This document shows positions 1-64,000 of a stretch of 64,000 nt of DNA, piece after piece. The stretch comes from Microbulbifer sp. THAF38 (lineage in GTDB: Bacteria > Pseudomonadota > Gammaproteobacteria > Pseudomonadales > Cellvibrionaceae), in NCBI RefSeq assembly GCF_009363535.1, contig NZ_CP045369.1, forward strand, positions 3,421,001 to 3,485,000, given 5' to 3'. The first letter of the stretch is position 1, and each line of letters opens with the position of its first letter. The notes beneath the pieces were generated by a model. It did no database searches. It worked only from the letters and a program-made list of their open reading frames with translations, and was not told the origin of the DNA. Made by a program: the position numbers and the translations under genes.

Positions 1-457
1 CTGCCAGAAGATCTAGCGCCTTAGCTTGCTCATCCGCGATCAGTAAATTACGCTGGGCATTGACTACATCTATTCGAGCTCTACGTTTATCTCCTAGCTC
101 AATTACGGAGGATAAAGTTACCGTCAACTCAAGCTCATTGTCGGCATCATCCTCGGGATCTGGCGCATTATTGGAGCCACCATCACCAAAGTTCTTGTAT
201 TGAGCCTCACCTCCTAGGCTTAACGCAGGCCGCAGTGCTGCAGTCTCTTCAGCACCATCTAGACCTCTTCTCTGTAATGGGAATACCGCAAGCTCCGGAT
301 TCTGTGCGAGCGTCAGCTCAATCGCATCTGGTAATGTCAGTAAATCCCCCTCCTGCGCGGATACTGATTGCGCAGCTAAATACATTATCGCCACCATCAA
401 CTGGAATATGGCACGACGACGAATCACACTCTCAGTGAGCGTGCAGTAAAAATCCAT
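1..457 (-). CDS. TolC-family outer membrane efflux protein, CzcC-like (N-terminal part)
   Basis: The reading frame starts at ATG 457, behind a good GGGAG ribosome site, and runs off the left edge after about 152 codons. The protein has an N-terminal hydrophobic segment ending near SVSAQ that looks like a signal peptide. It continues with a typical outer-membrane-factor start (LTLPDAIELTLAQNPEL) and a later VTLSSVIELGDKRRARID stretch, as in CzcC/TolC proteins. These trimeric channels carry metals or drugs across the outer membrane together with an RND pump and an adaptor. The CzcI-like gene lies 75 bp upstream on the same strand, which favours a cobalt-zinc-cadmium efflux operon whose czcB and czcA genes would lie further left. 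Substrate is inferred from context only. Confidence 0.8.
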   Translation of the reverse strand, partial: MDFYCTLTESVIRRRAIFQLMVAIMYLAAQSVSAQEGDLLTLPDAIELTLAQNPELAVFPLQRRGLDGAEETAALRPALSLGGEAQYKNFGDGGSNNAPDPEDDADNELELTVTLSSVIELGDKRRARIDVVNAQRNLLIADEQAKALDLLA

Positions 458-532
458 GGGTATCTCCCAAGTCAGTTTTTAATTGCGCAAGGGGGCCTTG
501 TAGCTCTCCTTACTCGCGCGGCATTAGAGCAA

Positions 533-934
533 TCAGACTTGGGTTATAGGTGGGCGGAGTAGAGGGGTAAAATAACCACTGGGAACACGTGTATTGCCGA
601 ATTCTCGATAATTAACGATTCCGCTCAGAATAGAGAGTAATGATTGACCTACCAGGGCGGTAAAGGTACTTCCATGGCAATGACAGCAGTGATTACATAA
701 ATCCAGAAGAAACGAAGATTGATCAGCCTCATCCCCGCTGGAGGGGATCTGTAAGCTTAAATCAGAAGGGGAGCTGTCCGGTTGAAACGGTAAATTGCCG
801 GGCAGATCTTCATCATGATGTAGAGACAGGTGATTCGTTACCTCCTGAACTTCTTCATGGCTATCATAGAATGCACCTGCGGTCTGAAAGACCATAAGCA
901 CAATTAATAGAAATGATAGTCGAACTACATTCAT
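533..934 (-). CDS. CzcI-like small periplasmic metal-resistance protein
   Basis: This is a 133-residue protein from the internal ATG at 934, which places a signal-peptide-like segment (VVRLSFLLIVLMVFQTAGAF) at the N-terminus. The longer frame from 979 would push it inward. The middle is acidic and has several histidines (NHLSLHHDED). A cysteine-histidine cluster CNHCCHCHG lies near residue 80 and is a plausible metal site. CzcI-type proteins are poorly conserved small products encoded just before czcC in czcICBA operons, and position and composition fit that. The role (metal sensing or buffering in the periplasm) is inference, and I do not recognise a firm domain signature. Confidence 0.6.
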   Translation of the reverse strand: MNVVRLSFLLIVLMVFQTAGAFYDSHEEVQEVTNHLSLHHDEDLPGNLPFQPDSSPSDLSLQIPSSGDEADQSSFLLDLCNHCCHCHGSTFTALVGQSLLSILSGIVNYREFGNTRVPSGYFTPLLRPPITQV

Positions 935-1450
935 AAAAGTTACAAAGAGACCAGAATCTACTGAATGGGATTCTAGCAAGTAAATTCAGACACCTCAACT
1001 TAACTCACTGCCCTAAAGTTATCATTAACCCCAAAGTGGCTATTTGGTCACACCTTCTCTCCAAGTGAGGAGTCAGCCTCTAGAAGAGGTCAATTTACAG
1101 TTAACGACACTTACACTAGTAAGGAGTCTATCGGTCCCATAGTCCACGGAATTTGGGTTGGAAAGGTAGAGCTTTAAAAGGGCTATATTCTTCAAGTAAT
1201 CGGGATGCGAGATCATAATACTAATGTTAAATTCATTAAGTAGATTAAAATTCTTTCAGGAACCGTTAACCTTGCATGAAAGTGGGGGATTAACTTTGAA
1301 TAAGCAGCCCAAATAAAAGTCTATGCGACATTCATTTAGGAATGATTTTGATAAGAGAGCTTTCGTGAAGTCTTAGGAGGTTTATTCAATTATACGAGAG
1401 GGCAGAGTTTAAATAAGCCCACATTATAACTTACCTTGGAGAACAAATGA
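935..1450. other. Intergenic region upstream of the czc-like genes
   Basis: No coding frame of note is present in this AT-rich stretch. It should hold the promoters of the leftward czc-like operon and the rightward transglutaminase gene. The only structure I can point to is the inverted repeat at 1077-1089, annotated separately. A GGAG about 8 bases before the transglutaminase ATG serves as its ribosome site. Confidence 0.5.
1077..1093 (-). promoter_or_regulatory. Candidate MerR-family operator/promoter for the czc-like operon
   Basis: Read on the minus strand, a TTGAC -35-like hexamer (1093-1089) runs directly into a perfect inverted repeat CCTCT-TCT-AGAGG (1089-1077). This is the arrangement seen at MerR, ZntR and CueR targets, where the dyad fills an over-long spacer. 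Nineteen bases after the -35 lies a poor -10 (TCACTT). The site would fire towards the czcI-like gene about 120 bp away. No MerR-type gene is in the window, so the assignment is tentative. Confidence 0.3.
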
Positions 1451-2194
1451 ATGAAGACACTTACTCGTGAATACTTATCAGAAACCCCTATGCTTGACTT
1501 TGAGAATAAAACCATTCAGATGTTAATTGAAAATAAGAAATGGCGTAAGCTATCTCAGTATGACGCCATTGGTGCCATCTATAAGTTTGTTCGTGATGAT
1601 ATTTTATTTGGTTACAATAGTGATGATCGTATTCCGGCTAGCAGGGTACTGAAAGACGGGTACGGACAATGTAACACTAAAGGAACATTGCTAATGGCTT
1701 TGCTTCGCGCTGTTGGCATTCCTACACGCATTCATGGATTTACTATTTTTAAAGACCTTCAGAAAGGTGCCATACCTAGTTATCTATTCTATATCGTACC
1801 TGAACGAATTATCCACAGCTGGGTTGAAGTATATTCAAATGATAGGTGGATCAACCTTGAAGGATATATTATCGACCGCCCATACCTGAACAAAGTCCAA
1901 GAAGGGTTCCGTAATCAATGCTCTGAGTTTAAAGGCTATGGTATTGCCACAAAATGCCTACAAAACCCACCCATTGACTGGGAGGATAAAGATACATTTA
2001 TACAGAAAGAAGGTATCGCAGACGATTTCGGAGTTTATACGCAACCTGATGATTTTTATCTGCTCTATGGAAGTAATTTAACTGGCATTAAGAAATTACT
2101 ATTTCGCTTCGTGATCCGTCATTTAATAAATATCAATGTTAAACGGATTCGAGCAAAGGGCTTAGGTAAATGTAATACCTTAGAATTAAGCTGA
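1451..2194 (+). CDS. Transglutaminase-like domain protein
   Basis: This 247-residue soluble protein has the transglutaminase-like cysteine-protease fold in residues about 60-140. The presumed nucleophile is C74 in DGYGQCNTKG, followed by the helix TLLMALLRAVGIPTRIHG, then H122 in IIHSWVEV. The third position, usually Asp, appears to be E137 in RWINLEGY. No signal peptide or membrane segment is visible. Proteins of this fold in bacteria act as peptidases, amidases or cross-linking enzymes, and the substrate cannot be told here. The gene stands alone, ends 26 bp before the IS256-family insertion and probably belongs to the island cargo. The start at 1451 is preceded by TTGGAGAACA; an overlapping ATG at 1447 is in another frame and stops at once. 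Confidence 0.7.
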   Translation: MKTLTREYLSETPMLDFENKTIQMLIENKKWRKLSQYDAIGAIYKFVRDDILFGYNSDDRIPASRVLKDGYGQCNTKGTLLMALLRAVGIPTRIHGFTIFKDLQKGAIPSYLFYIVPERIIHSWVEVYSNDRWINLEGYIIDRPYLNKVQEGFRNQCSEFKGYGIATKCLQNPPIDWEDKDTFIQKEGIADDFGVYTQPDDFYLLYGSNLTGIKKLLFRFVIRHLININVKRIRAKGLGKCNTLELS

Positions 2195-2212
2195 TAAAGT
2201 ATAGCGATACCA

Positions 2213-2220
2213 CCTCTAGC
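2213..2220. repeat. Left target-site duplication of the IS256-family element
   Basis: CCTCTAGC at 2213-2220 is repeated directly at 4557-4564, exactly outside the two ends of the IS256-family element. Eight to nine base pairs is the usual duplication size for that family, so this marks the original insertion. Confidence 0.8.
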
Positions 2221-2268
2221 GAGGGTGTTCAAAACTCTGCCTAATTACCACCTATACTAAGCCAATTT

Positions 2269-3192
2269 TCAGCAGTCTTTCCGGCATTGGAGGTGTCCGA
2301 AGAGAGAAAAAAAAAGTCTTGGAATGAGTGCTGATAAGTCGAACCGTCGATTAAATCGATATTGAAATTCTGCCAAATATCGCTGCGCATATTTCGGCCT
2401 AATCGCATGGTAGGTACTACGCAGTGCACTTTTTAGATTGCCGAGTACCGTATTCACCCAATAGAACTCAGGCTCTTCAACAGAAGCTCGACCACCACCA
2501 CAAACAATCTTGTCATGTACACAATTAGCCTCTGTGACAGCATTGAAGCATGCAAGGCCATCTGAGATAACCATGCTACCGCTGCAAAGATGCTTTTTGC
2601 TCCAGGTAGAAATCTCACTGCTCCTGAAGCCCTTGATAATAGAGAGCTTGATACGAGTAGGACGTCTATCTTTGGTAGTTTCAACGGCAGCCACAAAGGG
2701 AGTTTTACCCTTAGCTCCGCGCCCCGGCTTGCATCCAGTATGTTCACCACCGAGATAGGCATCATCCAATTCAATAAAACCGGATAGCTTGTACTGTTGG
2801 TCCCGCTCCATCATCACCTGCATGAGTTTCTGCTTCATACGCCAGGCAGCGTTGTAAGAGAGACCCAGATGACGAGCCAGCTCCATAGAGGAAATACCCT
2901 TCTTATCCTGGGTAATCAGAAAGATACCGAGAAACCAAGTAGTAAGGGGCAGTTTGGTGGAGTCAAATATCGTACGAGAAGTAATCGATGTCTGACGTCG
3001 ACACCGGTTACATTGCTTGAGCTTGCGGTAAGCGAGGTTGCAATGTTTGTCATGTCCGCAGTGAGGGCAACAGAAGCCATTTGGCCAACGCCATTGACAG
3101 AGAGCATCGAAGCACTGCTCTTCTGTACCATAAGCTTTAAGGAATTGGGTCAAACTAATACCCTTCTGGAACTGTACCTTGTTGCGAGCCAT
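2269..3192 (-). CDS. IS1595-family (ISXO2-like) transposase
   Basis: This 307-residue DDE-type transposase moves the surrounding 1031-bp element. An N-terminal zinc-ribbon (FCCPHCGHDK then KQCNRCRRQ, residues about 40-85) precedes a helix-turn-helix-like stretch (ELARHLGLSYNAAWRMKQKL). The ISXO2-like catalytic domain starts at IELDDAYLGGE, continues through the second acidic motif VISDGLACFNAV, and ends with the family-typical NTVLGNLKSAL and FQYRFNRRFDL. The last residues (RLFFSLFGHLQCRKDC) do not look like the usual family tail. A run of nine T on the coding strand lies there, and skipping one T would extend the frame to a stop inside the terminal repeat. A LexA-type box lies 31 bp upstream of the ATG. 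Confidence 0.9.
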   Translation of the reverse strand: MARNKVQFQKGISLTQFLKAYGTEEQCFDALCQWRWPNGFCCPHCGHDKHCNLAYRKLKQCNRCRRQTSITSRTIFDSTKLPLTTWFLGIFLITQDKKGISSMELARHLGLSYNAAWRMKQKLMQVMMERDQQYKLSGFIELDDAYLGGEHTGCKPGRGAKGKTPFVAAVETTKDRRPTRIKLSIIKGFRSSEISTWSKKHLCSGSMVISDGLACFNAVTEANCVHDKIVCGGGRASVEEPEFYWVNTVLGNLKSALRSTYHAIRPKYAQRYLAEFQYRFNRRFDLSALIPRLFFSLFGHLQCRKDC

Positions 3193-3222
3193 GGTGTATT
3201 CCCTTACAGATCAACATGATAG

Positions 3223-3238
3223 CTGTATTTATATACAG
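3223..3238 (-). promoter_or_regulatory. LexA-type SOS box upstream of the IS1595 transposase
   Basis: CTGTATTTATATACAG matches the gammaproteobacterial LexA operator CTGT-N8-ACAG. It lies about 31 bp upstream of the transposase ATG, where it would cover the promoter. It is nearly the same as the imuA operator at 15525-15540, including the outer AG and TT. LexA control of this transposase is inferred, not shown. Confidence 0.6.
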
Positions 3239-3294
3239 TTACATGTGACTTAGCAAGGGTGGTAATTAGGAAACTCTGTGTCAGCCAAATAGCC

Positions 3295-4500
3295 TCATAG
3301 GCTGATGTATTTCTCCAGTCGATCTGGGAAGTGGATCGTCAGCTGTGATAGTGTCAGATTCCAATTTTGAATTGGGTGCGTCCAGCGTTCGGAGGCTTTT
3401 AGTATACCGGCATAGAGAAGCTTCAGTAAGCTATTCTCATTGGCGAAGCCGCCCTTGGTCTTGGTCAACTTGCGGAACTGCCTGTGTACAGCCTCCACCG
3501 CATTCGTAGTGTAGATCGGTGTGCGGACGTATTCCGGGTATTTAAAGTAGGCCGAGAGAGTCGGCCATTTACCCCGCCAGGACTTAATCACCATTGGATA
3601 TTTGTCACCCCACTTGGTCTCCAGCTCGTCCAAAGCGTGCTCGGCGGCATTGAGCGTTGCCGCCTTGTAGATGCATTTGAGATCGGCCATAAAGGCCTAT
3701 TGATTCTTTGAAGCTACATACTTTAGTGAGTTGCGGATCTGATGGATGATGCAGTGCTGGATCTCGGTCTTAGGGTAGATGCTCTCTATGGCCTCAGGGA
3801 AACCCTGCAGGCCATCAACACAAGCAATGAGGATATCTTTGACCCCACGGTTGTGGAGATCGGTCAGAACACTCAGCCAATGATGTGCGCCTTCTTGATC
3901 GGATAGGTAGAGCCCCAATAACTCCTTCTTGCCTTCGATATTGAGGCCAAGAATCGTGTAAATGGCCTTGCTGGCATAACGACCGTTTTCCTTGATTTTG
4001 TAATGGATAGCATCGAGCCAGACAATAGGATAGACAGCCTCCAGGTCGCGCTCACGCCAAGCTTGTAGTTCAGGCAGCAGCTTGTCAGTAACGGCATTGA
4101 TGGTGCCGTTGGAAAGCTCCATTCCGTAGATATCGGCAATATGTGTGCGGATGTCCTGATAGCTGTTACCCAGGGCAAACAGGGCGGTAATCTTGCGTTC
4201 CAGTTCGTCGGTAAGCTGAGTTTGATGCTTCTTGACGATTTGAGGCTCGAAGGTGCCGGCACGATCCCGCGGCGCCTGCAGCTCGAAGCTGCCAGCGGGG
4301 CTTTTCATAGTTTTTGAGGTGGTGCCATTCTTGCGGTTGGGCTTATCCTCGCTGGCGAGGTGCTCTTCCAGCTCCGCTTTCATGGCAGCTTCAGTGAGTT
4401 GTTTGATCAGAGGGGTGAGGATGCCATCTTTGCCATTGAGGTCTTTACCCTCGCATAAGGCTTTGACGGCGGCATCCATATCGAAAGTAGGTTTGGTCAT
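3295..4500 (-). pseudogene. IS256-family transposase, broken by an in-frame amber codon
   Basis: The full frame is 401 residues in one phase, the normal length for the family, but codon 268 (3699-3697) is TAG. The text around it reads KYVASKNQ-stop-AFMADLKC, where relatives usually have a lysine, so one A-to-T change in AAG would explain it. The catalytic acids are D163 (VWLDAIHYK) and D229 (ACVDGLQGF) before the stop and E336 (NAVEAVHRQ) after it, so the truncated product lacks the third acid. The ATG at 3690 could start a 131-residue C-terminal piece without catalytic function. The remainder is well conserved, which suggests recent inactivation. Confidence 0.85.
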
Positions 4501-4556
4501 GGGTCATCTCTTTTTTGCTAATAGTAAAGAAATGACACAGAATTCTGAACACTACC

Positions 4557-4564
4557 CCTCTAGC
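4557..4564. repeat. Right target-site duplication of the IS256-family element
   Basis: CCTCTAGC here repeats the octamer at 2213-2220 and directly follows the right terminal inverted repeat of the IS256-family element. Confidence 0.8.
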
Positions 4565-4947
4565 TCTAGTCTGAGATCTAAATATGTAACTTAACTGCCA
4601 CTATAGGAGATATGGTGGGTATCATTTCCTTTAGATACGATATCTATAATGAGTCCCAGAAAATATAAAACAATCTTTTTGAACAAACCCAGGATTACAT
4701 AATCATATAAAATAATTTAACTTTCATATCAACAACCAATCAAAGCGGAGTATCTAAACAATATTAAATCGAGTACTCTTGATCTTCCCGCAATAAAAGA
4801 TTAAGAGTCATAAAATACAATAGCCATCTATGAATAAATGAGACAAATTTCTATGACATGAAAGGCAGAGGTTAAGCCTCTCATACAATCAAAATTATAT
4901 TTATAATAAGTACATCACCTATTCGCATCAAACCAACGATACATTTT
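4565..4947. other. AT-rich intergenic region between the insertion sequence and the exonuclease gene
   Basis: I see no gene here. The stretch is very AT-rich and has no intrinsic terminator with a convincing stem. A small stem AGAGGTTAAGCCTCT at 4867-4881 lies downstream of the exonuclease but has no clean T-run after it. Confidence 0.4.
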
Positions 4948-5511
4948 TTAAATAGTCAAGTAAGGAAGTATTCTCGAAATATTACGTGCATCATCCACAC
5001 CGCGATGCTGCTGACCTTCAAAGACAATACCGAGAGACTGTAGAGCAGATCCAAGTCCTGAACGACGCTTCTTACCTGTCTTTTCTTGCCATACTGCTTT
5101 CAGGTTGATATGCGGTTTAGCAAAAAAATCTGGCGCGCAACCGTGCCGTATCAGCTCTACTTTGATCTGCTTCCAATCGTATTCCCCCCAGCTAGCCCAG
5201 GCTTGATACTCATAATGAGATAACCATAAGTTAAGGAGACTCGTGCTTTCTCTGAAATCAGGCGCACTAGCCACCATGCTATTTTTGATACCTGTAAGTT
5301 CACTGCAAAACTTACTAAGTTTCGGATTAATCATTGGTCTAACAAATTGACTATGACTAGCTAAGATTTCACCATCCAAAGTAGTCAGTACAAGTCCGAA
5401 TTCAATGACCTCCATTACCCCAACAGATAGTGGGCGATCATTCCAACAAGTTGCCTCAAGATCTACAATCAGCAGGTGCTTAATACCATTGAAGCAATTC
5501 TGAAAAACCAT
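4948..5511 (-). CDS. DEDDh-family 3'-5' exonuclease (ERI-1/KapD-like)
   Basis: From ATG 5511 the protein has 187 residues. It shows the exonuclease motifs in order: Exo I LLIVDLEATCW (D and E), the early segment VIEFGLVL, Exo II WGEYDWKQI with its Asp, and Exo III HRGVDDARNISRI with the general-base His and final Asp. Such enzymes remove 3' nucleotides from single-stranded RNA or DNA with two metal ions. The frame can be extended to 5625, but the extra 38 residues are low in complexity and 5511 has AGGG about 12 bases upstream. The gene is divergent from the second TniQ gene within the Tn7-like island. It could be cargo, a defence nuclease or an accessory to transposition; nothing here decides. 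Confidence 0.75.
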   Translation of the reverse strand: MVFQNCFNGIKHLLIVDLEATCWNDRPLSVGVMEVIEFGLVLTTLDGEILASHSQFVRPMINPKLSKFCSELTGIKNSMVASAPDFRESTSLLNLWLSHYEYQAWASWGEYDWKQIKVELIRHGCAPDFFAKPHINLKAVWQEKTGKKRRSGLGSALQSLGIVFEGQQHRGVDDARNISRILPYLTI

Positions 5512-5880
5512 GCTAAACCCTATAGTATTTTTTAAAAATGAAAAAAATCCCATTAGTATACGAAAATTATAATATACATATAAACAGAGTGAGATATTTA
5601 GAACGAGCCCGTCATCAATTGACATGGCTCAATAGAGTATTGTAAATTTTTCAAGGGATATACTATATGGAAACAATAACATGTCCTTTAAGTACTTTTA
5701 ATTATTAAATATTAGATTTCTTGGTATATCATTAGGTATTCATAAAAAATAATAAGCCATTTCAAAATATATGTGTGTATATTTATGAAGCTCTATAGCT
5801 CTCAGAACAAACTTATCAGCAAGCTAGATAGAGAAACTACAAACCACACAATATTTCTATCTTTACAATATGGTATAACT

Positions 5881-6996
5881 ATGTTTAGAGCACTGCAACA
5901 GCCGGGTGAATCCATCCATTCCTTTATATTAAGAGTTTTTATAAAAGCTGGGTTTCGGAATATAAATAGCTTAATAGCTGGCGGGGGTGGATGGAGAGAG
6001 TACCCTTCAATTCCGGATACAGCCAAAAAATATTTCACTTTTTATCCCGAGAAAGTACTGATTGACATTTTTGACTCTACTTACTCTATCGGAACAGAGG
6101 ACACTTTTAGCAGAAATAGATTTACACATTTTAAAGGCTTCCCGCAAATTCTTAACTACTCTCATGGACAATTTACTGGAAAACGAATACCTATTAAGTT
6201 TTGTAAAAGGTGTATTGAAGAAAAACTTGCAAATCAGGGCCATGCGTTTTTCGAAAGCAAGTGGTTATATATATCATATTGCGAAAAGCATAACTGTCCG
6301 TTATGGCAAATCAAAAGAACCCCTTCAGTAAAAAACAAAATTAAAAGCGTGATTTTAGGTGTTTTATCGGCTAACTGGGAGAAAGTATCCAGCTCAATAA
6401 AACATTTAACTTCAGAAGTTTACAATAATAAACATTATGAGGACCCCATAAGTAAGTGGAAACTTTACTTTTCTCCCTGTGCAAAACTAACCTACATAGA
6501 ATATTTTGTTCAGACTTTATCCTATCAGAAAAATTACATTGGGAAATTTTCTGATAGGAGATCAGCAGAACCCACGAAGAGCGACCTGAACCTCTTAAGA
6601 GCAAGATTGAAGAGATATTGTCATATGAGTTTTTATGATGTGTACAGTAAAGAATTGCAATCAAACTATAAAATCATTAAAAACTTCGAAAAAGAAAATT
6701 TTGAAACTATAAAAGTTAAACGATGGGGAATGGAGTTCCCTATACTTAAAGATAAAAAGGGAGCCTGCGCATCTTGTTCCCGATGGAATATAGATTCTTT
6801 CACTGACTGTTCAATTTCTGGTGTTATAGCTAGCTCTCGTGAAAGCGATTATTCAAGAATGGAAATTAACAGCAATAATTATATTGACTTTACAAAAAGA
6901 TGTGCTATTACTTGGCTAAACATACAGAGATATGAGTTTCGCAAGAAGTATGGTTATAAACATCCCTTAGGCCTTCCTGCACCTCTCAATCAATAA
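5881..6996 (+). CDS. Second TniQ-family target-selection protein
   Basis: The N-terminal motif QQPGESIHSFILRVFIKAGF is the usual opening of TniQ. A zinc-binding region follows with CKRC (C108, C111) and CEKH (C134, H137) in 371 residues counted from ATG 5881. An upstream ATG at 5773 would add 36 residues that fit no family start, and neither start has a clear ribosome site. The C-terminal third has further paired cysteines (CASC, later DC) and no resemblance I can name. TniQ proteins link the TnsC ATPase to the target, alone or with a DNA- or RNA-guided partner. The gene converges on tnsD with a 9-bp gap, so it is not in the main operon. No cas gene or CRISPR array is near it. Confidence 0.75.
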   Translation: MFRALQQPGESIHSFILRVFIKAGFRNINSLIAGGGGWREYPSIPDTAKKYFTFYPEKVLIDIFDSTYSIGTEDTFSRNRFTHFKGFPQILNYSHGQFTGKRIPIKFCKRCIEEKLANQGHAFFESKWLYISYCEKHNCPLWQIKRTPSVKNKIKSVILGVLSANWEKVSSSIKHLTSEVYNNKHYEDPISKWKLYFSPCAKLTYIEYFVQTLSYQKNYIGKFSDRRSAEPTKSDLNLLRARLKRYCHMSFYDVYSKELQSNYKIIKNFEKENFETIKVKRWGMEFPILKDKKGACASCSRWNIDSFTDCSISGVIASSRESDYSRMEINSNNYIDFTKRCAITWLNIQRYEFRKKYGYKHPLGLPAPLNQ

Positions 6997-7005
6997 ATAT
7001 GTTCT

Positions 7006-8421
7006 CTATTTTTTAGGATACCTCCCCTTAGCCTTTAGAGGTTTAGGTAGAGCAACCTCTAGCCATTCACGATCATATAAATACAACCAATAAAAGGCTT
7101 TATTACAGTGTAACTTAATATCTTTACGAATTGCTTTAGGGTGGGATTTGTAATATTTAAGGATTTTTAGCCTATAGCGACGTCGCATTGACTCCATATG
7201 GCATCGTTTACGATAAGTTACTAGTTCAGGATGAGTTGAGATAACTTGTTCTACTGATCCTACACCAATTTTACAAATTGTAGCTATTCGATGCCGGTTC
7301 ATTCTTGTATACCCAAGGTGAATAATTTCATCTCTACAAGCCTTAGATAATTTCTTTGGCTTAAGATTCAAGGGGATATCGTGGAGCGCTGCAAGTCTTT
7401 TCAGATAAGTTCTACTTTTCCCTGTAATTTTAGAGGTTTCATTAAGCGACCTGCTTCGTAGAATATCAATACATTTCCTCTCTTTCCTTTTCGTCCTCAT
7501 AGCAAAATCCTTTTTACGGGTTTGGAATTCAAACTCTACACTATTATGATCCTCTAATAATTGCTGGAAGGTAGAAAAAAGCCAACTTGAGAAAAAAATG
7601 TGCTGGAAGGGATTATGGCTTGCTCCTTGAACTAAAAGTTGAGAAACATATCTGAAGTCTTCAGAAGATTTTGGGAGCGAGCTATTATAAAATGGCCGAT
7701 ACTGCTGTGAATATACATAAAAATTTTGCATTAATTTTAGACGCCTAATACGGCCACTATTCGTTACCAAGCCCATATTATTTAATTTAAGGCGATATTT
7801 TGAAGTAACATCTATTAACGGAATAGGCCATTTGATCTTTCTTAAAAAATCATATCCAAACTTACCTACCTTATATTCAACACTAGATGCTTCTTTAGCA
7901 CAGCAGGTCACTGATGGTAACAATCCAAGGTTAATTCGTTGACGATTAAGTAAGTCAATTCTCTCTAAGAGTACTGGATGTATACCACAAGAAGAGACCC
8001 CAGGGATTTGATGCGACCTATGCCAATAAGCAACTCCATATTGATTTATATCGCTACAGGCGCACTCTTGACACCATTTCAAGCATAGCGAAGAACCTGC
8101 ACCAAATGATGGGAGCTGACTTTCCCTTATTGATCTCGCGCTATCATTACTCAACATAAATTTTATTATGTTATTTGAATACTTAGGCAAATAAAATATA
8201 TATATTGGAGCCAATGTCTGACCAAATAAAATTTCGTACGCTTCATCATCTGTCAGGGCTGAAAGTTTTTTTAGATTCGATGTCAAAAAGGGGTGTATGG
8301 AGGCCCTCTCCTCAGCAAGATATATTTTATTAAACTCTTTACCCTTTAATCCAGAAATAGTAGCAAAGCGAATAATTCGACTAAAGAAAAGTTCATCAGG
8401 AAAAGCTTTGGGCAGGAGCAT
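7006..8421 (-). CDS. tnsD: TnsD-like target-site selector of the Tn7-like element
   Basis: The 471-residue protein has a TniQ domain at the N-terminus. Its zinc-binding motif has C117 and C120 (WCQEC), then C145 and H148 (SSCGIH), separated by AYWHRSHQIPGV as in TnsD. The C-terminal half is basic, with helix-turn-helix-like segments, and ends with the family-typical WLYLYDREWLEVALPKP. TnsD of Tn7 binds the 3' end of its attachment gene and recruits TnsC. Since the element lies directly behind yhiN, this protein is the likely reader of the yhiN 3' end, which is inference. It is the last gene of the tnsABCD operon, 22 bp after tnsC. Confidence 0.85.
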   Translation of the reverse strand: MLLPKAFPDELFFSRIIRFATISGLKGKEFNKIYLAEERASIHPFLTSNLKKLSALTDDEAYEILFGQTLAPIYIFYLPKYSNNIIKFMLSNDSARSIRESQLPSFGAGSSLCLKWCQECACSDINQYGVAYWHRSHQIPGVSSCGIHPVLLERIDLLNRQRINLGLLPSVTCCAKEASSVEYKVGKFGYDFLRKIKWPIPLIDVTSKYRLKLNNMGLVTNSGRIRRLKLMQNFYVYSQQYRPFYNSSLPKSSEDFRYVSQLLVQGASHNPFQHIFFSSWLFSTFQQLLEDHNSVEFEFQTRKKDFAMRTKRKERKCIDILRSRSLNETSKITGKSRTYLKRLAALHDIPLNLKPKKLSKACRDEIIHLGYTRMNRHRIATICKIGVGSVEQVISTHPELVTYRKRCHMESMRRRYRLKILKYYKSHPKAIRKDIKLHCNKAFYWLYLYDREWLEVALPKPLKAKGRYPKK

Positions 8422-8443
8422 ATTGTCAAATATGGGGTGAAAC

Positions 8444-9901
8444 TTACTTTGAGGATAGATGCTTGATCGGATTTTTAAATAAAATTTCCATTTTTTTTAA
8501 CTCAGCTTCAGGATTCTCTGCAATAGATGCTCGCCTTATCAAGTCTGGATCTTTAATAAGTTCATTTAAGTCACCAATAGATTGCAAGTAAGATAGCTTC
8601 TGATGAAATTCATGGTGCTGGGGGCGATTTAAATCTCCGGGGATAATCATAACTTCTGATTTCGAAGTATCTATAGATTTAACGGAAATTTCACTAGTTT
8701 CGACCTTAGACCTATTATTACTCTTTTCCCTTCTGATACGCCGAAATTTTTCAAGCCTATTTATCCTTGCTTCATCTACAGATTTTTTGGAGAAATTTAT
8801 AGCTTTTTTTGCTGCATACTCCAGGACATATTCTGTTATAGACTCGTTATCTGAACCAATTACTAAACGCTGAGACTCCCTATAAATTCTTACAGCCAGA
8901 TCCATATTACCAATAGATAGATCATATAATTTGTCACTAAGAGATTTAGTTAAAGGAGTTTTTTCCTTTGTCCATTGCAACACCCAAAGTTCTTCAACAA
9001 ACATGGTCCACTCCTCATCATTTTTCATCAAGTCCATAGTAAAAGAAGCTTGACTTTCTGCACGTCTTGCTGTCTTTAGAGTTTTCCCTAATAATTTGTC
9101 AAAAGGAGGGTTTGCACACAGAAGAATGGGAACTCCCAATTCATTCATAAGATTATGAAGAAACCCCAGAAATTTATCTTCGCCTCCAGCTTTTGCCAAA
9201 TTTAAATGCTGCATTTCATCTATTATTATGACACCTAAAAAGCTAGACTTTATTTTAGCTTCAATTTGCTTAACAAGTAGATCACTCGTTTTTTCTGGCT
9301 TAGTCTCTTCTCCTCCAAGCTTTCTATCAATTTCCGATAAAATCTTAAGACAAAGGGCTCTGATACTTGAGTTTTCTGGGCAATCTACTTTAGCCCATAC
9401 TACTTGCTTAATATATAAAGGCTCACCTTGGTATTTACGATGCTCAATAACTTCTGGAAAACAATTTAAAATCTGCTCTAGCATACAACTTTTTCCGACA
9501 CCGCTTTCCCCAAGTAAAGTTATACCACTCCCGTTAGATTTGAAATAACCTGTTCTAGGAGCAACTTTAGATCGTTGGTCTACAGGGTAGTGTAAATAGT
9601 TCATGGTTGTCGGCGACAGGGGATTCTTGCTTGAATAACCTTTCTTAATCGCAATTTCAATTGCTCTAAAGCATTCTAGATATACTGGAAGAGGCTGCCT
9701 TAACTCTTCGATTCTTGTAAGGTATTCAATACGCTCGAAAGCACTCAACTTTCTCTCGTTTTCAGAAAATGAAGGATAGCTACTTAATTTTTCTACCAAA
9801 TCCTCATCTTTCAATTTTTTTGGTAATGCTTCGATCAAGGGGTTCCCCCGATGCTCCGGGAGTATTGCAATGTTATACTCTGCATAATTTACACCTCTCA
9901 C
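8444..9901 (-). CDS. tnsC: TnsC-like AAA+ ATPase, transposition regulator
   Basis: The 485-residue protein has a Walker A motif GESGVGKS (131-138) and a Walker B motif VIIIDE (224-229), followed by QHL as in TnsC and TniB proteins. A sensor-like ILLCANP stretch follows. TnsC polymerises on DNA in the ATP state, passes the target signal from TniQ proteins to TnsB and TnsA, and blocks repeated insertion nearby. The start is GTG 9901, overlapping the tnsB stop as GTGA, so the two are translationally coupled. The lysine- and serine-rich tail after residue 380 probably contacts partner subunits. Confidence 0.9.
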   Translation of the reverse strand: MRGVNYAEYNIAILPEHRGNPLIEALPKKLKDEDLVEKLSSYPSFSENERKLSAFERIEYLTRIEELRQPLPVYLECFRAIEIAIKKGYSSKNPLSPTTMNYLHYPVDQRSKVAPRTGYFKSNGSGITLLGESGVGKSCMLEQILNCFPEVIEHRKYQGEPLYIKQVVWAKVDCPENSSIRALCLKILSEIDRKLGGEETKPEKTSDLLVKQIEAKIKSSFLGVIIIDEMQHLNLAKAGGEDKFLGFLHNLMNELGVPILLCANPPFDKLLGKTLKTARRAESQASFTMDLMKNDEEWTMFVEELWVLQWTKEKTPLTKSLSDKLYDLSIGNMDLAVRIYRESQRLVIGSDNESITEYVLEYAAKKAINFSKKSVDEARINRLEKFRRIRREKSNNRSKVETSEISVKSIDTSKSEVMIIPGDLNRPQHHEFHQKLSYLQSIGDLNELIKDPDLIRRASIAENPEAELKKMEILFKNPIKHLSSK

Positions 9902-12042
9902 TGGTTCCGCCTCTTCCTTTTTATTAATGAGACAGCTTCATTTTTCCTTTTTGACTCTAAGTTCTCATCATCGGGATATAGTTCTGATTTCTCTTCTCTA
10001 ATGGATTCACCGTATTCAATTCGTCTATCAAGAACCGCCTCTTTTCTTCGTGTTCTCATTCCCTTTATTCGCTCAGTCTTACTCTTATCTTGTACATCTT
10101 TTTTTGTTTCACTTTTTGCTACTTGGCTAACTAATTTACGTCTATTATGTCTTTCTATAGACTTTTTACCTGGTTTATTTTTACATTTTTCTTTCTTTTT
10201 CCAATCTTTAAAATACAATATATCAGCTTGATGCTTATCACTAAGGCTTGCAGAAAACTTCATCAAGTTGCATTTAGTGAACCCTTCGCGCTCCTTAAGG
10301 CGAACATATATGAATGAAGAGTTATCTTGATCGATACGAGCTTCCATTTTCCAGCACTTGGTAGACCTGGCAAGCACTTTCCATTCTTGAAATTCTTCCC
10401 GGTCACATTCATAGTACATATCCTCATTTAAGCGGATACCTTTACTCGTCATAGATACTTCTACCGCAGGTAGAAGTTTAGCCCTTACTTCGGACTCCTC
10501 TGATCTACTTAAAGCATGCCGATGCTTTTTTAGATGGATATTCCAATAATTAAGCGGTGTAGGGGGCAATCCATTTTGCACTAACAAGACGGATTGTGCA
10601 GCTAAACCGTCAAATAGAGAATTATTATGCTCCATAACCTCATCAATAAGTAATTTTGTTACTTCATCTAATGTATATGTTGCATCGAGACGTGGATCAC
10701 GATCACCTCGAATATAATGATGTCCTCTAGTTGTCCCTAATAATTCATGGACTAGATTTTTATTCAATATTTCGAATCTTCGTTCCACAATGCCTTTAAG
10801 ATCGGCGCGATAAGGTGGAGCTATACTCAGGTGACCGATTAATGGAACGGCTAATTTTTCAGCGCTCTTACATATAAACTCCCCTCGATCGCAAAGCAAA
10901 CGCTGGGGGATATGATGGCAAGGCCATTCATGATCTTCGATTTCGATACCGAACCTAGAACAATAACTTTTCTTATCCGTAAAGCTATTGACAAGAGCTT
11001 GACGACCCGCACGCCAAGAAGCATATTCCATAGAAACGTGAAGCCCAACAATCATCCTGCTTTCTTTATCTACCACACAATAAACAGTAGGCCTACCTAG
11101 AACATGAGAGCGCCTAAATTCAGAGACAATATGAACATCCAGTACTGTTGAATCCAATTCAAAGCAACTTCCAGGAACTTCGGTATGATCTGTCGCAGCT
11201 CCTCTTAACCCACGCTTGTTTCTTTCAAAGTCACCCACTGTAGTTTGCTTTCGGATTATTTCATTTTTTGGGATTAATTTTTTAACCCAATATATAAAAG
11301 TACGATATGATGGAACATTCGGCGACCTAGATTCACTCTCTGCCAGTATTAGTTCTTGTGAGTATAGCTCCTTCAACATTTTTTCATAAACTTGACTAAA
11401 TGGAACTCGACGCCCTTTCAAGCCATACTTCTTCATCGCTAAAATAAAATTATTCTTATCATTTTCCGAAGTGTTAACCCCTTGATGTATTTCCATGCTC
11501 GGTGTAAGCATTCTTATTGGAGCTCCACGTTTAAGACCTCCTGAGACCCTAACTCTTCCAGCTCCTCCAGAATTCTTGTAAGCAGGCAGGAGGGCATTTC
11601 TTTCTTGCCCACCCCTCCAATATTGATTTAATAACCTATATATTCTCTGAGCCCTTACCCCTTTACTTTTCGCCTGATTTACCAGAACTTTGCTTCTTTC
11701 TTCAGTAGAAATCTCAAGGAGAAAATCTGGATTTTCTATTAGCTCACTTATCAGCTCAATATTTCTATCACGTTTTTTAATATGAGCTTCAGGTATCAAC
11801 CCCTCATCAGCTAGCTGATAGTAGGGAAGAGGACTAAAGTTTCTTTTCACAGCTCCTCCTTTAATCGCACACAAAAATCTGGAGCTATCAATCTTAATAG
11901 GCCTTCTTAAACCTCCAGATTCTTCAAGATTAAAAAGAACCAGAATATTTATATCATAAAAAAGTTCAAGAACACGATACACACCACTATCAACCCCATC
12001 AATATCAGTTATACTCCAAACACTGTTTCGTTCAACTCGCAT
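9898..12042 (-). CDS. tnsB: TnsB-like DDE transposase
   Basis: The 714-residue protein carries the RNase H-like integrase core with D297 (FELDSTVLD), D385 (LLCDRGEF) and E420 (RADLKGIVERRF), about the normal D-D-35-E spacing. N-terminal residues 1-280 should hold the DNA-binding modules that read the terminal boxes at 13472-13561. The C-terminal 100 residues are highly charged and contain the tail that contacts TnsC in Tn7. TnsB cuts the 3' ends of the element and joins them to the target. It begins 2 bp after tnsA and overlaps tnsC by 4 bp. Confidence 0.92.
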   Translation of the reverse strand: MRVERNSVWSITDIDGVDSGVYRVLELFYDINILVLFNLEESGGLRRPIKIDSSRFLCAIKGGAVKRNFSPLPYYQLADEGLIPEAHIKKRDRNIELISELIENPDFLLEISTEERSKVLVNQAKSKGVRAQRIYRLLNQYWRGGQERNALLPAYKNSGGAGRVRVSGGLKRGAPIRMLTPSMEIHQGVNTSENDKNNFILAMKKYGLKGRRVPFSQVYEKMLKELYSQELILAESESRSPNVPSYRTFIYWVKKLIPKNEIIRKQTTVGDFERNKRGLRGAATDHTEVPGSCFELDSTVLDVHIVSEFRRSHVLGRPTVYCVVDKESRMIVGLHVSMEYASWRAGRQALVNSFTDKKSYCSRFGIEIEDHEWPCHHIPQRLLCDRGEFICKSAEKLAVPLIGHLSIAPPYRADLKGIVERRFEILNKNLVHELLGTTRGHHYIRGDRDPRLDATYTLDEVTKLLIDEVMEHNNSLFDGLAAQSVLLVQNGLPPTPLNYWNIHLKKHRHALSRSEESEVRAKLLPAVEVSMTSKGIRLNEDMYYECDREEFQEWKVLARSTKCWKMEARIDQDNSSFIYVRLKEREGFTKCNLMKFSASLSDKHQADILYFKDWKKKEKCKNKPGKKSIERHNRRKLVSQVAKSETKKDVQDKSKTERIKGMRTRRKEAVLDRRIEYGESIREEKSELYPDDENLESKRKNEAVSLIKRKRRNQ

Positions 12043-12044
12043 GC

Positions 12045-12851
12045 TTACCTACCGATTGATGAAAGAATATTTGTTATATCTATAACTCCAGACTCTGCTA
12101 TCGGTTTACTTAAGTCTACCTCAACTTTCTTAATAGCGATTAAATGCTTCAAAAGTACTAAAGCTTCATCGTTCTTAACATCTACATTTTTACAGAATCC
12201 ATTGCATATATCTTCGATCAAATTGATCCCGACATGTAATGTCTTTATGGCTTGCTTTTCTATACTTTCCTTAAATCTACGTCCTTGTCTATATGCAGAG
12301 GTAAACCACTGAATATTTTTAGATTGAATAACCGATATTTCATTCATAGTATATATATGGAAATTTACCCCCAGAAGCTCCCACCAAATACGTTCAATTT
12401 CTAATTTTTCAGCTGTACGCTTTATTGATAGTTCTTGGGCTGATTTAACAGAGATAGCCTCATACCAAAAGTCGTGTTTATCTGTGCAAGTCAAAACAAA
12501 GTCTGTAGTCATGACATTGTATGATCCAGAACCAGGCACTTTTGGATGATTTATATCTAGATTCTTTGCAATCTTGATAGAAAAGTCTAGGGGGAGAAGG
12601 GGAAACTGTTCCCTTATATCGATTACTGAATCACAGTTTTCAACCAGATAGAAGAGACAGCTTTCGTTTTCTGAGAGGGTATGATGCTCTCTATTAACTT
12701 TAATACCCTGAATTTTTCCACTATTTCCCTTAGATTTAACATCCTGAACTCTCAGCCAGGGTTTGTATTCTTCTCCAGCTCCCAGCCCATACTTGTTTTT
12801 CAGAGCTCTTTGAAAATCAGTTAGCCTCTCTAACCTTCTGTGTCGCGCCAA
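12045..12851 (-). CDS. tnsA: TnsA-like endonuclease
   Basis: The 268-residue protein has the restriction-enzyme-like TnsA core. E63 lies just before CLFYLVENCDSVIDIREQF, D117 is in VMTTDFVL and K136 is in AISVKSAQE, matching the E-D-K triad of Tn7 TnsA. It cuts the 5' ends so that, with TnsB, the element leaves by cut-and-paste. The start is TTG 12851 behind GGGGTG at a good distance. It is the first gene of tnsABCD and the one nearest the right transposon end, as in Tn7. The operon promoter must lie in 12852-13000. Confidence 0.9.
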   Translation of the reverse strand: MARHRRLERLTDFQRALKNKYGLGAGEEYKPWLRVQDVKSKGNSGKIQGIKVNREHHTLSENESCLFYLVENCDSVIDIREQFPLLPLDFSIKIAKNLDINHPKVPGSGSYNVMTTDFVLTCTDKHDFWYEAISVKSAQELSIKRTAEKLEIERIWWELLGVNFHIYTMNEISVIQSKNIQWFTSAYRQGRRFKESIEKQAIKTLHVGINLIEDICNGFCKNVDVKNDEALVLLKHLIAIKKVEVDLSKPIAESGVIDITNILSSIGR

Positions 12852-12891
12852 AACTTTTCACCCCAATCTGATTTATGACTAAAGCATTAAC

Positions 12892-12909
12892 ATCTTAGGT
12901 CTGTAAGAT
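12892..12909. promoter_or_regulatory. Inverted repeat upstream of tnsA, possible operator
   Basis: ATCTTA at 12892-12897 and TAAGAT at 12904-12909 form a perfect 6-bp inverted repeat with a 6-base centre, about 40 bp before the tnsA start. The place suits a repressor or activator of the tns operon. No regulator gene is identified. Confidence 0.25.
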
Positions 12910-13155
12910 TTATTAATCCGGTATCTATAGTATACATACTGAGGTCATATTTAAGTGGTTGTGTTCATCCTTATTCAAACATTATGAAATTTAGCAGATC
13001 TTACAAATTCGTAGGACCGCTACGCCTAAACCGTAGAGTGTTTCTACCTATTATAAATCTGATTTTTTTATGTTATATGATTTAAGGATTGTCTTGATAA
13101 TTTCTTATAAAAAGAAAATATCTCATAAAATTTTCAGCCAAAGTAAATCTACTAT

Positions 13156-13245
13156 GAGTCATAGAAATAGGCTCTATGACTCATTTAATGGGTATTTTGT
13201 GAGTCATAGAAATAGGCTCTATGACTCATTTAATGAGTATTTTGT
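13156..13245. repeat. Two tandem 45-bp repeats, each with a perfect 10-bp hairpin
   Basis: The unit at 13156-13200 is repeated at 13201-13245 with one base change, and a decayed third start follows at 13246. Each copy contains GAGTCATAGA, a 7-base loop AATAGGC, and TCTATGACTC, a perfect stem. The repeats lie between the tnsA promoter region and the right transposon end. A 77-codon frame crosses them (13070-13303), but its content is just the repeated DNA, so I do not call it a gene. Confidence 0.8.
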
Positions 13246-13471
13246 GAGCCATATAAAGCCTTACACAACTTCTGAGCTTGGCTTAAAATACGGAAGGCCT
13301 TAAAAGGTGGCATTCAAATCAACAGTTTGCACTTAATATCTATATATAAGATTTGGTTTGTTATCGATTTTGAACTAGTAACGAAGGATATATTGTTATA
13401 TTCATCCTCATTTATTCCTGCTGCATAGGCTGCACGACTACCTCTCCCGCTGAGTGCACTCGCAGATGTGG

Positions 13472-13561
13472 CAATATTCACACTTTATAATTAGTGTTCA
13501 AACTTTATTATTCAGTGTTCAAACTTTTTCTACAGTGTTCAAACTTTATTGTACCGGCACA
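13472..13561 (-). mobile_element. Right end of the Tn7-like element with four TnsB-type boxes
   Basis: Read inward on the minus strand, the end begins TGTGCCGGTACAATAAAG at 13561 and continues with four copies of an AAAGTTTGAACACT-type box at 13533-13552, 13513-13532, 13492-13511 and 13472-13491. The first three are near-identical; the fourth has diverged (AAAGTGTGAATATTG). Tn7 itself has a TGTG terminus, ACAATAAAGT in its first box and four closely packed TnsB sites in its right 90 bp, so size and layout agree. Confidence 0.88.
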
Positions 13562-13566
13562 CCATA
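13562..13566. other. Presumed 5-bp target-site duplication at the yhiN attachment site
   Basis: CCATA lies between the transposon terminus and the yhiN stop codon. Tn7-like elements duplicate 5 bp, so this should be repeated outside the left end, which is not in the window. The assignment follows from the position of the terminus only. Confidence 0.55.
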
Positions 13567-14775
13567 TCAGGCGACCTCCCCCGCCGCACGCCCAGAAGCC
13601 CAAGCCCACTGAAAATTAAAGCCACCCAACCAGCCGGTCACATCGAGTACTTCGCCGACAAAATACAGTCCCGGTTGAGTTTTACACTCCATAGTGCGTG
13701 AAGAAATCTGATCGGTATCTACACCACCGAGAGTCACTTCCGCAGTGCGATAGCCTTCAGTGCCAGCGGGAACCAGTGTCCAGGTCTGCAACTTGGCGCC
13801 GAGTTCCTGCAACTCTACGTCAGTAAACTGCTTGAGGGGGCGGCTGTCGATATGCTGCCGCTGCAAGAAAAACTGCACCAGCTTCTTAGTCCAAACCTCG
13901 GCCAATACACTGTGCAAGTGAATCTCCGGGCTCTCGCAACGGCGCTGTTGCAGCCAATCCGCCAAATCACGATCCGGGGCCAGATCAAAAGTTACTTTTT
14001 CGCCTTCGCGCCAGTGGCTGGATATTTGCAACACCGCGGGCCCACTCAACCCTCGATGCGTAAACAGCATCTGTTCGTGAAAGCTGCCCTCACCACAGGA
14101 TGCCGTTACGGCCAGGGCACTACCGGGCAGACTATCTTGCCTTTCCAACTGGCGCTTATGCTGGGTAAAAGGCACCAGGGCCGCACGGGTGGGAATGATA
14201 TTGAGCCCAAACTGACGAGCGATTTCGTAGCCAAAACCTGTGGCTCCCATGGTGGGAATCGACAGCCCACCCGTAGCTACCACCAAAGATTCACAGCGCA
14301 CCGCCCCCAGACTGGTTTTCACCCAATAACCGCCCTGCCCCGACTCTATTGCTGAGATGGCACAGCGGGTACGGATCTGAGCCTTAGCCGCACGGCATTC
14401 AGCCAGTAACAGATCGAGAATATCCTTGGACTTGTTATCGCAAAACAGCTGGCCCAGGGTTTTCTCGTGGTAGGGGACCCCATGCTTTTCCACCAATGCA
14501 ATAAAATCCCATTGGCTATAACGCGCCAGGGCAGACTTACAAAAGTGGGGATTGCGGCTGTAGAAATTTTCCGCACTGGTATAGAGGTTGGTAAAGTTAC
14601 AGCGGCCACCGCCGGACATCAGGATCTTCTTGCCAACCTTATTGGCATGATCCAGTACCAGCACGCTGCGGCCGCGCTGGCCGGCTGTAGCCGCGCACAT
14701 CAAACCCGCCGCCCCGGCGCCGATGATCAATACATCAACACACTCAGGCAGCTGGCTATTGGATACATCACTCAT
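13567..14775 (-). CDS. yhiN: YhiN/HI0933-family NAD(P)/FAD-dependent oxidoreductase
   Basis: The 402-residue flavoprotein opens with the FAD-binding loop VLIIGAGAAGLMCAATAGQRG and has the family landmarks KILMSGGGRCNFTN near residue 50, a central VVATGGLSIPTMGATG, and a C-terminal FVGEVLDVTGWLGGFNFQWAWASG that closes the FAD site. The reaction of this widespread family is not settled. The gene is intact, and its 3' end directly adjoins the Tn7-like right end, which makes it the attachment gene. It belongs to the chromosome side by base composition. Confidence 0.92.
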   Translation of the reverse strand: MSDVSNSQLPECVDVLIIGAGAAGLMCAATAGQRGRSVLVLDHANKVGKKILMSGGGRCNFTNLYTSAENFYSRNPHFCKSALARYSQWDFIALVEKHGVPYHEKTLGQLFCDNKSKDILDLLLAECRAAKAQIRTRCAISAIESGQGGYWVKTSLGAVRCESLVVATGGLSIPTMGATGFGYEIARQFGLNIIPTRAALVPFTQHKRQLERQDSLPGSALAVTASCGEGSFHEQMLFTHRGLSGPAVLQISSHWREGEKVTFDLAPDRDLADWLQQRRCESPEIHLHSVLAEVWTKKLVQFFLQRQHIDSRPLKQFTDVELQELGAKLQTWTLVPAGTEGYRTAEVTLGGVDTDQISSRTMECKTQPGLYFVGEVLDVTGWLGGFNFQWAWASGRAAGEVA

Positions 14776-14802
14776 GTGTTAGGGCTGCGCAATCACCCTG
14801 AT

Positions 14803-15372
14803 TCAGGTACGAGGGAGGGTCACGCCACGCTGACCCTGGTACTTACCACCGCGATCTGCGTAGGACACGTCACAAACCTCATCGGACTCGAAAAACAGCA
14901 TCTGCGCGATACCTTCATTGGCGTAGATCTTCGCCGGTAAGTTGGTGGTGTTTGAAAACTCAAGGGTCACATGCCCTTCCCACTCCGGCTCCAACGGCGT
15001 TACATTGACGATAATGCCACAGCGCGCGTAAGTGGATTTGCCCAGGCAGATGGTCAGTACCGAGCGTGGAATACGGAAATACTCCACAGTGCGCGCCAGG
15101 GCAAAGGAGTTCGGCGGGATAATACAGTACTCCCCTTCCACATCGACAAAGCTGTTCTCATCGAAGGTCTTGGGGTCCACCGTGGCAGAGTGCACATTGG
15201 TGAAGATCTTAAACTCACCGGCACAGCGCACATCGTAACCGTAACTAGACGTACCATAGGAGATGAGTCGCTCGCCATCATTGCCATGGCGCACCTGGCC
15301 CGGCTCAAAAGGCTCAATCATGCCGTGCTGCTCTGCCATGCGGCGAATCCACTTATCGGACTTGATACTCAC
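14803..15372 (-). CDS. dcd: dCTP deaminase
   Basis: The enzyme turns dCTP into dUTP, feeding dTMP synthesis. The start is GTG 15372, with GGGGACGGA upstream, giving SIKSDKWI as the normal N-terminus and 189 residues, the usual length. A longer frame to 15498 is not supported. Family motifs are [10 protein letters not shown], the nucleotide-binding [11 protein letters not shown] with its catalytic surroundings, the acidic VTLEFSNTT, and the Gln-rich tail [12 protein letters not shown]. It lies 27 bp upstream of yhiN on the same strand and is divergent from the SOS cassette. Confidence 0.95.
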
Positions 15373-15503
15373 TCCGTCCCCCTGAAAACAATAGATAGAT
15401 GCTCGAGATAGGTACTCGATAAAAGAGGCGGAATCATAGCGGGTTTGTGCTGTGCAAAAAAGTGCCAATCGACGCCTTTCGACCTTGTCGTCAACCAACG
15501 ACT

Positions 15504-15540
15504 ACTGTATAAATTCACAAATAGCTGTATGTACATACAG
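15504..15540 (+). promoter_or_regulatory. LexA operator of the imuA-imuB cassette
   Basis: CTGTATGTACATACAG at 15525-15540 is a perfect palindromic LexA box. A second, weaker candidate (CTGTATAAATTCACAA, 15504-15519) lies next to it. The strong box is 36 bp before the imuA start, so it should hold the cassette off until DNA damage. Confidence 0.85.
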
Positions 15541-15576
15541 TTATCTAGCTAGATCCGATAGAAGACCGAGACAAGA

Positions 15577-16290
15577 ATGCGGGGTAGCAATGTGAATAGA
15601 GCTAAAAATTCCTTACAAAACAATCAGTTGGACTGCCAAACCAACCCCTCAATCCAACTGCGACACTTTAGAGACAGGGAAGTCTCCCAGGCAGCCAATG
15701 AACCCCAGAGCCCAGGCGCAGCCACCGGTTTTGCTAGCTTGGACGCCCTACTCAAAGACCACGGCTGGCCGCGCGGTGCTACTACTGAATTGCTTGTAGG
15801 CCAGGCAAACTCCAACGAGCTGAGCCTCCTACTACCCATCCTGGCTCAGCTGACACAAAAGGGAGAGATGGTGATTCTAATCAAACCCCCGCTTACTCCC
15901 TGCGCCACAGAGCTTACCCAGTATGGCGTCCAGCTGGAGCACCTGTTGTTAGTCCACCCCCGCGACAAACGAGACTGCCTCTGGGCCATAGAGCAATCTC
16001 TACAATCCGGTGGCTGTAGTGCGGTTTTGAGCTGGCAGGGCAATCAGTCGATGAGTTATCGAGAGCTACAGCGCCTGCAGCAATCCGCCGAAGAAAGCGG
16101 CTGCCTGCACTTCCTGTTTCGCCCGCAAAGCGAATCTGCCAACCCTTCACCAGCCAGCCTACGTGTGCAGCTCAAATCTGATGGGCAGTTGGCTCTCAAA
16201 CTCCTGAAGCAGCTCGGGGGTGCCCGTGGTCAGAATCTCTATTTAGCCAGGCGTGCGAGACTGGTCCTCCGCGACCAACCACTACACTAA
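15577..16290 (+). CDS. imuA: ImuA/SulA-like SOS mutagenesis protein
   Basis: The 237-residue protein is a RecA-fold relative that works with ImuB and DnaE2 in damage-induced mutagenesis. The family start motif TGFASLDALLKDHGWPRGATTELLV lies at residues about 50-75, followed by LLLPILAQLTQKGEMVILIKPP and PRDKRDCLWAIEQSLQSGGCSAVLSW. The canonical Walker A is absent, as in other ImuA proteins. The ATG at 15577 has a weak ribosome site; a GTG at 15592 in the same frame with GGGG upstream is an alternative. imuB follows after 12 bp, and a LexA box lies upstream. Confidence 0.85.
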   Translation: MRGSNVNRAKNSLQNNQLDCQTNPSIQLRHFRDREVSQAANEPQSPGAATGFASLDALLKDHGWPRGATTELLVGQANSNELSLLLPILAQLTQKGEMVILIKPPLTPCATELTQYGVQLEHLLLVHPRDKRDCLWAIEQSLQSGGCSAVLSWQGNQSMSYRELQRLQQSAEESGCLHFLFRPQSESANPSPASLRVQLKSDGQLALKLLKQLGGARGQNLYLARRARLVLRDQPLH

Positions 16291-16302
16291 TCAGGTTATC
16301 CT

Positions 16303-17481
16303 ATGCTCTGGCTCTGTATGCAGTTCCCCAAACTCCCCCTGGAGGTGCTTACTCGCGCGCAGGCAGAGAACTCGACTCCGCAAGTCGTCGTTGAAAAGCA
16401 GCTGGTTATCGAGCATAACCTGGCCGCAGCCCAGTGTGGAATTGTGAACGGCCTGAACATCACAACCGCATGTAATCTCTGCGCTGATCTACAGTTATTA
16501 AACCGCGATGCCCAACGAGAACAACTACAGTTGCAGCAACTGGCCCAGTGGGGCTACAGTTTTACACCGGTCGTCTCGCTCCAGCCGGCGAAACCCGCAA
16601 GCAGCGGGGAAAGCACAGCAGCTCTCCTTTATCTAGAGTTGAGCGGCTGCTTGACGGCTAACGGCGGCTTCAAAGCATTGATAGAACAGCTCCGCAGTGA
16701 GCTTAAGCTGATGGGGATTGATAGCATAATGGGGCTCAGCCACAGCCCCAGTGCCGCACGCCTGCTGAGCCAATTAGCAGAGCACCGCCAGTGGCTTTTA
16801 CAGACATGTACCCCACCCAGCCCCCAGCAGTGGAAACAGTGGATAAGTTTGGCTCCAAGCAAATTACTCGACTGCGATAATAAAACCATTTCCAAACTCT
16901 ACGCTTGCGACCTAAAAAGAGTCAGCCAACTACTCGCCATCCCCTTGTCAGAGGTGGGCTCTCGTTTTGGGCGCTCATTTGTCGACTACCTGGCCCGCCT
17001 CAATGGCAGCCGCCGGGACTCAGTTTGTCACTATCAACCGACAGCACAATTTACCAGCGAATTATTTTTCCCCACCCCGCTGAATAGCAGCGAACAACTG
17101 CTTTTCCCTATCCGGCGATTACTGCGAGAACTCTATTCACAAATGCAACGACGGCAACTCCACACCCAGCAATTGCACTGGCAACTGGACTTTGGCCAGG
17201 GTAATACCGAGACAATAACTGTAGAAATATCGACCCCACAGTTAGAGCCCCAGCGCCTGATAGCCCTAACCAAGCTGCGAGTGGGAAAGTTGCCCTTAAA
17301 GCATCCCGTACAGTCGATAAGCTTAAACTGCAACCAACTGGTGCCACTAAAGAAAGAGTTAGTGGCCAATGATTTATTTGGAAGTGACAACCAAGCCCAT
17401 CGCAGCCAACAACTTTTAGACAAGTTAAAAGGCCGCCTTGGTCGCCAGGCTATCTCAGGAATTGCCCTTAAAGAGGGCTAG
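16303..17481 (+). CDS. imuB: ImuB, Y-family polymerase-like protein, apparently truncated at the C-terminus
   Basis: The 392-residue product starts as ImuB proteins do (LWLCMQFPKLPLEVL) and keeps the Y-family-like palm and finger region (LYLELSGCL, GLSHSPSAARLLS) and the helix-hairpin-helix and little-finger part up to LDKLKGRLGRQAISGIAL. ImuB proteins are usually about 470-500 residues and act as a clamp-binding hub that lacks polymerase activity. Here the frame stops at a TAG within the usual HRPEQAW region; the codons after the stop read PSKQAW in frame. The C-terminal segment known to contact ImuA and DnaE2 is therefore missing. No dnaE2 follows, so the cassette may be non-functional. Confidence 0.8.
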   Translation: MLWLCMQFPKLPLEVLTRAQAENSTPQVVVEKQLVIEHNLAAAQCGIVNGLNITTACNLCADLQLLNRDAQREQLQLQQLAQWGYSFTPVVSLQPAKPASSGESTAALLYLELSGCLTANGGFKALIEQLRSELKLMGIDSIMGLSHSPSAARLLSQLAEHRQWLLQTCTPPSPQQWKQWISLAPSKLLDCDNKTISKLYACDLKRVSQLLAIPLSEVGSRFGRSFVDYLARLNGSRRDSVCHYQPTAQFTSELFFPTPLNSSEQLLFPIRRLLRELYSQMQRRQLHTQQLHWQLDFGQGNTETITVEISTPQLEPQRLIALTKLRVGKLPLKHPVQSISLNCNQLVPLKKELVANDLFGSDNQAHRSQQLLDKLKGRLGRQAISGIALKEG

Positions 17482-18082
17482 CCGTCAAAGCAGGCTTGGT
17501 AAATCGCGGACACCTGTTCATTGAGGGTAATTCTAAGGACTAACCAACTAAGCCCATTAAAGCGCTCAGCCGCAACTGGCTGCGGACTCGTCCACGCAAG
17601 TTAGAAAGCAGTGAGTACAAACTATTTTTCCAAGGCGAACTTTGTTGTTTTTTTCAGGATCGCAAGCTGGGAAATAATTTTTATAGTTAACTCTCAACCC
17701 CTGAAATCCTGACTCCAGCCGGAATGGCGAAATATTGCAATCTTACGCCTCTAACTTTTTTATATCAGTGTTTGGGACGATTAATTAAGACCGAACATTT
17801 ATGGAAAAAGGAAGAGTACTTGTAGTTATTAGCTGCTGACCTCAATTAGCTAACCTCAGTGGCAGCAATAAATATATTGCCACCTATTGAAAAGCATCTA
17901 CGAAAAAACAGGCGGATATAGACTTAGGACAAATCATTAGGAATTTTCGCCAAGATCAGCCCCTCGACTTTTTAGAGAAACAAGCCTTGCAAGTGAGGTA
18001 ACTAAGACTATAACGCAACTTAGGCAATCGGTAGATTAGAGGTTGGCAACCACTCACTTTGAATACATAAGTGCAAAAAAAA
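17482..18082 (+). pseudogene. Probable decayed 3' end of imuB and gene-less tail
   Basis: Directly after the imuB stop the same frame reads PSKQAW before another stop, like the HRPEQAW motif of intact ImuB. From 17550 another frame reads SRNWLRTRPRKLE and then KLFFQGEL, resembling the RPLWL...QG region near the ImuB C-terminus, and ends at 17689. This looks like nonsense and frameshift decay. Bases 17690-18082 show nothing I can identify. Confidence 0.45.
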
Positions 18083-18102
18083 GGCCACGCTAACGCATGG
18101 CC
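18083..18102 (-). terminator. Intrinsic terminator of pilA
   Basis: On the minus strand GGCCA pairs with TGGCC around a short GC-closed loop and is followed by eight T residues. It begins about 38 bp after the pilA stop codon. Confidence 0.75.
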
Positions 18103-18139
18103 CTTAAATAAAACACTAAACTCGGTTTCAGGCTAAGAC

Positions 18140-18562
18140 TTAATAGAAACCTTTACACAGTTTGTCGTCTACACATGATCCAGAGTAAGCCCAGGTTACT
18201 GCGTTGTTGGCAATAGTGGGGGTCAGGGTTAGAACCAGACCACCCTGAGCTGCACTACCGGTCAAGGTTAAAGCACCAGAAGCAGCGTCAATTGCTGCAG
18301 AGGCAATGTTTTGATCATTGTCTAAGTCACCAGCAGCAGGAATGCCAGGGCCACCATCAATATCTGCCACAGCAGTAATCTCACCAGTTTGCACTGCTAC
18401 ATTCACCGCTGTCTGGAAGGCGCCCGCTGCAGCAGTCATACCTACAGCACGCGCGGACTTCTGGTAGTTTTCATAAGCAGGCAGCGCAACGGCAGCCAAA
18501 ATACCAATGATTGCCACTACAATCATCAATTCAATAAGAGTAAAACCCTGTTGCTTTTTCAT
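18140..18562 (-). CDS. pilA: Type IV major pilin PilA
   Basis: The 140-residue prepilin from ATG 18562 has the class IVa leader MKKQQG followed by [27 protein letters not shown]. Cleavage after G6 by PilD and methylation of F7 are expected, with the essential Glu at mature position 5. The globular part is Ala/Gly/Thr-rich and ends with a two-cysteine D-region loop CVDDKLC near the C-terminus. The subunit polymerises into pili used for twitching, adhesion and DNA uptake. It is divergent from pilB and has a sigma-54 promoter upstream. An upstream start at 18577 would spoil the short leader. Confidence 0.95.
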
Positions 18563-18641
18563 TGTAACCGTCTCCATACAGACTTAAATAAATATGAATT
18601 CCGTGAGGAAAAGCATCCTGTGAGGAAATCAGAGAATACGA

Positions 18642-18658
18642 TACAAGGTTTGTGCCAA
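18642..18658 (-). promoter_or_regulatory. Sigma-54 promoter of pilA
   Basis: The minus strand reads TTGGCACAAACCTTGTA, with the -24 GG and -12 region at the right spacing (TTGT instead of TTGC). It lies about 80 bp upstream of the pilA ATG. pilA is usually driven by RpoN with the PilS-PilR system, whose genes are not in this window. Confidence 0.75.
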
Positions 18659-18956
18659 TTCTTGCAAGCTGCCGAATGTCATAGCCACCACGATTGAGAA
18701 GTTAGTCACTCCACTAACCGCACAGGTGCTCTCAGACAACACTATATGACACGCCCCTCCAAAGAGTGACAAAAATTGTCAAAATAGATCTCTCCAATGA
18801 TGCTAACCACATTCGCGAACTTCTGATTTGGCTCACTTCGGCTAATTCGTTATATTTACTTGGGCTATGCTATCAGCAGTGATCCAGCTCAGCCCCAAAA
18901 GATATAAAGATATGTAGGCGTAAACTCTGCAATAACACTATTTGGCACTCCAATCC

Positions 18957-20669
18957 ATGACAACTTCCCCTCTTAGCGGCTTGGCAAAACGCTTGGTTGC
19001 AGACCAGGTGCTTAATGAAGCAACAGCAATTTCGGCAATCAAAGCTGCTCGTAGAGAAAATCAAACTTTCGCCCAACATGTAATTGAGGCCAAACTGGTC
19101 TCAGCAAAAGAGCTTGCCAACATCGCCTCCCTTGCTTTTGGCACCCCCCTTTTTGAGTTAGGAAGCTATAACTTTGAGCTGATTCCAAAAGATATCATTG
19201 ATGAAAAACTGATCAGCAAACATTTTACGCTACCGCTTTACAAGCGAGGCGGTCGTCTCTTTGTTGCCGTAGCAGACCCAACCAATCTCGCCGCCTTAGA
19301 TGAAATCAATTTCAGCACTGGCCTAAACACTGATGCAGTTCTAGTTGAAGCCGATAAGCTCGGCAAAGCTATCGAAAGCTATCTATCTCAAAACGATGAT
19401 ATGAGTGCTGGGCTAGGGGGTGTTGACGATGAAGAACTGGACGGGCTAGATATCGACGATAATGAGCCAGATACCAGCAATGACGGTGAACTAGGTGGAG
19501 ATGAAGCGCCGGTTGTTCGATTCGTTAATAAAGTTCTATTGGACGCAATTCGTACAAATGCCTCTGATATTCACTTTGAACCCTATGAAAAATCTTACAG
19601 GGTACGCTTCCGAACCGATGGTGTACTACACGAAATTGCCAAGCCTCCAATCCAATTAGCCAGCCGACTTTCAGCTCGCCTAAAAGTAATGTCCAGGATG
19701 GATATTTCCGAAAAGCGAGTGCCGCAGGATGGTCGCATTAAAATGAAGCTCTCCAAAACCAAGGCAATTGATTTTCGTGTAAATAGCCTACCGACCTTGT
19801 GGGGAGAAAAGATTGTATTGCGCATACTGGATCCCTCCTCTGCCAAGCTGGGCATTGATGCTCTTGGCTATGAGGATGAACAGAAAAAAATCTATATGGA
19901 TGCACTGGCCCAACCACAAGGGATGATCCTGGTAACAGGCCCTACCGGCTCCGGTAAGACTGTCTCATTATATACAGGCCTCAATATTCTCAATACGCCT
20001 GAACGCAATATATCCACTGCTGAAGACCCTGTAGAAATCAATCTGGAGGGCATCAACCAGGTCAACGTATCCAATAAGGTGGGCCTCAACTTTGCCGAGG
20101 CATTGCGCTCATTCCTACGACAAGACCCAGACATCGTAATGGTGGGGGAAATACGGGATTTGGAGACAGCAGAAATCGCTATTAAAGCAGCACAAACCGG
20201 ACACCTAGTGCTATCCACACTGCATACAAATTCAGCACCCGAGACCCTAACACGCCTAATGAATATGGGGGTACCTACTTTTAATATTGCCACCTCGGTC
20301 AGTGTGATTATTGCCCAACGCCTTGCGCGGCGCTTATGCAACGAGTGCAAGAAGCCTGTAAATCTACCCAGCGAAGTACTTGAGGCTGAGGGCTTTAGTA
20401 ACGTTACTATCCCCCAGAGTGAGTGGAGCATCTATCAGCCGGTTGGATGCGAGCATTGCTCCAAGGGCTATAAGGGGCGTGTGGGTGTGTATGAAGTGGT
20501 TCGCATTACCGACGGTATCTCAAGAATTATAATGGAAGGCGGCAACTCGATTCAGATCGCTGATAAAGCTAGAGAAGAAGGCTTTAACAATTTAAGAACC
20601 TCCGCTTTACGCAAAGTAGTAATGGGAATAACCAGTCTCGAAGAGGCAAACCGGGTAACTAAAGATTAG
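18957..20669 (+). CDS. pilB: Type IV pilus extension ATPase PilB
   Basis: The 570-residue ATPase powers pilus assembly at the inner membrane. The N-terminal MshEN-like domain is followed by an acidic linker (residues about 155-180) and the secretion ATPase core. The core shows the Walker A GPTGSGKT, the Asp box PERNISTAEDPVE, the Walker B region DPDIVMVGEIRDLETAEIA, the His box TGHLVLSTLHTN and a zinc-binding pair of cysteine motifs (CNECKK and CEHC). The start is ATG 18957; a TTG at 18942 also fits the frame. pilC follows after 122 bp. No retraction ATPase is nearby. Confidence 0.95.
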   Translation: MTTSPLSGLAKRLVADQVLNEATAISAIKAARRENQTFAQHVIEAKLVSAKELANIASLAFGTPLFELGSYNFELIPKDIIDEKLISKHFTLPLYKRGGRLFVAVADPTNLAALDEINFSTGLNTDAVLVEADKLGKAIESYLSQNDDMSAGLGGVDDEELDGLDIDDNEPDTSNDGELGGDEAPVVRFVNKVLLDAIRTNASDIHFEPYEKSYRVRFRTDGVLHEIAKPPIQLASRLSARLKVMSRMDISEKRVPQDGRIKMKLSKTKAIDFRVNSLPTLWGEKIVLRILDPSSAKLGIDALGYEDEQKKIYMDALAQPQGMILVTGPTGSGKTVSLYTGLNILNTPERNISTAEDPVEINLEGINQVNVSNKVGLNFAEALRSFLRQDPDIVMVGEIRDLETAEIAIKAAQTGHLVLSTLHTNSAPETLTRLMNMGVPTFNIATSVSVIIAQRLARRLCNECKKPVNLPSEVLEAEGFSNVTIPQSEWSIYQPVGCEHCSKGYKGRVGVYEVVRITDGISRIIMEGGNSIQIADKAREEGFNNLRTSALRKVVMGITSLEEANRVTKD

Positions 20670-20791
20670 CTCTCAGTACACAATTAATCAGTACCAGACT
20701 AGGCACAAGCTTCAGTATTTACAGGTAAAAACATCAACGCTGCAGATAAGTAAGAAACCGTTGATAGTAAAGACAGAGTAGGAAAACACTT

Positions 20792-22006
20792 ATGGCCAAC
20801 GCCACAGCAGTCCCATATATCTACAAAGGGGTGGATAGCAAAGGAGCCAAGGTTCAGGGAGAAATTAATGGCACCAGTCCAGCGCTGGTGAAGGCCCAGC
20901 TGCGCAAACAGGGGATTATTGCTAATCGCGTCCAGAAAAAGCCCAAACCTTTATTTGGGGGAGGCAAGAAAAAAGTTAAACCCGCAGATATTGCCCTATT
21001 TACCAGGCAGATGGCTACCATGATGAAAGCTGGGGTTCCTTTAGTGCAAAGCTTTGAAATTGTCGCCGATGGCTTAGACAACCAAGGAGTTAAAGAACTT
21101 ATTTTTAAAATTCGAGACGAAGTTGCTTCAGGCACTGCCTTTGCCGATGCCCTTCGAAAACATCCTCTTTACTTTGATAATCTATTTTGCAACCTAGTCG
21201 CTTCCGGTGAACAATCCGGGGCACTTGAAACAATGCTAGATAGGATTGCCACTTATAAAGAAAAAACGGAGTCACTTAAAGCTAAAATTAAGAAAGCGAT
21301 GACCTATCCTATTGCTGTTATCGTTGTAGCTATTATTGTTACTTCTATTCTACTGATTAAAGTTGTTCCTCAATTTGCCCAAACATTCTCCGGCTTTGGT
21401 GCAGACCTGCCAGCCTTTACACTATTAGTTGTAAGTATGTCAGAATGGATGCAAGCCAATTGGTTTTTCGCATTATTAGCGACGGTTATAAGTATTGGCG
21501 GCACTATTGAAGCCAAAAAACGAAATAAAAATGTCGCCGATTTTTTTGATCGATTGATATTAAAAATTCCAATCTTAGGACAGATCACTTATAACTCCAT
21601 TGTCGCACGCTTTGCTAGAACTCTCTCTACAACCTTCGCAGCGGGTGTCCCACTGATTGATGCGCTGAAGTCAGTGGCCGGAGCAACAGGAAATACTATT
21701 TATCAGGAAGCAACCTTAAAAGTTAGGGACGCTGTAGCAACAGGAATTCCCCTCAACACCGCACTACGTACGTCTGGGCTATACCCAGCTATGCTGGTGC
21801 AGATGACAGCAATCGGTGAAGAGTCCGGCGCATTGGATGAGATGCTGGGAAAGGCAGCAGATTATTACGAAGAAGCGGTAGACAATATGGTAGATAACCT
21901 TACCACCCTTTTGGAGCCCATGATTATGGCCGTACTCGGTATCCTGGTGGGCGGCCTGATGATTGCAATGTACCTACCCATCTTCCAGCTGGGCCAAGTT
22001 GTATAA
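20792..22006 (+). CDS. pilC: Type IV pilus inner membrane platform protein PilC
   Basis: The 404-residue protein consists of two homologous T2SS-F domains (ALFTRQMATMMKAGVPLVQSFEI and ARFARTLSTTFAAGVPLIDALKS), each followed by hydrophobic segments, with a final membrane helix LLEPMIMAVLGILVGGLMIAMYLPIF. It sits under the pilus base and couples PilB motor movement to pilin insertion. Length and order are standard, and pilD follows 6 bp later, so pilBCD is probably one operon. Confidence 0.95.
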   Translation: MANATAVPYIYKGVDSKGAKVQGEINGTSPALVKAQLRKQGIIANRVQKKPKPLFGGGKKKVKPADIALFTRQMATMMKAGVPLVQSFEIVADGLDNQGVKELIFKIRDEVASGTAFADALRKHPLYFDNLFCNLVASGEQSGALETMLDRIATYKEKTESLKAKIKKAMTYPIAVIVVAIIVTSILLIKVVPQFAQTFSGFGADLPAFTLLVVSMSEWMQANWFFALLATVISIGGTIEAKKRNKNVADFFDRLILKIPILGQITYNSIVARFARTLSTTFAAGVPLIDALKSVAGATGNTIYQEATLKVRDAVATGIPLNTALRTSGLYPAMLVQMTAIGEESGALDEMLGKAADYYEEAVDNMVDNLTTLLEPMIMAVLGILVGGLMIAMYLPIFQLGQVV

Positions 22007-22012
22007 AAAATA

Positions 22013-22891
22013 ATGCCAGAATATTTATTTTCATATCCAGCGCTGCTAATAGGCAGCGCTTTTATTTTAGGCCTAGTCATAGGCAGCTTCCTCAATGTGG
22101 TTATCCTGCGCCTGCCTGTAATGATGGAGCGGGAATACAAGCGGGATTTTTATAGCTACTTCAATACAAAACCAGACCTTTTGGAACAGAAAGAGCTGGA
22201 TAAACCCTTTAACCTGGTACTACCCAACTCACACTGCCCTAAATGCAAAACCGAGATTAAACCCTGGCAAAATATTCCTGTAATCAGTTATCTACTTTTG
22301 CGTGGTAAATGTGGTTCTTGCGGCACGCCCATTCCCATGCGTTACCCTTTCGTTGAGCTGGCTACTGGCATTCTCACCGCGGTAGTGGTTTGGCAGTTGG
22401 GCTTTACCTGGCAGGCACTGGCTGGCTGTGTCTTTACCTGGGCCTTGGTGGCACTTACTGGTATCGACTTCGATAAGCAGTTATTACCAGACAGTATTAC
22501 CTTACCTCTACTCTGGGGCGGCCTACTGATAAACCTGTGGGGTATTTTTGTTCCGCCGCAAGATGCCGTTATTGGGGCTATTGCCGGTTATCTTTCTTTG
22601 TGGCTGGTATTTCATATCTTCAAGCTGGTTACCGGTAAAGAGGGGATGGGAGCTGGAGATTTCAAGATACTCGCAGCTATCGGTGCTTGGTTTGGCTGGC
22701 AGATGCTGCCTTTGGTAATTCTGCTCTCTGCTGCTGTGGGCGCTATTGCCGGTATAACCTGGAGCCTGGCAGTTGGGCGAGATCGCAATCTGCCGATTGC
22801 CTTTGGCCCTTACTTGGCAGGTGCCGGCTGGATTGCCATGCTGTGGGGTGAGCAGATTGTCGGTTGGTACCTGAACTTTTCCGGTCTGTAG
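22013..22891 (+). CDS. pilD: Prepilin peptidase/N-methyltransferase PilD
   Basis: The 292-residue polytopic membrane enzyme removes the prepilin leader and methylates the new N-terminus. The N-terminal domain carries the cysteine pairs CPKC and CGSC in the cytoplasmic loop. The two catalytic aspartates are in LTGIDFDKQLLPD and KEGMGAGDFKIL, the GxGD-protease type. About eight membrane helices are visible. It follows pilC after 6 bp; a terminator lies 65 bp beyond its stop. Confidence 0.95.
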   Translation: MPEYLFSYPALLIGSAFILGLVIGSFLNVVILRLPVMMEREYKRDFYSYFNTKPDLLEQKELDKPFNLVLPNSHCPKCKTEIKPWQNIPVISYLLLRGKCGSCGTPIPMRYPFVELATGILTAVVVWQLGFTWQALAGCVFTWALVALTGIDFDKQLLPDSITLPLLWGGLLINLWGIFVPPQDAVIGAIAGYLSLWLVFHIFKLVTGKEGMGAGDFKILAAIGAWFGWQMLPLVILLSAAVGAIAGITWSLAVGRDRNLPIAFGPYLAGAGWIAMLWGEQIVGWYLNFSGL

Positions 22892-22956
22892 TCAACCAGA
22901 GCTATCTGATTATTTTACAATCCAATTACCCTTTGTAAAGCAAGTGAATTACCATT

Positions 22957-22981
22957 AACCCGGCTACTAAATTGCCGGGTT
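22957..22981 (+). terminator. Intrinsic terminator after pilD
   Basis: AACCCGGC (22957-22964) pairs with GCCGGGTT (22974-22981), followed by TTCTTGTTTTT. It separates the pil genes from coaE. Confidence 0.7.
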
Positions 22982-23024
22982 TCTTGTTTTTGGCCCCAAG
23001 TTATTTTTCCAGGGAGGTAACCCA

Positions 23025-23621
23025 TTGTTCCGAGTAGGCTTAACTGGAGGCATAGGCAGTGGCAAGTCGGCTGCCGCTGGATACTTCCGCGAACTGGGTA
23101 TTCATGTGGTGGATGCGGACTGGGCCGCCCGGGTGGTCGTACAACCAGGTAGGCCTGCGCTAGAGCAGATTGCTCAGCATTTCGGAGCGAATATCTTGCT
23201 TGAAAGTGGTGAGCTGGACCGGGCGCAGCTACGTGCCTTAATATTTAATAATTCTGAGGAGCGGACCTGGTTAGAGGGGCTACTACACCCACTAATTCGC
23301 GAGGAGATTATCAACTCCCTGGAAAAAAGCACCAGCCCCTACGCGATACTGGAGTCGCCACTACTCATCGAGTCCGGCCAGTATGAGTTGGTAGATAGAA
23401 TCTGCGTTGTGGACTTGCCGGAAAGTTTACAATTAGAGCGGGCCAGCGCTAGGGATGTCAATCACCCGGAACAGATCCGCAAAATCATGGCAGCACAACT
23501 CAGCAGGCAGGAACGCCTGGCCAAGGCCGATGATGTGCTGGACAATACCTCGGGCTTGGTGGAGTTGCGCAGCCAAATAGAAGCCCTACACCAGAAGTAT
23601 TTGCAATTGGCGAAGCCTTAG
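23025..23621 (+). CDS. coaE: Dephospho-CoA kinase
   Basis: The 198-residue enzyme phosphorylates dephospho-CoA, the last step of coenzyme A synthesis. It has the P-loop [13 protein letters not shown] at the N-terminus, the substrate loop [12 protein letters not shown] and the lid-region HPLIREEI. The start is TTG 23025, behind a strong AGGGAGGT, unusual but well placed. Position after pilD and before yacG is the classical order in gammaproteobacteria. Confidence 0.95.
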
Positions 23622-23695
23622 CGCGACTCTATGCTTTAAAAGTAGCCTGCTCAGACACTAACTATCACATCGAAAAAGTTGTACCTAAACCCACT

Positions 23696-23911
23696 ATGTC
23701 GAAACCCAAAGAAGCCCCGACGCTAAATTGCCCCACCTGCAAAAAGCCCATCGAGTGGAGCGATAAGTTTCCCTTCAAGCCTTTTTGCAGCGAGCGCTGT
23801 AAGTTAATTGATCTGGGGGAGTGGGCCAGTGAGGGACACAAGATTCCGGGTGAGCCTATCTACGATGATGTATTGAGTGACGACCTGGACCCGAGCAAGC
23901 AGCGCCATTAA
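23696..23911 (+). CDS. yacG: DNA gyrase inhibitor YacG
   Basis: The 71-residue zinc protein has [10 protein letters not shown] and [16 protein letters not shown], the four-cysteine knuckle of YacG. In E. coli it binds GyrB and lowers gyrase activity. The length is normal, the tail is acidic and it ends convergently with mutT 65 bp away. Confidence 0.92.
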
Positions 23912-23976
23912 GTCCAGATCTATGATTGCAGCCTATGCACAAGACTCTGCCAAAACTTTACATAGGCGCGCTCGAT

Positions 23977-24375
23977 TTAAACTTCCACAGCCTCGATGGC
24001 CTCAATAATCGCCTGGTTGGCATCTGGGAACTGATAATTCTTTAGCTCCTTTACCGCCACCCAGGCAGTCTCCTGCCCTTCGCGTCCCTGGGCCTCACCT
24101 GTAAATGCCGTTACCTGCCAGGTATCGAGAAGTACGGTTTTTTCTGCATAGTCATGCTGAATTTTCAGCAGAGGCTGTAGCTGTTGCACTTCAATCGCAA
24201 CTTCTTCGCGCAACTCACGGGTGAGAGCCTGCTGTACGCTTTCCCCAGCCTCCACCTTGCCACCAGGGAACTCCCAGCGCCCCCCCATATGCAAATGATC
24301 GGGGCGTCGGGCAATTAAAATTTTGCCGTCGCTGCGACGGACAATACCAACAGCAACATGAATCACACGGCTCAC
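23977..24375 (-). CDS. mutT: MutT-like 8-oxo-dGTP diphosphatase (Nudix)
   Basis: The 132-residue protein carries the Nudix box GGKVEAGESVQQALTRELRE followed by EV, with all metal-binding glutamates. It cleans oxidised guanine nucleotides from the pool. The start is GTG 24375 with GAGGAG seven bases upstream, just 9 bp after argJ, so it is translated from the argJ transcript. The typical MutT fold residues FPGGK and the C-terminal Trp-rich strand are present. Confidence 0.9.
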   Translation of the reverse strand: MSRVIHVAVGIVRRSDGKILIARRPDHLHMGGRWEFPGGKVEAGESVQQALTRELREEVAIEVQQLQPLLKIQHDYAEKTVLLDTWQVTAFTGEAQGREGQETAWVAVKELKNYQFPDANQAIIEAIEAVEV

Positions 24376-24384
24376 AACAACTCC

Positions 24385-25587
24385 TCAGGTGCGGTATTCG
24401 GCGTTAATCGTGACATACTCATGAGAGAAGTCACAGGTCCAAATATGCTCGCGGGCGTTACCGCGGCCCAGTTCTATGCGAATGGTAAACTCAGACTGAG
24501 AAAACACCTGTTCGCCCTGCTCTTCCCGGTAGTTAGCAAAGCGGCCTCCGGCCTCCACGACTTGTACGGTGTCCAGATAAATATTGACCTTGCCGGTATC
24601 CAAGCCGTTCGGCAGTGCATTACCAATCGCCATCACCAAGCGACCCCAGTTAGGGTCTGAAGCGTAGAGCGCAGTCTTTACCAGGGGAGAGTTACCCACC
24701 TCGAAGGCGACTCTAAGAGCCTCGTCACTACTCTCTGCCCCCTCCACCTGCACAGTGACAAATTTAGTGGCCCCTTCTCCGTCCCTAACCACCTCCTTGG
24801 CCAGCTCGATATGCACCTGAGTGATGGCTTGCATCAATTCGCTGTAACCCTCGTCAGTGGGACTATTTATAGGCTTGCCCGTCACTCCGCTGGCAATCAG
24901 CACGCAGGCATCATTGGTTGAGGTATCACCATCCACGCTGACACGATTAAAGGAAGCATTAACGGCCTCCTTCACCATTCGATCCAGCAATGGCTGCGCG
25001 ATACTGGCATCGGTAGCGACATAGGCGAGCATGGTCGCCATATTTGGCTGAATCATGCCGGAACCCTTGGCGATCCCCACGACCGTAATTTCTTCACCGC
25101 CTATATTCAGGAGACGCTTGGCGGTTTTCGGGCGGGTATCAGTAGTCATAATGGCTTTTGCCGCCCGCCCCCATCCGCTTTCGATAAGCTCAGTCGCAGC
25201 TGTGGGGATGGCATCCAGTAATCGCTGCAAGGGTAGATGCTCGCCGATAACGCCGGTACTAAAAGGCAATACCCGCTCTGCACGAACACTCACCGCTTCG
25301 GCCACTGCCGCGCAGCAGGCCCTGGCGTCGCTTAGACCGCGCTCACCAGTGGCCGCGTTGGCATTACCTGCGTTCACCAGCAGGGCACGGATATTTCCCT
25401 GTCCGATATGCTCTTTGGCTACCAATACCGGTGCGGCGCAAAAGCTGTTCTGGGTAAAGGTGGCCGACACCGATGCACCTTCGGCGACCTCTATTAACAA
25501 CAGGTCATCACGGGACCAGTCTTTGATCTTGGCGGGTACACTGGCAAGGCGAACCCCTTTTACAGGAGGAAGTAGTGATTCAGGCAT
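24385..25587 (-). CDS. argJ: Bifunctional ornithine acetyltransferase / N-acetylglutamate synthase
   Basis: The 400-residue ArgJ moves the acetyl group from N-acetylornithine to glutamate in arginine synthesis. The self-cleavage site lies in KGSGMIQPNMATMLAYVATD, where the Thr of ATML becomes the nucleophile of the beta chain. Other marks are VNAGNANAATGERG and the end region SDPNWGRLVMAIGNA. It follows secA behind a terminator, as in Pseudomonas, and is likely co-transcribed with mutT. Confidence 0.95.
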   Translation of the reverse strand: MPESLLPPVKGVRLASVPAKIKDWSRDDLLLIEVAEGASVSATFTQNSFCAAPVLVAKEHIGQGNIRALLVNAGNANAATGERGLSDARACCAAVAEAVSVRAERVLPFSTGVIGEHLPLQRLLDAIPTAATELIESGWGRAAKAIMTTDTRPKTAKRLLNIGGEEITVVGIAKGSGMIQPNMATMLAYVATDASIAQPLLDRMVKEAVNASFNRVSVDGDTSTNDACVLIASGVTGKPINSPTDEGYSELMQAITQVHIELAKEVVRDGEGATKFVTVQVEGAESSDEALRVAFEVGNSPLVKTALYASDPNWGRLVMAIGNALPNGLDTGKVNIYLDTVQVVEAGGRFANYREEQGEQVFSQSEFTIRIELGRGNAREHIWTCDFSHEYVTINAEYRT

Positions 25588-25747
25588 AACGGTTCAACTT
25601 AAGCACCAGCTTCGGCTGCTTTAATAAAAGCTAGCCTTAGGTAGAAAAGCGTCATTATTAGATTCTGGCCCCACTGAGGCAAGAATTATCCGCACTTAAT
25701 GCGGGCCAACCACATAAATCCGCAGAATATTTTTCATCAGAGTGAAA

Positions 25748-25774
25748 AAATACCCCGCGTAAAGCGGGGTATTT
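25748..25774 (-). terminator. Intrinsic terminator of secA
   Basis: AAATACCCCGC and GCGGGGTATTT form an 11-bp perfect stem with a 5-base loop, followed on the minus strand by six T residues. It begins 31 bp after the secA stop codon. Confidence 0.92.
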
Positions 25775-25804
25775 CTTGTTAGAGCAATTCCGATCAGAGA
25801 GTTA

Positions 25805-28549
25805 TCAGCTCTGGGTAGAGGAGGCCAGCTTGCCGTGGCACTGCTTGTACTTCTTGCCGGAACCACAGGGGCATGGGTCATTGCGGCCAACCTTGGGTCC
25901 GCGGCGCTCTGGAGCCGGGGCCGCCTGCTGCTGAGGTTCACTCTCTGGGAGAGCCGAGGCCTCGGCGTGCTGAAGCTCCAACTGTTGCTTGCGCTGCTCT
26001 TCCAAACGGCGCTGCTCCAGTTCGTCCATTTGCTCGCGAGTCATGGGTTCCACATGGGCGAGAATGCGCACCACTTCGTGCTTAAGGTTTTCCAACATGC
26101 TTTGGAACAGGTGGAATGACTCACGCTTGAACTCCTGCTTGGGGTTCTTGTTGGCGTAAGCGCGCAAGCCAATACCCGCTCTCAGGTGATCCATGCTGGA
26201 AAGGTGCTCCTTCCACAGCTGATCCAACACCTGCAACATGATCTGACGCTCCACGGTGGGCATCAGGTTGGCGTCGCCGGAGGATTCACTGATACGCTCC
26301 ACCTTGGTGGCGTAAGCGGCTTGCGCTTCGGCAACAACCTTCTCGCGCAGCGTTTCCTCGTGCAGGTTGCGGTCTTCATCCAGCCATTTTTGGATAGGCA
26401 GCTCAATGCCCAGCTCACCGGCCAGCTGCTGCTCCAGCGCCGGGATATCCCACTGCTCCTCAACACTCTGTGGCGGGACTGAAGCCGAGATAATTTCATT
26501 CACAACGTCTTCGCGAATCGCGTTGATGGTATCGCTGATCTGATCGGCTTCAAGCAGCTCATTGCGCTGACTGTAAATCACCTGACGCTGATCGTTGGCC
26601 ACATCATCGTATTCCAGCAATTGTTTGCGGATATCGAAGTTGCGCCCTTCCACGCGGCGCTGGGCTTTCTCAATCGCATTGGACACCATGCGGTGCTCGA
26701 TAGCTTCACCGCGCTCCATTCCTAGCATCTGCATAAAATTCTTCACCCGGTCAGAGGCGAAGATACGCATCAGGTTATCTTCTAAAGACAGGTAGAAACG
26801 AGTTACACCCGGGTCGCCCTGGCGCCCGGCACGGCCACGCAACTGGTTATCGATACGACGGGATTCGTGGCGCTCGGTGCCGATAATGTGCAAGCCGCCA
26901 GCTTCGATCACCTGCTCGTGGCGCTTCTTCCACCCCTCTTTCACCTTGGCTACTTCCGCCTCACTCAAGGCGCTGCCTTTTTCCTGGGCCAGAGCTTCCG
27001 CTTCGGCTTCCCAGTTACCACCCAGCACAATATCGGTACCACGACCAGCCATATTGGTGGCGATGGTGACCGTACCGGGGCGACCAGCCTGAGCAATGAT
27101 ATGCGCTTCGCGTTCATGGTACTTGGCGTTTAGCACCTGGTGCTGGATACCCGCCTTCTGCAGCATGTGCGACATTTCTTCGGAAGTCTCGATAGAAGCG
27201 GTACCCACGAGGATCGGCGCCTGCTTTTCACGGCAGAACTTAATGTCCTCAATAATGGCTTCCATCTTCTCTTCTTTGCTCAGGTAGACCAGATCGTTGA
27301 GGTCATCCCGCTGAATATCTTTATTGGTGGGGATCACCACCACATCCAGACCATAAATCTGCTGGAATTCAAACGCCTCGGTATCAGCGGTACCGGTCAT
27401 ACCGGAAAGCTTCGGATAGAAACGGAACAGGTTTTGGAAAGTAGTGGAAGCCAGCGTCTGACTCTCACTCTGGATCTGAACATTTTCCTTAGCTTCCAAA
27501 GCCTGGTGCAAACCTTCAGACAGACGACGGCCAGGCATGGTGCGGCCGGTGTGCTCATCGATCAGCACGACCTGGCCATTTTGCACGATATAGTCCACAT
27601 CCCGGTTAAATAGCACCTGGGCACGCAGCGCAGCGTGTACATGGTGTAACAGACCCAGGTTACCGGGCGCATACAGGGACTGGTCTTCCTTCATCAGGCC
27701 GCTGCGGGACAACAGCTCCTCCACCAGCTGGTGACCCTGCTCAGTCAACTCTACCTGACGGGTCTTCTCATCAACCGTATAGTGTCCCTCACCGCCTTCC
27801 TCGGCACGTTCGAGCTGCGGAATCAGCTTGTTCATGGCCAGGTACAAGTGAGAGGAATCTTCTGCTGCACCGGAAATAATTAGCGGGGTACGCGCTTCAT
27901 CGATCAGGATGGAGTCCACCTCATCCACGATGGCGAAGTTTTGCGGGCGCTGGGTGCGATCTTCCTTGCGCAACACCATATTGTCACGCAGGTAGTCGAA
28001 ACCGAATTCATTGTTGGTGCCGTAGGTGATATCAGCCTGATAGGCGGCCTTCTTATCGTCCGGATGCTGCTGGGAAACAATCACTCCCACCGTCAAACCG
28101 AGGAATTCATAAACCGGGCGCATCCAGTTGGCATCCCGCGATGCCAGGTAATCGTTGACCGTCACAATATGCACACCCTTACCTTCCAGGGCGTTCAAGT
28201 AGGCCGGCAATGTCGCCACCAGGGTTTTACCTTCACCGGTACGCATTTCAGCGATGCGACCTTCGTGCAGCGTCATACCCCCAATCAGCTGTACATCGAA
28301 GTGGCGCATACCCAGTGTACGACGACCAGCTTCACGCACTACCGCGAATGCTTCAGGCAGCAGCTGGTCCAGAGTCTCACCATCTGCAATACGCTTTTTA
28401 AACTCTTCTGTTTTGGCGCGAAGAGCTGCATCGTCCAGCTTCTGGAAATCCTCTTCCAGCGCGTTGACTTTCTCCACGATGCGTCGCATGCGCTTCAGCT
28501 CGCGGTCATTTTTTGTACCAAAGACCGATTTAATCAGTTTGCCAATCAT
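25805..28549 (-). CDS. secA: Protein translocase motor SecA
   Basis: The 914-residue ATPase drives preproteins through SecYEG. It has Walker [12 protein letters not shown] near residue 105, the DEAD-like [21 protein letters not shown], the second helicase lobe with [16 protein letters not shown] and the [10 protein letters not shown] motif. The C-terminal zinc tail [14 protein letters not shown] binds SecB and phospholipid. Length and all motifs are standard. A GQTVAL-type ADP cap is not obvious, but the scaffold and wing domains are complete. Confidence 0.97.
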
Positions 28550-28711
28550 TATCTAGAAACCACTTATCTTATGTGCGCTGTCGGCGCTAATGCTGGGCAG
28601 ATATTGCACCGACACTCCTTTATGCGAGGGGTGCAAGTAAACAGGAAGGCGCAAGCGCTGGCAACTCTTATGCCAAGCTGCCAGCATTTGCGCGTAAGGG
28701 AAGAATAGTTG

Positions 28712-29647
28712 TTATCTGCCTGTGCGGCGGATGTAGCTGGCCGGGTCGACGGTGCGATTATTCTTGAAGATTTCGAAGTGCACATGAGGGCCAGTAGAGC
28801 GTCCACTGGAGCCCATCTGAGCAATTACCTGGCCTTTTTTAACCACATCACCGAGGCCAACATTGAGTTCACTGTTGTGGCCGTAGCGGGTGGAATAACC
28901 ATTGCCATGGTTAATTTCCACCAGTTGTCCGTAGCCGTGGCGCTCATCGGCCCAGGTAACTACCCCTGCGGCAACGGATACTACGTCTGAACCCATCTTG
29001 CCAGCAAAGTCGACACCTTTATGCCAAGTGCGACGTCCGGTGAAGGGATCGGTGCGATAACCGTAACGGGAGGACATCCAGCCTTTAGTGATCGGGCGCC
29101 CGGCGATAAACTGCTCATCTTCAAGCTGCAGATTCGCCATCAGGGATTCGAGGGTGTTCAGCTGCATCTGGCGATCGTCCACCTTGTGGGACAATTCACC
29201 AATCACTTCAAGAAATTCAGGAGGCTGGTAAGGCAGCTCTGAAGCCCCAGCGATACCGGGATCTTCCGGCCCCCCCACCGCGGGGGCAGCGCTGAATTCG
29301 AATTCACCCTCGTCGAGGTTAGCCGCTGCGGTAAGACGCTCACCCACGGCATCCAGGCGTGTTAGACGGGCCTGCAACTCGGCCAGCTTTACTGTAAGCG
29401 CGGCGAGTTGCTCGTGAGCCTCACGGTCGGCCTCATCAATTTCCTGCTGCTGCTTACGCAGAGCACGTTCCCACGCCTTGGCCGTGCGAGCATCGAACAA
29501 ATCGGTTTTGGTCACAGGCAGATTGGCGCCCAGGAAAAAAGCACCAACCGGGAGACCCAACAGGCACAAGCTCAGTAGTGCCTTGCTCAGTCCACCAAAG
29601 TTGAAGCTGCGGGTGGCGCCACGCTCATTGACCAGTATTACTTTCAT
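28712..29647 (-). CDS. M23-family peptidase, membrane-anchored
   Basis: The 311-residue protein has one N-terminal membrane helix (residues about 20-42), a coiled coil with a glutamine- and leucine-rich stretch (residues about 60-105), and a LytM domain. The zinc ligands are in WHKGVDFAG and GPHVHFEIF. Such proteins either cut peptidoglycan cross-links or activate amidases; both ligand motifs are intact, so enzymatic activity is possible. Pseudomonas has a similar gene at this same place between lpxC and secA. No symbol is established. Confidence 0.9.
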   Translation of the reverse strand: MKVILVNERGATRSFNFGGLSKALLSLCLLGLPVGAFFLGANLPVTKTDLFDARTAKAWERALRKQQQEIDEADREAHEQLAALTVKLAELQARLTRLDAVGERLTAAANLDEGEFEFSAAPAVGGPEDPGIAGASELPYQPPEFLEVIGELSHKVDDRQMQLNTLESLMANLQLEDEQFIAGRPITKGWMSSRYGYRTDPFTGRRTWHKGVDFAGKMGSDVVSVAAGVVTWADERHGYGQLVEINHGNGYSTRYGHNSELNVGLGDVVKKGQVIAQMGSSGRSTGPHVHFEIFKNNRTVDPASYIRRTGR

Positions 29648-29812
29648 AACAAGCAGGAGAAATTCGATATTTTGTAGTTTTGTTGTCTCTATAAGTGAGA
29701 CGAGACTCCAGTGCAGTACCTCACACTAATGGAGCGGTAAACCTAAACATCCGGAAGAAAGTAAGGTTACCAGAATTGCATCAACCTTCTCTGGTGATTC
29801 AGTCACGTAAAA

Positions 29813-29836
29813 AAGCCGGCAGTATAATGCCGGCTT
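29813..29836 (-). terminator. Intrinsic terminator of lpxC
   Basis: AAGCCGGCA (29813-29821) pairs with TGCCGGCTT (29828-29836), followed on the minus strand by six T. It lies 11 bp after the lpxC stop. Confidence 0.9.
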
Positions 29837-29846
29837 CTTGCAGAAT

Positions 29847-30758
29847 TTAAACAGCCAAAATCGGCTTGACGTAGGAGATTGGAGCCTCTTGCTCCCCCTC
29901 GAAAGTCACCATTTCCCAGGCATCTTTCTGGGTCATCAGATGACGCAGGGACTTATTGTTCAGAGAGTGGCCAGATTTAAAGGCTTTAAACTCACCAATC
30001 AGGCTGGTGCCAAGCAGGTAAAGGTCACCAATGGCATCGAGAATCTTGTGTTTCACAAATTCGTCTTCGTAACGCAACCCACCTTCGTTCAAAATACGAT
30101 ACTGGTCGATTACGATAGCGTTATCCACGGAGCCGCCTTGAACCAAGCCCTTAGAGCGCAGGTATTCAATTTCGTGCATAAACCCGAAAGTGCGTGCGCG
30201 ACTCACCTCTTTCACAAAAGAGGTGCTGGAGAAGTCCACGGAAGAGGTCAGATTGCGCCCCTGGAATACCGGGTGGTCAAAGTCAATGGTAAAGGAGACC
30301 TTAAAACCATTGAACGGCAGGAAACTGGCAACTTTATCGCCCTCTTCCACCGTAATCGGCTTCTTGATACGCAGGAATTTCTTCGGCGCGGATTGCTCCT
30401 GAATACCGGCAGACTGGATCAGGAATACAAAAGGACCGGCACTGCCGTCCATGATCGGCACTTCCTGGGCGGACAGCTCGACAATCGCATTGTCGATACC
30501 AAGGCCAGCCATTGCCGAAAGCAAGTGCTCAACGGTAGCAATGCGGACATCGTCCTTCACCAGAGTAGTGGAAAGCAGTGTATCGCCCACATTCTCTGCG
30601 CGGGCTTCAATTTCGACCACCGGATCCAAGTCCGTTCTACGGAACACGATGCCGGTGTCTACGGGAGCCGGCTTAAGGGTCAGAACGACCTTTTTGCCAG
30701 TGTGCAGACCTACGCCAGTGGCGCGAATAGCATTTTTAAGCGTGCGCTGTTTGATCAT
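29847..30758 (-). CDS. lpxC: UDP-3-O-acyl-N-acetylglucosamine deacetylase
   Basis: The 303-residue zinc enzyme performs the committed step of lipid A synthesis. From ATG 30758 it begins [11 protein letters not shown] as usual; the frame to 30821 adds a spurious leader. Zinc and catalytic motifs are [15 protein letters not shown] and [15 protein letters not shown], and the acyl-channel region is present. The gene follows ftsZ after a 448-bp gap and has its own terminator. Confidence 0.95.
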
Positions 30759-31206
30759 GAAACTATCTTTTCCCAGTCGGTGGTCTACGCATAATGCGCA
30801 GCAAGCCGCCGATATTAGCACAATTGCGACGCCAATACCAATTGTGGGCGCGTGGTCAACTCAACACACCGCCACCGTCCTTCCAAGGATAGTTTAAAAA
30901 AAGATTGGAGCGCCACATCTCAGTCGCAGATACAGTATTCTAAGACTACGAGCGCCAGGATCACTGTAAAAAATTGTTAATTATACCCACCAGTCACTTT
31001 GCTTGACTCTCATTGCCTTCAGCGAATGCCCGATGACAACTGCATGACTAAGGCAAACTCTTTACTATCACAGAGCTCAACTCTCTAAGCTAAGGCGAGC
31101 TAAACTGAGGCCAGCCAAGATGCTGCAATAAGCCGCACCGCAGAGGCGACACCCAACCTTAAGTTGGGTGGACATGAGCAGTGTACTGCCTCTGCGGCGG
31201 CTACAC
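30759..31206. other. ftsZ-lpxC intergenic region
   Basis: No gene is present. The distal part should hold the lpxC promoter. Directly after the ftsZ stop lies the long nested hairpin annotated at 31138-31197. I see no other structure. Confidence 0.5.
31138..31197 (-). terminator. Nested hairpin behind ftsZ, possible terminator or processing element
   Basis: A perfect 10-bp outer stem (CCGCAGAGGC 31138-31147 with GCCTCTGCGG 31188-31197) encloses a perfect 8-bp inner stem (CACCCAAC 31150-31157 with GTTGGGTG 31163-31170). It starts 9 bp after the ftsZ stop. There is no T-run, so it is not a standard intrinsic terminator; it could protect or process the ftsZ mRNA 3' end. Confidence 0.5.
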
Positions 31207-32457
31207 TCAGTCTGCCTGACGGCGTAAGAATGCCGGAATATCCAGGTATTCCATATCAGCATCTGCCGGGTTCAGAGACGGAGCTGGGCGCTTGGGACGC
31301 TCGACATCTACCCGCGGGCGGGTGTCGGCAGCACTCTCGCGAGAAGCCAGCCCCGAAGCTCCGTGACTTTCTCGCATATCGCGCATATCGCGGCTCTCAC
31401 GAACATCGCGGGATTCACGCACTTCACGCGCTTCCGGACGACGTGTGTTATCCACAACCTTGGCTGGTCGAACCGCAGGGGTTCCCTCACCCAGGCCAGC
31501 GGCTACAACGGTCACCCGCATCTCATCACCCAGCTTGTCATCCACTGCGGTTCCAATAACCACAGTGGCTTCATCAGAGGCGATTTCCTGTACGATCTCA
31601 CCAACTTCGGAGTATTCGCCCAGGGTCAGCTCCTGACAACCAGCCTCTTCACTACCGGTGATAATGTTGACCAGAATACCGCGGGCACCGGCAAGGTTAA
31701 CGTTATCCAACAATGGGCTGCGTACAGCTTTCTCCGCCGCTTCACGGGCACGGTTCTCACCAACAGCAGAGCCGGAGCCCATCATCGCCATACCCATTTC
31801 AGACATCACCGTGCGCACATCGGCAAAGTCCACATTCATAATGCCAGGACGGATCATCAGATCGGCAATACCCTGTACCGCTCCGAGCAACACGTTGTCA
31901 GCCTCTTTATAGGCGGACTTCATGGTGATCTTACTACCCAGCACTTCCAACAGGCGATCGTTGGGAATAGTAATCAGAGAGTCGACTTTATCGCGCAGCT
32001 CGAGAATTCCCTCTTCGGCTACCACGGTGCGCTTGCGACCTTCAATTTTGAATGGACGGGTAACAACAGCTACGGTGAGGATGCCGAGCTCTTTGGCAAT
32101 TTCAGCCACAATCGGCGCACCACCCGTGCCAGTACCACCGCCCATACCAGCGGTGATGAAAACCATATCAGCACCGTTCAAGACTTCGGCGATGCGATCG
32201 CGGTCCTCCAGAGCGGATTGACGGCCAATATCAGGGTTGGCCCCAGCACCCAGACCGCGGGTAATGGTGTTGCCAAGCTGCAGGATTGTTTGCGCTTCGA
32301 CATCTTTCAGCGCCTGAGCGTCGGTGTTCGCGCAGATAAAATCCACACCTTCCACGTCACTGGCAATCATATGCTTCACAGCATTGCCACCGCCGCCGCC
32401 GACTCCTATTACCTTGATGACAGGTTTATCCTGTACGCTATCAACTAGCTCGAACAT
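31207..32457 (-). CDS. ftsZ: Cell division GTPase FtsZ
   Basis: The 416-residue tubulin relative forms the division ring. It has the GTP-binding [14 protein letters not shown], the tubulin signature [10 protein letters not shown], and the synergy-loop region [11 protein letters not shown]. The C-terminal peptide [11 protein letters not shown] binds FtsA and ZipA. The linker (residues about 330-400) contains an arginine/glutamate-rich series of RES and RDM steps that looks repeat-derived. It is the last division gene of the dcw cluster, 88 bp after ftsA. Confidence 0.97.
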
Positions 32458-32545
32458 CGCTGTTCCCCTTTCTTGCTCATGTCGAATTTTACAGCCACGC
32501 CTAAAAAAAATCCCTTATGGGACGGCTAATTCTGGTTGCATGCTA

Positions 32546-33781
32546 TTACAAATTTCCACGAAACCAGTGCTTTACTTTGTCCCACCACTGATTATCGTTG
32601 CGCGCAGGCTGGGTTTTTCCTTCGGTAACCACTTCCTGTTGCATCGCGTACATCAATAATCCAACTCCGGTGGAATAAATTGGGTTGCTCACAATATCGG
32701 TCAACCCAGAAATTCCCTGAGGTACCGCGAGACGCACCGGCATATGGAAAATTTCCTCAGCCAGCTCAACTGCACCCTCCATTTTTGAAGAGCCCCCAGT
32801 TAAAACCACACCGGCTGCGCACAGGTCCTCAAAACCACTGCGACGCAGTTCCGCCTGTACCAGGGTAAATAGCTCGTCGTAACGAGGCTCTACCACTTCG
32901 GCCAGAGCCTGGCGAGATAAATCCCGGGGCTCCCGATCCCCCACACTCGGCACTTTAATGGTTTCACCTTCCCGTGCCAGCTTTGCCAAAGCACAGGCAT
33001 ATTTTATTTTTAAATCTTCGGCGTGCGGTGTCGGGGTCCGCAAAGCCATCGCAATATCGTTAGTCACCTGGTCCCCAGCTATGGGAATCACCCCAGTGTG
33101 ACGAATTGAACCACCGGTAAATACCGCGATATCGGTGGTGCCACCACCGATATCCACCATACAAACACCCAGCTCTTTTTCATCTTCAGTCAGCACTGCG
33201 TAGCTGGAAGCCAGCTGTTCGAGAATGACATCCTCTACTTCAAGACCGCAGCGGCGGATGCATTTCTCAATATTTTGTGCAGCATTGACCGCACCACTGA
33301 CCAAATGCACTTTCGCTTCCAGGCGCACGCCGGACATTCCCAACGGCTCTTTTACGCCCTCCTGATTGTCGATCAGGTACTCTTGCGGCAGCGTGTGCAA
33401 AATTTTTTGGTCTGCGGGAATGGCGACCGCTCGAGCCGCATCGATTACCCGGTCCAAATCCTGCTGAGTTACCTCGCGATCTTTAATCGCCACAATACCG
33501 TGAGAGTTGAGGCTCCGAATATGGCTGCCCGCAATACCGGCATAGACAGAATGAATTTCACATCCCGCCATTAATTCAGCTTCTTCTATGGCACGCTGAA
33601 TAGATTGCACAGTGGATTCAATATTTACCACCACACCTTTTTTCATTCCGGTGGAGCGATGGGAGCCAATACCGACAATATTGAGATCCCCATTGGCAGA
33701 TACCTCACCCACGATGGCAACTACTTTAGAGGTGCCGATATCCAGCCCAACAATCATGCGCTGATCGGATACTTGTGTCAT
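32546..33781 (-). CDS. ftsA: Cell division protein FtsA
   Basis: The 411-residue actin relative tethers FtsZ to the membrane. Phosphate motifs are VGLDIGTSKVVAIVG and CMVDIGGGTTDIAVF, with GVVLTGGSSKMEGAVELAEEIF behind. The C-terminal amphipathic helix VKHWFRGNL is the membrane anchor. Length and order (after ftsQ, before ftsZ) are standard. Confidence 0.97.
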   Translation of the reverse strand: MTQVSDQRMIVGLDIGTSKVVAIVGEVSANGDLNIVGIGSHRSTGMKKGVVVNIESTVQSIQRAIEEAELMAGCEIHSVYAGIAGSHIRSLNSHGIVAIKDREVTQQDLDRVIDAARAVAIPADQKILHTLPQEYLIDNQEGVKEPLGMSGVRLEAKVHLVSGAVNAAQNIEKCIRRCGLEVEDVILEQLASSYAVLTEDEKELGVCMVDIGGGTTDIAVFTGGSIRHTGVIPIAGDQVTNDIAMALRTPTPHAEDLKIKYACALAKLAREGETIKVPSVGDREPRDLSRQALAEVVEPRYDELFTLVQAELRRSGFEDLCAAGVVLTGGSSKMEGAVELAEEIFHMPVRLAVPQGISGLTDIVSNPIYSTGVGLLMYAMQQEVVTEGKTQPARNDNQWWDKVKHWFRGNL

Positions 33782-33874
33782 TTTTGTTCCAACCTCGCTG
33801 GGCCATGTCCCGGTTTTTCATTAGTTATCAACCGAACCACCGCCTTCGCTTTTAAACTTTATTTTCAACTGCGG

Positions 33875-34699
33875 CTATTGCCGCTTCCCTGTTTGCTCTT
33901 GCTCGTTCTTCCATTGAACCGCTACCGCGTTGCCGTAACGGGTATCTACCTCGGCTACTTTTTGTAAATAAGGTTCGAGTAGTCCACGACTCAAAGTGAG
34001 AAAGCGGTTAACTCGCTCCAACAGTGCCTCATGACCGAGTTTTAATTCAATTCCCGACATTAACTCCAGATGCCAGCCACTCAGGTCATCAAATGACAAC
34101 CGTTTTACTTCCATATCTCGCGTGGTCAAAAGCCCCGCAAGCGCTTGGTACTGGGACATGATCTGCCCCACCAACTCTTCATCTCCAGCAAGCTCAGGTA
34201 GCGTACCTACCTGCATTTGCGCCGGTCGTGGCAGCAGTGCACCGCTGGCAACCAGCAAACGATCATGTCCCCAGACTGCAAGTGGCTGCGCCTCGGTGAC
34301 TTCAACAACAACACCTTTAGGCCAACGGCGACTTATGGAGACCCTGGTAATCCACGGCTGCTCAACCAATGCGGTGCGCATCGCGCGGATATCAACAGAA
34401 AAAAAACCCGCTTGCAAATACGGCAGTAAAATTTCTTTTATCTGCTCTTCAGTAACTGCATTAAAAGTTCCGCGGACCTCCACCTGCTCCAGCGCATCAA
34501 CCCTACTGAGCTGAATTGCCGGCAGGCGCTGCCAAAGCCAATAACCACCTGTAACGACCCCAAAGGACAAGATCAGAAAAACAATTGAAAGTAACCAGGG
34601 GCGCCAGTGGATTCTGCCCTCCTGCCTTTGCCCGAGGGGGCGGGCTCCACGAACCTGGGCCTGCTTAGCTCTCACATTTTTTTTCTGTGTGGACCTCAC
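33875..34699 (-). CDS. ftsQ: Cell division protein FtsQ
   Basis: The 274-residue bitopic protein has a basic cytoplasmic tail, one membrane helix (LLSIVFLILSFGVVTGGYWLW) and a POTRA domain starting near VEVRGTFNAVTEEQIKEIL, then the beta domain. It joins FtsB and FtsL in the divisome. The start is GTG 34699, 6 bp after murC. No ddl gene intervenes, unlike many relatives. Confidence 0.92.
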   Translation of the reverse strand: MRSTQKKNVRAKQAQVRGARPLGQRQEGRIHWRPWLLSIVFLILSFGVVTGGYWLWQRLPAIQLSRVDALEQVEVRGTFNAVTEEQIKEILLPYLQAGFFSVDIRAMRTALVEQPWITRVSISRRWPKGVVVEVTEAQPLAVWGHDRLLVASGALLPRPAQMQVGTLPELAGDEELVGQIMSQYQALAGLLTTRDMEVKRLSFDDLSGWHLELMSGIELKLGHEALLERVNRFLTLSRGLLEPYLQKVAEVDTRYGNAVAVQWKNEQEQTGKRQ

Positions 34700-34705
34700 T
34701 TACAC

Positions 34706-36169
34706 TCAAGCCTCAAGGTCTTTCTCACCTAGGCGCCACTCTGCCAGCCTTTGTGAAAGAGCACCAACATTGCCAGCTCCCTGAGTCAGTACCACATCAC
34801 CTGGCTCCAAAAGATCAGCCAAGATAGGTGGAACCTGATCAACAGTCTCGACAAAAATCGGATCAACTTGGCCCCTATTGCGCAAGCTGCGCGCCAACGT
34901 TCGTCCATCAGCCCCAGCTATCGGCGCCTCGCCGGCACTGTACACATCCAACAAAATTAATTTGTCCACTTCGGACAGAACCTGAACGAAATCCTCAAAC
35001 AAATCTCGGGTTCGTGTATAGCGATGGGGCTGATAAACCATCACCAAGCGCCGCTCGGGCCAGCCATCGCGCACAGTTCTGATAGTTGCCGCCACTTCAC
35101 GTGGGTGGTGGCCATAATCGTCCACCAACATCACTTTTTCTGCGTTACTGTCGTCACTAATAGAGAAATCCCCATAAATCTGGAAACGACGACCCACCCC
35201 TTGAAAACCTTGTAAACCTTTTTGAATCGCTTCATCGCCAATGCCTTCATCGGTGGCGACAGCAATGGCCGCGGTAGCGTTCAGTACATTGTGAATACCT
35301 GGAGTATTTACCGAGACCTCCAGCAGGTCACCCGCCGGGCGCTGCACCTTAAAGTGACTGCGTAAAGGCTCTTGCTTCACCTCGACGATGCGAAAATCAT
35401 TGCCCTCGGCAAACCCATAGGTCAGCACAGGGCGGGAAAACTTCGGTATCACTTCCAGCACATTGGCATCATCACCACAGACCACGGCGAGACCATAAAA
35501 AGGCAGGTTGTGAACAAAATCAATAAAGATTTGCTTAACCTTCTCGAAGTCCCCACCATAGGTCTCCATATGGTCCGCATCGATATTCGTAATCACCGTC
35601 ACCATCGGTTGAAGGTGAATAAAAGACGCATCACTCTCATCCGCCTCGGCAATCAGATAACGGCTCTCCCCTAGTGCAGCATTGGCGCCGGCCGAGTTAA
35701 CCAATCCACCAATCACAAAAGTGGGATCTTTTTTATCCGCAGCAAAAATTGAGGCGATCAGGCTCGTGGTTGTGGTCTTACCATGTGTACCAGCGACGGC
35801 GATGCCATAACGGTAACGCATCAGCTCGCCAAGCATCTCTGCACGACGGACAACCGGGATACGGTTTTCATGGGCTGCGACCAGCTCGGGGTTATCGCCA
35901 TGCACTGCGGAGGAATTCACAACCACATCGACACCGCGAATATTTTCCGCGCTGTGTCCAATTTGCACTTTCACACCCAGCTTTTGCAGTCGATCTGTAA
36001 CGGTCGACTCGCGAAGATCGGAGCCAGAAACCTCGTATCCCTGGTTCTGCAGTACTTCGGCAATACCACTCATGCCCGCACCGCCAACACCAATGAAGTG
36101 GATGCGACGAATGCGGCGCATCGTCGGTACAGCGTAACTTTTTTCCAACTTGGTACGCTCAGAAGCCAT
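34706..36169 (-). CDS. murC: UDP-N-acetylmuramate-L-alanine ligase
   Basis: MurC adds the first amino acid of the peptidoglycan stem. From ATG 36169 it has 487 residues; the extension to 36241 would overlap murG and has no family match. Motifs are [18 protein letters not shown], the ATP loop [24 protein letters not shown] and [13 protein letters not shown], the last a Mur-ligase signature. It lies between murG and ftsQ in the dcw cluster. Confidence 0.95.
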
Positions 36170-36203
36170 ACTTTCTAACCTTGATCCACTCGTGTTGTAT
36201 TTG

Positions 36204-37301
36204 TTATCTGGCAAGGGCCAGCTGTTCAACGCAGGCACCAATCACCTGCTCGGTTGCATCGACCTTTGCCACACTGCGCGCAGCTTTCGCCATATTTAAT
36301 AGCGCTTGCGGATCGGAGAGCAGTTTATGCAGTAGCTCCGACAAGCTCTGCGCATCCATGTCACTCTGCTGAACGACTACAGCACCACCAGCACTCTGTA
36401 GCCATTCACCGTTGCGTGTTTGATGATCATCAATAGCAAACGGAAAAGGCACCATAATTGCGCCCACACCAGCGGCAGCGATTTCCGAAACCGTCAATGC
36501 ACCGGAGCGGCAAATAATCAAATCTGCAGCGCTGTAGGCATCGGCCATATTTGCGATAAAAGGCACAACTTCGGCCTCTACCCCAGCGGCCTGATAGGCT
36601 TCACGAGCCAACGCTATATGGCGCTCTCCCGCCTGATGGACCACTTTCGGTCGCAGGGATAGCGGTAATAAAGCGATGGCTTTAGGTACTAGTTCATTAA
36701 TTGCTACAGCGCCGAGACTGCCGCCGAGCACCAACAAGCGCAGAGGTTTCTCACTACCAATGCGCAACTGGGGCTCCGAGAGGTTCGCAATTTCGGTACG
36801 CACGGGATTTCCAACCTGCTTGGCGCCGGGCAAGCTGCTGGGAAAAGCTTCCAGCACCTGACTGGCGATACGTGCGAGCAAGCGATTAGTAGTGCCGGCA
36901 ACTGCATTCTGTTCGTGGATAATCAGTGGAATTCCACTGAGCCGCGCTGCCACACCACCGGGACCGGTGGCAAAGCCACCAAACCCAAGCACCGCATCCG
37001 GCGCTACCGCCTTCACTACGGCACGGGCCTGAGCCACCGCGCGTAAAACCTGCACAGGCGCTTTGAGCAGGGCCAATTTGCCCTTGCCGCGAACACCCTC
37101 CACGCTAATACAGTGCAGAGGAATATTGGCCTCGGGAATTAAACGCGCTTCAATACCGCGCTGGGTGCCGAGCCACTCGACATCAGCGCCATATTCTTGC
37201 AAAGCCTTTGCCACGGCCAGTGCCGGGAATACATGACCGCCGGTGCCACCGGCCATAAGTAGAAACTTCTTACCGGCAAATATTTGTTCTTTATGGGACA
37301 T
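36204..37301 (-). CDS. murG: UDP-GlcNAc-undecaprenyl-pyrophosphoryl-MurNAc-pentapeptide transferase MurG
   Basis: The 365-residue GT-B glycosyltransferase makes lipid II at the inner face of the membrane. Visible are the N-terminal [14 protein letters not shown] glycine loop, [15 protein letters not shown], the second loop [12 protein letters not shown] and the donor-site [19 protein letters not shown] 37301 overlaps the ftsW stop by one base; a TTG one codon upstream is also possible. Confidence 0.95.
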
Positions 37302-38524
37302 CAAAGCACCTCCCCACCGCCGATACCGGCGCTGACACGGCGCCGGGTAAATATTGGCAACTGCGCAAACAGGCCTGGGGTTTCCTCTTTGCCTTCAATT
37401 GGGCCACGCAGCTCAGTGCGGACTCTCAGGGCCAACCCCAACAGAGCGCAGCAAATAATTAAACTACTACCGCCGGAACTAACAAACGGCAGAGTCAACC
37501 CTTTGGTAGGCAACAAACCTGAAGCCACGCCCATATTCACAAAAGCCTGCCCCGCGATCTGCACCGCCATGCCAAATGCCAGCAAGGCAGCAAAAAATTT
37601 CTGCTGTGCCAAGGCCTCACGTACCAAGCGCAGCAATGAGCAAGTCAGCATCACAAACAGCCCAACAACAACCAAGCCACCAAACATGCCCCACTCCTCG
37701 GCGAGGATGGCAAAAATAAAGTCGGTATGTGCCTCGGGCAGGTAAAACAGTTTTTGCACACTGTTACCCAGACCAACTCCAAACCATTCACCGCGGCCAA
37801 ATGCGATCAGTGACTGGGTCAGCTGATAGCCGCTGGCAAACTGGTCCCCCCAGGGGTCTAAAAACGTCAAAAGCCGTTGCAAGCGATAGGGGCTCATCAA
37901 TGCCATCAGTGCTAAACCACAGGCCGCTGCCACCACAAGTAAAAAGGTGTGCGGCAAACGCGCGCCCCCTAGAAACACCATCGCCAGCACCGTACCGGAT
38001 AGCACTACCACTGAGCCAAAATCCGGCTGCAACAACAGCAATAAAGCGACCACAGCGAGAATGACCACCGGCACCATAAAGCTGCTCCAGTGATGCAACT
38101 GCTTGCTACGCCGAGTTAAAAAGCTGGCAAAAAATACCAACATACAAAACTTGGCTACCTCTGCAGGCTGGATGGTGATTCCCGCAAACATTAACCAGCG
38201 CCGACTGCCATTCACCTCTCGTCCAATACCCGGCACCAACACCACCACCAATAACAGGCAGGAAAACAGTAGTAGTGGCCAGGACAGCCGCGACCAAATA
38301 GCCAGGGGAATTTGGCTCACCAGCAGTGCCGCCATTGCGCCAATCGACAAAAACGCCAAATGGCGCTTCAGGAAATACCAGGGATCTCCATAAATATCTG
38401 TAGCGAATGCAATTGAGGCCGAAGCCACCATCACAACCCCAATGCTCACCAGTGCCAATACACTAAATGGCAAAAGAGCATCGAGAAAATCACGTCTAGA
38501 ATTCAGGGAGGGCAATTCACTCAT
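37301..38524 (-). CDS. ftsW: Lipid II polymerase FtsW
   Basis: The 407-residue SEDS-family membrane protein polymerises septal glycan together with FtsI. About ten membrane helices are visible, with the family motifs FGRGEWFGVGLGNSVQKLFYLPEAHTD split over a loop and the final LTLPFVSSGGSSLI. ATG 38524 overlaps the murD stop by 4 bp (ATGA), which fits coupled translation. Confidence 0.95.
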   Translation of the reverse strand: MSELPSLNSRRDFLDALLPFSVLALVSIGVVMVASASIAFATDIYGDPWYFLKRHLAFLSIGAMAALLVSQIPLAIWSRLSWPLLLFSCLLLVVVLVPGIGREVNGSRRWLMFAGITIQPAEVAKFCMLVFFASFLTRRSKQLHHWSSFMVPVVILAVVALLLLLQPDFGSVVVLSGTVLAMVFLGGARLPHTFLLVVAAACGLALMALMSPYRLQRLLTFLDPWGDQFASGYQLTQSLIAFGRGEWFGVGLGNSVQKLFYLPEAHTDFIFAILAEEWGMFGGLVVVGLFVMLTCSLLRLVREALAQQKFFAALLAFGMAVQIAGQAFVNMGVASGLLPTKGLTLPFVSSGGSSLIICCALLGLALRVRTELRGPIEGKEETPGLFAQLPIFTRRRVSAGIGGGEVL

Positions 38525-39903
38525 TGCTCCTCCCCTGAGCCCTCGCACAAAATCGTTACGATTTTGCGAAAGTCTTCACCGCGCGCTTCAAAATTGCGAT
38601 ACATGTCAAAGCTGGCACAGGCTGGAGACAGCAATATATAGTCCCCGCTATGAGCCAAGGTGCTGGCCTTACTGACAGCATCCGCCATGGAATCAGCTCT
38701 GAGTGTTGGGCACTGTTCGGCAAACACCCGCGCAATTTTGTCTCCATCGACACCGATTGAAACCATTGCGCGCAGGGCGCTTGCGCTTTTCTTCAGGGCG
38801 GAGAAGTCCGCACCTTTACCGTCCCCACCAGCAATCAAAACTATTTTGCGGGTTGAGGTAGCCAACCCATTCAGTGCGGCCTGAGTCGCGCCGACATTGG
38901 TGCCCTTGGAATCATTGACATAGATAACACCGTGCAAATCCGCCACGCGCTCACAGCGGTGAGCCAATCCTGGAAAGCTACGCAGGACCGAGAGCATGGC
39001 GTCCATTGGCAGACCCACTACACTGCCCATCGCCAAGGTAGCCAGGGCGTTGGCAATATTGTGTTTCCCAACCATCGCCAGCTCATCGACCGGCAATAAA
39101 TTCTCATTGCCCTGGGCTAACCAGTCACGCCCTTCAAAAGTGCGCACACCAAACTGCTTGAGATCGGGCCGGTCCAGGCCAAAAGTCCACTCTCGTCTCT
39201 CTCTTGATAAAGGCCCCTGACTCAGAGGGTCCTCACGATTGACCACGAAGACTTCCGCACCGCGGTAGATCCGCTGTTTAGCTCGGTGGTACTCCAGCAT
39301 ACTGGGGTAGCGGTCCATATGGTCCGCGCTCATATTCAAAACAGTGGCCACTGTCGGAGCGAGGGAGTTGGTCGTCTCTAGCTGGAAACTGGAAAGCTCC
39401 AAAACAAACAATTCTGGCAAGGGATCATCCAATAAATCGAGCACCGGCACGCCGATATTGCCGCCCACCCGCACAGAAACACCGGCGGCTTCAGCCATTT
39501 TGCCAAGTAGTGTGGTGACCGTACTTTTGCCATTGGAGCCGGTAATCGCCGCAAGCTTCGCTTTAGACTGCTTACGCTGTAGAGCCTGGGCAAACAATTC
39601 GATATCCCCCACCACAGGAATACCTTCAGCAATCGCCTGCTGCAGAAGCGGTTCCGCCAAGGGCACACCTGGGCTGGCAATAATCAGACTGGCCGCAAGC
39701 AGGGTATTCGCTCGCAGGGGCCCGGTTTCCACAGCAACCTGGGGAAATTCCCTCTGAAAATCCGCAAGCCCCGGTGGGTTATCACGACTATCCACCACTA
39801 CCGGGGTATGACCGTGACGCAGCAGGTAGCGCACCACCGATTGCCCGGTAGCACCCAGTCCAATTACCACTTTATGCTGCGATGAGGTCGCGATCAGACT
39901 CAT
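38521..39903 (-). CDS. murD: UDP-N-acetylmuramoylalanine-D-glutamate ligase
   Basis: The 460-residue ligase adds D-Glu. The dinucleotide-like start VVIGLGATGQSVVRYLL, ATP loop ITGSNGKSTVTTLLG, NMSADHMDRYPSM and NDSKGTNVGAT are all present. It follows mraY after 6 bp and overlaps ftsW by 4 bp. Confidence 0.96.
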   Translation of the reverse strand: MSLIATSSQHKVVIGLGATGQSVVRYLLRHGHTPVVVDSRDNPPGLADFQREFPQVAVETGPLRANTLLAASLIIASPGVPLAEPLLQQAIAEGIPVVGDIELFAQALQRKQSKAKLAAITGSNGKSTVTTLLGKMAEAAGVSVRVGGNIGVPVLDLLDDPLPELFVLELSSFQLETTNSLAPTVATVLNMSADHMDRYPSMLEYHRAKQRIYRGAEVFVVNREDPLSQGPLSRERREWTFGLDRPDLKQFGVRTFEGRDWLAQGNENLLPVDELAMVGKHNIANALATLAMGSVVGLPMDAMLSVLRSFPGLAHRCERVADLHGVIYVNDSKGTNVGATQAALNGLATSTRKIVLIAGGDGKGADFSALKKSASALRAMVSIGVDGDKIARVFAEQCPTLRADSMADAVSKASTLAHSGDYILLSPACASFDMYRNFEARGEDFRKIVTILCEGSGEEQ

Positions 39904-39909
39904 TGTTTT

Positions 39910-40995
39910 TTATCGGAGTTTCAGGGTTGCCAGTCCAGCCAAAACCAGAATTACGGTAATAATCCAAAAACGAACAATTACCCGCGGCTCGGGCCAACCT
40001 TTCAATTCAAAATGGTGATGTAGCGGCGCCATGCGGAAAATACGCTTGCCAGTTAATTTGAAGGACGCTACTTGCAAGATTACCGAGACGGTCTCCATCA
40101 CGAATACGCCACCCATAATAAACAGCACAATTTCGTGGCGGGTGATCACCGCGATAATACCCAGTGCCGCCCCCAGTGCCAGAGCACCCACATCTCCCAT
40201 AAATACCTGGGCCGGATAGGTGTTAAACCACAGGAAACCAAGGCCGGCGCCACACAAAGCGGCACAAAATACGGCAAGTTCCCCGGCACCAGCGATTGCA
40301 GGGATATGCAGATAATCGGCAAATTCCGCGTGCCCAGACAAATAAGCGATAATGCCCAATGCTCCGCCTACCATCACCGTGGGCATAATTGCCAAGCCAT
40401 CGAGGCCATCGGTCAGGTTTACCGCATTACTGGAGCCCACCACTACGAAATAGGTCAGCAAAATAAAAGTGACCGGCCCCAGGTTAATAGCGACATCCTT
40501 AAAGAAAGGCACAAAGAACTGGGTTTCCGCCGGGCTGGTCGCACTCATAAATAAATAAATGGCCGCACCCAGACCGGCAATGGACTGCCAAAAATATTTC
40601 CAACGCGCAATGAGACCGCGGGGGTTTTTGTGAACAACTTTTTTATAGTCATCAACAAAACCTACCGCGCCGAAGACAAAAGTCACCAGTAATGTGACCC
40701 AAACGTAGCGATTGCCAAGGTCGGACCACAGTAGCGCTGAAGCAAAAATTGAAGCAAGAATCAGGGTACCGCCCATTGTGGGCGTACCGGATTTACTCAA
40801 GTGGGTTTCCGGACCATCGTCGCGGATCGCCTGGCCTACCTGTAAGTGGTTCAACCAGTTGATCATGCGCGGGCCAACGAGCAAGGAAATCCCCAGCGCG
40901 GTTAGGGCCGCAAGAATTGCGCGAACGGTTAAATAGTTGAACACCGAGAAGGTGCTCACATGTTGTTGTAATAATTCCGCCAGCCAAAGCAGCAT
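39910..40995 (-). CDS. mraY: Phospho-MurNAc-pentapeptide transferase MraY
   Basis: The 361-residue polytopic enzyme makes lipid I from UDP-MurNAc-pentapeptide. The catalytic motifs are [17 protein letters not shown] (Mg-binding) and the histidine-rich [16 protein letters not shown]. Ten membrane helices can be traced. Its ATG shares one base with the murF stop (TAATG). Confidence 0.96.
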
Positions 40996-42374
40996 TACGA
41001 CTCCCCTCTGCTGTTGCCAAGCAGGGCCTGAGCGACCAGTTCCATACGGGCACTACGAGAACCCTTCACCAATACGGTGGTGTTGTTATCTAATTCCTGG
41101 GACAAGGCCGCAATCAGCGGCTCCCGTTCCCGATAATTTTGCAGGGGCGCATTATGTCCCTGGTTAAATGCCAAGCTGGCGGCAGTGCCCAATGGGCCCA
41201 GAGTAAATAGCGCATCGAGGCCGCGCTCCCGCGCCAGGTCCCCGACACCTCGGTGCATATCCTCGGCATCAGGGCCCAGTTCAGCCATATCCCCGAGCAC
41301 CAGGATTCGCTTACCCGATCGCTGCGCCAATAGCTCGATAGCCGCCCCCACAGAACCCGGATTCGCGTTGTAGCTATCGTCAATAATCGTAGCCCCACCA
41401 ATGCCGCGTTGTTCCTGCAAGCGACCGTCGACAACTCTCAGGTTGGAAAGCCCCTGAACAATTTCTGTTGCCGATATTCCCGCAGCAAAAGCACAGGCTG
41501 CCGCTACCAGGGCATTGTGCACATTGTGCTCACCCAAAAGTTGAAGTTGCAGGGGATGGGCAAGCCCTTCGATCACCAAATCAAATCCAGCACAACCACT
41601 CTCGTCCAGCGCAATATTTTCCGCATAGATCTCACACTGGCTGGCAAGGCCTACCTCTAGAGTGCGCACGCCTTCGGGCATGCGTCCGCGCCAATAGTCT
41701 GCGTAATTGTCATCGGCATTGATAATTGCGGTACCGCCAATATCCAAGCCGGTATAGATTTGCCCCTTGGCCTTGGCGATCGCATCAATAGAACCAAATC
41801 CCTCGACGTGCGCGGCCATGACATTGTTGACGGCACTGATTTGCGGTTTACCGATACTGCATAGATAAGCAATATCGTCCGGCCCATTAGCGCCCATTTC
41901 CAGAATCAGTACATCGTGTTCTTTACCGAGACTAAAAAGTGTTATCGGCAGGCCATACTGGTTATTTAGGTTGCCCTTAGTCACACAGGGTGTGTGACGC
42001 TGGCAAAATATCGCCGACAGCATTTCCTTGACTGTGGTTTTGCCACAGGAACCGGTAATCGCAATCACTCGCCCGCTGAACTGCTCACGGCACAGGAGAC
42101 CAATCTGGCCGAGTGCCATGGTGGTATCCTCTACCCGCCACTGAGGCAGGCTGCAGCCCGGTACCTCCCGATCCACAACTAAGCCAAGAGCCTGCCCATC
42201 CAATTCGCCAACAAAATCATGGGCATCGAAATTGTCACCCACCAATGCAACAAACAACGCTTGGGAATTTAACTTGCGAGTGTCTGTACACACCTCGGAA
42301 AACTCCACCGAGCCATTGACCAACTCGCCACCGAAGCGTTCCTGTAATTGTTTTAAACTCAGCGCTCCGATCAC
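40995..42374 (-). CDS. murF: UDP-MurNAc-tripeptide-D-Ala-D-Ala ligase MurF
   Basis: The 459-residue ligase adds D-Ala-D-Ala. The ATP loop is [15 protein letters not shown], followed by [23 protein letters not shown] and [11 protein letters not shown]. It needs D-Ala-D-Ala from a Ddl enzyme that is not encoded in this window. The GTG start overlaps the murE stop (GTGA). Confidence 0.95.
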
Positions 42375-43900
42375 TGGGCTTCCCCCTTTATTCCTTCAAC
42401 CTTAAGGGACTTACCCATACGTCGGAGCAGCGCAGCAGCGGCCTGCTCGCGATCGCAAAAGTGAATTTTTTCACTGCCAATAATCTGGTAATCCTCATGG
42501 CCTTTACCGGCAATCAGCACTATGTCTCCCGGTTGAGCGGCAGCTACTGCCTGGCCAATAGCCTTGGCTCTATCAATTTCCACTTCGATATTACTGGCGG
42601 CACCTTCGAGGATATCGTCGATAATTTTTTGCGGCTCTTCACTACGCGGATTATCGCTAGTGACAATGGCGCGGTCGGCCATTTCCGAAGCTATACGCCC
42701 CATTGAGGCGCGCTTGCCGGTATCGCGATCGCCACCACAGCCAAACACACACCACAATTTGCCGCGGCAATAAGGCCGTGCAGCGGCGAGTGCCGCGCGC
42801 AGGGCATCTGGAGTGTGGGCATAATCGACCAGCACACCCACCTCATCCGCATCCTCAACCTGCACCCGCTCCATGCGCCCGGGGACCGCTTGAATGGAGG
42901 GAAAAGCCGCGAGGATTTCATTGAACGGCATGCCCGCCGAAGCAGCGGCGGCCACGACTGCGAGGGCATTGTAAATATTGAAGTCGCCGATCAGGGACGC
43001 ATTGAGTTCACCGCTGCCCCATGGGGAGCTGAGCTGAACAGAAAACCCTTTTTCGTGACGGCGCAAATCTGTCACGTGCAAATCGCCAGCCTGCAAACCA
43101 TAAGTCAATACACGCAAGCCGCGTAACCTGCAGCGCTCCGCCAGTTGCGCTCCGAAGGGATCATCCAGGTTAATAATGCCGCGCTTTAATTTTGGCAGAC
43201 CAAATAACTTCTCTTTGGCTGCCCCGTAGGCGGCCATGTTGCCATGATAATCCAGGTGATCGCGGGAAAGATTGGTAAAAATTGCAGTATCAAAAATAAG
43301 GCCGTGCACCCGTCCCTGCGACAGGGCATGGGAAGAAACTTCCATCGCCGCAGCGCCTACTCCGCGCTGGCAAAAACCGGCAAAGTCTTCTTGCAAACGG
43401 ACGGGGTCGGGAGTGGTAAGGCCGGTCTCTTGAAGCTCGATCGCTCCCTGGTTCCAGATGCCATTACCGATAGTGCCGATCAGGGCGGCACTGCCGAAGT
43501 GCCGAGCCAACAACTGCGAAGTGAGATAGGCACATGTGGTTTTACCATTGGTGCCGGTGACGCCCACCAAGTGCATTTTTCCACTGGGATTGCCGTGAAA
43601 GCGCGCGGCGATTTCCCCCACACGTTTGGCAAGTCCGGGCACAGTCACCACCAGAATATCCCTGTGGGTTTTGCACTCCAGCTTGTCCCCATCAGCCAAC
43701 ACTACGGCGGCGCCTGCTTCTATTGCGGCATCAATATATTCACGCCCATCCACAACAGAGCCACGCAATGCCATAAACGCATCGCCGGTTTTCACCTTGC
43801 GACTATCCAAAGCCACACCACTTACAGGCACATCGGGAATACCCGCATATCCGGGTACCAATTCCTGCAGGGAAATAAAAGAATGTTCGCGCTGAGTCAC
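42371..43900 (-). CDS. murE: UDP-MurNAc-L-Ala-D-Glu:meso-diaminopimelate ligase MurE
   Basis: The 509-residue ligase adds meso-DAP. The ATP loop VTGTNGKTTCAYLTS, carbamylated-lysine region and the DAP-specificity motif TSDNPRSEEP are present, so DAP rather than lysine is the substrate. The GTG start overlaps the ftsI stop (GTGA), showing tight coupling in the cluster. Confidence 0.95.
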   Translation of the reverse strand: MTQREHSFISLQELVPGYAGIPDVPVSGVALDSRKVKTGDAFMALRGSVVDGREYIDAAIEAGAAVVLADGDKLECKTHRDILVVTVPGLAKRVGEIAARFHGNPSGKMHLVGVTGTNGKTTCAYLTSQLLARHFGSAALIGTIGNGIWNQGAIELQETGLTTPDPVRLQEDFAGFCQRGVGAAAMEVSSHALSQGRVHGLIFDTAIFTNLSRDHLDYHGNMAAYGAAKEKLFGLPKLKRGIINLDDPFGAQLAERCRLRGLRVLTYGLQAGDLHVTDLRRHEKGFSVQLSSPWGSGELNASLIGDFNIYNALAVVAAAASAGMPFNEILAAFPSIQAVPGRMERVQVEDADEVGVLVDYAHTPDALRAALAAARPYCRGKLWCVFGCGGDRDTGKRASMGRIASEMADRAIVTSDNPRSEEPQKIIDDILEGAASNIEVEIDRAKAIGQAVAAAQPGDIVLIAGKGHEDYQIIGSEKIHFCDREQAAAALLRRMGKSLKVEGIKGEAQ

Positions 43901-45657
43901 GATTTTGAACCCCTTTCGCTTAACTGCGCGGCCAGTTGCCGTTCCGCCGACTCCTTGAGATCTGGCGGTACCTGCAGCAGGCGCATAGCCCCAGACATCA
44001 CAGCGCCAAATACCGGCGCTGCCACTTCACCGCCGTAGTACTTGGCGTGACTGGGATCGTCTATTACTACAACCGCAGCAAGGCGCGGCTTGTCCGCGGG
44101 AATAAAACCCGCAAATACTGAGCGGTAGCGATTATCGGCATAGCCTCCACTACCAACCTTGTGCACGGTGCCGGTCTTGCCAGCCACACGATAGCCCTCA
44201 ACGGCTGCCTGACGGCCAGTACCACGCTTGCCAATTACCGTCTCCAGCATTGCAGTCACATCTTTAACCAGAGGCCCCTCGACTACCCGCTGGGTTTCCG
44301 TATCGGGCTGATCACCCGATAAAATCAAGGAAACCGGGCGCTTGAGCCCCCCATTGGCCAACACGCTGTAGGCCTGGGCGAGCTGCACCCCATTCACTGT
44401 TAAACCGTAGCCGAAGGCAAAATTGGCCCGCTCGATTGGGTGCCAGCGACTGCGGCTGGGCAGGATTCCTGGAGTTTCGCCAGGAAAACCACTACCAACT
44501 GCCTCCCCCAGGCCCAAGCGGTAAAAGAGTTCCCGCAGCGTATTTGGTTCCAAATCCAGGGCAATTTTTGTAATACCCACCTGGCTGGACTTGGTAATGA
44601 TGCTGGTTAGGTCTAATTTTCCGTAGTTGACTGGATCAACCAGGGTTTTACCGGGCACACGGATATAACCCGGGCTGGTATCTATCTGGGTACTCGGCTT
44701 ATAGCGACCGCTCTCCAAAGCCGCCAATACTGTTAGGGGCTTTACCGTGGAACCCGGCTCGAACTGGTCTATCAAAGCGCGATTGCGCATAGCCGCAGCT
44801 TTGACCCCCTTGCGGTTATTGGGGTTAAAAGAAGGCTGGTTGGCCATGGCGAGGACATCCCCACTGTGGGTATCCAGAATGACCATAAAACCGGAGGCGG
44901 CACCGTTTTCTGCTACAGCACGCTTTAATTCCCGGTAGGCGAGATATTGCAGGCGCATATCAATCGACAGTCGCAACTCCTGACCGGGCTGAGCCTCGCG
45001 CTGAATAGCCAACTCCTGCACGGTCCGGCCTTTCAAGTCCTTGACCACCTGCTGTGCTCCGGGCTCACCAGACAGCCAACTGTCGTAGGCGAGCTCAATG
45101 CCCTCCTGGCCGCGATCATCGATATTGGTAAAGCCCAGTAACTGAGCGACCACTTCACCAGCAGGATAAAAACGGCGGTATTCTTTTTTGCTGTAGACAC
45201 CAGCTAGATCGAGGGACAGCACCCGTTCCGCCTGCTCTGGGGTCAGGTGGCGGCGCAGATACATAAACTCTTTATTGCGATATTTTTCCAGACGCGCGGC
45301 CAACTTACCCGCTTTTATCTCCAGCGCTTTAGCGAGTTGGCTTATCTGTTCAGAATTACTTTCACGCAGCAGTTTGGGATTGGCCCAGAGACTGTGCACC
45401 GGGGTGCTAACCGCCAGCAATTCACCGTTGCGATCAACAATCGAACCTCGGTACGCGGCAATTTCTTCGGTGCGAATAGTCCGTGCGCGGCCCTGATCCT
45501 GCAGGAATCGGTAACCCCGCTCCGCCGCGGGCACGACCTGTAATCGGGCTAAATGCGACACCAATACCAGGGCGAGCAGGCACAGCAGGGCCGCCACCAG
45601 CACAAAGCGCCAGCGAGCGATTCCCGGTTGAACTTGCTTTTTCTTAACTGCGCCCAT
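43897..45657 (-). CDS. ftsI: Division-specific transpeptidase FtsI (PBP3)
   Basis: The 586-residue class B penicillin-binding protein has one membrane helix (residues about 17-38), the pedestal domain with RGSIVDRNGELLA, and the transpeptidase domain. The serine motif is S303-TVK and the third motif is K494-TG. The second motif, normally SSN, reads S357-S-Q359 (TKSSQVGITK). FtsI cross-links septal peptidoglycan with FtsW. A 218-bp gap separates it from ftsL, which is wide for this cluster and shows no gene. Confidence 0.95.
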   Translation of the reverse strand: MGAVKKKQVQPGIARWRFVLVAALLCLLALVLVSHLARLQVVPAAERGYRFLQDQGRARTIRTEEIAAYRGSIVDRNGELLAVSTPVHSLWANPKLLRESNSEQISQLAKALEIKAGKLAARLEKYRNKEFMYLRRHLTPEQAERVLSLDLAGVYSKKEYRRFYPAGEVVAQLLGFTNIDDRGQEGIELAYDSWLSGEPGAQQVVKDLKGRTVQELAIQREAQPGQELRLSIDMRLQYLAYRELKRAVAENGAASGFMVILDTHSGDVLAMANQPSFNPNNRKGVKAAAMRNRALIDQFEPGSTVKPLTVLAALESGRYKPSTQIDTSPGYIRVPGKTLVDPVNYGKLDLTSIITKSSQVGITKIALDLEPNTLRELFYRLGLGEAVGSGFPGETPGILPSRSRWHPIERANFAFGYGLTVNGVQLAQAYSVLANGGLKRPVSLILSGDQPDTETQRVVEGPLVKDVTAMLETVIGKRGTGRQAAVEGYRVAGKTGTVHKVGSGGYADNRYRSVFAGFIPADKPRLAAVVVIDDPSHAKYYGGEVAAPVFGAVMSGAMRLLQVPPDLKESAERQLAAQLSERGSKS

Positions 45658-45875
45658 AATTTTCCAATTGGCGTTATATTGTCATCCTGAGGGCCAACCT
45701 CTTAGCGGGGATGCTTGCCCAGCACCCCCAAAAGCGTTCCAGCACACCATTTCTTATGATTATTTCGTGTCGCCATACTCAACTTTAAGCGCGCACCGAT
45801 TCCGCATAAAACGAACAAAAAATGTATAAATAAAAGGACCACTGAGCTACTTTCGCCCGAGCCCTATCCCCAACC

Positions 45876-46181
45876 CTACTCCGCCGGAACCAATACCTGC
45901 TCCGAGGGGCTCGGCATATGCATTTTTAATTCTTCCCTCGCCACTTTTTCCACACGGCTATAAGCGGACCAGGCTCCCCGCTCCAGCAATAGACGCTCCT
46001 GCTCATAGCGCAATTCATCGCGCGTCTTCTGTGCCCGGCCCAGCTCCGCAGTCAGCTCCCTGCTGCGCTGGGTCGAATACACCACTGCCAAAGCCGAAGC
46101 GATTGCTCCCAGCCAGAGCACAGCTATGCCGAGAAGCGACCTGATAGGCACCGGATCAACTCTCACCCAACTTTTCAGCAA
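45876..46181 (-). CDS. ftsL: Cell division protein FtsL
   Basis: The 101-residue bitopic protein has a short cytoplasmic tail, one membrane helix ([20 protein letters not shown]) and a periplasmic leucine-zipper-like coiled coil. It bridges FtsQ/FtsB and FtsW/FtsI. The frame opens with TTG 46181; a GTG at 46166 is an alternative start. The gene overlaps the end of rsmH by up to 26 bp. Confidence 0.88.
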
Positions 46182-47088
46182 CCCGCATTACCGCACTGCG
46201 CGAGCGTAGGTTTTCATCCACCTCAACGGTGTTGGCCTTGATCGCTTTACCCAGTGAGCGCAAGGGCTTAGCGATCTGGCTATCCATCACCGGAAGCCCG
46301 CGGGGCAATTTTGGCCCGCGCTCCTTTTCGCGGATAAAGCGCTTGACCATACGATCTTCCAGGGAGTGGAAGCTGATAATCACCAGCCGCCCTCCCGGCG
46401 CCAGCAACTGTAGAGATTTTTCCAAAGTACTCTGCAGATCATCCAGCTCGCCATTTACATGAATACGAATCGCTTGAAAGACCCGGGTCGCCGGGTGCTT
46501 ACCCTTTTCCCAAGCCGGGTTGGCCGCCTTGACCACCTCAGCAAAATCCAGGGTGCGCTCGAACGGTTTCTCGACACGGCGGCGAACGATGGCAGCGGCC
46601 ATTCGCCGCGCGAAACGCTCTTCACCATACTCTTTGAATACCCGAGCCATTTCGTCTTCGGCTTCGCTATTCACCCACTGTGCGGCACTGATACCCCGGC
46701 TGGTATCCATGCGCATATCCAGTGGCCCGTCCTGCATAAAGCTAAAGCCGCGCTCAGCCTGGTCCAACTGGGGCGATGAAACCCCTAAGTCCAGCAGGAT
46801 TCCGTTGACACTTCCCGTCCTCTCGCCAACGGCGAGATCCATATCGGCAAAGGAGCCGTGCCAAATAGAAAACCGCGATTCACCGGCAAAGCGCTGCTGC
46901 GCATAGTCAATCGCCTGGGGGTCTTTATCCACAGCCAACAATTGCCCTTTGGGGCCCAACTGTTCGAGGATCGCGGCACTGTGTCCGCCGCGGCCAAAGG
47001 TTCCATCTACATAGAAACCTTCCGGGTCAGTTACCAGAGCGTCCACGGCCTCGCGCAACAACACACTGCGATGCAATTCTTGAGACAC
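46156..47088 (-). CDS. rsmH: 16S rRNA (cytosine-1402-N4)-methyltransferase RsmH
   Basis: The 310-residue SAM-dependent enzyme methylates C1402 of 16S rRNA. Motifs are [16 protein letters not shown] (SAM site), [14 protein letters not shown] and the C-terminal [12 protein letters not shown]. It follows mraZ by 12 bp as in nearly all dcw clusters. RsmI, which makes the 2'-O methylation at the same base, is encoded nearby at 48447-49289. Confidence 0.96.
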
Positions 47089-47100
47089 CCGGTGTACTCC

Positions 47101-47544
47101 TTATAAAGAGAGGGAAGCCATTTCCTCGGGCATTCCCTCCTCGTCTTCACTATCATCGAGCCAGGACATCCAGCGTTCCTCGCTCCAAAGTTCTAATTTC
47201 TTGCCCTGCCCCACGAGCATCAGTTTTTTCTCCAGCCCCGCATATTCGCGCAGGGTGGGGGGAATCAATACGCGGCCGTTGCCATCCACCTGCAGCTCAC
47301 AGGCATACCCGATCAAAAGCCGCTGGGCCCGACGCGCCACCTTGTTGAAGCTGGGAAGGGCTTCCACTTTAGGCAAAATTTGCTGCCACTGTGGCGCCGG
47401 GTAAACCAGCAGACAGCGCTCTTCAGTGTGAGCTGTGACCACCAGGCAACCGGCGCACTCCTCCAGCAAGCGGTCACGGACCCTTGCCGGTATCGCCAGA
47501 CGCCCCTTGGCGTCCATATTGATTGCATGGCTGCCCAAATACAC
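47101..47544 (-). CDS. mraZ: Transcriptional regulator MraZ
   Basis: The 147-residue protein has two AbrB-like MraZ repeats, with the DNA-binding [14 protein letters not shown] and [16 protein letters not shown] loops. MraZ rings bind repeated GTGG-type boxes in front of their own gene and tune the dcw cluster. It is the first gene of the cluster here, and suitable boxes lie upstream at 47669-47702. Confidence 0.95.
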
Positions 47545-47668
47545 TTTGTGAGTTCACTCGCTCTGCTGTGCGCTAGTCGCGACAAGCCCTTTTCCAACAG
47601 GCCGATAGCGGGAAAAATTCAAATTTACGCCGCGCTGTGTAAATACCCACTTACCGGCGACGAATAAA

Positions 47669-47702
47669 CCACAAAGTTCCACGAATTTCCACTTTTCCCC
47701 AC
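47669..47702 (-). promoter_or_regulatory. Four MraZ-type boxes upstream of mraZ
   Basis: GTGG on the minus strand (CCAC at 47669, 47679, 47689 and 47699 on plus) recurs four times with an exact 10-bp period, about 125-160 bp before the mraZ start. MraZ sites are known as TGGG-like repeats at this period. The rest of 47545-47980 is an AT-rich promoter region without a gene. Confidence 0.75.
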
Positions 47703-47980
47703 TTTCGACACTATAAAACTGGTCGACACAAAGTCAAGGAAATCGACCGCAAAGTCGGCACAAACCCCAGTAAATTCGGGGTCTGCAGGCCAGATGGGAG
47801 TATTGGCACAAAAATCACTGTCACAAAGCAACAAAATAGTGCGAGCGCTCACTTACAAAATAATCGACCATATTAAACTAGCCGCCATTCCACCAGTAAG
47901 CGCGCCACGGTCAAAAATGGAGCCGGATCCGTTCTATTCGCCGCCAAGGAAGCTCTGCTGAGTTAGAGGGAGCAAAATAA

Positions 47981-48004
47981 AAAGCCCGGCGGATGCCGGG
48001 CTTT
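47981..48004 (-). terminator. Intrinsic terminator of rnpB
   Basis: AAAGCCCGGC (47981-47990) pairs with GCCGGGCTTT (47995-48004) and is followed on the minus strand by a T-rich tract. It lies directly behind the 3' end of the RNase P RNA. Confidence 0.88.
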
Positions 48005-48011
48005 AGAATTA

Positions 48012-48379
<368 letters not shown>

Positions 48380-48446
48380 GCGAAGAGTAATGAGGCGACA
48401 GCCGGAATGCAACAGGCATTTTCCCTCAGCAGTAAAAGACCGCGCC

Positions 48447-49289
48447 TTATTTTTGCTGAAGGCTCCAGTTATACAGGGTCTTTTTATTCACACCGGTGAT
48501 CTCCGCAGCAATGGCGGCGGCCTTTTTCGGCGGTAACTCTGCCAGCAGCAGAGTCATCACCCGCTGCGCCTCAGCGTCCAACTCAGTGTCGCGACGACGC
48601 TCAGCCCCGCGCACCAGCAATACAATTTCACCACGCTGTTGATTGCTGTCGGAACGCACCCAGTCCACCAACTCTCCCAAGGGCATCAGCTGGAAAGTCT
48701 CGAAGGCCTTGCTCACCTCTCGGGCAATGACTGCCTCGCGCTCGGTACCAAAGATCTCCGCCATAGCCTGCAAGGTATCGGCGACCCGGTGGGGCGCCTC
48801 ATAGAAAACCAGAGTGCGGTTATCACCCGCCAGCTCCTGCAGTGCGCGCTCACGGGGGCCGGCTTTGGCCGGCAGGAAACCCTCAAAACTAAACCTATCA
48901 CTGGGCAGGCCGGCGGCGCTCAGCGCCGCGACAAAAGCACAGGCACCGGGAATCGGCACTACGCGAATATCCCGCTCGCGCGCCTCGCGCACTAAGCGAT
49001 AACCAGGGTCGGATATCAGCGGTGTGCCGGCATCGGAGATCAGCGCTACCGTTTGCCCCTGCTCCAGTCGCTGTAGTATCTGGCCGGTGCGCTTGTCATC
49101 GGAATGATCGTGGTACGCCATCAGGGGCGTTTCGATATTGAAATGGGAAAAGAGTCTCTGACTGTGACGTGTGTCCTCTGCCGCAACCAGATCGGCACAT
49201 TGTAGAACTTCAATCGCTCGCGGTACCATATCGGCCAAATTACCGATGGGCGTAGCAACAATGTATAGCAGCGCCTGATCCGGCCCCAT
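48447..49289 (-). CDS. rsmI: 16S rRNA (cytidine-1402-2'-O)-methyltransferase RsmI
   Basis: The 280-residue tetrapyrrole-methylase-fold enzyme has LYIVATPIGNLADM at the start, VAAEDTRHSQRLF, ALISDAGTPLISDPGYRLV and the C-terminal helical part ending GVNKKTLYNWSLQQ. It starts at ATG 49289, only 39 bp from the divergent lpoA start. It acts on the same rRNA base as RsmH. Confidence 0.95.
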   Translation of the reverse strand: MGPDQALLYIVATPIGNLADMVPRAIEVLQCADLVAAEDTRHSQRLFSHFNIETPLMAYHDHSDDKRTGQILQRLEQGQTVALISDAGTPLISDPGYRLVREARERDIRVVPIPGACAFVAALSAAGLPSDRFSFEGFLPAKAGPRERALQELAGDNRTLVFYEAPHRVADTLQAMAEIFGTEREAVIAREVSKAFETFQLMPLGELVDWVRSDSNQQRGEIVLLVRGAERRRDTELDAEAQRVMTLLLAELPPKKAAAIAAEITGVNKKTLYNWSLQQK

Positions 49290-49328
49290 AGCTGTTCACT
49301 CCAAATATAAATATTGCGGGAGAAGAAT

Positions 49329-51242
49329 ATGTCCGCCTCTTCCCGGCGCACCTCTACTGTGATCACCAGCGTGGCTGCCGCCGCCCTGACATTGGCCCTG
49401 GCCGCCTGCCAGACTCCGGCCTCACGCCCCGGGGGCTACCAGCCCACTTATCCGGCGAGCCAACAGGTCAGCCGCGGCGACGCCGTGCGCTTGTTGCGCC
49501 GCGCAGATACTCTGCCGACACCCGCCAGGGATCAACAGCGCCTGCAGGCGGCGGCTATTCTATACGAGCTGGGCGACAAAGAGACGGCCAAAGAGGCGGT
49601 AACCAAAATAAATCCCGAACAGCTCGATAACACCCTCTTTGCAAGCTACGCCCAGGTATACGGCCATCTCCTAGTCGAGAATGACGATTTCTTCGAAGCT
49701 TTAGATCTGGCAACCTCACCGCGACTCGACGACGTCTGGCCGCGACTACCACAGGACACAGTCCTGCCGCTGCGCAACTTGCGCGCCGATCTGTGGGGGC
49801 TTCTGGGGGATTTAGATAGCGCTATTTCTGAGCGGCGCGAGATTTCCTTCCTGGCCAAATCTGATGAGAGCATCACCGAGAACAATAACGGCTTCTGGCA
49901 ACTTCTCACCCAGCTGCCCTCCAGCGAACTGCAACAACGCGCCAATAACAGCAGCGACACTCAAATGCGCGGCTGGTACCAGCTTGCTCTACTCGGGCGC
50001 GACACCCAGGCCGACATCAGCACCCAACTTACCTCCCTCCGCCGCTGGCGCGAGCGCTGGCCGGCACACAGCGCCAACTCCCATCCACCCCAGGCACTGC
50101 AACTACTGGAGCGCCTGGCGGCGCAGCGCGCCGACAGCATCGCCCTATTGCTCCCCCTCAGCGGCTCACTCGGCAGTGCCGGTCGCGCGATCCGCGACGG
50201 CTTTATGGCCGCGCACTACACCGCCCTGAAGGGCGGTTCGGCAACGCCCCGTGTCATGGTGTACGACACCGGCACCGAACAACCTTTCGAAGAGGTTTAT
50301 CAAAGTGCGGTGGATGCGGGAGCCCAATTCATTATCGGCCCGCTCGATAAAAGCAAGGTTGCCAATCTTCTGGCCACCGAAAAACTGCCGGTTCCCACCC
50401 TCGCCCTTAACTACGGCGATCAGGGTCGCCTGACCGGTGATCTGGTTCAGTTCGGCCTCGCCGTCGAAGATGAAGCCCGCCAGATCGCTCGCCACGCCTA
50501 CCGCCAGGGACACCGCCAGGCAATGGTATTGAGTAGTGATAGCAGCTGGGGGCAGCGCGGTGCCGAAACCTTTGCGGAGGAATGGCAGCAGCTCGGCGGC
50601 TCTGTAAGCATCAATAAAACCTTCACCAATAGCAGTAAATTTGCCAACCTGGTCAGCGATGCCCTGCTGATTCCCGACAGCAAGGCTCGAAAAAAGGCCT
50701 TGCAGGGACGCCTGTCCGCCCCATTGGAGTTCACTCCGCGCAGGCGCGGTGATGTCGATATGGTCTTCGTTACCGCCCTGCCGCAACAGGCGCGGCAACT
50801 CAACCCGATGTTGACCTACTACTATGCCGGCGATCTACCGGTCTATGCCACGTCCCATGTGTTTGCCGGCCAGGCCAACCCAAATCGCGATCGCGATATC
50901 AACGGTGTGCGCTTTACTGCGCTGCCCTGGCTGTTTGAAGACAGTGAGACCAAGCGGGATATCGCAGAGCAGGCGGCCCCACCGCCGGCTTTCGCCCGCC
51001 TTTACGCCCTGGGTGCCGATGCTTTCCGCCTCTATCCCCGCCTACCCATGTTGCGCCAGTTCCCCGAGCAAAAGATCTACGGCCTCACCGGCGCCTTGAG
51101 CCTGAGCGCGGATGGCCGCGTAGTGCGAGAGCAGATGTGGGCACAAATTGAAAAAGGCATCCCGGTGCCGGTTACCACCATGGAACCCCTGCTGCCTTCC
51201 CGTCAAACCAGCCTGCAGCCGGAAAATAGTGAAACTTTTTAA
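49329..51242 (+). CDS. lpoA: LpoA-like outer-membrane lipoprotein, activator of PBP1A
   Basis: From ATG 49329 (GGGAGAAG upstream) the 637-residue protein has a lipoprotein signal ending in LAAC followed by Q, so it should be lipidated and sorted to the outer membrane. Residues about 30-250 are helical and TPR-like, and the rest is a periplasmic-binding-protein fold (ADSIALLLPLSGSLGSAGRAIRDGFMAAHY). LpoA reaches through the peptidoglycan to stimulate PBP1A. yraN, the SIS gene and the BON gene follow, the usual yraM-yraN-diaA-yraP order. Confidence 0.9.
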   Translation: MSASSRRTSTVITSVAAAALTLALAACQTPASRPGGYQPTYPASQQVSRGDAVRLLRRADTLPTPARDQQRLQAAAILYELGDKETAKEAVTKINPEQLDNTLFASYAQVYGHLLVENDDFFEALDLATSPRLDDVWPRLPQDTVLPLRNLRADLWGLLGDLDSAISERREISFLAKSDESITENNNGFWQLLTQLPSSELQQRANNSSDTQMRGWYQLALLGRDTQADISTQLTSLRRWRERWPAHSANSHPPQALQLLERLAAQRADSIALLLPLSGSLGSAGRAIRDGFMAAHYTALKGGSATPRVMVYDTGTEQPFEEVYQSAVDAGAQFIIGPLDKSKVANLLATEKLPVPTLALNYGDQGRLTGDLVQFGLAVEDEARQIARHAYRQGHRQAMVLSSDSSWGQRGAETFAEEWQQLGGSVSINKTFTNSSKFANLVSDALLIPDSKARKKALQGRLSAPLEFTPRRRGDVDMVFVTALPQQARQLNPMLTYYYAGDLPVYATSHVFAGQANPNRDRDINGVRFTALPWLFEDSETKRDIAEQAAPPPAFARLYALGADAFRLYPRLPMLRQFPEQKIYGLTGALSLSADGRVVREQMWAQIEKGIPVPVTTMEPLLPSRQTSLQPENSETF

Positions 51243-51591
51243 AGGCTCTGCGGGAAGTGTCGGCGCCCACATGGAAGACGCCGCGGCACGCTATTTACAG
51301 CGTGCCGGGCTTTCCCTGATCGAGCGAAATTACCGCAGTCGTCACGGAGAGATAGACCTTATCGCCCGTGAAAGCGATACTGTAGTGTTTGTGGAGGTGC
51401 GTTTCCGCCGCAACAACCGTTTCGGCGGGGCCGGAGCCAGTGTGGATATTCGCAAGCAACAGAAACTGCTCGCCACCGCCCACGGCTATTTGCAACAACA
51501 CAAACTGGACTGTCCCTGCCGCTTCGATGTCCTTGCTATAGAGGGCGATGCGCAAAACATTCAGTGGATTAAAAACGCCTTCGAAGCTTGA
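51229..51591 (+). CDS. yraN: YraN/UPF0102-family nuclease-like protein
   Basis: From GTG 51229 the protein has 120 residues, the normal size, and overlaps the lpoA stop by 14 bp. The core EDAAARYLQRAGLSLIERNYRSRHGEIDLIARESDTVVFVEVRFR carries the E, D and E-x-R positions of a restriction-endonuclease-like fold. Function is unproven; it is almost always next to lpoA and diaA. A later start at ATG 51271 would cut the first helix. Confidence 0.88.
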   Translation: MKLFKGSAGSVGAHMEDAAARYLQRAGLSLIERNYRSRHGEIDLIARESDTVVFVEVRFRRNNRFGGAGASVDIRKQQKLLATAHGYLQQHKLDCPCRFDVLAIEGDAQNIQWIKNAFEA

Positions 51592-51654
51592 GGCAAAACC
51601 GAGATTTACCTTGCCAAGTATGGCGAACCCCAGTTCGCCAGTATTAAGGACACA

Positions 51655-52245
51655 ATGGAACAGCGAGTCGTAACCCTTTTTCACCACAGCCTGGAAGCCA
51701 CCATGAACGCCGGTGAAATACTGGCGCCTTTGATTGCGGAAGCCAGTGAGATGGTGGTGCACACACTGCTGGCAGAGAGCAAGGTGCTGCTCTGCGGCAA
51801 TGGGGTCAGCGGCGCCCTGGCACAGAGCTTCTGCTCGCAGCTTACCGGCGGATTCCAGCGCGAACGCCCGGGTCTGCCAGCCATGGCTCTCAACAGTGAC
51901 GGTGTCTCTATGGGCACCGTTGCGCAAAATCACAGCAGTGCCGATACCTTTGCCCACCCGGTGCGCGCCCTTGGGCAACCCGGTGACCTTTTGGTGATTA
52001 TCAGCAGCGATGGTCGCGATTCCAATCTGGTGCAAGCCATGCGCGCTGCACGGGATCGCGATATGGGCATACTGGCGCTGACCGGCGGCGACGGCGGCGA
52101 TTGCGCAGCCCTGCTCGATACACACGATATTGAACTGCGCGTGCCCTCTGATGTCGCAGCTGAGGTACACCAGGTGCACCTTCTGACTATTTTCTGCCTG
52201 TGTGATCTTATCGACAGCAGCCTTTTTGGTGGCTACGAGGACTGA
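51655..52245 (+). CDS. diaA: DiaA/GmhA-like SIS-domain protein
   Basis: The 196-residue protein has a single SIS domain with VLLCGNGVSGALAQSFCSQL, NSDGVSMGTVAQN and LLVIISSDGRDSNLVQAM. In this neighbourhood the E. coli relative DiaA binds DnaA tetramers and helps initiation, whereas GmhA makes heptose-7-phosphate. The context (yraN before, BON protein after) favours DiaA. The usual glycine-serine pattern NGGSAA is changed to NGVSGA, which also argues against an active isomerase. Confidence 0.85.
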   Translation: MEQRVVTLFHHSLEATMNAGEILAPLIAEASEMVVHTLLAESKVLLCGNGVSGALAQSFCSQLTGGFQRERPGLPAMALNSDGVSMGTVAQNHSSADTFAHPVRALGQPGDLLVIISSDGRDSNLVQAMRAARDRDMGILALTGGDGGDCAALLDTHDIELRVPSDVAAEVHQVHLLTIFCLCDLIDSSLFGGYED

Positions 52246-52248
52246 ACC

Positions 52249-52839
52249 ATGAAAAATAACCAGCTTTCCTTGGGAAAACGCCTTCTCTCTGCCCTTGCCG
52301 CAACCGCACTGCTCGGTGGCTGCAGCACTGTTATGGAGGCCACCCACGATGGCCCTATCGAACAGGACCCCGGCAAGCGCTCACTGGGCACTTATATCGA
52401 TGACGAGAGAATCGAAACCATAGTGACGGTCAATATCAATAAAGCCCACCCGGACCTGAAGACCTCGAATATCGATGTAACCTCCTTCAATGGTGTGGTG
52501 CTACTCACAGGCCAAGTGCCTGATCAGGAACTGCGCCTGCTCGCCGGGCGTACGGCGAGCCAGGTACAAAATGTTCGCCAGGTTTACAATGAAACCCAGG
52601 TTCGCGGCAAAGTTACCTTTCTCGCCACTACCAGCGATGCCTGGTTGACCACCAAAGTCAAAACCAACTTACTCGCCCACAAAGAAATTGATGGTGCGCG
52701 TATCAAGGTAGTGACGGAAAACGGTGTCGTTTACCTGATGGGCCTGCTCACTCCGGCCGAAGCCGAGCGCGCGGCTGACCTCACCCGCTCGATTGGCGGG
52801 GTACAGAAAGTGGTGAAAGCGGTGGAATATATCAACTAA
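52249..52839 (+). CDS. dolP: BON-domain outer-membrane lipoprotein (DolP/YraP-like)
   Basis: The 196-residue lipoprotein has the signal LLSALAATALLGGC with lipidation at the Cys, then two BON domains (ITVNINKAHPDLK-type start near residue 60 and LTTKVKTNLLAHKEIDG near residue 130), each with a glycine-hydrophobic VVLLTGQVPDQ or VVYLMGLLTPAE motif. DolP binds anionic lipid and supports the outer-membrane assembly machinery. It begins 3 bp after the SIS gene and ends before a strong terminator. Confidence 0.9.
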   Translation: MKNNQLSLGKRLLSALAATALLGGCSTVMEATHDGPIEQDPGKRSLGTYIDDERIETIVTVNINKAHPDLKTSNIDVTSFNGVVLLTGQVPDQELRLLAGRTASQVQNVRQVYNETQVRGKVTFLATTSDAWLTTKVKTNLLAHKEIDGARIKVVTENGVVYLMGLLTPAEAERAADLTRSIGGVQKVVKAVEYIN

Positions 52840-52920
52840 CAGCACACCCACTGCGCGCTACTGCAGCTAGGCCTAAATAAGAGCCTGGTGATATCGGTCA
52901 AAAAGAGCAAGCGCAATAAA

Positions 52921-52946
52921 AAAACGGAGGCAAAAGCCTCCGTTTT
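52921..52946. terminator. Bidirectional intrinsic terminator
   Basis: AAAACGGAGGC and GCCTCCGTTTT form an 11-bp perfect stem with a 4-base loop; T-runs follow on both strands. It serves the BON gene from the left and the thiolase gene from the right. Confidence 0.92.
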
Positions 52947-52970
52947 TTATTTCTAACTATCGCGCGGGAC

Positions 52971-54161
52971 CTATACCCGCTCAATCGCTACTGCTGTGGC
53001 CTCACCGCCACCGATGCAGAGGCTCGCCACCCCTTTTTTCACATCGCTTTTTTCCATCGCCGCCAGCAGGGTGGTCAGGATGCGGGCACCGCTCGCGCCC
53101 AGGGGATGCCCCAGTGCGCAGGCGCCGCCATTCACATTGACCTTCTCCCAGGGCAGATCCAGCTCGCGCATAGCCGACATGGTCACCACAGCGAAAGCCT
53201 CATTGATTTCAAACAGGTCTACATCGCTGACGGACCAACCGGAGTTTTCCAGCAGCTTGTGCATAGCGCCCACCGGAGCGATGGTGAACCACTCAGGCTC
53301 GCGGGCAAACTGAGCCTGAGCCTTGATCACCGCCAACACTTTGAGATCGCGCTTCTCCGCTTCGCTCTTGCGCATCAACACTAAAGCGGCGGCGCCGTCG
53401 GAGATAGAGCTGGAGTTGGCCGCGGTGACAGTGCCATCCTTGCGGAAGGCTGGCTTCAGCTGGGGAATCTTATCTGGGCGGGCGTTGCCGGGGGCTTCAT
53501 CCGTATCGACCTGTACCTCGCCCTTACGGGAAGCGATGGTCACCGGGGCGATCTCGCGAGTGAAGCTGCCACTCTCGATGGCCGCCTGAGCCCGGGCTAG
53601 GGATTCCAGTGCGAAAGCATCCTGCTCCTCGCGGGTAAAGCCGTATTTTTCGGCCGTGTTCTCGGCGAAGGTGCCCATCAGCTTGCCGTCCGCCGCGTTC
53701 TCCAGGCCGTCGAGGAACATGGAGTCTTTGACCTCACCGTGTCCCAAACGCATGCCGGAACGGGCCTTGGGCAGCAGGTAGGGGGCATTACTCATGCTCT
53801 CCATACCGCCGGCAACGATGATTTTCCCCTCACCCAGAAACAGTGCATCGCGAGCCATCATCACGGTCTTCATACCGGAACCACAGACCTTGTTGACTGT
53901 GGTGGTGGGCGTGCCCTCAGGAATACCCGCCGCCAGGGAAGCCTGGCGGGCTGGCGCCTGCCCAACACCAGCCGGAAGCACACAGCCCATCAGTACTTCA
54001 TCGACATCGGCAGGGGATACACCGGCGTCTTCCAGGGCCGCACGAATGGCCGCGGCGCCCAGCTGCGGCGCGCTCAAGGCCGACAGGCTCCCCTGCATGG
54101 CACCCATTGGGGTACGCGCCATTCCAACGATCACTACCGGATCTGAAGTTACATCGCTCAT
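52971..54161 (-). CDS. Acetyl-CoA C-acetyltransferase (thiolase)
   Basis: The 396-residue thiolase has C93 in NKVCGSGMKTV as nucleophile, H352 in GHPLGASGAR and C382 in SLCIGGGEATA as acid-base residues, all intact. Length and the N-terminal VVIVGMARTPMG fit biosynthetic thiolases that condense two acetyl-CoA or, in reverse, cleave acetoacetyl-CoA. It stands alone on the minus strand; neither phaB nor beta-oxidation partners are adjacent, so the pathway is open. Confidence 0.93.
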   Translation of the reverse strand: MSDVTSDPVVIVGMARTPMGAMQGSLSALSAPQLGAAAIRAALEDAGVSPADVDEVLMGCVLPAGVGQAPARQASLAAGIPEGTPTTTVNKVCGSGMKTVMMARDALFLGEGKIIVAGGMESMSNAPYLLPKARSGMRLGHGEVKDSMFLDGLENAADGKLMGTFAENTAEKYGFTREEQDAFALESLARAQAAIESGSFTREIAPVTIASRKGEVQVDTDEAPGNARPDKIPQLKPAFRKDGTVTAANSSSISDGAAALVLMRKSEAEKRDLKVLAVIKAQAQFAREPEWFTIAPVGAMHKLLENSGWSVSDVDLFEINEAFAVVTMSAMRELDLPWEKVNVNGGACALGHPLGASGARILTTLLAAMEKSDVKKGVASLCIGGGEATAVAIERV

Positions 54162-54340
54162 TCTGTTTGCTCCCAGTTCAGCGCCGCCATCCCTGTCGTG
54201 GCGGCAATTGTTTTTAATGTCGCGGCATTATAGCCGAAGCCATACCCCGCTTCGCCAGAACCCCACGGCAATACGTCTCGATTGCCACGGAGGGCATGTT
54301 ACTATCGACGCCAATCACAAGAAAAAGTGGCGAGGGAATT

Positions 54341-54937
54341 ATGGAGATTTCAAGCATCGTCGTTCTGGTTGTTTTAGCCGCACTATTGTTCTACGGAATC
54401 GGCATCTACAACCGGCTGGTATCCCTAAAAAATCGCAATGAAAATGCCTTCGCCCAGATTGAGGTGCAGCTTAAACGCCGCCACGATCTGATCCCCAACC
54501 TGGTGGAAACCGCCAGGGGCTACTTAAAGCATGAAAGGGACACCCTTGAAGCGGTGGTCAGTGCACGCAACACCGCCATTAGCGACCTGAAAGCCGCGGC
54601 GGCCAGCCCTTCCAACGCCAGCGCGATCGACAGCCTGGGGCGTGCTGAAAGTGCCCTAAACAGCGCTTTGGGCCGCTTCAATGCAGTTATGGAAGCCTAT
54701 CCAGACCTCAAGGCCAACCAGAATATGATGCAGCTCAACGAGGAACTGAGCAGCACCGAAAATAAGGTTGCCTTTGCCCGCCAGGCCTTTAATGACGCGG
54801 TCACCAATTACAACATCTACAAACAGAGCTTCCCCCCCGTTCTACTGGCAGGATTCTTTGGTCACCGCACCGACGGCCACTTACTGGAGTTTGCCGACAG
54901 CGAAGCCATCCAGGTGGCACCGCGAATCGAGTTTTAA
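54341..54937 (+). CDS. lemA: LemA-family protein
   Basis: From ATG 54341 (GAGGGA upstream) the 198-residue protein has one N-terminal membrane helix (SIVVLVVLAALLFYGIGIYN) and a long helical bundle with the family motifs RNENAFAQIEVQLKRRHDLIPNLVE and FARQAFNDAVTNYN. The function is not settled. It is followed 3 bp later by an M48 protease, a common pairing. Confidence 0.93.
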   Translation: MEISSIVVLVVLAALLFYGIGIYNRLVSLKNRNENAFAQIEVQLKRRHDLIPNLVETARGYLKHERDTLEAVVSARNTAISDLKAAAASPSNASAIDSLGRAESALNSALGRFNAVMEAYPDLKANQNMMQLNEELSSTENKVAFARQAFNDAVTNYNIYKQSFPPVLLAGFFGHRTDGHLLEFADSEAIQVAPRIEF

Positions 54938-54940
54938 GCG

Positions 54941-56848
54941 ATGAACTTCTTCGAGTACCAGGATAAGGCCAGGCGCAACAGCGGCTTGTTGGTCGGACTC
55001 TTTGCTTTGGCGCTAATTCTGCTGGTTGGATTGACCACCTTGGTGGCTGCCGCAGCGGTTTCGTATTCCCGCGGCCAGGCTTTTTCCCCATTGGCGATCG
55101 AGCAGCTGCTCGGCTGGCAGACGGTGGGCTACATAGCCCTCACCATTGTGGCTATCGTGGCCCTGGGCAGCCTGTACAAACTGCACCAGCTGGCAGCCGG
55201 CGGCAAAGCGGTAGCGGAGTCGCTGGGCGGGCGCAAACTCAATATCGCCCCTCAGGGCCCTGCCGAACAGCGCGCCCTGAATGTAGTGGAAGAGATGGCC
55301 ATCGCCTCCGGTACCCCAGTGCCGGATGTTTACCTGATTGAAGATCCAGCCATCAACGCCTTCGCCGCCGGCTACAAGCCCAGCGATGCGGTGATCGGTC
55401 TCACCCGTGGCTGCATTGAACAGCTCAACCGAGACGAGCTGCAGGGCGTGGTGGCCCATGAATTCAGCCATATTCTCAATGGCGACACCCGCCTGAACAT
55501 CAGCATCGTCGGCCTGTTAAATGGCATCCTAATTATTGGCCTATTGGGGCACTGGCTGGTGCGCGGTGTCTACCCCAACAGTAGTAATAACCGCGGCCGT
55601 ATACCCCTGTTTGCTTTGGGCCTAGCTCTGATGGCAGTGGGCTACGCGGGCACATTACTCGGTAACCTGATCAAATCCGCTGTGAGCCGCCAACGGGAAT
55701 ATCTTGCAGATGCCTCTGCGGTCCAGTTCACCCGCAACAACGCAGGCATTGCCAATGCCCTCATGAAAATTGGCGGCTACAGCGCCGGCTCAAACCTCAG
55801 TAGTGGCAGAGCGGCGGAATTCAGCCATATGTTTTTTGCCAGCGGCCTAAAGCGCTCATTTTTCAACTTGTTTGCCAGCCACCCTCCCCTGGCCAAACGT
55901 ATAGCGCGGCTAGAGCCCAGTTGGAATGGCCACTACCCCAGCGACAGCAGTTCCACTGCGCAATCTCAATTGAGAAAAGCGAACCCTGCACCGGTGGCAG
56001 TGGCAGGTGTCGTAGAACCCACACCCTTTCAAATGGCCCTGGAAGCAGTGGACAACAGTCTTGCCTGCCCCAGTGAGCAACAAGTGCAATACGGCCGTCA
56101 GCTACTGGAATCCATCCCCCCCGCTATCCAGCAAGCCGCTCACGATCCCTTTGTCGCGCGCGCTTTGGTTTACCACCTACTGTTGCACAAGGATGAGAAC
56201 GAGCGGCAAGCCCAAGAGGTGCTGCTGAAGAAAATCGCCCACCCCGCGGTAGTGAGAGAACTACAGAAGCTGGCGCCGCAATTAAAAGCCCTGCCCGACA
56301 ATGCGCGCCTGCCACTATTAGATCTCTGCGTGCCAGCACTCAAAGCACTGGTCCCACAGCAGTATCAGATATTTAAGCGAAACCTGATTAAGTTGCTGCG
56401 CAGTGATGGAAAGATTGAAATTTGGGAGTGGGCCCTCTACCGGGTATTGATGCATGCTTTGGAAGAGACACCCGATCGGCAGCGTCTTTCCAACAAGAAA
56501 GGGGCTAGTAAAGATGCCGCTCGCTTCCTAATTGCGGCCATTGCCCATGCGGGTAATAGCGAATACCTACCGGCAAAGCGCGCCTACGAGCAGGGGCTTA
56601 AGTTTTTACAGCTAGAAGTGACTCCACTGCCGGGCCGCAAAGATATCGGTCTGCAGCACCTGGATAAAGCCATCGCGATAGCCAGTCAAATGAAGCCTTT
56701 GCAGAAGCCCACCTTGCTAAAAGCTATGGTACACACCCTGAACCATAATGGCGTTATCATGGCGGAAGAGATCGAATTGCTGCGAGCGGTAGCAGACAGT
56801 TTGGACTGCCCCATGCCGCCTATAGTACCTCAGGTGACTAGCCAGTAA
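54941..56848 (+). CDS. M48-family membrane metalloprotease (HtpX-like) with a C-terminal helical domain
   Basis: The 635-residue protein has two N-terminal membrane helices, the zinc motif H173-E-F-S-H177 (VVAHEFSHILNGD), a second helix pair and the downstream EYLADASAV with the third ligand. Residues about 350-635 are a helical extension of unknown role, with repeated short acidic helices. HtpX-type proteases degrade misfolded membrane proteins; LemA next door may be a partner. The extension makes it about twice the length of HtpX. Confidence 0.88.
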   Translation: MNFFEYQDKARRNSGLLVGLFALALILLVGLTTLVAAAAVSYSRGQAFSPLAIEQLLGWQTVGYIALTIVAIVALGSLYKLHQLAAGGKAVAESLGGRKLNIAPQGPAEQRALNVVEEMAIASGTPVPDVYLIEDPAINAFAAGYKPSDAVIGLTRGCIEQLNRDELQGVVAHEFSHILNGDTRLNISIVGLLNGILIIGLLGHWLVRGVYPNSSNNRGRIPLFALGLALMAVGYAGTLLGNLIKSAVSRQREYLADASAVQFTRNNAGIANALMKIGGYSAGSNLSSGRAAEFSHMFFASGLKRSFFNLFASHPPLAKRIARLEPSWNGHYPSDSSSTAQSQLRKANPAPVAVAGVVEPTPFQMALEAVDNSLACPSEQQVQYGRQLLESIPPAIQQAAHDPFVARALVYHLLLHKDENERQAQEVLLKKIAHPAVVRELQKLAPQLKALPDNARLPLLDLCVPALKALVPQQYQIFKRNLIKLLRSDGKIEIWEWALYRVLMHALEETPDRQRLSNKKGASKDAARFLIAAIAHAGNSEYLPAKRAYEQGLKFLQLEVTPLPGRKDIGLQHLDKAIAIASQMKPLQKPTLLKAMVHTLNHNGVIMAEEIELLRAVADSLDCPMPPIVPQVTSQ

Positions 56849-56867
56849 ATCTCTATAATTACCCGCT

Positions 56868-57491
56868 TCAATGAATATGGTGCTGATAAATTGGGCCAAT
56901 GCCCACACTCCACAAAATAACGGAGGCAATCAGCACCGTGACCATCATTACCAGAGCCACGGTCAAAACCGCACAAGCATAGAGAAAGGCCCGCTCTTTA
57001 TTCATATTCATCAATATCGGAATGCCAGCAAACACCAGGTAGATAGAGTACATACCCGCGATGCCCACCGCAGCCATGGTCAACCATGGGTGTGGGAAAA
57101 GCACGACAATGCTGGCGAGAAATATCGGCGTAGTAATAAAGACTGCGAGCGCAGTACCTTCGTAGTGTCTCGTGGGTTCATCCCCTTCGACCCCATAAGA
57201 CTTGGCCATCCAATTAATAAATTCCCCAAGACAATAAACACCGACCAGAAGAGCAAAATAGGTAACGATTGATAAAACCGCCGCGCTCTCTGGAGTCAAT
57301 TTTGCCATGTGCCCGCCGATCTCAAACCCCACTCGAGTCACACCGAAATAACCGGCGACCGTGGGTATCAGCGCTAAAAATGGCACATGGGTCATAAAAA
57401 CTTGAAAAAAGGAATGGCGGTCCGCCCGTATGGCTTTCCACTCTTTCTCTGGATTGGTCAGAATACCAATAGTGTGACTGAGTAACCGCAC
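56868..57491 (-). CDS. Yip1-domain inner membrane protein
   Basis: From GTG 57491 (GGAGAATAAGC upstream) the 207-residue protein has five to six membrane helices, preceded by the Yip1 start LLSHTIGILTNPEKEWKAIRA. Family members in bacteria have no clear function. The frame can be extended to 57575, but the added 28 residues have no ribosome site. It converges with the M48 gene, 19 bp between stops. Confidence 0.82.
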   Translation of the reverse strand: MRLLSHTIGILTNPEKEWKAIRADRHSFFQVFMTHVPFLALIPTVAGYFGVTRVGFEIGGHMAKLTPESAAVLSIVTYFALLVGVYCLGEFINWMAKSYGVEGDEPTRHYEGTALAVFITTPIFLASIVVLFPHPWLTMAAVGIAGMYSIYLVFAGIPILMNMNKERAFLYACAVLTVALVMMVTVLIASVILWSVGIGPIYQHHIH

Positions 57492-58082
57492 GCTTATTCT
57501 CCGTTCAATACCCTGCTTTGCAGTATCGGGGGCTGGCGCGGAATTAACCAATGCAAAAAAGAAATTAAGTGCCACTATTACATTAGGTTGACTTATATCA
57601 AGTTTCGGCAGGGCCTGGCTTTCTACTTATCGATTTGACTTAGAGGTGTAATGGGAAGGGCTGACTGTGAGTATTTTTCCAATACTCCGATGGATGATAA
57701 AGAAGTAGCTCAATCGCCCACCACCTCAGAAATATTTAACGACCTTTCCAGGTCAAATTACACTCACTAATCATGTAACCAACATGCAACCAATCAGATA
57801 GGCACACTTATCCAGACAGAAGTGTTCAACAGTCTTCATAACGCATCGTTGAGAAAATATTCCCTAAAACAAGCACCATTACAGAATTTATTTCGATAAA
57901 TGGCTGAAAGTTCACTTAATAATTTCTGCAATTACCTTTGAGTCAGATACGAAGTAAGTCAGATGCGAAGAGTAGCCCACCGCTAAAGATCGGGCTGAAA
58001 ATGTATATTCATACATTTTCGAGGGCTGGGTGCCCTTTCCCCTAACTTCCTGGTGGGTCAACTGCCGTTGATACGAGCAAAA
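57492..58082. other. Gene-less region between the Yip1 and PLDc_N genes
   Basis: I see no credible coding frame; a 60-codon frame on the minus strand (57912-58094) overlaps a terminator and lacks any family features. The Yip1 promoter should be in its left part. Confidence 0.5.
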
Positions 58083-58119
58083 ATCAGTCGGCACAGCGAT
58101 AAGCGTGTGCCAGACTGAT
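58083..58119 (-). terminator. Intrinsic terminator of the DUF1328-PLDc_N operon
   Basis: On the minus strand ATCAGTC and GACTGAT, then GGCACA and TGTGCC, form a 13-bp stem with one bulged base, followed by five T. It lies 15 bp after the PLDc_N stop codon. Confidence 0.88.
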
Positions 58120-58134
58120 CATATAGTATCTCTA

Positions 58135-58323
58135 CTAAGCGGTAGCGCTTTTAGGGCCGAGGAAAAACCACAGTATCAAACCTATTACAGGCAAGAACAG
58201 GACAAGCAATATCCAGATCAACTTTGTCCCCGTACCACTTCCAGACTGTACGATATTTAAAATTGCCCAAATATCGGCAACCAGTATCAAAAAACCTAAT
58301 ATGCCACCTACTTGAATATCCAT
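58135..58323 (-). CDS. PLDc_N-domain small membrane protein
   Basis: The 62-residue protein has two membrane helices (GGILGFLILVADIWAILNIV and LIWILLVLFLPVIGLILWFF) ending in the family GPK tail. The same module is the N-terminal membrane part of cardiolipin synthases; alone it is found in stress-related small proteins. It follows the DUF1328 gene after 36 bp and shares its promoter. Confidence 0.85.
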   Translation of the reverse strand: MDIQVGGILGFLILVADIWAILNIVQSGSGTGTKLIWILLVLFLPVIGLILWFFLGPKSATA

Positions 58324-58359
58324 ACTTGCTTCCTTCTTTGAAAATCTCTCATTAACTGA

Positions 58360-58539
58360 TTATTGAGTGGGAGGCTCTCGCTTCGTTATAAGGTGTGCAA
58401 CTAACGAAACCATAAATAGCAACGCAAATACCACAAACAGCACCTTAGCTAGATCAAGAGCGCTACCGGTGGGGCCAGAAAGGCCGAAAAGCCCAGCGAC
58501 AACTGACAACGCTAAAAAGATGTTTGCCCAAACGAGCAT
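58360..58539 (-). CDS. DUF1328 small membrane protein (YtjA-like)
   Basis: The 59-residue protein starts MLVWANIFLALSVVAGLFG and contains two membrane helices (residues about 3-22 and 30-50), the YtjA pattern. It is the first gene of a two-gene operon with PLDc_N, behind a consensus sigma-54 promoter at 58674-58691. Homologues are usually stress-induced; function unknown. Confidence 0.85.
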   Translation of the reverse strand: MLVWANIFLALSVVAGLFGLSGPTGSALDLAKVLFVVFALLFMVSLVAHLITKREPPTQ

Positions 58540-58673
58540 TGGTGACCTCTATCCTCTTCAAAATCAAACCATGAACTTGTGTGAATAACGCCTTACTCAA
58601 AACCCGAGAGAACCGAGCCTTCTTGAGTTTCAGCGAGAAGAACCAATCGGTCCCTCCTAACACACTTGATACG

Positions 58674-58691
58674 TTGCAACCTCCGTGCCAG
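58674..58691 (-). promoter_or_regulatory. Sigma-54 promoter of the DUF1328-PLDc_N operon
   Basis: The minus strand reads CTGGCACGGAGGTTGCAA, a full match to the RpoN consensus TGGCAC-N5-TTGCA with correct GG and GC positions. It points at the DUF1328 gene, whose ATG is about 120 bp downstream of the expected start point. Confidence 0.85.
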
Positions 58692-58848
58692 CAAATTCCT
58701 TTAAGTTATCGTTAAATTTCCCAATAATTTTGTAGCAATTACACATCTTTCCCTGCCTATTAGATAATTTTTACAGAAACTCTCCCATAAAACTGACTAA
58801 CAGCAATTCTCTAAGCCCAACCCCGCGGCATTGCTTCATTTTTTCAAG

Positions 58849-58865
58849 TTGGCACGCTCCTTGAA
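58849..58865 (+). promoter_or_regulatory. Sigma-54 promoter of the small lipoprotein gene
   Basis: TTGGCACGCTCCTTGAA has the -24 GGCAC block and the -12 TTG at correct spacing, with GA in place of GC at -12. It points at the lipoprotein ATG 95 bp downstream. Bases 58692-58848, between this and the opposite sigma-54 promoter, are AT-rich and should hold the activator sites; TGTAGCAATTACA there (about 58731-58743) is a small inverted repeat. Confidence 0.75.
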
Positions 58866-58959
58866 TGACTCTTATTGCAAACTTAGAAAATCAATACTTC
58901 ACAGAACAATTTTCTACGTACTAATCGCAATACATCTATTGAGAAAGAGGACTTACAAG

Positions 58960-59151
58960 ATGAACAAGCTGATTTTAATTTTTTCGATCATGTTCACCGC
59001 TTTTACCCTGACTGCATGTGATATTGATGAAGGTGGCGCTGAGGAATTTGGCGAGTCTGTTGACCAAACCGCAGAGGACATCGGCAACGGTATCGAGGAT
59101 GCCTGTGAAGATGTTAAAGAAGGCGTAAACAGCAAAGATACTGATTGCTAA
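58960..59151 (+). CDS. Small entericidin-like lipoprotein
   Basis: The 63-residue protein from ATG 58960 (AGAGG upstream) has the lipoprotein signal LIFSIMFTAFTLTAC followed by Asp, so the mature form is a lipidated acidic peptide of 44 residues. The text EEFGESVDQTAEDIGNGIEDACEDVKEGVN resembles entericidins, small lipoproteins of stress and programmed-death responses. Asp after the Cys suggests retention in the inner membrane. It has its own sigma-54 promoter and terminator. Confidence 0.75.
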   Translation: MNKLILIFSIMFTAFTLTACDIDEGGAEEFGESVDQTAEDIGNGIEDACEDVKEGVNSKDTDC

Positions 59152-59174
59152 TCCAATGAACCAGAGTGGCGCTC

Positions 59175-59216
59175 GCCGGCTGACTACCACTGCCGGCGCC
59201 CCCTCAAACTTTTTTG
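59175..59216 (+). terminator. Probable terminator of the small lipoprotein gene
   Basis: GCCGGC at 59175-59180 and GCCGGC at 59192-59197 pair around an 11-base loop, with a T6 run at 59210-59215 some 12 bases later. The remaining bases to 59504 show no gene; the ribosome site GAGGAG of the next gene is at their end. Confidence 0.5.
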
Positions 59217-59504
59217 GACAAGTGACTCTTTAGTCTGAAACACTCCTCTTCATTAACCGCTGTAAAAATCAATCTTGTGCAAACGCTTTAAAACAATCCT
59301 TGAGCATAACTTCACATATTGGAGTTCCCTCCACATTCAAGCCTTTACAAAGTTTTGAGTGCCATGGTTGATTTTTGCAAATTCGTCCCAAATTAGAGAT
59401 ACCCTTTGAGATAACGATTTTTTGTGAAAACTGGTTGCTTCAAGTTCCGCAATCACCGCAAACTGGGTTGTCTATTTAATCCCTACTAGAGAGGAGCTGG
59501 GATC

Positions 59505-60857
59505 TTGCAACGGGTATTATTGGTAGATGACGACGAAAACTTTACGAGCGCAGTCTCCCCGCTAATTGAAAATATGGGGTTTACAGTAGATGTAGCCGAC
59601 AGCGTAAGTGAAGCCCGCAGCCACCTCGCCCGAAATCGCTATCACACTTTGCTACTTGACCTGATGCTGCCCGAAGGCAGCGGATTTGATGTACTGGACT
59701 CTCTCGCCCTGGACCGAACCCCCGACCAAATTGCTTTTGTTACAGGTCACAGTGCTATCAGGTCCATGGTTGATCACCTCGCCGGCCCCAATATGACCTA
59801 CCTGGTCAAGCCGATTGAGATCAAGCAGTTACAAGAGTTACTACTCCGTAAAAAGCCTACGGCACCCAGCACCTACAAACGGCATTTCGGGGTCTTGGTT
59901 GGAGAATCCCCAGCCATGCGATCACTGTACGACATGATCGAAAAAGTTGCGCAAACACAAGCCAACGTGTTGATCCAGGGTGAGAGCGGCACCGGTAAGG
60001 AACTCGTTGCTCAAGCTATTCACAACGCCTCCGCCGCTCAAGGTCCACTCGTAGCCGCCAACTGTGGCGCTATTTCCGCAGAATTGATCGGTAGCGAACT
60101 ATTTGGTCACGAAAAAGGCGCCTTTACTGGCGCAGTAGCGCGAAAACCCGGGCTATTCGAACGCGCCAATGACGGCACCCTCTTTCTGGATGAAGTGACT
60201 GAGATGCCGATCGATCAGCAGCCGAACCTTTTGAGGGTACTGGAAACCGGTAAGGTAACCCGGCTTGGGGGCACCACAGAGCTGGAAGTCTCCTGCCGAG
60301 TGGTCTCCGCCACCAACCGCAGCAATGAAAACATTGCCGATGGCGGCCATCTGCGTGAGGACATCTACTTCCGCCTGGCAGTATTTCCTCTGCAACTCCC
60401 TCCGTTGCGTGATAGAAAAGAAGATATCCCATTGCTGGCACAGTCATTTATCGACCAGATGAATGAAGAATATGGGACCAGCTACACCCTCGATAACCAC
60501 GTTTTAGATGCGCTGCTCAGTTACGACTGGCCGGGAAATGTGCGCGAGTTGCGCCACGCACTGCACCGCGCATTTATTTTGTCTGATCGCAACCAAAATA
60601 CGCTCACGCTACCACCGCAACTCGGATCACCTTTTGGCCGCTCAAGCACAACGACAACAAATTCTGAAGAAAACCAGGCTTCTGACTCTCCCGCCCAGCT
60701 AGAGGCGGGAAACACTATTGAAGCCATGGAAAAGCAATTAATTGCCAATACTTTGGAAGCCGTTGATGGCAATAAAAAGCAGGCTGCAGAATTGCTCGGT
60801 ATTAGCTTGAAAACCCTGTACAACCGCCTTAATCAGTACAAGCAGGATGGACAATGA
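59505..60857 (+). CDS. NtrC-class sigma-54 activator response regulator
   Basis: The 450-residue protein has a receiver domain with D52 (LLLDLMLPEGS) and K102, an AAA+ domain with Walker A GESGTGKE (159-166) and the sigma-54 contact loop GAFTGA (205-210), and a C-terminal Fis-type helix-turn-helix (NKKQAAELLGISLKTLYNRL). It activates RpoN promoters when phosphorylated. Start is TTG 59505 behind GAGGAG. The two sigma-54 promoters 650-830 bp upstream are its likely targets. The next gene overlaps its stop by 4 bp. Confidence 0.93.
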   Translation: MQRVLLVDDDENFTSAVSPLIENMGFTVDVADSVSEARSHLARNRYHTLLLDLMLPEGSGFDVLDSLALDRTPDQIAFVTGHSAIRSMVDHLAGPNMTYLVKPIEIKQLQELLLRKKPTAPSTYKRHFGVLVGESPAMRSLYDMIEKVAQTQANVLIQGESGTGKELVAQAIHNASAAQGPLVAANCGAISAELIGSELFGHEKGAFTGAVARKPGLFERANDGTLFLDEVTEMPIDQQPNLLRVLETGKVTRLGGTTELEVSCRVVSATNRSNENIADGGHLREDIYFRLAVFPLQLPPLRDRKEDIPLLAQSFIDQMNEEYGTSYTLDNHVLDALLSYDWPGNVRELRHALHRAFILSDRNQNTLTLPPQLGSPFGRSSTTTTNSEENQASDSPAQLEAGNTIEAMEKQLIANTLEAVDGNKKQAAELLGISLKTLYNRLNQYKQDGQ

Positions 60858-61045
60858 GCGAAAATAATATTCATCACAAGCTTCGCAATTTGATGAACAA
60901 TATTGCTATGAATGCAGAGCTGGCAAAATTGCAGTTAAGCCAGCAAGCCCCTCCCGAAAAAATTCTGGCAAGTCTCGAAAAGGTTACTGAAGGCTGTAAA
61001 GGCTGCGCCGAAGTACTGGAAAGTGAGCCTCACAACAATGGATAA
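60854..61045 (+). CDS. 63-residue protein resembling an isolated histidine-kinase DHp segment
   Basis: The small protein contains HHKLRNLMNNIAMNAELAKL near its start and ends in a second helix (PPEKILASLEKVTEGCKGCAEVLES). The first part resembles the H-box of histidine kinases (H-x-L-R-N), with H8 in the place of the phospho-accepting histidine, and the helix-turn-helix layout is that of a dimerisation hairpin. No ATPase domain follows. It overlaps the activator by ATGA and the kinase gene by about 8 bp, so it is translated with both. A role as phosphotransfer or kinase-inhibiting peptide is inference. Confidence 0.65.
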   Translation: MSENNIHHKLRNLMNNIAMNAELAKLQLSQQAPPEKILASLEKVTEGCKGCAEVLESEPHNNG

Positions 61046-62609
61046 GAAACCTTCCAAATTACGCTACTTCTGGACAGCCCTTATCTTGGGGCTCTGCTTC
61101 TTATTTGTTGCTAATAGCTACCATACTTACCTCAACCTCAATGAACTTGGGGAAAATGCAGCTCGCTCGGGGAAAACCAAAAGCATCTTACAGCTGGCGA
61201 GTGATACTTACTTTGCTGTGCATACCGCCGAGCTGCGGTTAAGAGAGTTCAAGCAAAATGAGAGTTCCTCAAGCCTTGAACAGTATGAGAACGCGGTTGC
61301 GCGCGCCTCTGAGCTTGTCACCAAGTTACGCAACGAGGAAACTGAAATTCCAGAGCAGGCCATTCGTTTTGAAGAGCTCGAGCGGCTGCTTAACCGCCAC
61401 TATAGTGCGATTGGTGCTGCAGTAACTGATCATACCCCTGGCACAAGCTCCAACGCTCAAGACAACCAGGAAACGATAGAGCTAAACGCCGCCCAGGACA
61501 CACGTGAAGCCAGAAACTTGGCCCAGACAATGGAAGCCAGCCACGATAGCCTGGAGATGCTTTCTGAACTCATCGCCACTATCGAAGAGGAAGAATTTAA
61601 ACATATCCAATCGCTGATGGATGATTCCACACTGCGACGTCAGGAAGTTACCCGCGCGGTCCTGTTCGCCAATTGCCTGGGAATCGGCTTGATTCTGGTA
61701 ATCGCCATGCTTACCAGCCGCTCCATGCGACAACAAAGTGAATATGCCAAACAACTCGAGCAGCGTGTCGCCGAACGAACTCAGGAACTGGCTGAACGAA
61801 CCCAGGAACTGGAGTTGTATTCACAGGAGCTAACCCGCAGTAACCGTGAGTTGCAAAATTTTGCCTTTGTCGCCTCTCACGACCTTCAGGAACCCCTGCG
61901 CAAGATCCGAGCATTTGGCGACCGACTCACCGATCGTTACAGTGAAAAACTCGGTGATGGGAAGGACTATGTCATGCGTATGCAGAGTGCTGCGAAGCGT
62001 ATGTCTAAATTAATTGAGGACCTCCTCGCCTTTTCACGTACCTCCAGGAGGACAACCCCATTTGAAACGGTAGATCTCAATTTGGTCGTCGAAGAGGTTC
62101 TCGATGACCTGCAAATCAAGAGGGAAGAGACCAACGCAGAGATTGAAGTCCAGCCGCTGCCAGTGGTCCAAGCTGACCCGATGCAGATGTCTCAACTATT
62201 CCTCAATCTGATCGGTAACGCGCTCAAATTTATTAAACCGGATAACACCCCAATCATTCGGGTTGAATGCGAAAAGGCGGAAATCTCTCACGCAGATATC
62301 ACCCTGCCGGGATACCGTATTACCGTGAGCGACAATGGCATTGGCTTTGATGAACAATATGTTGAGAAAGTTTTTTCAGCGTTTCAACGGCTGCATGGGC
62401 GCAATGAATATGAAGGGACAGGCATAGGCCTCGCCATCTGCAGAAGAATCATGGAGCGTCATTGCGGAGAAATTGACGCTAGCAGTACACCGGGGGTGGG
62501 AACAACTTTCGAACTATTAATACCGGAAACGCCCCCTGTACAAGTAGAATACAATGATTCTGAACCGCGCTTACTCGATACCGGCTCCACAGTTGTAACA
62601 GAGCCTTAA
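61038..62609 (+). CDS. Membrane sensor histidine kinase
   Basis: From ATG 61038 the 523-residue kinase has a membrane helix (residues about 8-25), a periplasmic helical region of about 180 residues of CHASE3-like type, a second helix (about 210-226), a coiled coil (QLEQRVAERTQELAERTQELE) and the DHp domain with H281 (VASHDLQEPLRKIRAF). The ATPase domain shows NLIGNALKFIKPDN, DNGIGFDEQYVEKVF and GTGIGLAICRRI. A GTG at 61023 could add five residues. Likely partners are the activator upstream and the receivers downstream. Confidence 0.92.
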   Translation: MDKKPSKLRYFWTALILGLCFLFVANSYHTYLNLNELGENAARSGKTKSILQLASDTYFAVHTAELRLREFKQNESSSSLEQYENAVARASELVTKLRNEETEIPEQAIRFEELERLLNRHYSAIGAAVTDHTPGTSSNAQDNQETIELNAAQDTREARNLAQTMEASHDSLEMLSELIATIEEEEFKHIQSLMDDSTLRRQEVTRAVLFANCLGIGLILVIAMLTSRSMRQQSEYAKQLEQRVAERTQELAERTQELELYSQELTRSNRELQNFAFVASHDLQEPLRKIRAFGDRLTDRYSEKLGDGKDYVMRMQSAAKRMSKLIEDLLAFSRTSRRTTPFETVDLNLVVEEVLDDLQIKREETNAEIEVQPLPVVQADPMQMSQLFLNLIGNALKFIKPDNTPIIRVECEKAEISHADITLPGYRITVSDNGIGFDEQYVEKVFSAFQRLHGRNEYEGTGIGLAICRRIMERHCGEIDASSTPGVGTTFELLIPETPPVQVEYNDSEPRLLDTGSTVVTEP

Positions 62610-62627
62610 ACTTTAAGAGAATGATTT

Positions 62628-63089
62628 ATGCAGGCAGCCAAATCCATCAGCATTATCCTCGCGGATGATGACAAGGACGATCAGCTACTCACTCGCGAAG
62701 CACTCGAAGAAAGCCTCGTTAAAAGCGAACTCTCCATCGTAGATGATGGCGTTGAGTTATTATCATTTTTGAAACGGGAAGGCGAATACGAACATCTTTC
62801 CAACGAACCTCTACCCGACCTTATCCTGCTGGATCTAAATATGCCGCGCATGGATGGTCGCCAGGCGCTTGCGGCCATAAAAGCAGACCCGGATTTTCGG
62901 CGTATCCCGGTGGTAATCCTCACAACCTCCAAAGCCGAAGAAGACATGTTCAAATCTTATGATCTTGGTGCAGCTTCCTATTTATCAAAGCCGGTCACCT
63001 TCGAGGGGTTGGTCGACCTGATGCGCTCTTTGGGACGTTACTGGGTCGAATTCGTTGAGTTTCCCGGAAAGCAACGGAGTTATCAATAA
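62628..63089 (+). CDS. Single-domain response regulator (Rcp1-like)
   Basis: The 153-residue protein is a lone receiver with ILADDDKDDQLLTREAL at the acidic pocket, D69 (LILLDLNMPRMDG) as acceptor, ILTTSKAEED and the conserved Lys in LSKPVTFEGL. Such CheY- or Rcp1-type proteins shuttle phosphate among kinases. It lies 18 bp after the kinase gene. Confidence 0.9.
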   Translation: MQAAKSISIILADDDKDDQLLTREALEESLVKSELSIVDDGVELLSFLKREGEYEHLSNEPLPDLILLDLNMPRMDGRQALAAIKADPDFRRIPVVILTTSKAEEDMFKSYDLGAASYLSKPVTFEGLVDLMRSLGRYWVEFVEFPGKQRSYQ

Positions 63090-63141
63090 TATCCTTCTCC
63101 GCTGGGTATCAATAAATAAATAAGTCAGGCAGGTTGTTGAG

Positions 63142-64000
63142 ATGGCTATCACCAGATTACTGCTGGTAGAAGATGACGAAGACGATTTTATTATTACAAG
63201 GGATCTTCTGCATGACATTAATCCTGATGGCTACCAGGTTGTGTGGGCCCGCTCCCCAGAAGAGGCCCACAAGCATTTTTATTCCAGCGACTTCGAAGTT
63301 TGCCTGCTCGACTACTCCCTGGGGGCATTTACCGGCCTGCAGATTCTGGCAGAGGCCCAGCGACAGGGATTCGATGCCCCGATTATTATGCTTACCGGCC
63401 ACGACGATAGCGCTCTCGATGCAGAGGCGCTATCAGCTGGCGCTGTCGACTATCTGGTAAAATCCCAGCTTACCGCTGCTCGATTGAGCCGGGCTATCCG
63501 CTATGCGGTGGCGCGTCGGGATATGGAACAGGAGCGTTTGGAACGACTCAAAGCCGAAGCGGAGAACAAGTCAAAAAGTGAATTTCTGGCCCATCTGAGC
63601 CACGAATTGCGCACACCTTTAACCTCAATACTGGGCTATACCGACCTCCTACTACAAAATCAGCCAGAGCAGCCACAACTAGATCACCTGAGCATTATCA
63701 AGCGCAATGGCTACCATCTGCTGAGTTTATTAAACGATGTACTCGATTTATCAAAAATAGAAGCGGGACGACTGGAAATACAATTCAGCGAGCTGGCACT
63801 CCCCAGCTTCCTGACGGAACTCTATCAATTAATCACTATCAAGGCGGAAGACAAAGGTATTCGCTTTCGTATAGAGGCCCTCACAGAACTCCCCTCTCAG
63901 ATCATTACCGATGCAACGCGACTGAGGCAAATTCTATTAAATTTTCTCAGTAACGCCGTAAAATTCACAGATGAAGGAGAGGTACGTCTCGATATTTTTG
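63142..64000 (+). CDS. Receiver-histidine kinase hybrid (N-terminal part)
   Basis: The frame from ATG 63142 runs off the right edge after 286 codons. It starts with a receiver (LLLVEDDEDDFIITRDLL, acceptor D57 in CLLDYSL), a short coiled coil, and a HisKA domain with H154 (LSHELRTPLTSILGYTDLL). The start of the ATPase domain (NFLSNAVKFTDEGEV) lies at the window edge. No membrane segment is seen, so it is cytosolic, probably a phosphorelay member with the preceding receiver. Confidence 0.9.
   Translation, partial: MAITRLLLVEDDEDDFIITRDLLHDINPDGYQVVWARSPEEAHKHFYSSDFEVCLLDYSLGAFTGLQILAEAQRQGFDAPIIMLTGHDDSALDAEALSAGAVDYLVKSQLTAARLSRAIRYAVARRDMEQERLERLKAEAENKSKSEFLAHLSHELRTPLTSILGYTDLLLQNQPEQPQLDHLSIIKRNGYHLLSLLNDVLDLSKIEAGRLEIQFSELALPSFLTELYQLITIKAEDKGIRFRIEALTELPSQIITDATRLRQILLNFLSNAVKFTDEGEVRLDIF

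Follow-up and report, generated by a model that had tools for sequence, protein, structure and literature searches.

A 34.8-kb yhiN-targeting Tn7-like element of Microbulbifer sp. THAF38 carries a second TniQ-like protein that probably directs insertion into plasmids

A complete Tn7-like element of 34.8 kb was delimited at the 3′ end of yhiN in Microbulbifer sp. THAF38, overlapping the window, i.e. the whole stretch of 64,000 nucleotides that was analysed. In the reading considered probable here, TnsD of this element homes to yhiN and a second TniQ-like protein, TniQ2, directs insertion into plasmids, 63−67 bp from the start of a palindrome. A wider proposal, towards which we lean only slightly, is that yhiN-homing Tn7-like elements are CRISPR-free and have two TniQ-type selectors, of which the exchangeable TniQ2 hunts XerC-like recombination sites on plasmids at a distance of 63−67 bp. 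The element family itself was already known; the new part is the two-selector reading of it. An initial annotation, made from the sequence alone, had the end and the target of the element right but did not mention the second TniQ-like gene, nor its probable function in plasmid targeting.

The right end of a Tn7-like island had been mapped by that annotation to the base behind yhiN, with four boxes at 20−21 bp spacing and the yhiN stop 5 bp away, and each of these points was reproduced. The last base of the element is 13561 (..GTACCGGCACA), CCATA follows at 13562−13566, and the yhiN stop (TCA on the plus strand) starts at 13567, CCATA alone separating it from the terminus. The TnsB-type boxes, GTTCAAACTTT, were exact at 13496, 13517 and 13537 and had 2 mismatches at 13476, giving spacings of 20, 21 and 20 bp. 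The three exact copies, all in the right end, were the only ones in the window. When up to one mismatch was allowed, 4 boxes were found in the window against 1.35 expected; since 5 of 100 shuffles also reached 4, the count by itself says little.

Positions 1 to 13561: part of the element inside the window; the remaining 21,250 bp and the left end lie to the left of the window (G000:C1:3399751-3421000, G000 being the host genome)
Positions 13472 to 13561, minus strand: right end with four TnsB-type boxes (13476, 13496, 13517 and 13537), its terminus reading TGTGCCGGTACAATAAAG on the minus strand
Positions 13562 to 13566: 5-bp target duplication CCATA, with the second copy at 747-751 of the left-hand locus L032

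The 14-mer AGTGTTCAAACTTT had five exact copies in the host genome (4.79 Mb), three at the right end and two inverted copies about 34.7 kb away, spanning C1:3399765-3399811. At this left end, CCATA occupies L032 747-751 and the element starts at 752 with TGTTCTCGCACAATAAAG, followed by exact boxes at 766 and 799; the sequence read after CCATA was TGTTCTCGCACAATAAAGTTTGAACACT. The initial annotation had proposed looking to the left for CCATA followed by a TGTG end with boxes. The duplication and the exact boxes were present in the same contig, but the terminus there reads TGTT, whereas that of the right end is TGTG. The whole element therefore spans G000:C1:3399751-3434561 (34,811 bp) and has the inverted ends starting with TGT, the box arrays and the 5-bp duplication of a Tn7-like transposon. 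A chance origin of the boxes was ruled out by their ordered array, the matching left end and the duplication. Two tandem repeats were also seen inside the element: a 45-bp unit containing an inverted repeat (TGAGTCATAGAAATAGGCTCTATGACTCA) and present in about 2.3 copies at 13155-13257 of the window, between tnsA and the right end, and about seven copies of a 13-bp unit at L032:13306-13402.

The joined flanks were searched in 48 genomes of the genus, 46 of which matched. A single match crossed the junction in 27 of the 48, which provided the empty yhiN 3′ region that the annotation had suggested looking for in relatives; the remaining matches were split by short or long gaps, lay on two contigs or covered one side only. 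In the joined flanks, a small gene (MGDVIPFKRK..., with zinc-ribbon-like cysteine pairs) begins just behind the yhiN stop. This gene was found beyond the left end of the element, its start codon overlapping the duplication. Nearly the same element was present at the same place in the congener G097, with a CCATT duplication on both sides. The main alignment between the two was 98.8% identical over 36.3 kb, a stretch that omits the first 0.4 kb of the element and includes about 1.9 kb of flank, and the immediate flanks were 85% and 79% identical. We read this as the element having probably entered the two strains separately. Other inserts of approximately 10 to 60 kb, their genes seen as ORFs only, lie between yhiN and the small gene in G105, G106, G066 and G095; these were rejected as relatives, with no Tns homologue detected by phmmer.

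The annotation had also placed TnsA nearest to the right end, as in Tn7, and TnsA is indeed the Tns gene closest to 13561. The genes of the element within the window, together with the target gene, were as follows.

Positions 12045 to 12851, minus strand: TnsA (PF08722 and PF08721), start codon TTG as listed
Positions 9898 to 12042, minus strand: TnsB, no Pfam match, matching Tn7 TnsB 7PIK over residues 7-684 (E 1e-68)
Positions 8444 to 9901, minus strand: TnsC (AAA_22 and TniB, by Pfam)
Positions 7006 to 8421, minus strand: TnsD (by Pfam), presumed yhiN selector
Positions 5773 to 6996, plus strand: TniQ2, the second TniQ-like protein and presumed plasmid selector, adjoining tnsD in the opposite orientation
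Positions 4948 to 5625, minus strand: DEDDh 3′-5′ exonuclease, taken as cargo
Positions 3295 to 4500, minus strand: Mutator/IS256-type transposase in two reading frames
Positions 2269 to 3192, minus strand: IS1595-type transposase
Positions 1451 to 2194, plus strand: transglutaminase-like protein (by Pfam), cargo
Positions 13567 to 14775, minus strand: yhiN (HI0933-like), the target gene; NFQ codons at 13609-13617, 56 bp from the junction, are the presumed TnsD recognition region

From what is known of the family, TnsA to TnsD would have their usual roles in this element, and the TnsD family profile matched Tn7 TnsD 8GLU (E 1e-16). The cargo to the left comprised outer-membrane efflux, HlyD-type, RND-type and cation-efflux proteins and then a one-strand run (L032:1411-13150) of LuxE-like, NifU-like, aminotransferase V (NifS-like), AMP-binding (acyl-AMP ligase), flavin oxidoreductase, MMPL, LolA-like, PPTase and MaoC-like proteins. 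This run of cargo genes resembles a cluster for a metabolite or a lipid, and close homologues of its LuxE-like protein were found in G097, G104 (90%), G019 and G023 (64%). Pfam scans of the larger ORFs of the element revealed neither TnsE nor Cas effectors, and PADLOC returned only TniQ and generic exonuclease models for seven window proteins. CRISPR guidance was rejected, as no array was found in the stretches scanned (window 1-13561 and L032, with about 2 kb between them outside the scan). The exonuclease at 4948-5625 was rejected as a targeting factor, since it does not resemble the exonuclease encoded next to the recombinase of IncC.

The statement in the annotation that relatives of Tn7 use yhiN was correct, as Tn6230 has been described as such an element (PMC11406308, PMC10121019). 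In E. coli, it sits between yhiN and yhiM (PMC10121019), and yhiN has been named as a TnsD target (PMC10201428). A scan of named genome contigs with the TnsD sequence alone found no relatives. With a TnsD alignment profile, the same contigs gave 101, of which the best 80 were kept. Among these 80, 30 belonged to the clade of the window's TnsD. YhiN lay directly upstream of TnsA in 19 of the 21 clade loci with sequence there, the exceptions being L146 (Pantoea) and L159 (Buttiauxella), and was absent from the available sequence of all 50 non-clade loci. The 21 omit nine clade loci, namely L127, L133, L134, L136, L145, L149, L156 and L158, in which the sequence breaks off before TnsA or shortly upstream of it, and L157, which has no TnsA match. 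In a quick tree of 77 TnsD rows, all 20 yhiN rows fell in one clade (SH-aLRT 100), which also holds six plasmid copies (six separate changes), eight rows that are cut or without TnsA, and L146. The tree omits ORFs of less than 380 aa, including L151, L158 and L159, these three being assigned to the clade by similarity only. One clade locus, L134, is on a contig binned as Dehalococcoidia and carries a relative close to the Alteromonas elements, possibly a binning error.

The TnsD of the window falls within this clade of yhiN-inserted elements, in which an E. coli yhiN/yhiM element stood in for the Tn6230 reference. With its tnsABCD module and its insertion at the yhiN 3′ end, the window element belongs to the previously known yhiN-targeting Tn6230 (tnsABCD) kind. 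The E. coli relative, with a TnsD identity of 47.7%, was present in 38 of 5,426 E. coli genomes. All 40 matching records comprised 37 chromosomes and 3 plasmids, and yhiN was the best place in 37 of the 37 chromosomes, at least seven of which derive from a single strain, 2020S05-013. In three E. coli strains, reading both flanks gave the duplications TTGCA, ATTGC and TGGCA. The distance from the yhiN N-F-Q codons to the junction, measured by script, was 52−56 bp in 24 of 25 elements; for the other one, L137, the script chose the wrong block (38), and the distance by eye was 54 bp. The cut lies before the yhiN stop in the Enterobacteriaceae measured and 1−5 bp behind it elsewhere. The stop codon does not set the insertion position.

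TniQ2 was searched for by iterated profile over the ORFs of the loci examined. There were 25 strong matches (at least 117 bits), all in clade loci or plasmid copies, some of these being copies of one element, and the next match scored 42 bits. When 15 further clade genomes were searched whole, TniQ2 was strong in 10 (E 4e-14 or better), weak in 4 and absent from 1; it had no strong match in five distant genomes. The TniQ2 and the TnsD record shared a contig number in 6 of the 10 strong clade genomes. The clade often carries TniQ2, without CRISPR. Among 369 genomes of the class, only the host genome itself and one weak match were recovered. In 15 aligned TniQ2 proteins, 11 positions were invariant; one histidine and five cysteines were among them. 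In a PDB profile search, the eight top-ranking matches of TniQ2 were all chains of TniQ or TnsD (E 0.006 to 0.1); the structure model was poor (pLDDT 58) and its fold search gave no match.

A 32-bp palindromic motif, CTACTTATTAAAATGTA[CT][CG]TTTGAAAA(A)GTAG, was found in all right-end flanks read from copies on IncC plasmids and on one IncFII(K) type. From the junction to the start of the motif there were 63 or 66 bp at the two IncC insertion points and 65 bp on IncFII(K). The IncC points were counted as two, as L117 equals L116 with an extra TGT that misfits the empty site. Duplications read on both sides of these copies were ATGCC and TCCCC, and unbroken plasmid sites were read in L213 and L235. 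A different element, on the IncC plasmid pVIM-Exn692, lies 67 bp from the motif with the duplication TGCCC; a distance of 67 bp likewise separates a third element, carried by a Providencia plasmid, from the look-alike TTACTACATTAAACGTATATTTAACCGAGTAA. Tested against plain shuffles, the palindrome had p values of 0.013−0.043 in the IncC and IncFII(K) flanks, compared with 0.16 in the Providencia flank. Independent events are few, most IncC records being copies of the same insertion, and this leaves some room for coincidence, in which something else made this region of the plasmids a hot spot and the motif merely happens to lie there. However, the spacing of 63−67 bp is shared by two IncC elements whose end boxes differ and by one element on IncFII(K), in flanks that are by eye otherwise unalike, and we consider a bystander motif very improbable.

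Motif-like sequence was present in 2,129 of 72,556 plasmid records (E up to 10); in 784 of these the match extended over 80% or more of the 66-base query, and 1,748 of the 2,129 were typed conjugative. As a general target the IncC motif was rejected, being absent near the right ends of the IncHI, pEcl174 and Alteromonas copies. Within the host genome, a search with one mismatch gave 4 matches compared to 14 for a backward control, and the element of the window was itself not seen on a plasmid. Two other plasmid copies may be mentioned for their neighbouring genes. On a conjugative plasmid of Alteromonas mediterranea (L105), large NRPS genes adjoin the transposition module of a clade element, and on plasmid p467-MDR (L208), at a site without the motif, silver/copper resistance genes lie directly behind a clade tnsABCD and a TniQ2 of 308 aa.

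A tyrosine recombinase (XerC-like) gene of one family was located within about 1.2 kb of the motif in five of six hand-picked plasmids, and the recombinase gene beside the Providencia look-alike was 44% identical to that of IncC. The palindrome is thus a candidate recombination site associated with plasmid XerC-like recombinases. The same proximity could mean that TniQ2 reads the plasmid through a recombinase bound at its site and not through the DNA, as proposed for Tn5053 and resolvases. Against this, the IncFII(K) copies are at the motif although no recombinase gene lies beside it and none of that family was found elsewhere in p187-2, and the AR_0140 and AR_0141 plasmids gave a recombinase match of just 38% over 64 residues. 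Recognition by way of the bound protein is rated as possible but rather unlikely.

The plasmid site was compared with the relationships of both selectors. A quick tree of TniQ2 placed the four proteins of the motif and look-alike copies and that of the window in one group of eight (SH-aLRT 96), with IncHI, pEcl174, Alteromonas and L159 outside it. For the four motif rows alone, two changes were required, a number as low in 71 of 500 shuffles (not significant); several branches of this tree are long, and the Alteromonas protein is only a 42-bit match. In the TnsD tree, pVIM was placed in the half with IncHI and pEcl174, and IncC and Providencia in the half with Alteromonas and the window. The plasmid site thus tracks TniQ2 better than TnsD, since the TniQ2 tree groups the motif copies and the TnsD tree separates pVIM from IncC. 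As a correlation from few cases, this suggests that the plasmid site goes with TniQ2, the putative plasmid selector. The TniQ2 of the window, 28% identical to that of IncC, would have the same kind of target.

These trees also bear on an account with only one real pathway, in which TnsD, or TnsC alone, also accepts plasmid sites and TniQ2 is degenerate or accessory. The Pfam TniQ score of TniQ2 is weak (21.6 bits, under the cut-off of 27) and its length varies from 308 to 407 aa, as might be expected of such a protein. Off-yhiN chromosomal copies exist as well: two E. coli genomes carry one while yhiN is occupied. At one of these, 18 of the 32 motif bases were matched at 66 bp (3.3e-4 per position, with five distances and two copies tried), which favours two selectors, and at the other (bcsG) there was no motif match, which speaks against them. 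On the other hand, the plasmid motif is unlike the end of yhiN, and still two distinct elements end 63−67 bp away from it; TniQ2 has been kept across the clade; and the grouping of the TnsDs does not match the plasmid site. A single pathway is accordingly judged unlikely, and two selectors remain the favoured reading.

With two selectors, insertion may be pictured as follows. TnsA and TnsB would cut and join the element ends, and TnsC would connect them to a selector. TnsD would read the 3′ coding end of yhiN, so placing the insertion some 54 bp downstream, which in this element is immediately past the stop, with a 5-bp duplication. TniQ2 would direct insertion into plasmids beside the palindromic site, and conjugation would then take the element to new hosts. 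TnsC and TnsAB would be common to both selectors, each passing on its own target, and insertion would be displaced by about 50 bp from either the palindrome centre or the NFQ codons. If true, this would account for the presence of such islands on IncC and IncF plasmids and would add a further route, beside TnsE and CRISPR, by which Tn7-like elements reach conjugative plasmids. The anatomy, with two selectors, two short target sites and two fixed spacings, makes Tn6230 targeting testable, and the marine element of the window carries a TniQ2 of the plasmid-site group. No plasmid-site role for the second TniQ of yhiN elements was found in the open-licence papers searched.

The element resembles Tn7 in its TnsA-D and in the homing of TnsD to the end of a conserved gene, and its end layout matches that of Tn7. 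Unlike Tn7 proper, with its glmS target and TnsE, it targets yhiN, has no TnsE in the scanned ORFs and has a TniQ-like putative second selector. Tn6230 is closer, sharing tnsABCD, insertion at the yhiN end, a 5-bp duplication and a TnsA adjoining the yhiN-side end; the window element differs in its host family and its cargo. In Table 1 of a 2024 review, the entry for Tn6230 reads ‘Targets yhiN att site, but molecular details are unknown’ (PMC11406308). In Vibrio cidicii, an element of the Tn7 type adjoining yhiN is described with tnsABCD and a target selector tniQ/tnsD, no plasmid role being given in the passage concerned (PMC12671221); since that paper names one, a further tniQ in a yhiN-side element had been annotated before. 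The Tn5053 family is similar in that its TniQ is said to target plasmid resolution sites (PMC11406308). It differs in having a tniABQR module with one TniQ and in using resolvase res sites and not tyrosine-recombinase sites, whereas tnsABCD with TnsA was found here. In CRISPR-associated transposons with two TniQs, one serves a chromosomal site and another mobile elements (PMC11406308), and such relatives insert 50 to 60 bp from the target (PMC8649781). They differ from the present element in their Cas effectors and array, neither of which was found in the parts scanned (larger ORFs; window 1-13561 and L032). Tn6022, like the window element in the reading favoured here, is a Tn7-like element with two pathways, and targets comM via TniQ and TnsF, an inactive tyrosine recombinase relative (PMC10293859). 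In Tn6022 it is the selector that is a recombinase relative, whereas here the site of a recombinase would be the target.
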